Below the pieces are notes generated by a model. The model made no database searches. It was not told the DNA's origin and was given only the letters and a program-made list of their open reading frames with translations. From contig JAJRXF010000098.1 in NCBI GenBank assembly GCA_024276425.1, positions 1-36,570 of the forward strand: DNA of 36,570 nt, written 5' to 3'. Each line of letters opens with the position of its first letter. The first letter of the stretch is position 1. The translations under genes were made by a program, and so were the position numbers. Of the stretch, positions 1 through 36,570 are shown piece by piece. The DNA comes from Actinomycetes bacterium (GTDB lineage: Bacteria > Actinomycetota > Acidimicrobiia > Acidimicrobiales > SZUA-35).

Positions 1-569
1 CGATCGGGAAAGAACCGTTGAGTGAGGCGGATCGCTCCGAGCTTGAGGCTGCGAGCCTCAATCGTCACCCCTTCCTTGCCAATGACCAGTTCGGTGCTCC
101 CTCCTCCAATGTCAGCCAAGAGAAGGCGTTTGTCGAAAACTGGCAGGGCCTGCAACACCCCGAGATGGATCAGACGAGCCTCCTCGAACCCACTAATAAC
201 TTCGACCTCCACCCCAACTTCGGTTCGTGCCCGGTCGAGAAATTCTTGTTGATTGGTGGCTTCGCGGACTGCACTGGTGGCCACCGCAACCAGATTGGGT
301 TTGCCAAAGCTCTCGGCTACTCTGACCATTCGCTTCAAGGCGGCGATACCACGATCAATGGCATCGGGAGCAAGCTCCTTCATTTCTCCACCACTCGTAC
401 CGAGTCGAACCATTTCCTTTTCGGTGGTGAGAACCTCGTACCCGCCAGTAGCGTCGCTTCCGTCTCGACGGGCCCGAGCCACGACAAGATGCATCGAGTT
501 TGTGCCAATATCGATGGCGGCATAGATCGAGGGAGTAGCTTCGATCGGTTCTTTAGGGTCTCCGGTCAT
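1..569 (-). CDS. ppx: Ppx/GppA-type exopolyphosphatase (3' part beyond the window)
   Basis: Read on the minus strand from the ATG at 569, the frame stays open to the window edge, so about 189 N-terminal residues are visible. Early on it shows AIDIGTNSMHL, the phosphate-1 motif of the ASKHA/Ppx-GppA fold, and later DIGGGSTELVIG, the second phosphate-binding motif. ATSAVREATN between them is also typical. Family members hydrolyse inorganic polyphosphate from the end or convert pppGpp to ppGpp in the cytoplasm; sequence alone does not separate the two. It is divergent from prmA. No good Shine-Dalgarno sequence precedes the ATG. The family is clear; the exact substrate is inference. Confidence 0.93.
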   Translation of the reverse strand, partial: MTGDPKEPIEATPSIYAAIDIGTNSMHLVVARARRDGSDATGGYEVLTTEKEMVRLGTSGGEMKELAPDAIDRGIAALKRMVRVAESFGKPNLVAVATSAVREATNQQEFLDRARTEVGVEVEVISGFEEARLIHLGVLQALPVFDKRLLLADIGGGSTELVIGKEGVTIEARSLKLGAIRLTQRFFPD

Positions 570-610
570 GGCCCAATTCTTGGGTAACCCGAACCAACTT
601 CCAACCTGCC

Positions 611-616
611 TACCCT
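611..616 (+). promoter_or_regulatory. -10 element of prmA, leaderless layout
   Basis: TACCCT fits the actinobacterial TAnnnT -10 pattern and ends 7 nt before the GTG at 624, where transcription would be expected to start. No Shine-Dalgarno sequence precedes the GTG. No convincing -35 is visible. Confidence 0.5.
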
Positions 617-623
617 AATCGGG

Positions 624-1376
624 GTGTCATGGCTTGTTCGGATTGTCCTCCAAGAAGGTGAGCAGGGCTCGGTTGGTGAACAACTTGTGAGCTACCTTTG
701 GGATGCCGGAACAACCGGAGTGGCCGAGGTTCCCGATGAGACGGACGGGTCCATCCAGATCATCGCTGGCTTCTCCGATGAGGTAGCCGCTCGGCGTGCC
801 GCAGTCTTAAATGCCACCTCAACCGTGGAGCCCTTCATCCAGTCGAACTGGAGGGGACCACCATCGACAATCATCAAGGTTGATCAGTCCACCCAGGTGA
901 CCATCGATGCTGGCCACTCTTTTGGTCATGGTCAACACCCAACAACCAAGCTCGTTCTCGACCAGCTCCCATCCATGGTGAAGCCGGGGTCATCAGTTCT
1001 TGATGTTGGCACCGGCTCTGGGGTGCTGGCCATTGTGGCCGCAAAACTGGGGGCGGCTCGAGTGCTTGGTTTGGACATCAACCCGGATGCCATTTTGGCT
1101 GCTCACCGCAACGCTTCAGCCAACCGGGTGCAGATCGAAATTGCCGACACTCCGCTGTCCTTATTGCCAGCCGAGCGTTTTGACCTGGTGGTGGCCAACA
1201 TGTTGGTGGTCAACCTTCGCTCCCTGGCCCACCTGATCCAGCAACGAGTTGAGCTCCAGCTTGTGGTGAGCGGATGTCTGGCAGATCAGGGCGCCGAGGT
1301 CCTCGAAATGTTCGCTCCCCTCCAGGAGATCAAGCGAGTTGAGTGCGACGGCTGGGTCTGCCTGGTGTTCGAATGA
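624..1376 (+). CDS. prmA: Ribosomal protein L11 methyltransferase-like (PrmA)
   Basis: A 250-residue class I SAM-dependent methyltransferase. Motif I (DVGTGSG) is at about residues 126-132, followed by GLDIN (motif II). The PrmA signature before motif I reads SFGHGQHPTT where most members have FGTGxHxTT, and VANMLVVNL corresponds to the usual NxPY-like segment of the family. PrmA trimethylates ribosomal protein L11 in the cytoplasm. At 250 residues it is shorter than the roughly 290 of Escherichia coli PrmA. Start is the GTG at 624, 7 nt after a -10 element. It overlaps the next gene by 4 nt (ATGA), indicating coupled translation. The family is well supported; activity on L11 is inferred. Confidence 0.88.
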   Translation: MSWLVRIVLQEGEQGSVGEQLVSYLWDAGTTGVAEVPDETDGSIQIIAGFSDEVAARRAAVLNATSTVEPFIQSNWRGPPSTIIKVDQSTQVTIDAGHSFGHGQHPTTKLVLDQLPSMVKPGSSVLDVGTGSGVLAIVAAKLGAARVLGLDINPDAILAAHRNASANRVQIEIADTPLSLLPAERFDLVVANMLVVNLRSLAHLIQQRVELQLVVSGCLADQGAEVLEMFAPLQEIKRVECDGWVCLVFE

Positions 1377-2005
1377 TCGATTCTCCGGTCTGGTACGCCG
1401 CCTATGGATCCAACGTGGCTCGTGAGCGATTCCTTCGTTATCTCCAGGGTGGGCCCATTCCTCGCACCACCAATGGCCAGCATCAGGAGTCAGCCAGGGA
1501 CCAATCCCCACCGAGTGCCGATCAGCCCTTCGCCATCGACCGAACCCTGTTCTTCGCTGGCCAGTCTGTCCGCTGGGGTGGTGGCGGCGTCGCCTTCCTC
1601 GATGCTGATACCAAGCCGGATACTCCCACCCTGGGCCGGGCCTGGCGCATCACCCTCGGCCAGTTCGAGGACGTCTTTCGGCAAGAGAACGGCCTCGACG
1701 CGGTTCGCAAGATTGACCTCGAACGGCTTGTCGATCATTCCCGACTGGATCTGGCCAAGCGCTGGTATGGCCGAGTCGAGGTAGTGGGCCAGATTGACTC
1801 GTTACCGGTCATCACCCTCGCTACTCCTGACCCGCTGGCCGAGCGACGGCCCGCCCACATCTCTTACCTGTCAATCATTGCCGACGGGCTGGCCGAGAGT
1901 TGGTCCATGGACCATGGTGAGGCCGCTCAGTACCTCAGTGCCCTTCCTGGAAACGCGGACCACCACACCGAAGCGACACTCACCCAAATGTTATCTGCAA
2001 CCTAA
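1373..2005 (+). CDS. Gamma-glutamylcyclotransferase-fold protein
   Basis: A 210-residue protein starting at the ATG at 1373, inside the prmA stop (ATGA overlap); an upstream in-frame start within prmA is less likely. Residues 7-14 read WYAAYGSN, the YGSN substrate-binding loop of the gamma-glutamylcyclotransferase/AIG2-like fold, followed by RERFLRYLQGG. The related actinobacterial proteins are uncharacterised. The catalytic glutamate of true cyclotransferases cannot be placed with certainty, so the substrate is unknown. A strong hairpin 38 nt after the stop probably ends this transcript. Confidence 0.8.
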   Translation: MIDSPVWYAAYGSNVARERFLRYLQGGPIPRTTNGQHQESARDQSPPSADQPFAIDRTLFFAGQSVRWGGGGVAFLDADTKPDTPTLGRAWRITLGQFEDVFRQENGLDAVRKIDLERLVDHSRLDLAKRWYGRVEVVGQIDSLPVITLATPDPLAERRPAHISYLSIIADGLAESWSMDHGEAAQYLSALPGNADHHTEATLTQMLSAT

Positions 2006-2042
2006 TTATTGCATGTGATATTGGCCCCACGCTCGGTTTCGT

Positions 2043-2082
2043 TGTCGCGTTTTCGACCCACTAACGGGTCGAAAACGCGACA
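2043..2082 (+). terminator. Perfect 17-bp inverted repeat, probable terminator
   Basis: The arms at 2043-2059 (TGTCGCGTTTTCGACCC) and 2066-2082 are perfect reverse complements around a 6-nt loop. The repeat begins 38 nt after the stop of the cyclotransferase-fold gene and lies 31 nt before the -10 of the next operon. No T-tract follows, as is common in high-GC actinobacteria. A regulator-binding palindrome is a less likely alternative. Confidence 0.7.
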
Positions 2083-2112
2083 CACAACCACGAGACATCG
2101 CTCGATAGCGGC

Positions 2113-2118
2113 TAGCTT
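2113..2118 (+). promoter_or_regulatory. -10 element of the nitronate monooxygenase operon, leaderless layout
   Basis: TAGCTT ends 6 nt before the GTG at 2125. The same hexamer occurs 6 nt before the GTG of the acyl-CoA ligase gene at 7353. No Shine-Dalgarno sequence is present. Confidence 0.5.
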
Positions 2119-2124
2119 CGGCAG

Positions 2125-3087
2125 GTGGAACAGAACCCGGCACCAATCGAGAATCGAATAACTGAGTCTCTCGGAATCGACTACCCGATCATTCAAGCCC
2201 CAATGGGTTGGATCGCCCGAAGCACCCTGGCCTCGGCGGTATCTAACGCCGGCGGGCTTGGCATTATCGAAACGTCCTCCGGTGAGCTGGACAACATCCG
2301 AGAAGAGATCAGAAAGATGGCGGATCTGACCGATAAGCCCTTTGGGGTCAACATCGCCCAAGCCTTCGTACGAGATCCCGACATTGTCCAATTCGTGATC
2401 GACCAAGGAATCCGCTTCGTCACCACCTCGGCGGGTAATCCCATGGCCTACACCGCCATCCTGAAGGAGGCCGGGCTGACGGTCTACCACGTCGTCCCCA
2501 CTCTGCGCGGGGCACGCAAGGCCATCGAGGCTGGCGTAGACGGGTTGATCGTCGAAGGAGGCGAGGGGGGAGGATTCAAGAACCCTGACCCGGTGGCCCT
2601 CATGGTGCTCCTCCCCCTCATCCGATCCAAGGTCGATGTGCCAATCGTTGCCGCAGGCGGAATGCTCGACGGGTCCACCATGGCCGCGGCCTTCGCGCTC
2701 GGGGCCGAAGCAATCCAGATGGGCACTCGAATGGTGTCCTCCCTGGAAAGTCCGGTACACGAAAACTGGAAACGGGCCATTCTCGACGGAGGTGAGACCG
2801 ACACGGTCTTCCTCAATCAGCGACACTCCCCGGCATTGCGGGCCCTCAAAACCAAACGAAGTATTGGCCTGCGCTTCGCCGAACACAACGTGTTTGGCGA
2901 CTTTGGCGACCCTCAGAAGCTCTACTTCGGTGGGGACATGGAGGCAGCGATCGCCCTCACGGGGCAGGTCCAAGGGCGAATCGAGTCAATCATCCCTGTG
3001 ACTGAGATTATTAAGTCTTGTATGGAGGAGTTCTACCAAACCGTTCAAGCCCAAGCCGATGCGTATCTGGAAGGATCAGGATCTTGA
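2125..3087 (+). CDS. Nitronate monooxygenase (2-nitropropane dioxygenase)-like FMN protein
   Basis: A 320-residue TIM-barrel flavoprotein of the NMO/FabK-like family, with YPIIQAPMGWIA near residue 20, SNAGGLGIIE, GVNIAQAF, and the FMN-phosphate region VPIVAAGGMLDG followed by GAEAIQMGTRM. Family members oxidise alkyl nitronates or act as related flavin reductases. Where NMOs usually read EGxEAGGH, this protein has EGGEGGGF, so the catalytic histidine is replaced by phenylalanine. The true reaction may therefore differ. It leads an operon; its stop overlaps the TTG start of the sulfurtransferase. The family is clear, the substrate is not. Confidence 0.85.
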   Translation: MEQNPAPIENRITESLGIDYPIIQAPMGWIARSTLASAVSNAGGLGIIETSSGELDNIREEIRKMADLTDKPFGVNIAQAFVRDPDIVQFVIDQGIRFVTTSAGNPMAYTAILKEAGLTVYHVVPTLRGARKAIEAGVDGLIVEGGEGGGFKNPDPVALMVLLPLIRSKVDVPIVAAGGMLDGSTMAAAFALGAEAIQMGTRMVSSLESPVHENWKRAILDGGETDTVFLNQRHSPALRALKTKRSIGLRFAEHNVFGDFGDPQKLYFGGDMEAAIALTGQVQGRIESIIPVTEIIKSCMEEFYQTVQAQADAYLEGSGS

Positions 3088-3962
3088 CCACAACCGAAGC
3101 GGGGCTCGACCCCATTGTGAGCATCGACTGGCTACTGGCCAACCTCGCCGAGGTGGTCCTGGTGGATGCTCGGGCCTACCTCGATGAACGGGACGGATAC
3201 ACCAACTATCTAAGCGGTCATATTCCTGGTTCCGTGTACGTCGAGATGGACACAGTTTTCGCTGGCCCGCCAGCCGCCATCGAAGGACGGCACCCACTAC
3301 CCGATCCCGCAACCTTGGCCGCAGGTCTTGGGGCCGTCGGCATAGACGAATCCACTTCCGTTGTCGCTTATGACGACGCTGGAGGAATGATCGCCGGACG
3401 GCTCGTCTGGATGCTGCGGGCGCTCGGTCAGTCTGCGGGGTTGTTGGATGGTGGAATCCAGAGCTGGCTCGACCACCCCGACACTGAACCCCTGGAGGTT
3501 GGTACTCCACTGGAGAACGGATGCCACAGGGACTCCCGAACGTGTGCAGTCAGGGAGTTTCCCTCCAATCGTGTAGCGAGCGCTGATGAGGTCGTCTCCC
3601 ACCTCAAGCGTGATGGTGTTGTTGCCGATAGTCGAGCCTTTGCCCGCTATAAGGGCGACGTCGAAACAGTCGATAGCAGGGCTGGTCACATACCTGGCGC
3701 CATCAGCTTGCCATTCACCGGAAACTTGACCGAATCCGGACGCTTCCTAACGGTGGAGGAGTTGGCTCAGCGCTTCACCAAGCATCGCGTTGATAGCGAC
3801 ACCATCTTCTACTGTGGATCCGGGGTCAGCGCCTGCAACAACCTGCTCGCCGTCGAGGCCGCTGGGCTTGGCCGTCCACGCCTCTATGTCGGATCATGGT
3901 CGGGGTGGTCGAGTGATCCCTCACGACCAGTTGCCACTGGACCAGACTCAGGTGGTGAGTAG
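3084..3962 (+). CDS. Two-domain thiosulfate/3-mercaptopyruvate sulfurtransferase
   Basis: About 292 residues with two rhodanese domains. The N-terminal domain has VVLVDAR, GHIPGSVYVEMD and DGGIQSWLD. The C-terminal domain carries the active-site loop YCGSGVSA with the catalytic cysteine at about residue 244. Such enzymes move sulfane sulfur from thiosulfate or mercaptopyruvate to an acceptor. The CGSGV loop resembles that of mercaptopyruvate enzymes more than the CRxGx[R/T] loop of thiosulfate enzymes. I chose the TTG at 3084, which overlaps the upstream TGA and has GGAAGGATCAGG just before it. An ATG at 3018 would overlap the upstream gene by 70 nt. Confidence 0.88.
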   Translation: MTTTEAGLDPIVSIDWLLANLAEVVLVDARAYLDERDGYTNYLSGHIPGSVYVEMDTVFAGPPAAIEGRHPLPDPATLAAGLGAVGIDESTSVVAYDDAGGMIAGRLVWMLRALGQSAGLLDGGIQSWLDHPDTEPLEVGTPLENGCHRDSRTCAVREFPSNRVASADEVVSHLKRDGVVADSRAFARYKGDVETVDSRAGHIPGAISLPFTGNLTESGRFLTVEELAQRFTKHRVDSDTIFYCGSGVSACNNLLAVEAAGLGRPRLYVGSWSGWSSDPSRPVATGPDSGGE

Positions 3963-4959
3963 ACACACCTACGTCTCGGCCGCTTTGATGGGTTCGGCCT
4001 TGGCCCTGGTGGCTTGTTCCCCTTCGGTAAACTTACGTTCGGCCGAGACCACCGCGAACTCGGAGCCAACCAGTTTGCCAACCACCACAGGCTCTTCGGC
4101 CACCGTTAGGTCACCACCCACCACCGAGTTCCTTCCAGCCTCCTCAACCACCCAGCCCATAGCGAACAGGGAAGTTCCCACCGACGAGACCCAACTCATT
4201 GTTGCTCTCACCGAGGCAGAAGAGGCCATTCGTGATCCCAATGTCACCGATCAAGAGGCAACTGAATGGGGGAGGCTCCAACAGCGGCTCTACCGGGTGT
4301 TGGCCAATAACCCGGAGTGGGCACCCCAGGTCGTCGCCGGTGTGAGCGAAAGCGCTCGCCTCGGGGTCAAGAACAACTGGGCGGCCCGTTTGGCTCTTAC
4401 CTCCTTGGTTAGCTCGGCTCCCCTTGCCGAGACTCTCCCGGCTTGGAAACTCCGAGAGCCACGGCCTGCCGCTGAACTTTTGGGGTACTACCGCCAGGCG
4501 GAGGCAGAGACAGGAATCGCTTGGAACTACCTTGCTGCCATCAATCTTGTCGAGACACGAATGGGAAGAATCGAGGGGTTCTCGACTGCTGGGGCAACTG
4601 GTCCGATGCAGTTCCTACCTTCGACCTGGGCGGAATGCTGTCAGGGCGACCCGACCGTTGACCGGGACGCCATCATCGGCGCTGGGGTTTACTTGGCCCG
4701 CGTTGGTGGTGTCGAGGACTTGTCCAAAGCACTATTCCGGTACAACAACTCCCAGCGCTACGTCGATGCCGTCACCTTCTATGCCGAAGTGATGGCCGAG
4801 GACGAATTGGCCTATCGCGGTTACCACGCATGGCAAGTCTATTTCTTGTCCGCTGCCGGTTTAATCCTCATGCCATCGGACTACTACCAGCCCGAACCAA
4901 TCCCGGTTGAGGAGTGGCTTGGGGAAAACCCCGACGCTCTGCTCACTCCGGCAGAGTGA
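3955..4959 (+). CDS. Lytic transglycosylase-like (SLT) lipoprotein
   Basis: About 334 residues. From the GTG at 3955 (a GTG at 3952 is also possible) the N-terminus is a lipoprotein signal ending LALVAC, lipid-modified Cys at about 21, then a Thr/Ser-rich linker. The C-terminal half is a goose-type/SLT lysozyme-like domain: AINLVETRMGR with the likely catalytic Glu near residue 199, then STAGATGPMQFLPSTW and FRYNNSQRYVDAV. It would cleave peptidoglycan on the outer face of the membrane. The start overlaps the sulfurtransferase stop by 8 nt. The gene converges on the minus-strand propeller lipoprotein with a 17-nt gap. Confidence 0.85.
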   Translation: MSRHTYVSAALMGSALALVACSPSVNLRSAETTANSEPTSLPTTTGSSATVRSPPTTEFLPASSTTQPIANREVPTDETQLIVALTEAEEAIRDPNVTDQEATEWGRLQQRLYRVLANNPEWAPQVVAGVSESARLGVKNNWAARLALTSLVSSAPLAETLPAWKLREPRPAAELLGYYRQAEAETGIAWNYLAAINLVETRMGRIEGFSTAGATGPMQFLPSTWAECCQGDPTVDRDAIIGAGVYLARVGGVEDLSKALFRYNNSQRYVDAVTFYAEVMAEDELAYRGYHAWQVYFLSAAGLILMPSDYYQPEPIPVEEWLGENPDALLTPAE

Positions 4960-4976
4960 GACTTGACTAGCCGTCC

Positions 4977-6320
4977 TTAAAGCACGCTCTGTCCGCCCCC
5001 GGACACATCCGCCGGACCCCAGGTAACCGAATCCCCAGGAGTAACAAACACTGGTTCGTCGGCATGGCCAACTACCTGGATCCAGATGCCATCAAAACCA
5101 TCAACTGAACCAGCAAAAGCGAATGCGTTCGAGGTCGGAGACCAGCGGCGGTGGCTCTGCACGAACTGTTCAAAGAACGGAAGATACTCTCTGGCGTCGA
5201 CCAAGGACGGAATATAGGGGGCACCTCGTTCGATGTCACCATCGGACCAGAACGACCAAATAAACCGGGAGCGCTGCATGGCAACGAGTTCGACATCGTC
5301 GACGGATGGCGGGGCAAGGTAGGCCAGAGACTGACTGTCTGGGCTCCATTCCCAAGCCAAGATGAACCCTTGGCTTACAACTTCTTCTTCGCCGGTGTTC
5401 AGATCGAGAATCCGAAGGGTGTCTGTTTCGCTCGGCGATACCCCGTCCGATGTTGGGTTGTAAGCAAGCCGTTGCTTGTTTGGGCTCAGGATAAACCGCA
5501 CCCGGCCAGCAACTTGGGCCAGCTCACGTCGTTGACCAGTTTCAATATTTAACTCATCGATTGAATCGCTGTCGCTAACAATCACCGTTTCCGGACTTGA
5601 CCAAACGGGAGCCGTGTAGGGCCCTCCCCCGTCTGGCAACGTCAATACTCCTCCCTGCTCTGAAAGGTGAAGAAGTTCGTCCTCGTTTCGAAGCGCAATC
5701 AGTTCGAGACGGTCCGGAGCCCACGACAAGTAAAAGGGTGAGCCGGTCGTCAGGGGTTGCGCAGGCCCACCCGGATCGATCAAGCCAGCCTCGATCGCAC
5801 CCAGGACCTCAACCCCATCTGGGCCTTGCTCATTAGTTCGAGAACGGGGTGTGGAACGTAGGTAGGCCAGACGCCGGCCATCCGCACTCCACTGCAAATA
5901 AAACGGTGGTGCCCCTTCTGCGGTACTGCTCAACTCCTCACCGTCCTCGGACAATACGCCAACGGATTCTCCTTCCGGGCCGAGGTGCACCCAGGCCAGC
6001 CGTGAGCCATCCGGGGACCAGACCGGCTGAGAAGCAATACCGTCGCGTCCACCAGCAACGAGTTCAACCGTTTCTCCATCGGGACTAGCGGTAACAACCA
6101 AGTTGTCGACCGTTATCGCCAACGTTCCGCCAAGTTCGAGAACGAGGTCGGAATCTCCCGGACTCGGACTATTGGGGGGTACCGGTTGCGGGTTGGGTGG
6201 GGGGGCCGGCGGTGGCGTCGAGGTTGTGCTGGTGGTGGCACTGTAATCGCCGGTACAGGCAGCGGCGGCAAGGGAGAGGGCAAGAACTCCAAGAAGGTGG
6301 GGTCGTCGGGCGCGAACCAT
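4977..6320 (-). CDS. TolB/PD40-type beta-propeller lipoprotein
   Basis: 447 residues. The first 22 residues form a lipoprotein signal (LAAAAC, Cys22), followed by a Thr/Pro-rich linker. The rest is a series of blades with the PD40/WD40-like pattern, for example VWSPDGSRLAWV, LQWSADGRRLAYL, LSWAPDRLELIAL and WEWSPDSQSLAYL. Such exported propellers usually bind proteins or peptidoglycan-linked partners; no enzyme motif is visible. The ATG at 6320 is preceded 6 nt upstream by TAGGTT. A related propeller is not seen elsewhere in the window. Confidence 0.82.
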   Translation of the reverse strand: MVRARRPHLLGVLALSLAAAACTGDYSATTSTTSTPPPAPPPNPQPVPPNSPSPGDSDLVLELGGTLAITVDNLVVTASPDGETVELVAGGRDGIASQPVWSPDGSRLAWVHLGPEGESVGVLSEDGEELSSTAEGAPPFYLQWSADGRRLAYLRSTPRSRTNEQGPDGVEVLGAIEAGLIDPGGPAQPLTTGSPFYLSWAPDRLELIALRNEDELLHLSEQGGVLTLPDGGGPYTAPVWSSPETVIVSDSDSIDELNIETGQRRELAQVAGRVRFILSPNKQRLAYNPTSDGVSPSETDTLRILDLNTGEEEVVSQGFILAWEWSPDSQSLAYLAPPSVDDVELVAMQRSRFIWSFWSDGDIERGAPYIPSLVDAREYLPFFEQFVQSHRRWSPTSNAFAFAGSVDGFDGIWIQVVGHADEPVFVTPGDSVTWGPADVSGGGQSVL

Positions 6321-6326
6321 CCTTGC

Positions 6327-6332
6327 AACCTA
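6327..6332 (-). promoter_or_regulatory. -10 element of the propeller lipoprotein gene, leaderless layout
   Basis: On the minus strand TAGGTT ends 6 nt before the ATG at 6320, with no Shine-Dalgarno sequence between them. Confidence 0.45.
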
Positions 6333-6378
6333 GTCCCCAACCAGGACGGATTGGCCCTCAGCCCCGCCGATCCCGCCG

Positions 6379-7224
6379 CTACAACATTTTACCGTGCACG
6401 TCCCACCCTGTTTTCTCAATGTCAACGAGAGGTTGGATTCGACGGAATCCGACCGCATGATCAGACCAGAAATTGACGAACTTCAACCAGAAGCCATCGT
6501 CATGGTCCCGAACTGAAGCCTGGTAGGCCTCAAGATTGATATGGCGATACATGCGCTTGCCCGCCACCAGGCTCATCATCGAGAGGGCACCCTCGGGGGC
6601 GTAGTAGGCAGCGCAGCGATCCGCGGTGTATTCCTGTGCTCTAACAACGCTCCGCCCCAGAAACAGAAGGCGAGGCACGGCCATGATTCCCTGACGCCAC
6701 AGATTCACATGACCACATTTGATGTGGCCAAGCTCATGGGCCAGAACGAAGTTGACACCGTCGAAGTCTCCGTGCTCATACGCGATGTCGATGAGATCAC
6801 TGAAAATCACCACATAGGTACGGCGAACCTGACATTTCGATGCAAAGGCATTGAGGGTTCCATTGCCGTTGGATAGGTAGAGGCGCGGAACCTCCTCCAT
6901 CCCCATTTTTCGCGCCATCGCCCGGTACGCATCATAAACCTCAGGTAGTTGATTCGGAGTTATCTCCACACTGTTGGAGATCTGTTTCCAGTAAAAGAAC
7001 CGGATGAAGACAAGCCCTGCAGCAATCGGGCCTACTAGCCCAATGAGCGCGGCCTCGGCCCAACTCGGAAGCGGAGTCCCTTTAGTCAGGGCAACAACCG
7101 CTCCAATAACCCCAGCAGCCGAAAGGAGACCGGCCATGACCAACATAGGGATCTCCGCCCGATGCCGGAGTTCGGCTACAGAGGGACTCTCAGTGGTCGA
7201 CGGTGTCATAGATGTCACACTCAT
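6379..7224 (-). CDS. M48-family membrane metalloprotease
   Basis: About 281 residues with two hydrophobic helices near the N-terminus (LVMAGLLSAAGVIGAVVAL and AALIGLVGPIAAGLVFI), then a soluble domain. It has the zinc motif HELGH (LAHELGHIKCGH) near residue 161 and a downstream EYTADRCA, supplying the third zinc ligand Glu as in M48/HtpX proteases. Also typical is RLYLSNGNGTLNAFA before the motif. I prefer the ATG at 7224, with GGAG 3 nt upstream, over a TTG at 7233. It is divergent from the acyl-CoA ligase operon. Likely role is membrane-associated proteolysis; substrates are unknown. Confidence 0.87.
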   Translation of the reverse strand: MSVTSMTPSTTESPSVAELRHRAEIPMLVMAGLLSAAGVIGAVVALTKGTPLPSWAEAALIGLVGPIAAGLVFIRFFYWKQISNSVEITPNQLPEVYDAYRAMARKMGMEEVPRLYLSNGNGTLNAFASKCQVRRTYVVIFSDLIDIAYEHGDFDGVNFVLAHELGHIKCGHVNLWRQGIMAVPRLLFLGRSVVRAQEYTADRCAAYYAPEGALSMMSLVAGKRMYRHINLEAYQASVRDHDDGFWLKFVNFWSDHAVGFRRIQPLVDIEKTGWDVHGKML

Positions 7225-7318
7225 GGGCTCCAACCTGGCTCAAACTCAGCGATCAAGCAATTGGTCTTTCGGCTGGAAATCGCCCGGCAGCGTGGCACGG
7301 CTTTCTTGCGAGTCGTCT

Positions 7319-7346
7319 TTGTTAAGCAGTCTTGAGGATCTAGCTT
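7319..7346 (+). promoter_or_regulatory. Promoter of the acyl-CoA ligase operon
   Basis: A -35-like TTGTTA at 7319-7324 and a -10 TAGCTT at 7341-7346 are 16 nt apart. The -10 ends 6 nt before the GTG at 7353, so the transcript would be leaderless. This is the most complete -35/-10 pair I can see among the leaderless-type starts. Confidence 0.55.
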
Positions 7347-7352
7347 GGAGCA

Positions 7353-8876
7353 GTGACCAACGATCTCTCCACTCGAAGGGGCGGCCAAGGATCCCCAAAG
7401 GAGCCGAGTTTCGCCGCCCGACTTTACCAACTGGCCAGTGAGTGCGGCTCCGACCCGGCACTTACATTCGGGCCGCAAACCTACTCTTTCGACCAACTTG
7501 GTCGACTTACTAATCGCTTGGCTCGGCACTTCATCACCCTCGGTGTCAAGATCGGAGATTTTGTAACCATCGCCGAACCCAACGGAGTGGAGTTTGTAGC
7601 CAGCACCATCGCATGCTGGAAGATCGGGGCAATCCCTCAACCGGTTTCTGCTCGGCTTCCAGCTATGGAACTCGACGCCATCGTCGAACTGGCCGACCCA
7701 TCATTGGTGATTGGGGTGGAGGTCGCAGACCGGGCATACCTGCCACAGGGCTTCACTCCATCGGAAACGTTGGATGACTCGCCCCTGCCAGATCGCGTCT
7801 CTCCAGCATGGAAGGCTCCAACATCTGGAGGCTCGACCGGAACACCAAAGCTTATTGTCTCCGGTGACCCGTCGGTGTTTTCAGCCAGTATCGCCGGACT
7901 GGGGTCGCTTATTGGAGCGGTGTCGGGCCAGACCATGGTCATGCCCGGACCGCTGTACCACAACGGGCCCTTTATCTGGACGTGCTCGGCCTTGCTGGCT
8001 GGTGGTCATGTCGCCCTCCTTCCGCGGTTCGACGCCCTGGCGACACTCGAACTAATCGAACAAACCAAGGCCGAAGCCGTCTATCTCGTACCAACCATGA
8101 TGCAACGGATGTGGAAGCTTCCCGACGAGGACAAGTTCTCTTATGACCTTTCCAGTCTCACCAGGGCGGTCCACCTAGCCGAGCCTTGCCCACCTTGGCT
8201 CAAGGAGGCCTGGATCGACTGGATAGGGGCCGAGAATCTTTGGGAACTCTACGGCGGAACCGAAGGTCAAATGTTTACCTTCCTCAGCGGAACCGAGTGG
8301 CTGGAACATCGTGGGTCGGTCGGTCGCCCAATCTCGGGAGAAGTCAAGATCTGCGACGATGACGGTAACGATCTCCCTCCGGGTGAGACCGGCGAAGTCT
8401 GGATGCGCTGGGTCGGACGAGACACGCCAACCTATCGTTACATTGGCGCCGAGGCCGAGAGCCGCGACGGCTGGGAGTGCCTCGGGGACATCGGTTCACT
8501 GGACGCCGATGGTTATCTCTACCTTGCCGATCGCCGCAAGGACATGATTCTCGTCGGTGGAGCCAATATCTATCCAGCCGAGGTCGAGGCCGCTATCAAT
8601 GCCCATCCTGAGGTTCTTTCCTGTGTTGTAATCGGACTTGCGGACTCGGACAAGGGCAACAAGGTTCACGCCATTGTCCAAGCCTCCCCAACCTCTACAA
8701 CAACGGGAAGCGGAACTCCGCACACTCTCGATGAGACTGACCTACTCCGGTTTCTGGCCGAACGCCTCGTTCGTTACAAATTGCCCCAGTCATTTGAGTG
8801 GACCGACAAGCCATTGCGAGACGATGCTGGCAAGGTTCGACGTGGTGCACTCCGGGCAGAGCGGAGCAACGCGTGA
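7353..8876 (+). CDS. Acyl-CoA synthetase (AMP-dependent ligase, BaiB-like)
   Basis: 507 residues of the ANL superfamily, which adenylates a carboxylic acid and transfers it to CoA. The P-loop is TSGGSTGTPK at about residues 156-165. YGGTEG lies near 300, DIGSLDADGYLYLADRRKDM near 379-397, and the C-terminal catalytic lysine is in DDAGKVRRG near 493. The GGSTG form and the WELYGGTEG context resemble bile-acid/steroid and medium-chain acyl-CoA ligases. The acid is not determined. Its TGA overlaps the GTG of the next gene. GTG at 7353 is taken as start because of the promoter spacing. Confidence 0.9.
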   Translation: MTNDLSTRRGGQGSPKEPSFAARLYQLASECGSDPALTFGPQTYSFDQLGRLTNRLARHFITLGVKIGDFVTIAEPNGVEFVASTIACWKIGAIPQPVSARLPAMELDAIVELADPSLVIGVEVADRAYLPQGFTPSETLDDSPLPDRVSPAWKAPTSGGSTGTPKLIVSGDPSVFSASIAGLGSLIGAVSGQTMVMPGPLYHNGPFIWTCSALLAGGHVALLPRFDALATLELIEQTKAEAVYLVPTMMQRMWKLPDEDKFSYDLSSLTRAVHLAEPCPPWLKEAWIDWIGAENLWELYGGTEGQMFTFLSGTEWLEHRGSVGRPISGEVKICDDDGNDLPPGETGEVWMRWVGRDTPTYRYIGAEAESRDGWECLGDIGSLDADGYLYLADRRKDMILVGGANIYPAEVEAAINAHPEVLSCVVIGLADSDKGNKVHAIVQASPTSTTTGSGTPHTLDETDLLRFLAERLVRYKLPQSFEWTDKPLRDDAGKVRRGALRAERSNA

Positions 8877-9958
8877 CAGCCCAACCTGGCCTCCCTCCTA
8901 CTCCCGAGGTTCGCGGCATCAACCATCAGGCAGTGTCGGAGTGGCTTGACGCCAGTATCGATGGCGTTCGTGGACCGTATGAGTTCTCGTTTATAACCGG
9001 CGGCCACTCCAACCTCACGTATCTCGTTACCGCCAGTAACGACATCCGTCTGGTTCTGCGTCGACCTCCTCTGGGCATGGTCATCGCCACTGCTCATGAC
9101 ATGGGACGCGAGTTCAAGATCATCTCCGCCATCAACAAAACATCGGTTCCCGTTCCCAAGACGCTTGGCCACTGTCACGATGACTCGGTTAACCAAGCAC
9201 CCTTCTACGTCATGAGTTATGTCGAAGGTGTGGTGCTCCACGATGACGAGATTGCCAGCGCCGCCCTCGAAGAAGGTTTGGTCCGCCAACAGTTAAGCCA
9301 CAACGTCATTGACGTCCTAGCCAATCTGCACTTAGCCGACCCAGACCAGATTGGACTCGGAGATCTCGGGCGCAAGGATGCCTACCTGGACCGCCAACTA
9401 CGACGCTGGCAAGGTCAGTGGAACAAGACGAAAACCCGCGAACTACCGGCTATGGATGAGGCCTACCGACTGTTGGTAGAAGCCAAACCAGCGCAGCGCT
9501 ATACCGGTGTCGTTCACGGTGACTACCGGCTCGGAAATCTCCTGATCGATCCAAACAACGGAGCCGTCCAAGCGGTTCTTGACTGGGAACTTTGCACCCT
9601 GGGAGATGTTCTTGCCGATCTTGGCTATTTGCTGAACAACTGGGAGCCACCCGGCCAGGGCCCAATCGAGGGAGCAACCGCCTACCCGACGAGCATCGGA
9701 GGATTTGCCAGCAGAGACGAAATGATCGATCGCTACGTCAAACAAACAGGGTTTGAGATTCACAACATCAACTATTACCGGGCTTTCCAAAACTGGCGGC
9801 TTGGGGCCATTATCGAAGGGGTCCTTGCTCGCTACCTGCAAGGGGTAATGGGTGAAGATCAAGCCGATACCGACGCCTATCGAGATCAAGTTGAGGCCCT
9901 CGCCGAACAAGCGCTCGCTCTCCTGGCCGGTGATTCACCCAGGCCACTCACATCGTGA
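8873..9958 (+). CDS. APH-fold phosphotransferase, ACAD10/11 N-terminal-like
   Basis: 361 residues starting at the GTG at 8873, which overlaps the ligase stop (GTGA). Kinase-like motifs are present: ITGGHSNLTYLV (glycine-rich loop), VVHGDYRLGNLLID (catalytic loop, near residue 214) and AVLDWELCTLGD (metal-binding Asp, near 237). This subgroup is annotated as aminoglycoside phosphotransferase but resembles the kinase domain of ACAD10/11, which acts on 4-hydroxyacyl-CoA. Coupling to an acyl-CoA ligase supports a role in fatty or hydroxy acid catabolism rather than antibiotic resistance. That role is inference. Confidence 0.86.
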   Translation: MTAQPGLPPTPEVRGINHQAVSEWLDASIDGVRGPYEFSFITGGHSNLTYLVTASNDIRLVLRRPPLGMVIATAHDMGREFKIISAINKTSVPVPKTLGHCHDDSVNQAPFYVMSYVEGVVLHDDEIASAALEEGLVRQQLSHNVIDVLANLHLADPDQIGLGDLGRKDAYLDRQLRRWQGQWNKTKTRELPAMDEAYRLLVEAKPAQRYTGVVHGDYRLGNLLIDPNNGAVQAVLDWELCTLGDVLADLGYLLNNWEPPGQGPIEGATAYPTSIGGFASRDEMIDRYVKQTGFEIHNINYYRAFQNWRLGAIIEGVLARYLQGVMGEDQADTDAYRDQVEALAEQALALLAGDSPRPLTS

Positions 9959-9969
9959 CAAAATCGTCC

Positions 9970-9975
9970 GATACT
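9970..9975 (+). promoter_or_regulatory. -10 element of the GGDEF-EAL gene, leaderless layout
   Basis: GATACT ends 7 nt before the GTG at 9983. The same hexamer occurs 6 nt before the ATG of the rhodanese gene at 32513. It starts 12 nt after the stop of the upstream operon. Confidence 0.4.
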
Positions 9976-9982
9976 TGTTTGG

Positions 9983-12430
9983 GTGGAAACCTCACCAACA
10001 ACGCGTGCATATGGCGCGCCGTTGTGGTGCCGTCTCTGCCACGAAATCTCCCGCTCCTGGCGCGATCCGGACGCGACCGAAGAAGTTAACGAGAAGTACC
10101 GAGCGCTCCAGTATCACGCTGTCCTTCGCCAACTCCCGGTTAGTTGCATGGGGAACTTGGTTACTGCCACCACGGTGTATTTCGGATACCGAAGCCAAAC
10201 CAGTTCGAACTTCTTGACCTTCTGGTACATCTCCTTGCTCCTGGTTGCTCTTGGCTACGGGTTCGAATGGTTTCGGAATGGCTCATCAGACCGGGACGCG
10301 CCGGTGTCGAACACCGCCATCTGGATCTTGACCTTTGAGGTTTTCGCTGGGGCTGCCCTCTACGCCGCACTAATCCCTTACTTGTTCACCATCGCCGACG
10401 CCGAAGGGCAGACAGTCACTGCAGCAATCATGTCGGCCTTTATTGGTGTCGGTAGCTGGCAATTTTCGCCCCTTCCCCGCATCGGAATCGTCTGGTCGGT
10501 GACCCTGTGCGGCGGGTCAATGGCAGGACTGGTCCTATACACCGGCGGCCACTCGCTTCTTGTCGTGCTCCTCGCGCTGTATACCGTCAGCGTTATTGGA
10601 GCCATTCTGGCGGCCTCCAGAACCTTCCTGGCTGGCCTCACCGCCGAAACCGATTCCGAACACCAACGCCAACTCGTCAGCCTGTTGCTCCACGATTTCG
10701 AGGAGAACGCCAGCGACTGGCTCTGGGAGACCGATGCGGCTGGCCGAATACGCCACGTCTCGGGCTCTCTGGCCCAGGTACTTGGACGTGATGTTGCGGA
10801 GTTACATGGAGTGTCGTGTCTAGAACTCATTCGATCCCTCCTGCCTCCTGGTGAACAGGAGGCTTCTATGAAGCCGACACAAGCGGACTTGCTGGCCGAT
10901 CGTTTCGCCGCGCAGGAGGCATTCTCGGATCTTGTGATTGGCGTAGAGGTCAGGGGTCAACCAATCTGGTGGTCACTGTCCGCCAGGCCACTTCTGGATG
11001 CTGATGGTGCAATCGAAGGTTGGAGAGGAGTTGGGTCCGACATCACCGCACTTCACCAGCGAGAGTTGGAGATGACGAAACTTGCCAACATCGACAGCCT
11101 CACCAAGATCGCCAACCGTCACCAATTCAACAACCATGTCCAGGAGCACTTCGCTCAGAGTCCCGACCGCGTGCATCCCTGTGCCCTGCTTCTTCTCGAC
11201 CTGGATGACTTCAAGATCGTCAACGATTCACTCGGTCACGCCATTGGTGACCAGTTGCTTATTGAGGTGGCCAGCAGGCTCAGTTCCGAAGCAAGAGACA
11301 ACGATCTGGTAGCTAGGCTCGGAGGCGACGAGTTCGTTGTGTTTCTCCCCGAAGAACTCTCAACCGAGCAGATGGAGTGCTACGCAACCCGAATTCGTCG
11401 CAGGCTCACTCAACCCTGGTCCGTTGAGGATCACAACATTGACATTCACGTCAGTCTCGGTGTTGGCTTCGCTCCCAAGGACGCCACGAGTGCTGAGCAG
11501 CTACTCCAGATCTGCGACATGGCCCTCTACGCCGCCAAGACTTCTGGACGAAACCAGATTCGCTTCTTCGACCCACAAATGGATGCCAAGGTTAAGGAAA
11601 AGCTCGACCTCATGGCCGATCTAAAGATTGGCCTTCGTCAGTCTGAGTTCCTCATCCACTATCAACCCCAGATCGACATGAGGACTGGCATGGTCGTTGG
11701 CTTCGAGGCACTGGTGCGATGGAAGCATCCCAAGCGTGGCATGGTCAGGCCGGATGTGTTCATACCCTTGGCAGAAGAGAACGGCCTCATCATCCCGCTC
11801 GGGACCTGGATTCTAAGAAGGGTTTGCCGGGAGGCCATGTCGCTTCCTTCCCATCTGAGTGTGGCGGTTAATGTTTCAGGTCGACAATTCACCGGATGCG
11901 ACCTTCTCCAAATCGTCCGGGATGCGCTGGAGGAGAGCGGGCTACCCAGTCACCGACTGGTGGTAGAGGTCACCGAATCGACCCTCATAGCAGACACCGA
12001 CTCGACCCGCCGAATCCTGCAGAACCTGCGCCAAATCGGTGTTCGTGTGGCACTAGACGATTTCGGGACCGGCTACTCGTCCTTGTCCTACCTGCGGGTT
12101 TTTCCCTTGGACCGACTAAAGATTGATCGCTCATTTGTGAGCAGTCTCGGTTCGGTGGCGGGGTCTGAAGAGAGCGCTGCCATTGCCGAAGCAGTTGTTC
12201 AACTGGCCAAGGCTTTGCACCTTGAGACCGTGGCCGAAGGAGTCGAGACCGAAGCACAAGCCGAATTGCTCACTCGAATCGGGTGCACCCACGGACAGGG
12301 CTACCTGTACGCCAAACCGATGCCGATTGATCGGGCACGAGAATTCGCCAGTGTCTCCTCAGCTCGCCTTAGGGGTAGCGAGACGACAACAGACGACGGG
12401 GATAATGCTGCGGTCACCACCGAACGATAG
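9983..12430 (+). CDS. Membrane PAS-GGDEF-EAL cyclic-di-GMP enzyme
   Basis: 815 residues. Roughly residues 50-215 contain a run of hydrophobic helices (MASE-like sensor), followed by a PAS domain at about 230-350. The GGDEF domain has an exact GGDEF at 447-451 with an intact inhibitory I-site RDND five residues upstream. The EAL domain has EAL at 575-577, NVSGRQF, EVTES, DDFGTGYSSL, LKIDRSFV and ETVAEGVET. Both diguanylate cyclase and c-di-GMP phosphodiesterase active sites look complete, so either activity may dominate. The GTG start is supported by GATACT 7 nt upstream; an ATG at 10148 would cut into the conserved N-terminal segment. Confidence 0.93.
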   Translation: METSPTTRAYGAPLWCRLCHEISRSWRDPDATEEVNEKYRALQYHAVLRQLPVSCMGNLVTATTVYFGYRSQTSSNFLTFWYISLLLVALGYGFEWFRNGSSDRDAPVSNTAIWILTFEVFAGAALYAALIPYLFTIADAEGQTVTAAIMSAFIGVGSWQFSPLPRIGIVWSVTLCGGSMAGLVLYTGGHSLLVVLLALYTVSVIGAILAASRTFLAGLTAETDSEHQRQLVSLLLHDFEENASDWLWETDAAGRIRHVSGSLAQVLGRDVAELHGVSCLELIRSLLPPGEQEASMKPTQADLLADRFAAQEAFSDLVIGVEVRGQPIWWSLSARPLLDADGAIEGWRGVGSDITALHQRELEMTKLANIDSLTKIANRHQFNNHVQEHFAQSPDRVHPCALLLLDLDDFKIVNDSLGHAIGDQLLIEVASRLSSEARDNDLVARLGGDEFVVFLPEELSTEQMECYATRIRRRLTQPWSVEDHNIDIHVSLGVGFAPKDATSAEQLLQICDMALYAAKTSGRNQIRFFDPQMDAKVKEKLDLMADLKIGLRQSEFLIHYQPQIDMRTGMVVGFEALVRWKHPKRGMVRPDVFIPLAEENGLIIPLGTWILRRVCREAMSLPSHLSVAVNVSGRQFTGCDLLQIVRDALEESGLPSHRLVVEVTESTLIADTDSTRRILQNLRQIGVRVALDDFGTGYSSLSYLRVFPLDRLKIDRSFVSSLGSVAGSEESAAIAEAVVQLAKALHLETVAEGVETEAQAELLTRIGCTHGQGYLYAKPMPIDRAREFASVSSARLRGSETTTDDGDNAAVTTER

Positions 12431-12433
12431 GGT
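12428..12433 (+). promoter_or_regulatory. Possible -10 element of surE
   Basis: TAGGGT ends 8 nt before the ATG at 12442 and overlaps the stop codon of the GGDEF-EAL gene. It would allow a leaderless surE transcript, although read-through from upstream is also possible with an 11-nt gap. Confidence 0.35.
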
Positions 12434-12441
12434 TCGGCCTA

Positions 12442-13272
12442 ATGGCTAAACGACCCCAACTCCTTTTGACCAATGACGACGGTATTGATTCTGTCGGGCT
12501 CCACACTCTGGCCCGGTCCATGCAGGAAGTCGGTGAGGTAACCATCGTTGCCCCCGATTCGGAATATTCGGGAGCTGGCGCGGCCATCGGGGCCATTTGG
12601 GAGATTAAGCCAGAGGTTCACAAGGTAAAGCTGGATGGCTTTGAGAATGCCTGGTCAGTATCTGGCCCGCCAGCATTATGTGTCATGTTCGCCCGGATGG
12701 GAGCATTCGGTTTCACCCCAGATCTGATCGTTAGCGGAATCAACCCTGGGGCCAATGTTGGTCGAGCGGTCTACCACTCCGGTACTGTCGGCGCCTGCCT
12801 CACCGGTCGAAACGGTGGTATCAGTGGGGTAGCCGTCAGCCAGACGGTCGACTCCTATGGGGTCGAGGGTCAGGGCTGGGAGGAAGCCATCAAGGACCAG
12901 GCCTGGCAAAGTGCAGCCGAGGTTGCTGCGGTCGCCGTCACCGCAATGATCGAGCGCCCAAACGAGGATGCCAGCATTCTGAACATCAATGTCCCCAACT
13001 TGCCAACCGCTCAGTTGGGTCGCTGGCGCTGGACCGAAATTGGCAACCGTCCGCCCCGCACCTGGACCACGGCCACCCTTGAAGCCAAGAAAGGTCACGT
13101 TGGCAGCTATCACGTCAACCTTGAGTACGGAGACGCCTTGGATCATCCAGAAGGTACCGACACCAGTGCCATCATGAACAACGAAATTTCCCTTACTTGG
13201 CTCAGCCGAATCACAGCCCTGGATCTCGACGCTAGTGCGATCAACGAAAACTTGGCGACCCTACTTGGCTAG
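12442..13272 (+). CDS. surE: 5'/3'-nucleotidase SurE
   Basis: 276 residues. The N-terminus LLLTNDDGIDSVG holds the metal-binding Asp pair at residues 12-13. VAPDSEYSGAGAAI and VSGINPGANVGRAVYHSGTVGA are the other SurE signatures, with the metal-binding Asn in the last. SurE removes phosphate from nucleoside monophosphates and survival-related substrates in the cytoplasm. Length is typical for bacterial SurE with a C-terminal extension. It converges on the DUF4214 gene 18 nt away. Confidence 0.93.
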   Translation: MAKRPQLLLTNDDGIDSVGLHTLARSMQEVGEVTIVAPDSEYSGAGAAIGAIWEIKPEVHKVKLDGFENAWSVSGPPALCVMFARMGAFGFTPDLIVSGINPGANVGRAVYHSGTVGACLTGRNGGISGVAVSQTVDSYGVEGQGWEEAIKDQAWQSAAEVAAVAVTAMIERPNEDASILNINVPNLPTAQLGRWRWTEIGNRPPRTWTTATLEAKKGHVGSYHVNLEYGDALDHPEGTDTSAIMNNEISLTWLSRITALDLDASAINENLATLLG

Positions 13273-13287
13273 TCCTCAAGCGGATTG

Positions 13288-13303
13288 GGCTCAAGGCTGA
13301 GCC
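13288..13303. terminator. Small hairpin between converging genes
   Basis: GGCTCA and TGAGCC pair perfectly around the 4-nt loop AGGC, right at the stop codon of the minus-strand DUF4214 gene and 15 nt after the surE stop. Its position suits a short bidirectional terminator, but the stem is only 6 bp and no T-run follows. Confidence 0.3.
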
Positions 13304-14982
13304 TCATAGGAATTCGCCGCAACCTGTAAGGACGAGGCGTCGATGAACTCAAACATGTTGCCCTGCAAGTTCCGTAGTTGACGGAGGTTCTGATTGTCCC
13401 ACCGCTCATCCGGTGCCCCGCTGAAAACCCAGGATGACCCATTGTCGGCCAGGATCGCGCCGTGTTCTTGCAGCGCCACCACGATGACGCGGGCCTGGCC
13501 GGTGAAGTCATCTGGATTGACACTGGACTTCAGGCGAATCCAACTTCCCATTGGTGGACGGTCCGCACCATTGCTGCCTGCCATGTGGGATGCGGGCCAG
13601 ACATAGGAGTCATCAGTTACCGAGGCAGTGAAACGGATGGCGTGGTCAATGGAGCCGCCAGCAACCTCCTCATAGCGCACAAGTCCGGGAAGCATCGGCA
13701 GCCCCGCGGCGTCACCCGAGGTCCAAGTGTCTGGCCGCATCGCATTGGAAGCAAGGTCCCAGCGGGCACCGCTACCAGCCTCGATTGTTCCGTCCTGCTG
13801 CCAGTCAACGGCAAAAACTTCGTGGAGGACGCACCTGCCCGTTTCGACCACCAGAACGTGCCGGTCGCTACCGGCCTCAATCGGCGCATCCCGGGGAATC
13901 GGATAGGGGCTTGGATCACTCTCGTTCCCGTAGGTGAAGGATACGGCCGTAGCAGGTCCGGGCCCATCGACCACGGTGTAGGGAATCCCGATGCGATTTC
14001 CCTTCCAAAGCCCAGCTCCAAAGTCGGGCAAGGCATTAGTGTTGGCCCCCAAGCGGTTGACGTACGCATCACTCTGAGGCAGAACCGGCAGATCAGCCAC
14101 TGAGGCATACCAGAACGAGTTGCGGGGGAACAGCGAGCAGCCACCAATGGTGCTGCCTGCCGGCTCGGCCGGGTTCCCCGAGAATTCCGGCCCCTCACTG
14201 AAGGCGACCATCACCTCACCCCGAGTCCGGCGGCCAGCATCAAGCTCACTCGTCCAGTAGCTAAGCCCGCCGCGATCGGGTTCACGGTCGAGGACATTCT
14301 GATAGACGAGCGAAACAAATTCTCGACTCGCTAATGAGCCGTAGCGAGAGACAAATTCGGCGTCACGCGCAAAGCGTTCTGCGATCTCGGAAAGGCTAAG
14401 ACCGGAGATTTGTTGGCCATACCAAAAGCTCAGCCCTTCATCGTCGGCCTCGCGTAGGAAGAACGCCCGGTACAGCCGACGAACCTGATCGCTATCGAGG
14501 TGTCGCATCCGAAGGACAAACTCGGGGCTCTCACTAAAACCAACCATGACTTCACCCCGGGTTCGGCGCCCAGCATCAAGCTCACTCGTCCAGTAGTCGA
14601 GCCCGGACTCCTCAGCCGGACGATCCAGAACGTTGGCGAAGATCCGAGCAACGAACGCCCGGTTATTCAATGCACCATAGGTGCTAGCAAACTCCGGGCT
14701 CTCAGAAAAACGATCTGAGATAGAAGCAAGAGAGTTTCCGGACAACCGCTGACCAGTCCAATAGTTGAGCCCGGCCGGGTCTGGGGAGCGATCAAAGTAG
14801 GCCTGATAGAGGCGTGTGACTTGAAGGGAGGCCGAGTCTGGTCGACTCGAAGCCTCAACCGGGGCTGGAGTACCGAGTCCAACCAGAACGACCAGGACCA
14901 AGAGTGCGGAGAGAACCCTGCTATCGCCAGAGATTCGGCGGTTGAGAAAGATCCTGAGACCGGGAACACATTTGTTGTTCAT
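13291..14982 (-). CDS. Secreted DUF4214-repeat protein with an uncharacterised C-terminal domain
   Basis: About 563 residues from the ATG at 14982. A signal peptide (residues 20-46, ending PAPVEASS) is followed by DUF4214-type units: LYQAYFDRSPDPAGLNYWTG, then GLDYWTSELDAGRRTRGEV, LYRAFFLREADDEGLSFWYG and GLSYWTSELDAGRRTRGEV. The C-terminal half begins GCSLFPRNSFW and includes PYPIPRDAPIEAGSDRHVLV, AAGLPMLPGLVRYEEV and ILADNGSSWVFSGAPDERW. It resembles a recurrent extracellular domain of unknown function. DUF4214 is common in S-layer-like and protease-linked exported proteins. A longer frame to 15105 runs into the glycine riboswitch and is rejected; TAGCCT lies 8 nt before the chosen ATG. Confidence 0.85.
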   Translation of the reverse strand: MNNKCVPGLRIFLNRRISGDSRVLSALLVLVVLVGLGTPAPVEASSRPDSASLQVTRLYQAYFDRSPDPAGLNYWTGQRLSGNSLASISDRFSESPEFASTYGALNNRAFVARIFANVLDRPAEESGLDYWTSELDAGRRTRGEVMVGFSESPEFVLRMRHLDSDQVRRLYRAFFLREADDEGLSFWYGQQISGLSLSEIAERFARDAEFVSRYGSLASREFVSLVYQNVLDREPDRGGLSYWTSELDAGRRTRGEVMVAFSEGPEFSGNPAEPAGSTIGGCSLFPRNSFWYASVADLPVLPQSDAYVNRLGANTNALPDFGAGLWKGNRIGIPYTVVDGPGPATAVSFTYGNESDPSPYPIPRDAPIEAGSDRHVLVVETGRCVLHEVFAVDWQQDGTIEAGSGARWDLASNAMRPDTWTSGDAAGLPMLPGLVRYEEVAGGSIDHAIRFTASVTDDSYVWPASHMAGSNGADRPPMGSWIRLKSSVNPDDFTGQARVIVVALQEHGAILADNGSSWVFSGAPDERWDNQNLRQLRNLQGNMFEFIDASSLQVAANSYEAQP

Positions 14983-14990
14983 CAAGGTGG

Positions 14991-14996
14991 AGGCTA
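14991..14996 (-). promoter_or_regulatory. -10 element of the DUF4214 gene, leaderless layout
   Basis: On the minus strand TAGCCT ends 8 nt before the ATG at 14982. There is no Shine-Dalgarno sequence in between. Confidence 0.4.
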
Positions 14997-15056
14997 CAGA
15001 TAAATGCCAAATCAGGCCGTTGTTTGAGTCATCTCGGGTAGCCTGCGACGAGGTCT

Positions 15057-15062
15057 TACCAT
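15057..15062 (+). promoter_or_regulatory. -10 element for the gcv riboswitch leader
   Basis: TACCAT fits TAnnnT and places the transcription start near 15068-15070, exactly where the first glycine aptamer begins (GGGAGAGCGG). No good -35 is visible. Confidence 0.5.
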
Positions 15063-15067
15063 CTTGT

Positions 15068-15250
15068 GGGAGAGCGGTCGGCATGCCGGCCCGCCGAAGG
15101 AGCAACCGCCCCGGAAACTCTCAGGCACCCGTACCGCAAGGCGTTGACCGCTCTGGAGAGCGTCTGGTCCGCCCCACATAGGCGGGTGCCCGGCCACCGA
15201 AGGTGTAAGTGCCCACGGCACGAAACTCTCAGGTTTGTGACAGAGGGGGT
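15068..15250 (+). ncRNA. Tandem glycine riboswitch (gcvT leader)
   Basis: Two consecutive glycine aptamers lie before gcvT. The first (about 15068-15160) has CCGCCGAAGGAGCAA, GGAAACTCTCAGGCACC and the closing CTCTGGAGAG. The second (about 15161-15250) has CACCGAAGGTGTAAG, GAAACTCTCAGGTTTG and GACAGAGGGGG. These are the conserved cores of the gcvT RNA class, which bind glycine cooperatively and usually switch on glycine cleavage genes. Position directly before gcvT-gcvP fits. Boundaries are approximate because I paired the stems by eye. Confidence 0.95.
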
Positions 15251-15274
15251 ACCCAACAACGTTTTGAGGTACCC
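15247..15274 (+). promoter_or_regulatory. Putative ribosome-site-sequestering hairpin of the gcv riboswitch
   Basis: GGGTACC at 15247-15253 can pair perfectly with GGTACCC at 15268-15274 over a 14-nt loop. The right arm takes in the GG of the gcvT Shine-Dalgarno sequence (GAGG, 15266-15269) and ends 1 nt before the ATG. It directly follows the second aptamer, so it could be the translational expression platform. This is a reading of base complementarity, not a tested fold. Confidence 0.5.
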
Positions 15275-15275
15275 A

Positions 15276-16394
15276 ATGACACCGAAAACTGGCCGACAAA
15301 CTACTCCTCTTCATTCGCTCCACACCGAGCTTGGTGGTCGACTGGTTGACTTCGCCGGGTGGGAACTCCCCATCCAGTTTGAGGGAGTCATCGCTGAGCA
15401 CACCTGGTGTCGCAGCTCGGCCGCTCTTTTCGATGTCAGTCATATGGGTGTGGTCGAACTTCGGGGTGATGACCCAGCCCAGAGCCTCGAACGCTTGACC
15501 CCAGCGGGCCTCACAACGCTCAAACCGAGCAAGATTCGCTACGCCTTGTTTACCAACGACGCTGGCGGAGTCATTGATGACCTCATGGTCACCAATACCG
15601 GAGATCATCTCATGATCGTGGTAAATGCTGCCCGTCGAGAGATTGACCTCCCCCATCTGCGTCGGAGCCTTCCCGAACTCGACATTGTCGAACGAGACGA
15701 CCTGGCCCTCCTCGCGTTGCAGGGTCCCAAGGCGGTTGAGGTCTTCGCTCGGCTCGTACCGGCAGTAGCCGACATGTCCTTCATGGAGGCCATCAGCGCC
15801 ATCGTTGAGTTGGACGGGGTCGACAAGGCGGTATCCCTGTCCATCTCCCGCTCGGGTTACACCGGCGAGGATGGTGTGGAGATAACAGTTCCCGGCTTCG
15901 CAGCCGAGGTATTGGCCCGCTGGATCCTGGCCAACGACGAAGTGAAGCCGGCCGGGCTTGGCGCCCGAGACACCCTTCGACTCGAAGCAAGCCTCTGCCT
16001 GTATGGCAACGATCTCAGCGAGACAATCACACCGGTCGAAGCAGACCTCCGTTGGACCATGCCTAAACGCAGGCGAGAAGCCATGGATTTTCCGGGGGCT
16101 GAGATCATCATGGATCAGTACGAAAACGGCCCGAAAAGAATCCGGGTTGGGCTGGCCACCGACGGTCGACGCCAAGTGCGCGATCACACCACCCTCAAAT
16201 CGCCAGGTGGATCTTCGGTCGGCATTGTGTCCTCCGGTGGCTATGGCCCAACCGTTGAGCACCCCATCGCCATGGGTTATGTGTCAACCGAGCACTCCGA
16301 GATCGGCACGAAGCTGCTGGCCGATGTCCGCGGCACTGACGTACCGCTGAGCGTTGTCGAACTTCCCTTTGTCCCCCACAACTACCGCCGCTAG
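15276..16394 (+). CDS. gcvT: Glycine cleavage system T protein (aminomethyltransferase)
   Basis: 372 residues from the ATG at 15276, with GAGG 6 nt before it. [24 protein letters not shown], given here by its flanks LHSLH and FAGWELP, is the typical N-terminus, and [10 protein letters not shown] follows. Also present are [10 protein letters not shown] (folate-binding aspartate region) and [21 protein letters not shown] near residue 235. The enzyme transfers the methylene group from the H-protein-bound aminomethyl intermediate to tetrahydrofolate, releasing ammonia. It is controlled by the upstream glycine riboswitch and is followed after 10 nt by gcvP. gcvH is not in the window. Confidence 0.95.
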
Positions 16395-16404
16395 GACCAT
16401 TGCC

Positions 16405-18891
16405 ATGACCAACGATTTCCGTACTTTCGCCGACCGGCATGTGTCCTTAACCGCCGAAGAACAAGCCAAGCTGGTAGCCGAGCTTGGCTATGAGTCACCG
16501 GCTGCACTCCTGGCCAAGGCCGTACCCGAAAGCATCCAGATTCACGAAGCTCTGGCGCTCGACCCAGCCCTGACCGAGACCGAAGCCCTATCTCAACTTC
16601 GGTCCCTCGCCGACCAGAACAAGGTCTATACCTCCTTGATCGGCATGGGTTGGAACAACACCCTGACCCCGGCGGTCATTCGCCGGAACATGATCGAAAA
16701 TCCTGCCTGGTACACCGCATACACCCCCTACCAGCCCGAAATCAGCCAGGGTCGGCTGGAGATGCTGACGGTTTTCCAGATGATGGTCGCCGATCTCACT
16801 GGTTGCGAATTGGCCAATGCTTCCATGCTGGATGAGGCGACAGCGGCGGCCGAGGCGATGACCATGCTGCGTCGAGTGGACAAGACAAAGCGGACCGCAT
16901 TTTTCGTCGACGAGGACTGCCATCCACAAACCAAGGCCGTGGTGGCGACCCGGGCCAAACCGTTGGGTATCGAACTTATCGTTGGCGATCCGACGGCCGA
17001 GTTGGGTGCTGGAGGTGACGTGTTGGCCCAGGTGTATGGGGTATTACTGGCCCACCCTGGCTCCAGTGGCCAGCTTCGAGACATTGAACCCCTTATTGCT
17101 TCGTGTCACCAGGCAAAGGCGGGGGTTGCGGTCACGACCGATTTGTTGGCCTGCACCCTCATCACCCCTCCGGGTGAGATGGGGGTCGATGTCGTCGTTG
17201 GCTCCGCCCAACGTTTTGGCGTGCCAATGGGATTTGGCGGTCCGTCAGCAGGGTTTATGGCCACCCGTCAGAAGATGGCCCGTTCTCTGCCCGGTCGTCT
17301 GGTCGGAGTTTCGGTCGACTCGGCTGGCGATCCGGCCTACCGCCTTGCTCTACAGACCAGAGAGCAACATATTCGTCGGGAGAAGGCCACCTCCAACATC
17401 TGTACCGCCCAGGCGCTCTTGGCCAACATCGCGGCCTCCTACGCTTGTTGGCATGGCCCCGATGGGCTCACGGCAATCGCTGCCAGGATCAATAGCTTCA
17501 CTAGTCGATTTCGTGAGGCCTTAGTAAACGCCGGCTTCACCACAACCGAAACCTTCTTCGACACCCTGACGGTGCAAGTAGCTGGCCGTGCGGCGGAGAT
17601 CGTGGCCTCGGCCGCAGAACGCCAGATCAACCTTCGCCTGGTTGACCAGGACCATGTTGGCCTGTCTTTCGACGAGGCAACGACGGAGGAGACTCTCGAT
17701 GAGCTAACCCTCGCCTTCGGGCTCAGCGATCTGCCAACTTCGCCCATCGAGGCCTCCATCCCAGCCGATCAGCTCCGCACAACCGAGTTCCTCACCGACG
17801 GCAGGTTCCATCGCTACCGGTCCGAACACGAGATGCTTCGTTGGCTGCGACGCCTCTCGGACCGCGATCTGGCCCTGGATAGAACAATGATCCCCCTTGG
17901 CTCTTGCACCATGAAACTCAATGCAGCAGCAGAGATGGAGCCACTTACTTGGGCAAGTTTCGCTGACATGCACCCATATGCCCCCGCCGACCAGACCAAG
18001 GGATACCGCAATCTCATCGCCGACCTTGAGGACACTCTGGTAGAGATCACCGGCTATGACCGGGTATCGCTACAACCGAATGCCGGGAGCCAGGGCGAAT
18101 ACGCTGGCCTGCTCGCCATCCGGGGCTACTTGTCTAGCATCGGCGAAGGTCACCGACAGATCTGCCTTATCCCATCCTCAGCTCATGGCACCAATGCCGC
18201 CTCCGCCGTCTTGGCTGGCATGCGGGTCGTGGTCGTGGCTTGCGACGAACGGGGCGATGTCGACGTTGAAGACTTGAAGGACAAGATCACCACCCACAGC
18301 GATGATCTGGCCGCCCTGATGATCACCTACCCGTCAACCCACGGTGTGTATGAAGACACCGTGGTTGAGATATGCGAAATGGTTCACGCTGCCGGTGGCC
18401 AGGTCTATACCGATGGAGCCAATCTCAACGCCTTGGTCGGGGTGGCCAAGCCTGGCAAATTTGGATCTGATGTAAGCCACCTCAACCTCCACAAGACCTT
18501 CGCCATCCCTCATGGCGGCGGCGGCCCCGGCGTCGGACCCATCGGGGTTCGCCAGCACCTGGCCCCATTCCTACCTGGACACCCCGTTATGCCCGATGCT
18601 GGACCCATCGGACAGGGACCGGTGGCCAGCGCACCATGGGGGTCGGCCAGCATTTTGCCCATCACCTGGATGTACCTCAAGCTCATGGGCCCCAAGGGCC
18701 TGCGTGCTGCTACTGAGGCCGCGGTTCTCGCCGCCAACTATGTCGCCCACCGGCTTCAGCCCTATTACCCGGTGCTGTACACGGGCCCCGAGGGTCTGGT
18801 TGCCCACGAATGCATCATCGACATCCGACCAATAACCGAGTCCACCCAGATCGGGGTTGACGACATCGCGAAACGTTTGGCCGATTGCTGA
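16405..18891 (+). CDS. gcvP: Glycine dehydrogenase (P protein), ended early by in-frame TGA
   Basis: 828 residues to a TGA at 18889-18891; full-length P proteins run to about 950. It has both halves of the fold, with [41 protein letters not shown], and the pyridoxal-phosphate lysine in [19 protein letters not shown]. It decarboxylates glycine and loads the aminomethyl group onto lipoyl-GcvH. Normal members read (D/Y)[10 protein letters not shown] at the stop; here the reading is GATTGC-TGA-TTCCACGCTCCG, so one codon of the otherwise continuous frame is a stop in place of glycine (GGA). The remaining 119 codons after the stop are listed separately. If translated only to here, the C-terminal domain is lost. 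Confidence 0.93.
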
Positions 18892-19251
18892 TTCCACGCT
18901 CCGACCATGTCCTTCCCGGTATCGGGCACCTTGATGATCGAACCGACCGAAAGCGAAAGCCTGGCCGAACTAGACCGGTTCTGTGAGGCGATGATCGTGA
19001 TCAAGGCCGAGATCGACCAGGTTGCCAACGGAAGTGTGTCAGCCGAAGACAGTGTGCTTCGCCATGCCCCTCATACCGCCCAGGCACTCATGGATGACCA
19101 GTGGGACCGGCCCTACAGTCGCTCCACCGCAGCGTTCCCCCTGCCTGGAATGTCAGCCGACAAGTTCTTTCCGCCAGTCGGGCGGGTGGACAACGCCTGG
19201 GGAGACCGGCACCTCAGCTGCTCCTGCCCTCCTCTTGAGTCCTATAGCTAA
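18892..19251 (+). pseudogene. gcvP: C-terminal part of gcvP beyond an in-frame TGA
   Basis: The frame continues directly from the TGA at 18889-18891 and codes for [20 protein letters not shown] and, at the end, [18 protein letters not shown], the normal P-protein C-terminus. With it the gene would encode 948 residues, the usual length. An ATG at 18907 could start a 114-residue piece, but no ribosome site precedes it. No further lesion is visible, so the change is recent, a sequencing or assembly error, or is suppressed. Confidence 0.85.
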
Positions 19252-19262
19252 CGAACCCGAAC

Positions 19263-19646
19263 CTAGCGGGCACGAAATGCTCGGGAAAGCAAGGGGCTGT
19301 GGGGGTCGTCGGCTACGGCGGACAGCTTGGCCTCTTCGCGCGCCTTTCGATCCCAGCTAAAGGGGGCGTTTGGTTCTTGGCGGCGCCGCGATGGCCGACT
19401 CCCTGGGGCATTGCCTGATCCGGCCGAGTCGTCTTGACATAACTCAAGCTGACGGGTAAGAGTGCGATCGTCAACCAAGACCCAACCGACTGGGGCAGTG
19501 CGGGTTCTGGCGTGATGGGCACAAACCGGAATGCCCGCAATAGTGTCGGTCAGGTCGACGAGGAGAACCCGCGAACCTTCTGTATCGAATTGAAGGCTGG
19601 CGGCGCCGGGTTCCTGACAGTTAAACCGTGCACAGACCGGATACAT
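19263..19646 (-). CDS. DUF3499-family small zinc-ribbon-like protein
   Basis: 127 residues. The N-terminus has CARFNCQEPGAASL and, further on, IPVCAHHARTRTAPVGW, which match the actinobacterial DUF3499 layout of two cysteine pairs followed by a short Trp-containing strand. The C-terminal half is Arg/Ser/Pro-rich and probably disordered. Cysteine spacing suggests metal binding, but the function of the family is unknown. Its start has TATCTT 8 nt upstream. It converges on the end of gcvP with an 11-nt gap and is divergent from the second DUF4214 gene. Confidence 0.75.
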   Translation of the reverse strand: MYPVCARFNCQEPGAASLQFDTEGSRVLLVDLTDTIAGIPVCAHHARTRTAPVGWVLVDDRTLTRQLELCQDDSAGSGNAPGSRPSRRRQEPNAPFSWDRKAREEAKLSAVADDPHSPLLSRAFRAR

Positions 19647-19654
19647 GGCTGCAC

Positions 19655-19660
19655 AAGATA
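19655..19660 (-). promoter_or_regulatory. -10 element of the DUF3499 gene, leaderless layout
   Basis: On the minus strand TATCTT ends 8 nt before the ATG at 19646, without a Shine-Dalgarno sequence. The expected -35 region falls inside the three-way-junction sequence described next. Confidence 0.45.
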
Positions 19661-19668
19661 GCAGTTAT

Positions 19669-19726
19669 ATGCACCTAACCAGGGGATTCTCCCCTAGAGA
19701 CGGGTGATCGTCTCAACCGGGTGCAT
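19669..19726 (+). promoter_or_regulatory. Compact three-way-junction inverted repeats of unknown function
   Basis: Three perfect helices are nested. P1 is ATGCACC (19669-19675) with GGTGCAT (19720-19726). P2 is AGGGGA (19681-19686) with TCCCCT (19690-19695) around TTC. P3 is GAGACG (19697-19702) with CGTCTC (19709-19714) around GGTGAT. P2 and P3 are one nucleotide apart; the two other linkers are TAACC and AACCG. It lies upstream of the plus-strand DUF4214-LytM gene and could be a 5' leader RNA or, alternatively, regulator sites in the shared divergent promoter region. I do not recognise it as a known riboswitch class. Confidence 0.4.
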
Positions 19727-19800
19727 CAACCCATCGTGGCAGAAACAGCCTGGCCAGTTGTTAGATTTTGATGTGGCAGTTGAAAAGAAAGATCGGTGCC

Positions 19801-20934
19801 ATGACCAACCACAACCAGCACAACACCGATCCAAATCGTGAGAAGCCTCGTCCGGTTTCGCGAGTCATCGGAACATTTGTCCTACTGCTAACACTGGCAA
19901 CGCTAATACCCCGTATGGCTACGGCCCAGACCCCCGAGGCTGTGACCTCCGAAGCCGTGACTTTTGAGCAGGTGGCGGCACTAGATGAGCTGACCGATGA
20001 TCACGCCAGAGTGTTCCGCCTGTACTGGGCGTTCTTCGACCGAGAGCCAGATGCTGCGGGAGCGTTGTATTGGGTTGGCCGCTGGGATAGCTGCCTCAAT
20101 CTCGAATCGATCGCGGAGTTTTTTGTTGACGGGCCAGAATTCCAGGCCACCTATGGCGATCTGAGCGACGAGGCTTTTGTCGATCTTGTCTATGCCAACG
20201 TGCTAGATCGGAAAGCCGAAACCGAGGGACGAATGTTCTGGCAAGCAGAGCTTGCCAACTCGCGTATGACACGAGCCGAGGTAATGCTGCACTTCGCCTA
20301 CTCGGCCGAGTTTGTTGCCAGCCACCCCCTGCCCTCTGATGGAGTTCCCAGCCGGGGGTGTTCTGGTCTCCTCAGCCCGACCGGTCCGCGCTCACTCCGA
20401 TTCCAGAACTATGAAGCCTTCGCCACCGTTGGTGGGGTCACTCTGTATCAACCTTCGGTTGCGGTGGAACAGATTGGCTTTCACCAGTCGGGCAACGAGG
20501 GAGCCCGCCAACTAACCCCCGTCCCATCCGATGCAACACCGATGATGACCATGGAAAGCCGCGCCCGGGGAACGGGCACTCGGACCGCGGCCGACATCGC
20601 GGTCCACCCTGGGTTTGAGATTCGCTCACCCGTCACCGGCACCGTAATTCGGGCCGGAGGATACGTGCTGTACTGCAAGTATCGGGACGACTTCGTTGTG
20701 ATTGAGCCCGATGATCGACCCGGCTGGGAGGTCAAGGTTCTTCATATCGACGGAGTACAAGTACAAACCGGTGATCGGGTCGAGGCGGGGGTGACGGTCA
20801 TTGCCCCAACCCAAACCAAGTTCCCCTTCCGCTCACAGATTGATGCCTTCACCGGTGAACCATCGTGGGGTCATGTCCAGATCGAGGTGGTTGACCCATC
20901 CATCCCCGATCGGCCATCGGGCCGACACTGCTAG
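19801..20934 (+). CDS. Secreted DUF4214 protein with degenerate LytM/M23-like domain
   Basis: About 377 residues from the ATG at 19801 (in-frame TTG 19768 and ATG 19771 are alternatives). A signal peptide ends near RMATAQ. Residues about 65-165 form a DUF4214 domain (VFRLYWAFFDREPDAAGALYW, shown by VFRLYWAFFDREP, and VYANVLDRKAETEGRMFW). The C-terminal part resembles the LytM/M23 beta-barrel: ADIAVHPGFEIRSPVTGTVI, YCKYRDDFVVIEP, VQTGDRVEAGVTV and WGHVQIEVV. The metal-ligand HxxxD appears as RxxxD and HxH as HxQ, so it is probably not an active endopeptidase, and may bind or activate cell-wall enzymes. That role is inference. Confidence 0.82.
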   Translation: MTNHNQHNTDPNREKPRPVSRVIGTFVLLLTLATLIPRMATAQTPEAVTSEAVTFEQVAALDELTDDHARVFRLYWAFFDREPDAAGALYWVGRWDSCLNLESIAEFFVDGPEFQATYGDLSDEAFVDLVYANVLDRKAETEGRMFWQAELANSRMTRAEVMLHFAYSAEFVASHPLPSDGVPSRGCSGLLSPTGPRSLRFQNYEAFATVGGVTLYQPSVAVEQIGFHQSGNEGARQLTPVPSDATPMMTMESRARGTGTRTAADIAVHPGFEIRSPVTGTVIRAGGYVLYCKYRDDFVVIEPDDRPGWEVKVLHIDGVQVQTGDRVEAGVTVIAPTQTKFPFRSQIDAFTGEPSWGHVQIEVVDPSIPDRPSGRHC

Positions 20935-20960
20935 GAAGACCCAGACTTCAGGCTTCCTAG
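20931..20960. terminator. Hairpin between converging genes
   Basis: CTAGGAAG (20931-20938) and CTTCCTAG (20953-20960) pair perfectly over a 14-nt loop. The left arm includes the stop codon of the DUF4214-LytM gene, and the minus-strand ABC permease ends 11 nt further on. The position suits a bidirectional terminator. Confidence 0.5.
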
Positions 20961-20971
20961 TCACCCCGGGG

Positions 20972-22171
20972 TTAGCCAAGACGAAGCGTTTCCAGCGGTT
21001 CCAGCCTGGCCGCCTTGATCGCAGGAATGAGTCCAGCGACAACGGCAACCACGACAGACAAGAGCGCGGCGCCAAAAAGGGCCTGAGTTGGCAACACCAT
21101 GGTCCAGTTGCGCCAGTCCGCACCGACAATGACTACCCCCGCTCCCAGCAGGGCTCCGATGATTCCGCCAAGGAACCCAATTGCCGCGGCCTCGCTCAGG
21201 AACTGAGCGGCAATGCGGGCTCGAGTGTGACCGACCGCTCGACGAATTCCGATCTCAGCGGACCTTTGCAGGACCGAGATCGACATGACGTTGGCTATCC
21301 CAAGACCGCCAACCAGCAAAGCCAACGCTCCCATCAACAACACGACCGAACGGAGGGTCTCATCGACTGAGGCGGTGGCCTCAAGCTCGTCGGTGGGAAC
21401 CGTCGGTGGATCAATTCCCCCGGGTCCGCCGTAGGTCAGGACCGTGTTTAGGAAGTCGGCATCGCTGTCTTGCAATGTCTCCCCATCGGCGATGCGCAAG
21501 ATGGCCTCGGTCGGGCCACCGTCGTTGGCGAAGTCGTCCTCCGAGGCCGTTTGGCTGATGAAGACCGACAGGTTGTAGCTGGGGACCAGGACAACTTCTT
21601 CCAACACTCCAGCAATACCGTATGGACGGTCATCAATCAGGATGGTCCGGGTCTCGCCGGGGAGCACCGCAAACTGTTCGGCAGTGTCGGAACCAAGCAC
21701 CACCGTTCGATGGCCGGGTCGGTCATCCCACTCATTTAGCCAGCGACCCCAGGCCATGTCGACTTCAAGCACACTGGGGAGTTCGGGGTTGGCGGCCCGT
21801 AACGAGATGGGAAGGACTTCAAAGGCCTCAGATGCCTTTTCGAATGGGAGAATCTGATGACCGGGCAACTCGGTGACCACGGTCGATGATCTCAGCAAGG
21901 GAATTCGTTTGAGCCGTTCGTCGGCCTCGGGCGGAAGCCGCGGCAAACCTTGGGTCCCCTGGAACCCCGAGGATGCCTGCACAGTCACCAGGTCGGTTCC
22001 CAATTCTTCCAGGGTTGCTCGAACATCGCCCTTGGCTGACTCGGTCAACCCGATGGCGGCAACGATGGCGCCGACCCCAATTACCGGACCAAGCAGGATC
22101 AGCAATGTCCTCGATGGTCTGGCCCAAAGCCCAGCCGATGCCGTCCACAACAGATCAAGCAGCGACCTCAT
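20972..22171 (-). CDS. MacB/FtsX-type ABC transporter permease
   Basis: 399 residues. One helix at the N-terminus (LLILLGPVIGVGAIVAAIGL) is followed by a large extracytoplasmic domain (about residues 45-270). Three helices close the protein, in VVLLMGALALLVGGLGIANVMSISV, shown in part by LLMGALALLVGGLGIANV, then FLGGIIGALLGAGVVIVG and AALLSVVVAVVAGLIPAIKA. QRSAEIGIRRAVGHTRARI is the cytoplasmic coupling segment of FtsX-like permeases, and ARLEPLETLR the typical C-terminus. The ATG overlaps the ATPase stop by 4 nt. It forms the membrane part of the export system encoded by the three genes upstream of it. Confidence 0.92.
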   Translation of the reverse strand: MRSLLDLLWTASAGLWARPSRTLLILLGPVIGVGAIVAAIGLTESAKGDVRATLEELGTDLVTVQASSGFQGTQGLPRLPPEADERLKRIPLLRSSTVVTELPGHQILPFEKASEAFEVLPISLRAANPELPSVLEVDMAWGRWLNEWDDRPGHRTVVLGSDTAEQFAVLPGETRTILIDDRPYGIAGVLEEVVLVPSYNLSVFISQTASEDDFANDGGPTEAILRIADGETLQDSDADFLNTVLTYGGPGGIDPPTVPTDELEATASVDETLRSVVLLMGALALLVGGLGIANVMSISVLQRSAEIGIRRAVGHTRARIAAQFLSEAAAIGFLGGIIGALLGAGVVIVGADWRNWTMVLPTQALFGAALLSVVVAVVAGLIPAIKAARLEPLETLRLG

Positions 22172-22914
22172 GGTTCAACCACCGAGGACCTCTCAGCCAC
22201 CGACGTTGCCGCATCGGAACTTGGCCGATCAGAGGCCGCTCCGTCAGAAACGATCGCGCCGTCACGCATTCGAATTCGGCGGCTGGCCCGGTCGGCCAAC
22301 TCCCCATCATGGGTCACCATAATGACCGCCGTTTTGTCATCAACCAGCCCGTTGAGAACATCCATGATGTTGTCGGCGTTGGTGGTATCGAGCGCTCCGG
22401 TCGGTTCGTCGGCCAGCACAATGCGCGGTTCGGTGACAATGGCTCTGGCGATGGCTACCCGTTGTTGTTCCCCCCCGGAAAGCTCCGTCGGGCGATGATC
22501 AAATCGGTGACCAAGGCCAATGCGTTCCAGTGCCGAGTGGGCTAGACGACGACGTTCAATCGGTCGGAGGTGACGATAGAGCAGGGCTACCTCAACGTTG
22601 CCGGTGGCGCTAAGGTGCGGGATCAGGTGGAATTGTTGGAAAACAAAACCGAGAACCTGACCCCGCATTGCCGTGCGCTTCGCGTCCGTTGCCCCGGTGA
22701 CGTCAACCCCGGTGAGGGCAATGGTTCCCTCGGTTGGCTGATCCAGTAAGCCCAAGAGTCCAAGCAGGGTCGACTTTCCGCTGCCGCTTGGGCCGGTGAT
22801 CGAAACGAACTCACCGGCCCGAACGCTCAGGTTGACCGAGCGAACCGCGTGTACAGGTTCGGCTCCGGGATAGGTCCGGCTCACCGCTTCGAGTTCCAGG
22901 AGGACCTGATTCAC
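22168..22914 (-). CDS. ABC transporter ATP-binding protein, MacB/LolD type
   Basis: 248 residues from the GTG at 22914. Walker A is GPSGSGKSTLL, the Q-loop FVFQQFHLIPHLSA, the signature LSGGEQQRVAIARAI, Walker B IVLADEPTGALD, and the H-loop is in MVTHDGELA. This matches the MacB/LolD/FtsE group that powers mechanotransmission rather than direct transport. It overlaps the adaptor stop by 4 nt (GTGA) and the permease start by 4 nt (ATGA). The C-terminus has an extra Ser/Asp-rich tail of about 25 residues. Confidence 0.95.
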   Translation of the reverse strand: MNQVLLELEAVSRTYPGAEPVHAVRSVNLSVRAGEFVSITGPSGSGKSTLLGLLGLLDQPTEGTIALTGVDVTGATDAKRTAMRGQVLGFVFQQFHLIPHLSATGNVEVALLYRHLRPIERRRLAHSALERIGLGHRFDHRPTELSGGEQQRVAIARAIVTEPRIVLADEPTGALDTTNADNIMDVLNGLVDDKTAVIMVTHDGELADRASRRIRMRDGAIVSDGAASDRPSSDAATSVAERSSVVEP

Positions 22915-23951
22915 GAACGAACCTCTACGACCACCTGTTCGGAGCCATCCAAACCTTCGGTGATTTCGACGAGGGCTCCCTCGGTCAAACCGGTCACCAC
23001 TCTCACCCGCTCGATCGTTCCATCTGGCCCAAGAATCCGGACCTCTTCGTTGCCGCTGCCATCGAGGCTGACCGAAGCCACTGGCACGACCAGAGCATCT
23101 ACCACCTCCGCCAGAATGACTTCGACTCGCACTGCGGCACCCTCTACCAGGTTGAGGGTTCCGTCGATCGCGACCTCTCCCTCATAACGTTCAACTCCCT
23201 GCCCGTCAAGGTTCGGGGCGTCAGCAAGGTCGACAACGGTTCCAGGAGACTCGAGGTCGGTTGCGGTCACGGTGATCACCGCGGGAAGACCAATGGTGAG
23301 ACGACTTCGGTCGGTTGGGTCAACCTGGACCGCTACCGCCAGATCGTTCTCAACGAGGGAAATCAACGGCTGACCCGCCGCCACCGGGTCACCAACCTCA
23401 ACGTGAACATCTCCAACCCTGGCTGGCCACTCCTGTACCGCTAGATCCGTTGGCAAAAACCGACCATCGACCGGATAGCCATTGTCCTCCTGCCAGTCCT
23501 CCAAAGCATCTCGGGTTGTCGCAGTGAAGTCCTGATTGATCGTGCCCGGGCTGTAGCCCGCATCGGCGAGGAACTGCTCCAGCATCTCGACGTCTGGGCC
23601 ATCGGTGCTAAAGCGATCCAGGGGCCGCCAATAGGGAACCGTGCCGCTGATGGCGATCATGGGTCGACCGTCAAGACGCAGCAATTCCTGTCCCGGTTGG
23701 ACGGTCCGGTCAACCTCGGTTCCGACCGCGGTGACCAACTGGGGGGTGGTTGCCACCACAGCAAAGCGGGAATCGCGTCCAACCTGCCCGCGGATAATCA
23801 CGGTGTCCTGCAGCGTCGCTCGGCCAACCTCGTCAATCACGATGGTCTGCTCGGCCGTCGCCTCCTGCTCATTGGCAGTCAGAAGCGAGATGCCATAGGC
23901 GGCACCAACCACAGCAGCAACGATGACAACGAGCCAGAAGATGCGTTTCAT
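22911..23951 (-). CDS. Membrane-fusion-type adaptor with peptidoglycan-binding domain
   Basis: 346 residues with an N-terminal membrane anchor (WLVVIVAAVVGAAYGISLL, residues 6-24). A HlyD/MacA-like beta domain follows, interrupted at about residues 118-155 by a peptidoglycan-binding-1 fold (VEMLEQFLADAGYSPG, TRDALEDWQEDNGYPVDG). The lipoyl half-motif VGDPVAAGQPLISLVEND and a beta-barrel with ALVVPVASVSLDG complete it. This domain arrangement is found in actinobacterial and other Gram-positive export systems, anchoring the adaptor to the cell wall. It is the second gene of the operon. Confidence 0.9.
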   Translation of the reverse strand: MKRIFWLVVIVAAVVGAAYGISLLTANEQEATAEQTIVIDEVGRATLQDTVIIRGQVGRDSRFAVVATTPQLVTAVGTEVDRTVQPGQELLRLDGRPMIAISGTVPYWRPLDRFSTDGPDVEMLEQFLADAGYSPGTINQDFTATTRDALEDWQEDNGYPVDGRFLPTDLAVQEWPARVGDVHVEVGDPVAAGQPLISLVENDLAVAVQVDPTDRSRLTIGLPAVITVTATDLESPGTVVDLADAPNLDGQGVERYEGEVAIDGTLNLVEGAAVRVEVILAEVVDALVVPVASVSLDGSGNEEVRILGPDGTIERVRVVTGLTEGALVEITEGLDGSEQVVVEVRS

Positions 23952-23988
23952 TGCGGAGACTCCCCTACTTGCCTAGCCGACTGCTCAC

Positions 23989-24672
23989 CTATCCGAGCTC
24001 AAGGTCATTCCAGCCGCACTCATCCAGATCACGGTTGAACTCATCCTGGCGAGAAGAGGGAACGGCGGGGAATCTGGTTGGGGACAGGATTCCATTGGCG
24101 TTGGCCTCCAGATCACCAAGGTCCCAGCCTCGATCGATCAGACAACCAAAGACCTGGCGCCCAGACTCATTGACCGACTTCTTCTGGTCGGCGGTTAGGT
24201 TTTGCTGACGTTGGCCCTGTTCCTGCATAACCGCACCAATGCCGCTCTCGTTGTTGCAGGCGATGAGCGCATTGAGATATTCGGGTTCGGCGGCGACCGG
24301 GTCATCGGTTTGACCGGGGATGCCAACGAAGGTGTAGCCCTCCTCCTGCATACAGGTATTGAACACCGTTAGGGCGGTCCCAAGGCGGGTTTGGAAGGAC
24401 CGACCGGACTCCGTTACCGCCAAGGAGGTGGTCGTTGATTCGGCGTCATCGGCGGCCTCGGCCTTTAGCCGGTCCTGACCTTCCTCAAGCAGGTCGCTCG
24501 CTTCGTCCGCGCCGACGATCTGAACATCGTCTGCTCCTCGTACCGAAGCGCCAGCATCGCTGCCATCTCCACCGCTGCATGCGGCAAGCGCAAGAGTCAA
24601 CAACAGGAGGAACCCCGCTGGTCTCAGCGCTCGCTTCATTCGTCTTTCACCAAGCATTCTGCTTCGCAACAT
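23989..24672 (-). CDS. Small lipoprotein leading the ABC export operon
   Basis: 227 residues. A lipoprotein signal (LLLTLALAAC) ends at Cys32 if started at the ATG at 24672, or at Cys21 from the in-frame ATG at 24639. The first choice is supported by TAGAGT 6 nt upstream, in the same layout as other leaderless genes here. The mature part has paired cysteines (NTCMQEEGYTFVG, NALIACNNESG, VFGCLIDRGW and DECGW), which suggests disulphides outside the cell. I recognise no family. A 37-nt gap to the adaptor places it in the operon, perhaps as a substrate-binding or accessory component. Confidence 0.75.
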   Translation of the reverse strand: MLRSRMLGERRMKRALRPAGFLLLLTLALAACSGGDGSDAGASVRGADDVQIVGADEASDLLEEGQDRLKAEAADDAESTTTSLAVTESGRSFQTRLGTALTVFNTCMQEEGYTFVGIPGQTDDPVAAEPEYLNALIACNNESGIGAVMQEQGQRQQNLTADQKKSVNESGRQVFGCLIDRGWDLGDLEANANGILSPTRFPAVPSSRQDEFNRDLDECGWNDLELG

Positions 24673-24678
24673 TCCAAG

Positions 24679-24684
24679 ACTCTA
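24679..24684 (-). promoter_or_regulatory. -10 element of the ABC export operon, leaderless layout
   Basis: On the minus strand TAGAGT ends 6 nt before the ATG at 24672, which supports this longer start for the lipoprotein. Confidence 0.4.
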
Positions 24685-24748
24685 GGCCAGGCCACGCGGA
24701 GTGGAAGCTCGGGCTCCCATGATGAACCGGCGAAATCTCCGCAACTCA

Positions 24749-25387
24749 TCAGGTGGTCAGGAGCAGACCGGCAAGTAAACCAACCTGACCTAGGTGATAG
24801 AGAACCATGATTGGTACTCGGTGATTGGGTCCGGTGAGGACAAAGCGGTCAAGTCCGATGATGGCATCGGAGGTGGCAAAGGCCAGGCCACCGACTATGG
24901 CCAGGGGACGAGCCGAGCCGAAGGCGGCGACGATCATGGCACCGATGATCAGGTTGTAGCCAACAACGGGGGAATGGAGCGGGGTGCCAGCCACCCCGGC
25001 CAGGACCCGGCGCCCGACGGTTAGAAGCAAGGCACCGGCCAAGACCACCCCAAATAGAGCGAGCAGCGGGTGGAATCCAACCTTAACCAAAGCGGCGACG
25101 TACAAAATGTGCCCAAGAAGGAACGAGCCCAACCCGGCAACAAAATTGTCAACCCGAGGCAACAAGAAGACATCGCCAATAAGGCCAAAGACCAATGCGG
25201 CAATGGTTAGGGCACGAATCTGGGTGTCCGCTGTTTCGACCGTTAGTGCGACCAGGATCAACCCAGCCATGACCAAGGGTTTGGCTACTTCCTCGATTCC
25301 TACCTTGTCTTTTGCCACGGCCCACCAGTCAACAACTGCGGTCGCGGCGACCAGAACGAGGATGATTGACACAGTCATTGGGCTCAT
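24749..25387 (-). CDS. YhhN/TMEM86-family membrane protein (lysoplasmalogenase-like)
   Basis: About 212 residues with seven to eight hydrophobic segments. Diagnostic spots are KDKVGIEEVAKPLVMAGL near the N-terminus, FGLIGDVFLLP with the conserved Asp, GLGSFLLGHILYV, and near the C-terminus FATSDAIIGLDRFV and YHLGQVGL. The YhhN/TMEM86 family includes lysoplasmalogenases that split vinyl-ether lysolipids; the bacterial role is largely untested. I start at the ATG at 25387, with an ATG at 25438 possible since TAGGTT lies upstream at 25453-25458. It is divergent from the sulfotransferase pair. Confidence 0.82.
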   Translation of the reverse strand: MSPMTVSIILVLVAATAVVDWWAVAKDKVGIEEVAKPLVMAGLILVALTVETADTQIRALTIAALVFGLIGDVFLLPRVDNFVAGLGSFLLGHILYVAALVKVGFHPLLALFGVVLAGALLLTVGRRVLAGVAGTPLHSPVVGYNLIIGAMIVAAFGSARPLAIVGGLAFATSDAIIGLDRFVLTGPNHRVPIMVLYHLGQVGLLAGLLLTT

Positions 25388-25463
25388 TCTTGTTCCCGGA
25401 CCACTCCGGGATCGAATCATCTGACCTATTGCCCCCATTCGGCCGCTGATTCAACCTACGTTG

Positions 25464-26396
25464 ATGGCCATCGAAGACGGCTTTACCCCTCCGCGCATGA
25501 CTCCCTATGGGGCTCCGTACCGGGCCCCAGAAGGCAGGGCTGCGATGGTTCGCGCCCAAATTCGGAACTCGATTCGGATCCTTGGGAAACTAACCTCGCC
25601 CCTTCGGGCCGACCCGGACTATCTAGTGATCGGAACCAAACGAGGGGGCACGACGTCGATGGCGAAGTGGCTACTGGAACACCCCGATGTTGCTCCCCTC
25701 TTTCCGGCCAGAGAAACAAGGAAGGGGACCTACTACTTCGACGTGAACTTTGGTCGGGGTGATGCTTGGTACAAGTCTCATTTCCCAACAAGGGCCAGCC
25801 TCAACCTGCGGGCCAAGCGGAAGGGGCGACCGGTGTTGGTGGGCGAGGCCACTCCCTATTATTTGCATTCGCCCCACGCGGCGAACCGGGCCGTTGAGGC
25901 CGTGCCCAACGCCAAAATCATTGTCTTGCTGCGCGACCCCATCGCTCGAGCTTTCAGCCATTGGACCGAGCGGACCCGCAACAACGTAGAAACGCTCAGC
26001 TTCGAGGAGGCCCTGGCCGCAGAACCTGGCCGATTGGAGGGCGAAGAAGACAAGATGCTGGCCGACCCGAGCTATGTGAGCTTTGCTCATCAGCACTTCT
26101 CCTACATCGACCAGGGTCGCTATGCCCGAGGGCTGCGACGTTGGATGCAGGCCTTTCCTCCCGAGCAGTTGCTCATTATCCGCAGCGAGGACATGTATGA
26201 GAATCCGGGCAAGATCTTTGGCCAGACTCTGGAGTTTCTCGGCCTCCCCGCCTATGAACCCCAGGCGTTTTCTGCCTGGAATATGAAGCCTAAGGATCCC
26301 GTCTCCGCCGAGGCGACGGCTCTGCTTCGCCAGGCGCTGGCGGACGACGTTGTCGAGCTGGAGGATCTCTTGGGCCGGTCGATGGAGTGGCAGTAG
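25464..26396 (+). CDS. Sulfotransferase (PAPS-dependent), heparan/NDST-like
   Basis: 310 residues. The PAPS 5'-phosphosulfate loop is IGTKRGGTTSMAKWL at about residues 55-69, and the 3'-phosphate motif is IIVLLRDPIARAFSHW near 153-168. EQLLIIRSEDMYENP and the NMKPKDPVS tail also fit the Sulfotransfer_1 family. It would move sulfate from PAPS to a carbohydrate or lipid hydroxyl group. An ATG at 25464 is used, though no ribosome site is visible and 25497 is an alternative. It is coupled to a second sulfotransferase. Substrate is unknown. Confidence 0.88.
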   Translation: MAIEDGFTPPRMTPYGAPYRAPEGRAAMVRAQIRNSIRILGKLTSPLRADPDYLVIGTKRGGTTSMAKWLLEHPDVAPLFPARETRKGTYYFDVNFGRGDAWYKSHFPTRASLNLRAKRKGRPVLVGEATPYYLHSPHAANRAVEAVPNAKIIVLLRDPIARAFSHWTERTRNNVETLSFEEALAAEPGRLEGEEDKMLADPSYVSFAHQHFSYIDQGRYARGLRRWMQAFPPEQLLIIRSEDMYENPGKIFGQTLEFLGLPAYEPQAFSAWNMKPKDPVSAEATALLRQALADDVVELEDLLGRSMEWQ

Positions 26397-27376
26397 TGGC
26401 TACATCAACACAACCACAGCCGATTCTGTTCATTGGCGGACTGGGTCGCTCGGGAACGACCCTGATCGAGAAACTGCTGAACGAACTTCCTCACACCCAA
26501 TCGGTTGGTGAGACCGTGCATCTGTGGGAGCGTGGGGTTCGGGATCAGGAACGCTGCGGTTGTGGCCAACCCTTCACCACCTGTGAGCATTGGAGTGCGG
26601 TCGGAATCGAAGCTTTTGGTTCCTGGGCCAACGTCGACCTGGATCGAGTAACTGATCTGCGATGGAAGGTCGATCGCAGCCGCATGCTTCCCCAGATCTT
26701 CCGCTCCCTGCGTTCGGGTAATCCAACTGCGGAACAGCGCGAGTACTTGGACTTTCTTCGACCAGTTCTGTTGGCATCGGCCAAGGTTGGCGGTCAGCAA
26801 CCAGACGGTGGCCCCAAGGTCATCCTAGATTCATCCAAGCATCTTTCGACGGCTGCCATCTTGGCCCTCGATCCCGAACTAGACGTACGTGTTCTGCATG
26901 TTTTGCGCGACCCACGAGGCGTGGCCCATTCCTGGACCAAGCAAATCACCAGACCCGAAGCCGTCGCGGATTCGGCTCAGGATGGGGTCGTGTCGCTGAT
27001 GCCGACGTACAAACCATCTCGGACCGCACTCCGTTGGGTTACGGACAACCTTGGATTTGAGGCCCTAGCCAAACTCGGGGTTGCCAGCATGCAGTTACGC
27101 TATGAGGACTTCCTGGCCGACCCCAGCGGCTCAATGACCGGTGTTGCCAACTTCGCTGGGATCGAGGGCGACAATTTGTTTTCAATGATCGACGGCCAGA
27201 AGCTGACGCTCAGCAATCCCATGCATTCGGTGGCCGGGAATCCGCTGCGGTTCGGAGGGGACCAGATCACGTTGCGTCTCGATGATGCCTGGAAGACCGA
27301 TCTTGGCCCAAAGGCCCGGGCAACGGTGACCAGAATTACCCGACCTGTGCTCGGCCACTTTGGCTATCGGGCCTAG
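26396..27376 (+). CDS. Second sulfotransferase, coupled to the first
   Basis: 326 residues. The 5'-phosphosulfate loop is FIGGLGRSGTTLIEKLL near residues 11-27, and the 3'-phosphate motif VLHVLRDPRGVAHSW lies near 165-179. A cysteine cluster ERCGCGQPFTTCEHW at about 46-60 is characteristic of a bacterial sulfotransferase subgroup. The GTG at 26396 overlaps the previous stop by one nucleotide (TAGTG) and has GGAG 8 nt upstream, so translation is coupled. It is only distantly similar to its neighbour, so the two may act in sequence on one polysaccharide or lipid. Confidence 0.88.
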   Translation: MATSTQPQPILFIGGLGRSGTTLIEKLLNELPHTQSVGETVHLWERGVRDQERCGCGQPFTTCEHWSAVGIEAFGSWANVDLDRVTDLRWKVDRSRMLPQIFRSLRSGNPTAEQREYLDFLRPVLLASAKVGGQQPDGGPKVILDSSKHLSTAAILALDPELDVRVLHVLRDPRGVAHSWTKQITRPEAVADSAQDGVVSLMPTYKPSRTALRWVTDNLGFEALAKLGVASMQLRYEDFLADPSGSMTGVANFAGIEGDNLFSMIDGQKLTLSNPMHSVAGNPLRFGGDQITLRLDDAWKTDLGPKARATVTRITRPVLGHFGYRA

Positions 27377-27391
27377 CTTCGTTCGCTTTTG

Positions 27392-28099
27392 CTAACTGCG
27401 GATCGCCCGAACGATGGCCCCATGACGACCCGGACCGGTCTCGTGGGTGTAGTCAATAGAGACTTCAGTCAGACCGGCTGTTTGCAGCATCGCCATGTAG
27501 TCGTCTCGCTGCAATGCCCCCGCTCCGCACTCCGACCACTCCAGGTCATCGGTGGTTGGTTCCACGCCGTTCTCGGCGACGACATCCGATACTGCAACCC
27601 TGCCACCGGGACGCAACACTCGGGCAATCTCGGCGAAGACCGGCGTCTTATCTGGAGCTAGATTGATGACACAGTTGGAGATCACCACATCAACCGACCC
27701 ATCCGGCAGGGGGAGATCCTCGATCATGCCTTGGAGGAATTCGACATTGTCCACGCCAGCCTCACTGGCGTTCGCTCGGGCCAACTCGAGCATTTCGGGG
27801 AGGAAGTCGACGCCATAGGCTTTGCCGGTTGGTCCAACCCGTTTGGCAGACAGAATCACGTCAAGGCCTCCTCCCGAACCAAGATCGAGGACGGTCTCCC
27901 CGGCCTCAAGATCTGCCATGGCGTAAGGGTTGCCACAACCCATCGAGAGCTTTGCCGCAGAGCCAACCTCTTCGACCAGTATTGAATCGTCGTATTGGCT
28001 GGCTCCCCAGCGGCCGGCGTTTCGCTCGGTGTGATCAACCCGTCGAGCCGCCTCACGGTAATACTCCCGGACGTTCTCGTGGACCTCATTCGAACTCAT
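27392..28099 (-). CDS. arsM: Arsenite S-adenosylmethyltransferase ArsM
   Basis: 235 residues from the ATG at 28099, with AAAGGAG 8-9 nt upstream. The N-terminus VREYYREAARR and LSMGCGNPYAMADL match ArsM. The SAM motif is VLDLGSGGGLDVILSA. The cysteines thought to bind As(III) are in MGCGNP, ISNCVINLAPDK and SECGAGAL. The enzyme methylates arsenite to methylated species for detoxification. It sits 2 nt after the ArsR-type regulator. The C-terminus ends after GRHGAIVRAIRS, with no extra cysteine pair. Confidence 0.93.
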   Translation of the reverse strand: MSSNEVHENVREYYREAARRVDHTERNAGRWGASQYDDSILVEEVGSAAKLSMGCGNPYAMADLEAGETVLDLGSGGGLDVILSAKRVGPTGKAYGVDFLPEMLELARANASEAGVDNVEFLQGMIEDLPLPDGSVDVVISNCVINLAPDKTPVFAEIARVLRPGGRVAVSDVVAENGVEPTTDDLEWSECGAGALQRDDYMAMLQTAGLTEVSIDYTHETGPGRHGAIVRAIRS

Positions 28100-28101
28100 T
28101 G

Positions 28102-28461
28102 CTACAGCTCCTTTGTTGTAGTTTTGGAGTCCATCACGACCTCGACCGCAGAGGGGAAGGCCGACAGGCAGGATTCGTTTATTCGCCATTGACTTGTTGT
28201 GCCAACCCGGTCAACGAGGACAAAGCGAACCTCGGCCAACTTGGCCAGGTGGTGAGAAATCGTTGACTGCCCAACATCGAGCTGATCCGTTATCGCACCG
28301 ACGGTCATCGAGGTGCCGGTACGGGCCAACAATTGCAGGATCATCACCCTGGTCGGGTCTCCTAGGGCACGGAACCAGCTGGCCCATTCATCTGCTTGGG
28401 CTCGATCGAGTATTGAGATCTCAGCGCCGGGCCGTGTAGTCGTCTTTGATGGACTTCTCAT
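28102..28461 (-). CDS. ArsR/SmtB-family repressor
   Basis: 119 residues. The winged-helix core contains WFRALGDPTRVMILQLLARTG, shown by RALGDPTRVMILQLL, and the recognition helix DVGQSTISHHLAKLAEV. The C-terminal INESCLSAFPSAVEVVM has the single cysteine of the Cys-type subgroup found next to arsenic genes in actinobacteria. It most likely represses the arsRM operon until As(III) binds. The palindrome 28468-28489 in front of it is a likely operator. Confidence 0.9.
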   Translation of the reverse strand: MRSPSKTTTRPGAEISILDRAQADEWASWFRALGDPTRVMILQLLARTGTSMTVGAITDQLDVGQSTISHHLAKLAEVRFVLVDRVGTTSQWRINESCLSAFPSAVEVVMDSKTTTKEL

Positions 28462-28467
28462 CGCGCG

Positions 28468-28489
28468 ATCATCGACGATAGTCGATCAT
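28468..28489. promoter_or_regulatory. Candidate ArsR operator
   Basis: ATCATCGAC (28468-28476) and GTCGATCAT (28481-28489) are inverted with one mismatched pair around GATA. It lies between the -10 element and the arsR start codon, over the expected transcription start, as suits autorepression. Confidence 0.5.
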
Positions 28490-28490
28490 T

Positions 28491-28496
28491 AGGGTA
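28491..28496 (-). promoter_or_regulatory. -10 element of arsRM
   Basis: TACCCT on the minus strand, 29 nt before the ATG at 28461, with the candidate operator between them. It is the same hexamer as before prmA. Confidence 0.4.
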
Positions 28497-28525
28497 TGCG
28501 CCACAAATGTCGTGTTTTGGTCTGT

Positions 28526-28600
28526 CTGTTCTGAGGCTGTCTGTTCTGAGGCCGTCTAATCCAAGGCTGTCTAATCCGAGGCCGTCCGATCTGAGGCCGT
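28526..28600. repeat. Five tandem 15-bp units at the end of the alkyltransferase-like gene
   Basis: Consecutive 15-mers read CTGTTCTGAGGCTGT, CTGTTCTGAGGCCGT, CTAATCCAAGGCTGT, CTAATCCGAGGCCGT and CCGATCTGAGGCCGT. Two units lie inside the minus-strand gene and code for its TASD-type tail; three lie beyond its stop. The unit is five codons long, so copy-number change keeps frame. Confidence 0.85.
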
Positions 28601-28873
28601 GACTCGCCCGTTCACCACCTCGACACCCTCGGCTCGAAGGCGTTTGATGTGCTCGCTCGGATTGTGAGGAATGACTCGCCCGTTGGCGGCCACGATACGC
28701 CACCATGGCAGGCCATCAATTCTTTTGAGGACCCCGCCGACGGCGCGGGCCGCCCCCGGATATCCAGCCTCGGCGGCAACATCTCCATAGCTCAAGACAT
28801 CACCCGGGACAGTCGAGCCCAATACAGCGACAACCGCAGACTCAAACTCGGTAAGTCCCTCAGTCGCCCACAT
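28571..28873 (-). CDS. Alkyltransferase-like protein (ATL, MGMT-related)
   Basis: 100 residues. The DNA-binding domain of O6-alkylguanine transferases is recognisable: FESAVVAVLGSTVPGDVLSYGDVAAEAG by its parts VPGDVLSYGDVAAEAG, then ARAVGGVLKRIDG and PWWRIVAANGRV. The position of the reactive cysteine (PCHR in MGMT) is occupied by tryptophan, which defines ATL proteins that bind alkylated guanine and pass it to excision repair. The ATG at 28873 overlaps the upstream HD gene by 14 nt. The C-terminal GRVTASDRTASD tail comes from a 15-bp tandem repeat. Confidence 0.88.
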   Translation of the reverse strand: MWATEGLTEFESAVVAVLGSTVPGDVLSYGDVAAEAGYPGAARAVGGVLKRIDGLPWWRIVAANGRVIPHNPSEHIKRLRAEGVEVVNGRVTASDRTASD

Positions 28874-29666
28874 TGTCGGCCCACCACCGATCAAGCCGCT
28901 GGTACAACTCTTCGATGGGGAGGTCACCCTCGTCATTCTTGATCGCCATCAGGAACTTTAGGGCCTTTCCAATTGCTGGGCCGCCTTTCACGTTGTAGCG
29001 GGCCATGACCGCTTGGCCGTCGATTTGGGGGCGCCTCGCCGCCTCGGCCTCCTCGCGTGCCAACAGCACAATGCGTTCCTCCATCTCGTCGATAAGCCGA
29101 TGGAGTCTGGCTTCCTTAGACCGGTTGCGGGTGGTGCAGTCGCTCCGAATCAGTTGGTTGAGGTCGCCAAGCAATGGTCCAGCCTCGCGGGCATAGCGTC
29201 GGACAGCACTATCACTCCAGCCATCTCCATAACCCTTGAACCGTCCAGACAGACGCACAAGTTCGGTCACGTCCTTGACCATTTCTGGTTCGAATTCGAG
29301 GGCACGCAGGCGTTTCCTAGTAATTTTCGCCCCGACTGCCTCGTGATGGCGAAAAGTCACGCCACCATGTTCAAAGGACCGGGTGGCCGGCTTTCCAACG
29401 TCGTGGAACAGAGCCGCTAAGCGGAGTTTCAGAACCGGCGGGGTCTTGGCCGTAACAGCAATGGTGTGGGCCAGAACATCCTTGTGACGGTGGATTGGGT
29501 CTTGCTCCAATTTCAACGCTGGCAGCTCGGGCACGACCTCGGCTGCTCGACCAGAATCGCAGTACTGCCAAAGACCCTCAGTCGGGTCCTCTGCTACCAA
29601 GATTTCGGAGAGTTCGTCTCGCCATTGGGCCGGAGTCACAAGACAAGAACTATCAGCACTGAACAC
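28860..29666 (-). CDS. HD-domain protein resembling the C-terminal half of CCA-adding enzyme
   Basis: 268 residues, GTG start at 29666. VVPELPALKLEQDPIHRHKDVLAHT, visible as VPELPALKLEQDPIHRHKDV, and LRLAALFHDVGKPATR carry the HD metal site of the PcnA/CCA-type tRNA nucleotidyltransferases. HHEAVGAKITRKRLRAL and the C-terminal IGKALKFLMAIKNDEGDL also fit that region. The N-terminal nucleotidyltransferase head (GGxxRD motif) is absent and none is seen upstream. It may be a phosphohydrolase or a stand-alone relic. Start choice is uncertain. Confidence 0.75.
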   Translation of the reverse strand: MFSADSSCLVTPAQWRDELSEILVAEDPTEGLWQYCDSGRAAEVVPELPALKLEQDPIHRHKDVLAHTIAVTAKTPPVLKLRLAALFHDVGKPATRSFEHGGVTFRHHEAVGAKITRKRLRALEFEPEMVKDVTELVRLSGRFKGYGDGWSDSAVRRYAREAGPLLGDLNQLIRSDCTTRNRSKEARLHRLIDEMEERIVLLAREEAEAARRPQIDGQAVMARYNVKGGPAIGKALKFLMAIKNDEGDLPIEELYQRLDRWWADNVGD

Positions 29667-29702
29667 ACTTTCGCTACGAATTTCCCCACTGCGGCATTGG
29701 GA

Positions 29703-30419
29703 CTAGTCGATTTCCGGAGGCCGGCGAAGCCGCACATCACCGTTGGTTCGAATGGCGATGGAACGATCGGCCCCTCCCTCAACCTCAATCCCGATGTCTA
29801 CGTCGAGGGAGCGTGGCGTTAGCTCGCGCTCCACGCCATCCTCTCCAAGGATCTGAACCCGAAAACGCCTGGCGCGCCGATCGAACCAGAGATCTACGTC
29901 GCCGCCGGCAGAGATGTCCAATAGGTCGGTGTCCAGACCGGCGCCAGTAACCGAATCGTTGGCTACCACCCGCACCGAACCTCGAAGGGGCCCAAGGGCC
30001 ACCCCGTCTCGGGTGGAGAAAACCGTTAGCTTCCCCTCATAGCGGTCAATATCGACGAACCCATCAGCAATGATGACCAGATCCGGAGCGCCCGTGACCT
30101 GCAGGTCGATTGCCGAACGACACGGTGTTCGACCTGGGCAAAGCACTCGAATCAGAATGTCACTTTCTTGCACTTCGATTTGCGCGCTCGGTTGGGCCAG
30201 GACCCAACTGTCTCGACGAGTGACCGCCGAGACGTCACCTTGACTGACCGAGACCGGGCCAGCGTCGTTGATCACGATGATTCGTGATGGAGTTCCCAAC
30301 TCGACCGTGGTCTCTTCGGAGCGATCGAACCAGCCAAGGAAAACAATCAATGTCCCGACGATCAGCGCGGGAAGAAGCCACCAGCGTCGCCGCCGCGATT
30401 GCTCGTCTCGTTCGACCAT
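29703..30419 (-). CDS. Membrane-anchored protein of unknown function
   Basis: About 238 residues. A basic N-terminus (RRRRWW) leads to one transmembrane helix (LLPALIVGTLIVFLGWF, residues 15-31). The rest is extracytoplasmic, beta-strand rich, and resembles DUF4097/GIN-like adhesin folds with repeats such as DLVIIADGFVDIDRYEGKLT, SVRVVANDSVTG and LLDISAGGDVDLWF. No catalytic motif is visible. A TAGGTG 6 nt before the ATG at 30419 is a weak -10 candidate; a GTG at 30428 is an alternative start. Low certainty on family. Confidence 0.6.
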   Translation of the reverse strand: MVERDEQSRRRRWWLLPALIVGTLIVFLGWFDRSEETTVELGTPSRIIVINDAGPVSVSQGDVSAVTRRDSWVLAQPSAQIEVQESDILIRVLCPGRTPCRSAIDLQVTGAPDLVIIADGFVDIDRYEGKLTVFSTRDGVALGPLRGSVRVVANDSVTGAGLDTDLLDISAGGDVDLWFDRRARRFRVQILGEDGVERELTPRSLDVDIGIEVEGGADRSIAIRTNGDVRLRRPPEID

Positions 30420-30586
30420 CGAATTCACCTATTTCACGTCGCTCGACTCCCACTCTTGCGAGTAGCCCAACGTAGAGCCACGGTACTCAGGAGTTGATGG
30501 CCAGACAGGCCAACATGAAGACGATAGGTCCCCTCGGGCGCGCTCCAGACCTCACCCAACCAGCGCGAGGTCAAGAGTCGGGAAGC

Positions 30587-30865
30587 TTATGCCCCTGGGG
30601 CAAGGATGAAGAAGACGACCGCTGCTAAGTGGAGGGCACCAAGAATCGAGGCCTTACGCAAGCCAAGGGTGGACCCACTGAGCCGGAGAAGGGTTGACCC
30701 GACAAGGAGCACGCTGGCAGTTAGAAGTCCGGCCAGTGCGACCTGACCCAGCACACCGGTAGCCACGATGACCATCCAGATCAGGCTGAGCAATATTAAC
30801 TCAGACCGATTGTCCGCCGTCTCTCGCTCAAGCCGCTGGTAGTCAAATGCCGCCGTTGTCATCAT
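30587..30865 (-). CDS. Small membrane protein
   Basis: 92 residues with about three hydrophobic helices (ILLSLIWMVIVATGVLGQ, LAGLLTASVLLVGSTLL and ILGALHLAAVVFFIL). I recognise no family. The ATG at 30865 has a strong GGAGG about 10 nt upstream; the GGAGG overlaps a 5-bp hairpin (TCCCG/CGGGA) in the leader. A longer in-frame start at 30907 is less likely. It stands alone, 167 nt from the next minus-strand gene. Confidence 0.6.
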   Translation of the reverse strand: MMTTAAFDYQRLERETADNRSELILLSLIWMVIVATGVLGQVALAGLLTASVLLVGSTLLRLSGSTLGLRKASILGALHLAAVVFFILAPGA

Positions 30866-31201
30866 CGCCCGTCCACCTCCCGTTGAAGCGGGATGACTCG
30901 CCAGCATCCCACTTGATCAATCCGCCCACCCGCCGGAACCGCCAGGCAGTTGACTGATACTGGCAGAAGATGTGTCGCTTTTCACCTCGGTTCTCCCTCT
31001 TTTTGTTCATTGACACCGAAATGAAAGAAATAGTCGACAAATGTTACGGATTACGTACCAACGCGAAACTGCCGCGACCTTTTAGTGCTGACCCCGTCGT
31101 AGTAGCCGAGGGTCAAAGTAGGACCACGCCGTCGACGCAGGATCAGACCGTTTACGCGGTTTCACGCAGGGGCGGACATCGAAGGGAACGAGGGATCCGC
31201 C
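30866..31201. other. Gene-free divergent region
   Basis: 336 bp between the small membrane protein and the secreted plus-strand protein. It is more AT-rich at 30980-31070. TTGACA at 31010 and TTGACT at 30950 look like -35 elements, but no fitting -10 follows either. A palindrome GCCAG/CTGGC surrounds 30942-30965. No ORF or recognisable RNA is seen. Confidence 0.5.
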
Positions 31202-31996
31202 ATGAAACGAATCGCCGCAGGAGCCCTGTTCGGGGCATTGGCACTGGCAGGATTCGGAATGTGGTCCAACGTGATCGCCCTCCAGTTTCCTTGGCAGTTC
31301 CCTTGGCAGCCCGACATCGACTTCACCGAGGTTGCCGTAGAGCTCTCCCTGCCCGAAGAGGCTCGGATCGTGGCCATCGAGCCAATCACCCTGGATTGTC
31401 GGGCCAGGGTCCACGCATCGATCCCTATTGAAGGCCGACGCGAGCACACAGCCTTTGGCCGGGTCTACCGGACCGACACCATCACCATGCAAGCCATTGG
31501 CGACGTCGACACCTGTATCGAAGGGTCCTCTGCTCAGGTCCAATACAACGCCGATGGTACAACCTACGTTTCCATCGACGCCGATGACATCGTCTTCGTC
31601 CGACCTCGGGTCGATGCGGTAAAGTCAGCCGAGTCCGTCCGTGTCAGCAAGGGCCTTGTTGGGAAGTGGACCGACGTCTTTCCTTGGGTCGACGACGATC
31701 TTGGTCTCACGCCGGTTACCTACGCCTGGGCTCAGAACGTCATCGGTGGCAGCCAGTGCATGCAAGCGGCCTATACGGTCACCGAGGGAATTTTGATTGA
31801 CGCCTACACCGAGCAGTTCATTGCCAACGGTGCCGACGCCTCTCGGTTGACAGTTGAGATTCTGGGAAGGCCAACCTTTAGTGATCCGCCGCCGCTGGAT
31901 CTGGGCGGAGTTGAGATGAACATTGACTACGACACCATCACCTGCCAGGTGAGCGAGGATCTCCAGGGCGGGATCAGTACGCCGATCACAAACTAG
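31202..31996 (+). CDS. Secreted protein of unknown function
   Basis: 264 residues. A hydrophobic N-terminus (AAGALFGALALAGFGMW) serves as signal peptide or anchor, followed by a short WQFPWQP repeat-like segment. Then come FTEVAVELSLPEEARIVAIE, FGRVYRTDTITMQAIGDVD, VSIDADDIVFVRPRVDAV and VGKWTDVFPWVDDDLGL. A mid-protein cysteine (GGSQCMQAAYTV) and late ITCQV suggest a disulphide. It shows a faint resemblance to DUF4230 proteins that I cannot confirm. GAGGGA lies 7 nt upstream of the ATG. Neighbours give no hint of function. Confidence 0.65.
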   Translation: MKRIAAGALFGALALAGFGMWSNVIALQFPWQFPWQPDIDFTEVAVELSLPEEARIVAIEPITLDCRARVHASIPIEGRREHTAFGRVYRTDTITMQAIGDVDTCIEGSSAQVQYNADGTTYVSIDADDIVFVRPRVDAVKSAESVRVSKGLVGKWTDVFPWVDDDLGLTPVTYAWAQNVIGGSQCMQAAYTVTEGILIDAYTEQFIANGADASRLTVEILGRPTFSDPPPLDLGGVEMNIDYDTITCQVSEDLQGGISTPITN

Positions 31997-32019
31997 TCCG
32001 CCGCCCTAACTCGGTGGCC

Positions 32020-32025
32020 TAAGGT
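32020..32025 (+). promoter_or_regulatory. -10 element of arfB, leaderless layout
   Basis: TAAGGT ends 6 nt before the ATG at 32032, without a Shine-Dalgarno sequence. Confidence 0.45.
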
Positions 32026-32031
32026 CTAGCA

Positions 32032-32448
32032 ATGGCTAAGGATCCCACTATCGAGGTGAACTCCAACCTCACGATCCCAGCCGACGAGTTGATTTGGCGC
32101 TATGGCCCTTCTGGCGGTCCGGGTGGACAGCACGCCAACAAGTCCAACACCAGAGCCGAACTAATTTTCGATATTGCAAACTCGACGGTTCTCAGTGAAA
32201 GTCAACGGGCCAAGCTGACAGACATGTTTGGGCCTCGTCTGCGAGTGGTGGCTGACGATTCGCGATCTCAGATGCGAAATCGGCAGGTGGCTGCGGAGCG
32301 GCTCGCAGCCAAGCTGGCCGAGGCACTAAAACCCAAACGCGTTCGCCGTCCTAGCAAACCCGGTCGAGGAGCCAGGGAGCGGCGGCTGGCCGACAAGCGA
32401 AAGCAGAGTCAACGCAAGGCAAACCGTCGCATCAGCTATGACGATTGA
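32032..32448 (+). CDS. arfB: Alternative ribosome-rescue factor ArfB (YaeJ-like)
   Basis: 138 residues. GPSGGPGGQHANKSNT places the peptidyl-hydrolysing GGQ at residues 31-33, and FGPRLRVVADDSRSQMRNR follows. The C-terminus is a lysine/arginine-rich tail (RRPSKPGRGARERR, QRKANRRI) that enters the empty mRNA channel in stalled ribosomes. The protein lacks the stop-codon-recognition domain of RF1/RF2. It frees stalled peptidyl-tRNA independently of tmRNA. Followed after 64 nt by a rhodanese gene with its own promoter. Confidence 0.9.
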   Translation: MAKDPTIEVNSNLTIPADELIWRYGPSGGPGGQHANKSNTRAELIFDIANSTVLSESQRAKLTDMFGPRLRVVADDSRSQMRNRQVAAERLAAKLAEALKPKRVRRPSKPGRGARERRLADKRKQSQRKANRRISYDD

Positions 32449-32500
32449 AGAGGAGACTGGCCAATCGTTGCGGCTATTCGCACAAGTCGGCTAACCGAGC

Positions 32501-32506
32501 GATACT
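32501..32506 (+). promoter_or_regulatory. -10 element of the rhodanese gene, leaderless layout
   Basis: GATACT ends 6 nt before the ATG at 32513; the same hexamer precedes the GGDEF-EAL gene. Confidence 0.4.
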
Positions 32507-32512
32507 TCTGCC

Positions 32513-32950
32513 ATGACTGAGAGTGAAAGACCACAAGTTCGTTCTGCCTGGGGCATGGTGGAAGAGGCAAAGAAGCGCATCGACAATTTGTCGCCCGAGG
32601 AACTACAGGCCGAGCTTGCCGCCGGGACTGCTACCGCTATCGACATTCGGGACTACCGAGAAGTCTTTACCGAAGGCAAAGTCCCCGGAGCACTGCACAC
32701 CCCGCGAGGAATGCTGGAATTCTGGATCGACCCGGCCAGCGAGTACTACCGGGACGTGTTCACACCGGACAAGCGCTACATCATTTATTGTGCTGGAGGT
32801 GGCCGATCGGCGCTCGCCGCTGTAGTCATGAAGGACATGGGGTATCCCAATGTCGGACACCTTGAACCTGGCTTTGGTGGCTGGGCTGCTGCCGGAATGG
32901 AAACAGAGAGTATTGAGCAAACTGGGAAGTGGATTCCTAGGAAATCGTAA
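32513..32950 (+). CDS. Single-domain rhodanese
   Basis: 145 residues. A short helical N-terminus (WGMVEEAKKRIDNLSPEEL) leads to the rhodanese domain with AIDIRDYREVFTEGKVPGALHTPRG and the active-site loop YCAGGGRSALAA, Cys at residue 93. EPGFGGWAAAGM is the usual C-terminal motif. Such proteins carry sulfane sulfur as a persulfide on the cysteine, in the cytoplasm. The last 14 nt overlap the end of the converging HtrA-like protease gene. Confidence 0.88.
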   Translation: MTESERPQVRSAWGMVEEAKKRIDNLSPEELQAELAAGTATAIDIRDYREVFTEGKVPGALHTPRGMLEFWIDPASEYYRDVFTPDKRYIIYCAGGGRSALAAVVMKDMGYPNVGHLEPGFGGWAAAGMETESIEQTGKWIPRKS

Positions 32951-34946
32951 TGATGTCGTTTCCGGTGATCGGGATTCCCTCAGTGCTTCCCGAAACCAGG
33001 TCGCCCTCACAGTTCAGCGCACTTGCGATAATCGTCCCCTGGGGGACTAACAACTTGTAGCTGCCTCCAATGGGAATGGTGTCCTCGGAGCCGAGTTCGT
33101 CCAGACCAACATCGGCGGAACCGAGCGGATTCACTTTCAGAAAACAAATCTCGAAGGCGGATTGGTTGACGAACTCGACCTCGTACACGGGAACAGGCTC
33201 CGGTGTGACTTCGATTGCTTCGATGAAAATGATCTCGTCCTGCACAAAGAACACAATCTCATAAAGCCCGGCGGACAGACCGTCTTGATTTTGGGCGCAA
33301 ACCCAGAAGTTTGTCCCGCTGCTCTCCTGCACCCAGGTCTCACCAAAGTAGCTGAAGTCTTCGATGACTTCTCCGTCTATAAGCCACACAGCATCCCACC
33401 CTGCTCCCGTTGGAAGGTTCTGCCAATCAAACCAGAAGCAAAGGTTGTTGGTTCCTGCTGCCGCGGTGGTGGTGAACTCGGTTGTTTCTTCAGTCTCTCC
33501 TACCCCGAGACTAAACCCGGGTCGGTAGGCAATGACCTGGAATGGGTCAACAACGATTTCCGCTGGCTGGGCGGCCCCAGCTGCATTGGATGCCAGGGGT
33601 GTCGCCGTCTGGGCGCTGGTGATGATATCGGCCGCGAGGTTGATGGGGCGGATGCCGTTGAGGAAGCCGCCAATCGGTGTGCACTGGTCACCATTGTCAA
33701 TGGAGCCATCGCCATTGGTGTCGGTGATTACTCGGCAGTCAACGATCGGAGAATCCTCACCGGCTGAGGCCTGAGTCGGGATACCAATCAGTTGGCCTTC
33801 CAGGTTCACGGCTGTTCCACCACTGTTGCCACCGGCGATTGTGGCGTCGGTCTTAATCCAAGAACGATCGCTCACTCCCGCTTGGGAAGTAAAGCCCGAC
33901 ACCGCACCATTGGTGAAGGTGATGGTGCTACCTCCGATGGTCGGGTAGCCAAGGATGCGGATGTTGTCACCGATCTTGACCGAATCGCTGTCACCAATTT
34001 CGGTGGAAGGGAAGGTGTCTGGGAGTGGGCTTCCGTCGAGTGACTCAGCGATTCGTAGTACGGCGAGATCAAGCTGGAAGTCAAAGTCGAGCAGGTCGGC
34101 CAAGTACAGAATCTCGGGGGCGAGGCCAGCATCGTCGGTCATGGCAATAGCGATTGACTCGACTTCGCAGCCGTTGCCGGGAGTGATGACATGAGCATTG
34201 GTCAAGATGGTGCCGCGGTCATCCAAGATCGTGCCTGAACCAACGCAAGTTGGCTCACCGGCGGTGTTGCGCACCAAGATTTGTACGGTCGATTGGGCCA
34301 ACCGCTCGACACTGGGCGGCCCTTCGGGCTCGGCGATGGTGGTCGTCGGAGCCTCGGTGGTGACGACTGTGGTGGTGACGGCCGTGGTTGTTGTTGCGGC
34401 ATCTTCGTCGCCCCCGCCTCCGGCCACGATGGCAGCGGCGCCGCCACCGGCGATGAGAAGGGCCAGTGCCCCGCCGACGATCATCCCGGTCTTCTTCTTC
34501 TTGGGTGCGGGCTGGGTTGGGGTACCGCCATAGGGGTTCGGTGATCCTGGGGCTGAGGTACCAAAGGACTGGGTCGGGGGAATCGCCCCGGGAGGTGACG
34601 CTGCTGGAGGTGCCTGGTACGGCTGGGCCGGTTGTGGCACTTGGTAAGGCTGGGCCGGTTGTGGCGCTTGGGCTTGTTGTGGCGGTGGCGTGGCCTGGGG
34701 TTGGTAGGGCTGGGCCGGTGGCGTCTGGTAAGGCGTGGCGGCCGGAGGTTGGGCCGCGGGAGGTTGGGCCGCGGGAGGAGTGGCGGCCGGAGGTTGGGCC
34801 GCGGGAGGAGTGGCGGCCGGAGGTTGGGCCGCGGGAGGGGTGGCGGCCGGAGGTTGGGCCGCGGGAGGAGTGGCGGCCGGAGGTTGGGCCTCTTGGCCAG
34901 GACGCTTGGGGGGTTGCGGTGGCTCGTACTTGTTCGAATCGCTCAC
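32937..34946 (-). CDS. Membrane-anchored HtrA-like trypsin-fold protease with Pro/Ala-rich tail
   Basis: 669 residues from the GTG at 34946. A cytoplasmic Gln/Pro/Ala-rich region of about 145 residues contains QPPAATPPAA repeats and QPYQ motifs. KKKK and a transmembrane helix (MIVGGALALLIAGGGAAAIVAGG, in part GALALLIAGGGAAAIV) follow at about 150-175. The outer part holds a trypsin-like domain with His in LTNAHVITPG (about 251), Asp in LDLAVLRI (about 291) and Ser in AGGNSGGTAV (about 373). The C-terminal 200 residues are beta-rich and of unknown function. It is probably a cell-envelope quality-control protease. TAGATT lies 7 nt before the GTG. Confidence 0.87.
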   Translation of the reverse strand: MSDSNKYEPPQPPKRPGQEAQPPAATPPAAQPPAATPPAAQPPAATPPAAQPPAATPPAAQPPAAQPPAATPYQTPPAQPYQPQATPPPQQAQAPQPAQPYQVPQPAQPYQAPPAASPPGAIPPTQSFGTSAPGSPNPYGGTPTQPAPKKKKTGMIVGGALALLIAGGGAAAIVAGGGGDEDAATTTTAVTTTVVTTEAPTTTIAEPEGPPSVERLAQSTVQILVRNTAGEPTCVGSGTILDDRGTILTNAHVITPGNGCEVESIAIAMTDDAGLAPEILYLADLLDFDFQLDLAVLRIAESLDGSPLPDTFPSTEIGDSDSVKIGDNIRILGYPTIGGSTITFTNGAVSGFTSQAGVSDRSWIKTDATIAGGNSGGTAVNLEGQLIGIPTQASAGEDSPIVDCRVITDTNGDGSIDNGDQCTPIGGFLNGIRPINLAADIITSAQTATPLASNAAGAAQPAEIVVDPFQVIAYRPGFSLGVGETEETTEFTTTAAAGTNNLCFWFDWQNLPTGAGWDAVWLIDGEVIEDFSYFGETWVQESSGTNFWVCAQNQDGLSAGLYEIVFFVQDEIIFIEAIEVTPEPVPVYEVEFVNQSAFEICFLKVNPLGSADVGLDELGSEDTIPIGGSYKLLVPQGTIIASALNCEGDLVSGSTEGIPITGNDIITIS
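34741..34890. repeat. 30-bp tandem repeat coding for QPPAATPPAA
   Basis: Four 30-bp units at 34771-34890, one with a single mismatch (GAGGGG for GAGGAG), plus a related partial unit at 34741-34770. They lie in the N-terminal cytoplasmic region of the HtrA-like protease. High GC and repetition make the copy number prone to slippage and to assembly collapse. Confidence 0.9.
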
Positions 34947-34953
34947 GGCAATC

Positions 34954-34959
34954 AATCTA
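34954..34959 (-). promoter_or_regulatory. -10 element of the HtrA-like protease gene, leaderless layout
   Basis: On the minus strand TAGATT ends 7 nt before the GTG at 34946, which favours this start over the longer in-frame one at 35087. Confidence 0.45.
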
Positions 34960-35131
34960 GGCGATCGACGCAGCCAGTGAGGAACGGGGATATCCCCATT
35001 TGTTCCCCTAATAGTGGTGCCGCAGGCTTTGACACCTAGAGGAAGACAAGATTGACCGATCTGGCCGATGAAGCCCAGTCGGATCACCGCTAACCTTCGA
35101 GGCCGAGTCCCCGACGAATCCAGGGGAGTTC

Positions 35132-35203
35132 GCCCCCGTAGCTCAGTGGATAGAGCATTGGTTTCCTAAACCATGTGCGGCAGTTCGATTCTGCCCGGGG
35201 GCA
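35132..35203 (+). tRNA. tRNA-Arg (anticodon CCU)
   Basis: A complete cloverleaf of 72 nt. The acceptor GCCCCCG pairs with CGGGGGC, the D stem is GCTC/GAGC, and the T arm is GGCAG-TTCGATT-CTGCC. The anticodon loop TTCCTAA gives anticodon CCU, which reads AGG. The anticodon stem has one mismatch at its base (T27-T43). Discriminator base A; CCA is not encoded. Confidence 0.97.
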
Positions 35204-35300
35204 CTAGCCGATTTAGCGCTTTGACCAGGCTTTATACAGATTCACTTGCAAACCTCTGCGAACTCCTGGAATCGCCTAAACACCCCTGTTTCCCCTTGGC

Positions 35301-35320
35301 TGTGGGTACTGTGTGGGTAC
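35301..35320 (+). repeat. Direct repeat of TGTGGGTAC after the tRNA
   Basis: TGTGGGTAC occurs twice, at 35301-35309 and 35312-35320, about 100 nt after tRNA-Arg. Short direct repeats of this kind resemble integrase arm-binding sites next to tRNA attachment sites, but no integrase gene is in view. It also overlaps the likely pyrE promoter region. Confidence 0.45.
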
Positions 35321-35348
35321 AAATCAGATCCAGACGAGTCAGAAGACC

Positions 35349-35924
35349 ATGACAACTACGGTAGTAGTCACCATGAGTACTGCTTCGCTCGACAACCGCC
35401 ACTCACTCGCTCAACGAATCTTCGAGCGGTGCTATCTGACCGGGGAGTTCCGCCTTCGCTCTGGTCGCATGGCGACCTACTACTTCGACAAGTACCAATT
35501 CGAGAGCGATCCGGAATTGCTCACAACGATCGCCCAAGGACTCCGAGATCTCATTCCTGCCGATGTCGACCTACTGGCAGGCCTAGAGATGGGCGGGATC
35601 CCTGTGGTGACCGCATTGTCCCGCGAAACCGGGATACCGGCAGTATTTGTTCGTAAGCAGGCAAAGGACTACGGAACAGCGAAACTGGCCGAAGGACCAG
35701 GAATCGAAGGCAAGCGCCTAATGATTGTCGAGGACGTCGCCACCTCCGGCGGGCAGATCAAGTTGTCCGCAAAAGACTTGCGCGACCGCGGTGCCATTGT
35801 TGTCGGAGCCGTATGCGTGGTCGACCGATGCGAGGGCGCCAAAGAAGCTCTAGTCGAAGAACAGATCAGCCTGATCTCCCTGCTACTCGGACCCGAAATA
35901 ATGTCCTTCGCTGTAGCAAGCTGA
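35349..35924 (+). CDS. pyrE: Orotate phosphoribosyltransferase
   Basis: About 191 residues from the ATG at 35349; an ATG at 35373 fits homologue N-termini equally well, and a GTG at 35313 is in frame. LTGEFRLRSGRMATYYFDKY and LLAGLEMGGIPVVTALSRETG are typical of PyrE. The PRPP-binding motif is IVEDVATSGGQIK, and FVRKQAKDYGT is the catalytic-loop region. The enzyme makes orotidine monophosphate from orotate and PRPP in pyrimidine synthesis. It stands alone after the tRNA rather than with other pyr genes. Confidence 0.85.
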   Translation: MTTTVVVTMSTASLDNRHSLAQRIFERCYLTGEFRLRSGRMATYYFDKYQFESDPELLTTIAQGLRDLIPADVDLLAGLEMGGIPVVTALSRETGIPAVFVRKQAKDYGTAKLAEGPGIEGKRLMIVEDVATSGGQIKLSAKDLRDRGAIVVGAVCVVDRCEGAKEALVEEQISLISLLLGPEIMSFAVAS

Positions 35925-36061
35925 ACTGGCGCAAGGAATCCGGCCCACTCGTCCTAACCGTGGCAACAATCCACGAGCCCGTTCTTCTCGTTCAAATGCT
36001 CCACACCATGCCCAGCGTCCAACCAGTACAAGTCAAGGTCAGACCTACACCATGATCATGC

Positions 36062-36493
36062 TCAGCTCGCCGAGGCCAGTCTGACGTCATAGTGAATCGT
36101 GAGATCCAAAGCCTCCGCTATTTCCACCAACCGAGCGAAACTCACACCTGCGTAGTCACTGGCCTCGTACCGCTGAACCGCTTGCTCAGCAAGACCCAAC
36201 CGCCCGGCCAACTCCCGCTGAGTCAACCCTCGGGCGATTCGAGCGCGAATCAGTGAAGTCGGAAACTCACTGATCCCATTCGCCTCAATCAACGTCGCAT
36301 CATGCAATGCGTCATAGTCCGACAACTCAGCTTCAAAGTCACCCAGCGTCCCACGAATGGCTTCCAGTTGCATTTGACGCATCTCCGGTGCCAAGCCATC
36401 CGAGAGTGGGGCTTGTTCAAGCTCGCTAATAGCCACACGGACCTCATCAGCCTTACTGCGCGTGATCTTGTACTGCCGTTCATTCTTGATCAT
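36062..36493 (-). CDS. XRE-family HTH protein, antitoxin-like
   Basis: 143 residues. The N-terminal half is helical (MIKNERQYKITRSKADEV...). The C-terminal half is a helix-turn-helix: IARGLTQRELAGRLGLAEQAVQRYEASDY at about 92-120, in part LTQRELAGRLGLAEQAVQRY, then FARLVEIAEALDL. The ATG overlaps the stop of the upstream gene by 4 nt (ATGA), a layout common to toxin-first toxin-antitoxin pairs. Its likely role is DNA binding and autoregulation with the upstream partner. Confidence 0.82.
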   Translation of the reverse strand: MIKNERQYKITRSKADEVRVAISELEQAPLSDGLAPEMRQMQLEAIRGTLGDFEAELSDYDALHDATLIEANGISEFPTSLIRARIARGLTQRELAGRLGLAEQAVQRYEASDYAGVSFARLVEIAEALDLTIHYDVRLASAS

Positions 36494-36570
36494 GACTCAA
36501 ACTCCTCAGTTTCCAGATCGACAATTCCCTTGACCCGCCCATCACGGTCCTGTTGGAAGAACTCCACGAA
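36490..36570 (-). CDS. Partner gene of the XRE protein, only its 3' end in the window
   Basis: The last 26 codons are visible, read on the minus strand from the window edge to the TGA at 36490. They encode FVEFFQQDRDGRVKGIVDL and a final ETEEFES. The sequence vaguely recalls the C-terminus of DUF6932-type proteins found next to such HTH genes, but too little is present to assign it. The overlap with the XRE start shows coupling. Confidence 0.6.
   Translation of the reverse strand, partial: FVEFFQQDRDGRVKGIVDLETEEFES

Follow-up and report, generated by a model that had tools for sequence, protein, structure and literature searches.

The window, by which we mean the whole 36,570-nt stretch of DNA that was analysed, carries a compact group of inverted repeats (19669-19726, 58 nt) between two divergently oriented genes. 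The features of this locus are as follows:

19263..19646, minus strand: DUF3499 protein gene (open reading frame; Pfam PF12005, 30.8 bits, cut-off 25), probably leaderless
19655..19663, minus strand: TGCTATCTT, predicted extended -10 of the DUF3499 gene, with a TANNNT box that ends 8 nt before the start codon
19669..19675, no strand assigned: left arm of the outer helix, ATGCACC, read from the sequence and the junction descriptor scan
19681..19695, no strand assigned: palindrome 1, AGGGGA-TTC-TCCCCT, with a 6-bp stem and a 3-nt loop
19697..19714, no strand assigned: palindrome 2, GAGACG-GGTGAT-CGTCTC, with a 6-bp stem and a 6-nt loop
19720..19726, no strand assigned: right arm of the outer helix, GGTGCAT, read from the sequence and the junction descriptor scan
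19759..19767, plus strand: predicted extended -10 TGTTAGATT of DUF4214-M23, downstream of the element
19801..20934, plus strand: gene of a secreted DUF4214-M23 protein (Pfam DUF4214, 89.6 bits; M23 borderline)

The element reads ATGCACC-TAACC-[AGGGGA TTC TCCCCT]-A-[GAGACG GGTGAT CGTCTC]-AACCG-GGTGCAT, so that the initial annotation, which had described three perfect helices of 7, 6 and 6 bp joined by the linkers TAACC, A and AACCG, proved exact in coordinates, lengths and linkers. All 19 base pairs are Watson-Crick, and the three-way junction is the minimum-energy fold on the plus and minus strands with RNA and DNA parameters alike: as RNA it reaches -28.2 kcal/mol (z -4.3) on the plus strand and -26.9 (z -3.8) on the minus strand, and with DNA parameters -14.9 and -14.7 on the two strands. 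No open frame of at least 100 aa spans it.

The divergent DUF3499 gene that had been proposed beside the element is confirmed by its Pfam match, and homology starts at residues 3-5 in all 37 other genomes with a match. Its TANNNT box in the window is TATCTT (19655-19660, minus strand) with TG before it. At each of the 30 DUF3499 loci retrieved (this one included; one locus per genome, from 30 of the 38 genomes that gave a match), such a box ends 6-9 nt ahead of an in-frame start codon. A TANNNT box just before the start codon is reported in PMC3160421 as a signal of leaderless genes in high-GC bacteria. Because the box keeps this position at all 30 loci, DUF3499 is probably leaderless here, and the alignment of box and start codon suggests the same across the family. 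The element occupies about -23 to -80 relative to the predicted DUF3499 promoter; with a leaderless gene it would lie upstream of the transcription start and is therefore probably absent from the mRNA. The leaderless organization hence suggests where transcription of DUF3499 starts and counts against a functional RNA on the minus strand.

On the plus strand, the gene had been annotated as DUF4214-LytM: The DUF4214 part is borne out by the Pfam score, and the M23/LytM part is borderline, scoring 25.8 bits where the cut-off is 28.7 and, in a second search, 28.4 bits, or 28.8 with frame neighbours. We took ATG 19801 as the start codon; further in-frame starts lie at 19768, 19771 and 19780. A promoter scan flags TAGATT with TG (19762-19767) as -10-like before this gene, and a promoter search recognised no sigma-70-like -35/-10 pair for it. 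A TANNNT box stands 4-12 nt before an in-frame start in 12 of 21 DUF4214-M23 loci, the one in the window included. On this basis transcription would start at about 19774, downstream of the element, a position that is a guess. DUF4214 domains are plentiful: this genome has 60 matches, and the only same-genus genome of the searched set (hereafter the congener) has 100; a search for literature on DUF4214 in Acidimicrobi- taxa found none.

Since the element is upstream of both predicted starts, it is probably contained in neither mRNA. The suggestion that it lies in a leader or promoter region is accordingly supported by position for the promoter half, the element being situated between divergent -10-like boxes, and unsupported for the leader half, because the predicted starts leave both mRNAs without it.

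Among the genomes listed, the best matches to DUF3499 and DUF4214-M23 share a contig only in this genome and the congener. In the latter, gcvP, DUF3499, DUF4214-M23 and a YhhN-family gene follow one another in the same order as here, with genes for an IU nucleoside hydrolase, DUF1501 and DUF1800 intervening between DUF3499 and DUF4214; in the other genomes for which both best places are listed, the two genes are on different contigs. The divergent pair flanking the element thus looks particular to this genome, with the caveat that the best DUF4214-M23 place of a few genomes is unlisted, that some contigs are short and that draft contigs can hide adjacency. A separate observation concerns gcvP itself: An in-frame TGA at 18889-18891 splits the GcvP C-terminal domain into two open frames in the same frame, at a position where the congener gcvP reads through with Gly, and would reflect either an error in the assembly or a nonsense mutation of recent origin.

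The interpretation that we favour, with a probability of about 45%, is that the element is inverted-repeat DNA in a divergent promoter region, operator-like and found in one species so far. It would lie upstream of the predicted starts of both DUF3499 (about 19646, leaderless, minus strand) and DUF4214-M23 (about 19774, plus strand) and, if active, would act as DNA. Taking 17-bp spacers, the -35 zone of the DUF3499 promoter would fall within the repeats, whereas that of the DUF4214 promoter would begin about 12 bp beyond their end. A regulator that binds there, or a cruciform that forms there, could block or tune either promoter or both. This assignment builds on the placement of the palindromes between the predicted -10 boxes at 19655-19660 (minus strand) and 19762-19767 (plus strand, an inferred box). 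It is supported by the near-equal fold on both strands together with the exclusively Watson-Crick pairing, as DNA-level symmetry predicts, by the congener orthologue, which likewise has two strong palindromes between divergent starts, and by the outcome of the RNA searches described below, in which neither Rfam nor the covariance model gave a match above chance beyond the element itself.

Recurrence of the palindromes gave a less favourable picture for a regulator with many targets. With one mismatch allowed, AGGGGANNNTCCCCT (palindrome 1) has 7 sites in this genome and 4 in the congener, where its reversed control has 9 and 8, and GAGACGNNNNNNCGTCTC (palindrome 2) has 11 and 15, where its control has 6 and 10; palindrome 2 thus recurs at 1.5-1.8 times its control and palindrome 1 below it. 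Of the 16 further palindrome sites in this genome, 15 fall within open frames of at least 100 aa, which is not proof of coding, and the one outside such frames is a palindrome 2 site with one mismatch. A regulon was not found by way of the palindromes in this genome, and we saw no sequence similarity at the orthologous promoter of the congener. The compound operator that had been offered as one explanation is compatible with the position, with palindromes at a promoter, and draws no positive support from recurrence, which gives no sign of a regulon; a regulator with a single target is possible.

Further observations count against the element as an operator: The three different palindromes share no half-site, which would be odd for one regulator; the divergent gene pair is confined to this genome among those listed; the DUF4214 promoter has no recognisable -35; and a TANNNT box at such a distance was not found in 9 of the 21 DUF4214-M23 loci. 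Compared with the general class of operator-like inverted repeats between divergent promoters, the element likewise consists of 15- and 18-bp palindromes between two -10-like boxes, and these likewise overlap the -35 zone of one promoter. Unlike that class, its palindromes have no common half-site, regulon or known regulator, and an outer inverted repeat encloses them. Taken together, a role as promoter DNA fits best, and an incidental origin is nearly as likely.

An incidental origin would mean that the junction has no function and arose, by chance or through local palindrome-perfecting mutation (template switching), in intergenic DNA under weak constraint, which we regard as a serious possibility. 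Scanning the window for three-way junctions of at least 6/5/5 bp with linkers of at most 6 nt returned the element alone; relaxing the linkers to at most 8 nt added one 6/5/5 candidate (35456-35509) within open frames. A 7/6/6 junction appeared in none of 200 shuffled windows and a 6/6/6 junction in two, and a second set of 1,200 shuffles (43.9 Mb) contained one and six, respectively, which corresponds to expectations of about 0.09 and 0.54 per 3.95-Mb genome for a descriptor that was fitted after the element had been noticed. That such tight packing is improbable by chance, as had been argued, is therefore true per window (0/200 shuffles at 7/6/6) and weaker per genome (about 0.09): The element is unusual, yet one such case per whole-genome scan with a post-hoc descriptor is not startling. 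Judged on folding energy alone it is unremarkable, as its folding z-score at the best offset ranks 18th of 6,088 window-strands (30 shuffles each) with ten other places stronger, and 31 window-strands fold at lower energy.

No other 6/6/6 junction was seen in the 352 kb of this genome that include the window, nor in 349 kb of the congener and 290 kb from relatives; 151 kb of further loci contain one 6/7/6 junction (locus L097), within open frames. Junctions of the 6/5/5 type number 3 in the 352 kb of this genome (element included) versus 1.0 in shuffles and 2 versus 2.0 in the 349 kb of the congener, and the nine other junctions listed for the two genomes at looser settings are all within open frames of at least 100 aa. 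We also considered a genome-wide class of compact three-way junctions or paired hairpins and rejected it: Paired hairpins of at least 6 bp occur 15 times in this genome versus 12.8 in shuffles and 18 versus 12.0 in the congener, those with one stem of at least 7 bp 4 versus 6.4 and 11 versus 4.2, and those with one stem of at least 8 bp 1 versus 1.6 and 4 versus 1.2, so that there is some excess of paired hairpins in the congener and none in this genome. Long perfect hairpins are enriched anyway, with 10 stems of at least 10 bp observed versus 1.8 expected in 352 kb. This enrichment speaks for an incidental origin, as do the shuffle expectations, the searches of other genomes, which gave no homologue in sequence or structure that exceeds chance, and the near-direct repeat CGGGTG(C)ATC, present once in loop 2 and once in the right arm, which hints at local duplication. 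However, the location in non-coding DNA, with an assumed share of about 10%, lowers the odds of chance, independent hairpins leave a 7-bp helix enclosing two adjacent hairpins unexplained, and the congener orthologue has a comparable structure at the same place.

This structure lies upstream of a DUF4214-M23 orthologue with 69% identity and comprises perfect hairpins of 10 bp and 6 bp, 10 nt apart, which together with a weak closing helix fold as a three-way junction (z about -3) some 55 nt before the likely start codon, a start chosen among in-frame candidates. Like the element, the hairpins are between two divergent starts. We saw no sequence similarity between the two folds, and the long palindrome of the congener stays unique in both genomes when up to 3 mismatches are allowed. 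At the congener locus a promoter-like pair, TTGTCG-17-TAGCAT, would place the fold upstream of the transcript start, as predicted for the window. We estimate the chance of a hairpin pair of this kind (at least 6 and at least 8 bp) within the 300-bp gap at this locus at roughly 0.03, a rough figure from no formal test which assumes that non-coding DNA makes up 10% of the genome and that most paired hairpins are non-coding. Apart from this coincidence, no lead speaks for selection on shape. The coincidence would be in keeping with a genus that retains a three-armed fold before DUF4214-M23 while sequence and neighbouring gene change, that is, a shape-conserved and sequence-free DNA or RNA control element; such folds lie about 55-75 nt before the gene in both genomes, the closing helix being weak in the congener, and we give this idea only a very slim chance.

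A structured RNA, as the initial annotation had proposed, would be a riboswitch-like 5'-leader or a small RNA on the plus strand upstream of DUF4214-M23, and if it were conserved, a secreted protein linked to the cell wall would gain a new kind of control element, in an actinobacterial group that has received little study. We consider it improbable, despite the compact junction with its strong plus-strand fold (z -4.3), the placement about 75 nt ahead of the start codon, a position open to riboswitches, in front of a cell-wall-linked gene, and the chance that a promoter is located farther upstream of the element. The predicted plus-strand -10 is downstream of the element, and the two terminator-like sites nearby sit elsewhere, at 19791-19810 (minus strand) and 19855-19874 (plus strand). 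Rfam gave no gathering-score match at the element and three elsewhere in the window, and for 19560-19840 nothing up to E 10, in line with the earlier statement that the element does not fit the glycine, cobalamin, SAM, c-di-AMP or glutamine riboswitches. The Rfam matches elsewhere comprise a tRNA and, at 15057-15253, a tandem glycine riboswitch (RF00504, 61.5 and 40.2 bits), an ordinary one directly before gcvT-gcvP.

Nor did searches for relatives of the element favour an RNA. At the DNA level, no second copy was among the matches listed for its own genome and 40 relatives; the two listed outside matches below E 0.01 concern query positions 199-235, clear of the element at 70-127. A covariance model was built from the single sequence, so that remote homologues could be missed, and was run against overlapping sets of 39 family, 198 order and 296 phylum genomes, with stricter filters on the two larger ones. 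The covariance search of related genomes that had been suggested recovered the window copy alone above chance in all three sets: five other family genomes match at E 0.02-0.84, below the chance expectation for 39 genomes at E 1, three others in the order set reach E 0.05 versus about 10 expected, and one other in the phylum set reaches E 0.01 versus about 3 expected. All nine outside matches, fewer than chance would give, are within open frames of at least 100 aa, and a structure conserved with compensatory changes was not found in relatives with this single-sequence model. Against 77 fetched loci the model gave a single match (L070, E 3.2).

The same structure had also been expected before other DUF4214 or LytM genes, and none convincing turned up there within the fetched stretches: In a descriptor scan of 42 DUF4214/M23 loci (151 kb, mostly with 1.5-kb flanks, so that the scan may not reach the start of a long gene), the matches were the element itself, in two loci overlapping the window, and the 6/7/6 junction of L097, which lies 1.3 kb before the DUF4214 match of that locus and inside open frames. 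When we folded 20 other DUF4214-M23 loci and read them by eye, a comparable compact hairpin pair was seen in the congener only. The purine riboswitch, a compact three-way-junction riboswitch, shares with the element a closing helix and two adjacent hairpins on short linkers; in contrast to it, the element has no Rfam match, no conserved core sequence and no complementary loops (3 and 6 nt), and it is probably not transcribed with either neighbouring gene. A new structured RNA is thus disfavoured by the Rfam result, by the absence of covariance homologues above chance and by predicted promoters that leave the element outside both mRNAs.

That we see here a relic or copy of a REP- or MITE-like element, either mobile and small or a repeated palindrome, with termini of ATGCACC is very unlikely, for although the outer arms resemble terminal inverted repeats, the element is a perfect intergenic palindrome like REP-like repeats and this genome carries another REP-like palindrome family, the element is single-copy as far as searched (no second copy among the DNA matches listed for its own genome and 40 relatives, one place for the covariance model, and no further junction of this type across the 352 kb scanned here), is unrelated in sequence to the REP-like family at 2040-2087, has no match in phage and plasmid records at E 1 and displays no target-site duplication by eye.

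That REP-like family is represented in the window by a palindrome at 2040-2087, TGTCGCGTTTTCGACCC-6 nt-GGGTCGAAAACGCGACA, which has the strongest folding z-score in the window. With one mismatch, its arms match 25 times in this genome and once in the congener, whereas three other family genomes and the reversed control gave 0 matches; the loops of the copies vary, and some copies (e.g., L221) carry a paired variant in both arms while others do not. Strong local folding scores also arise from a 30-bp tandem repeat at 34752-34890, which comprises 4.6 copies with 96% matches.
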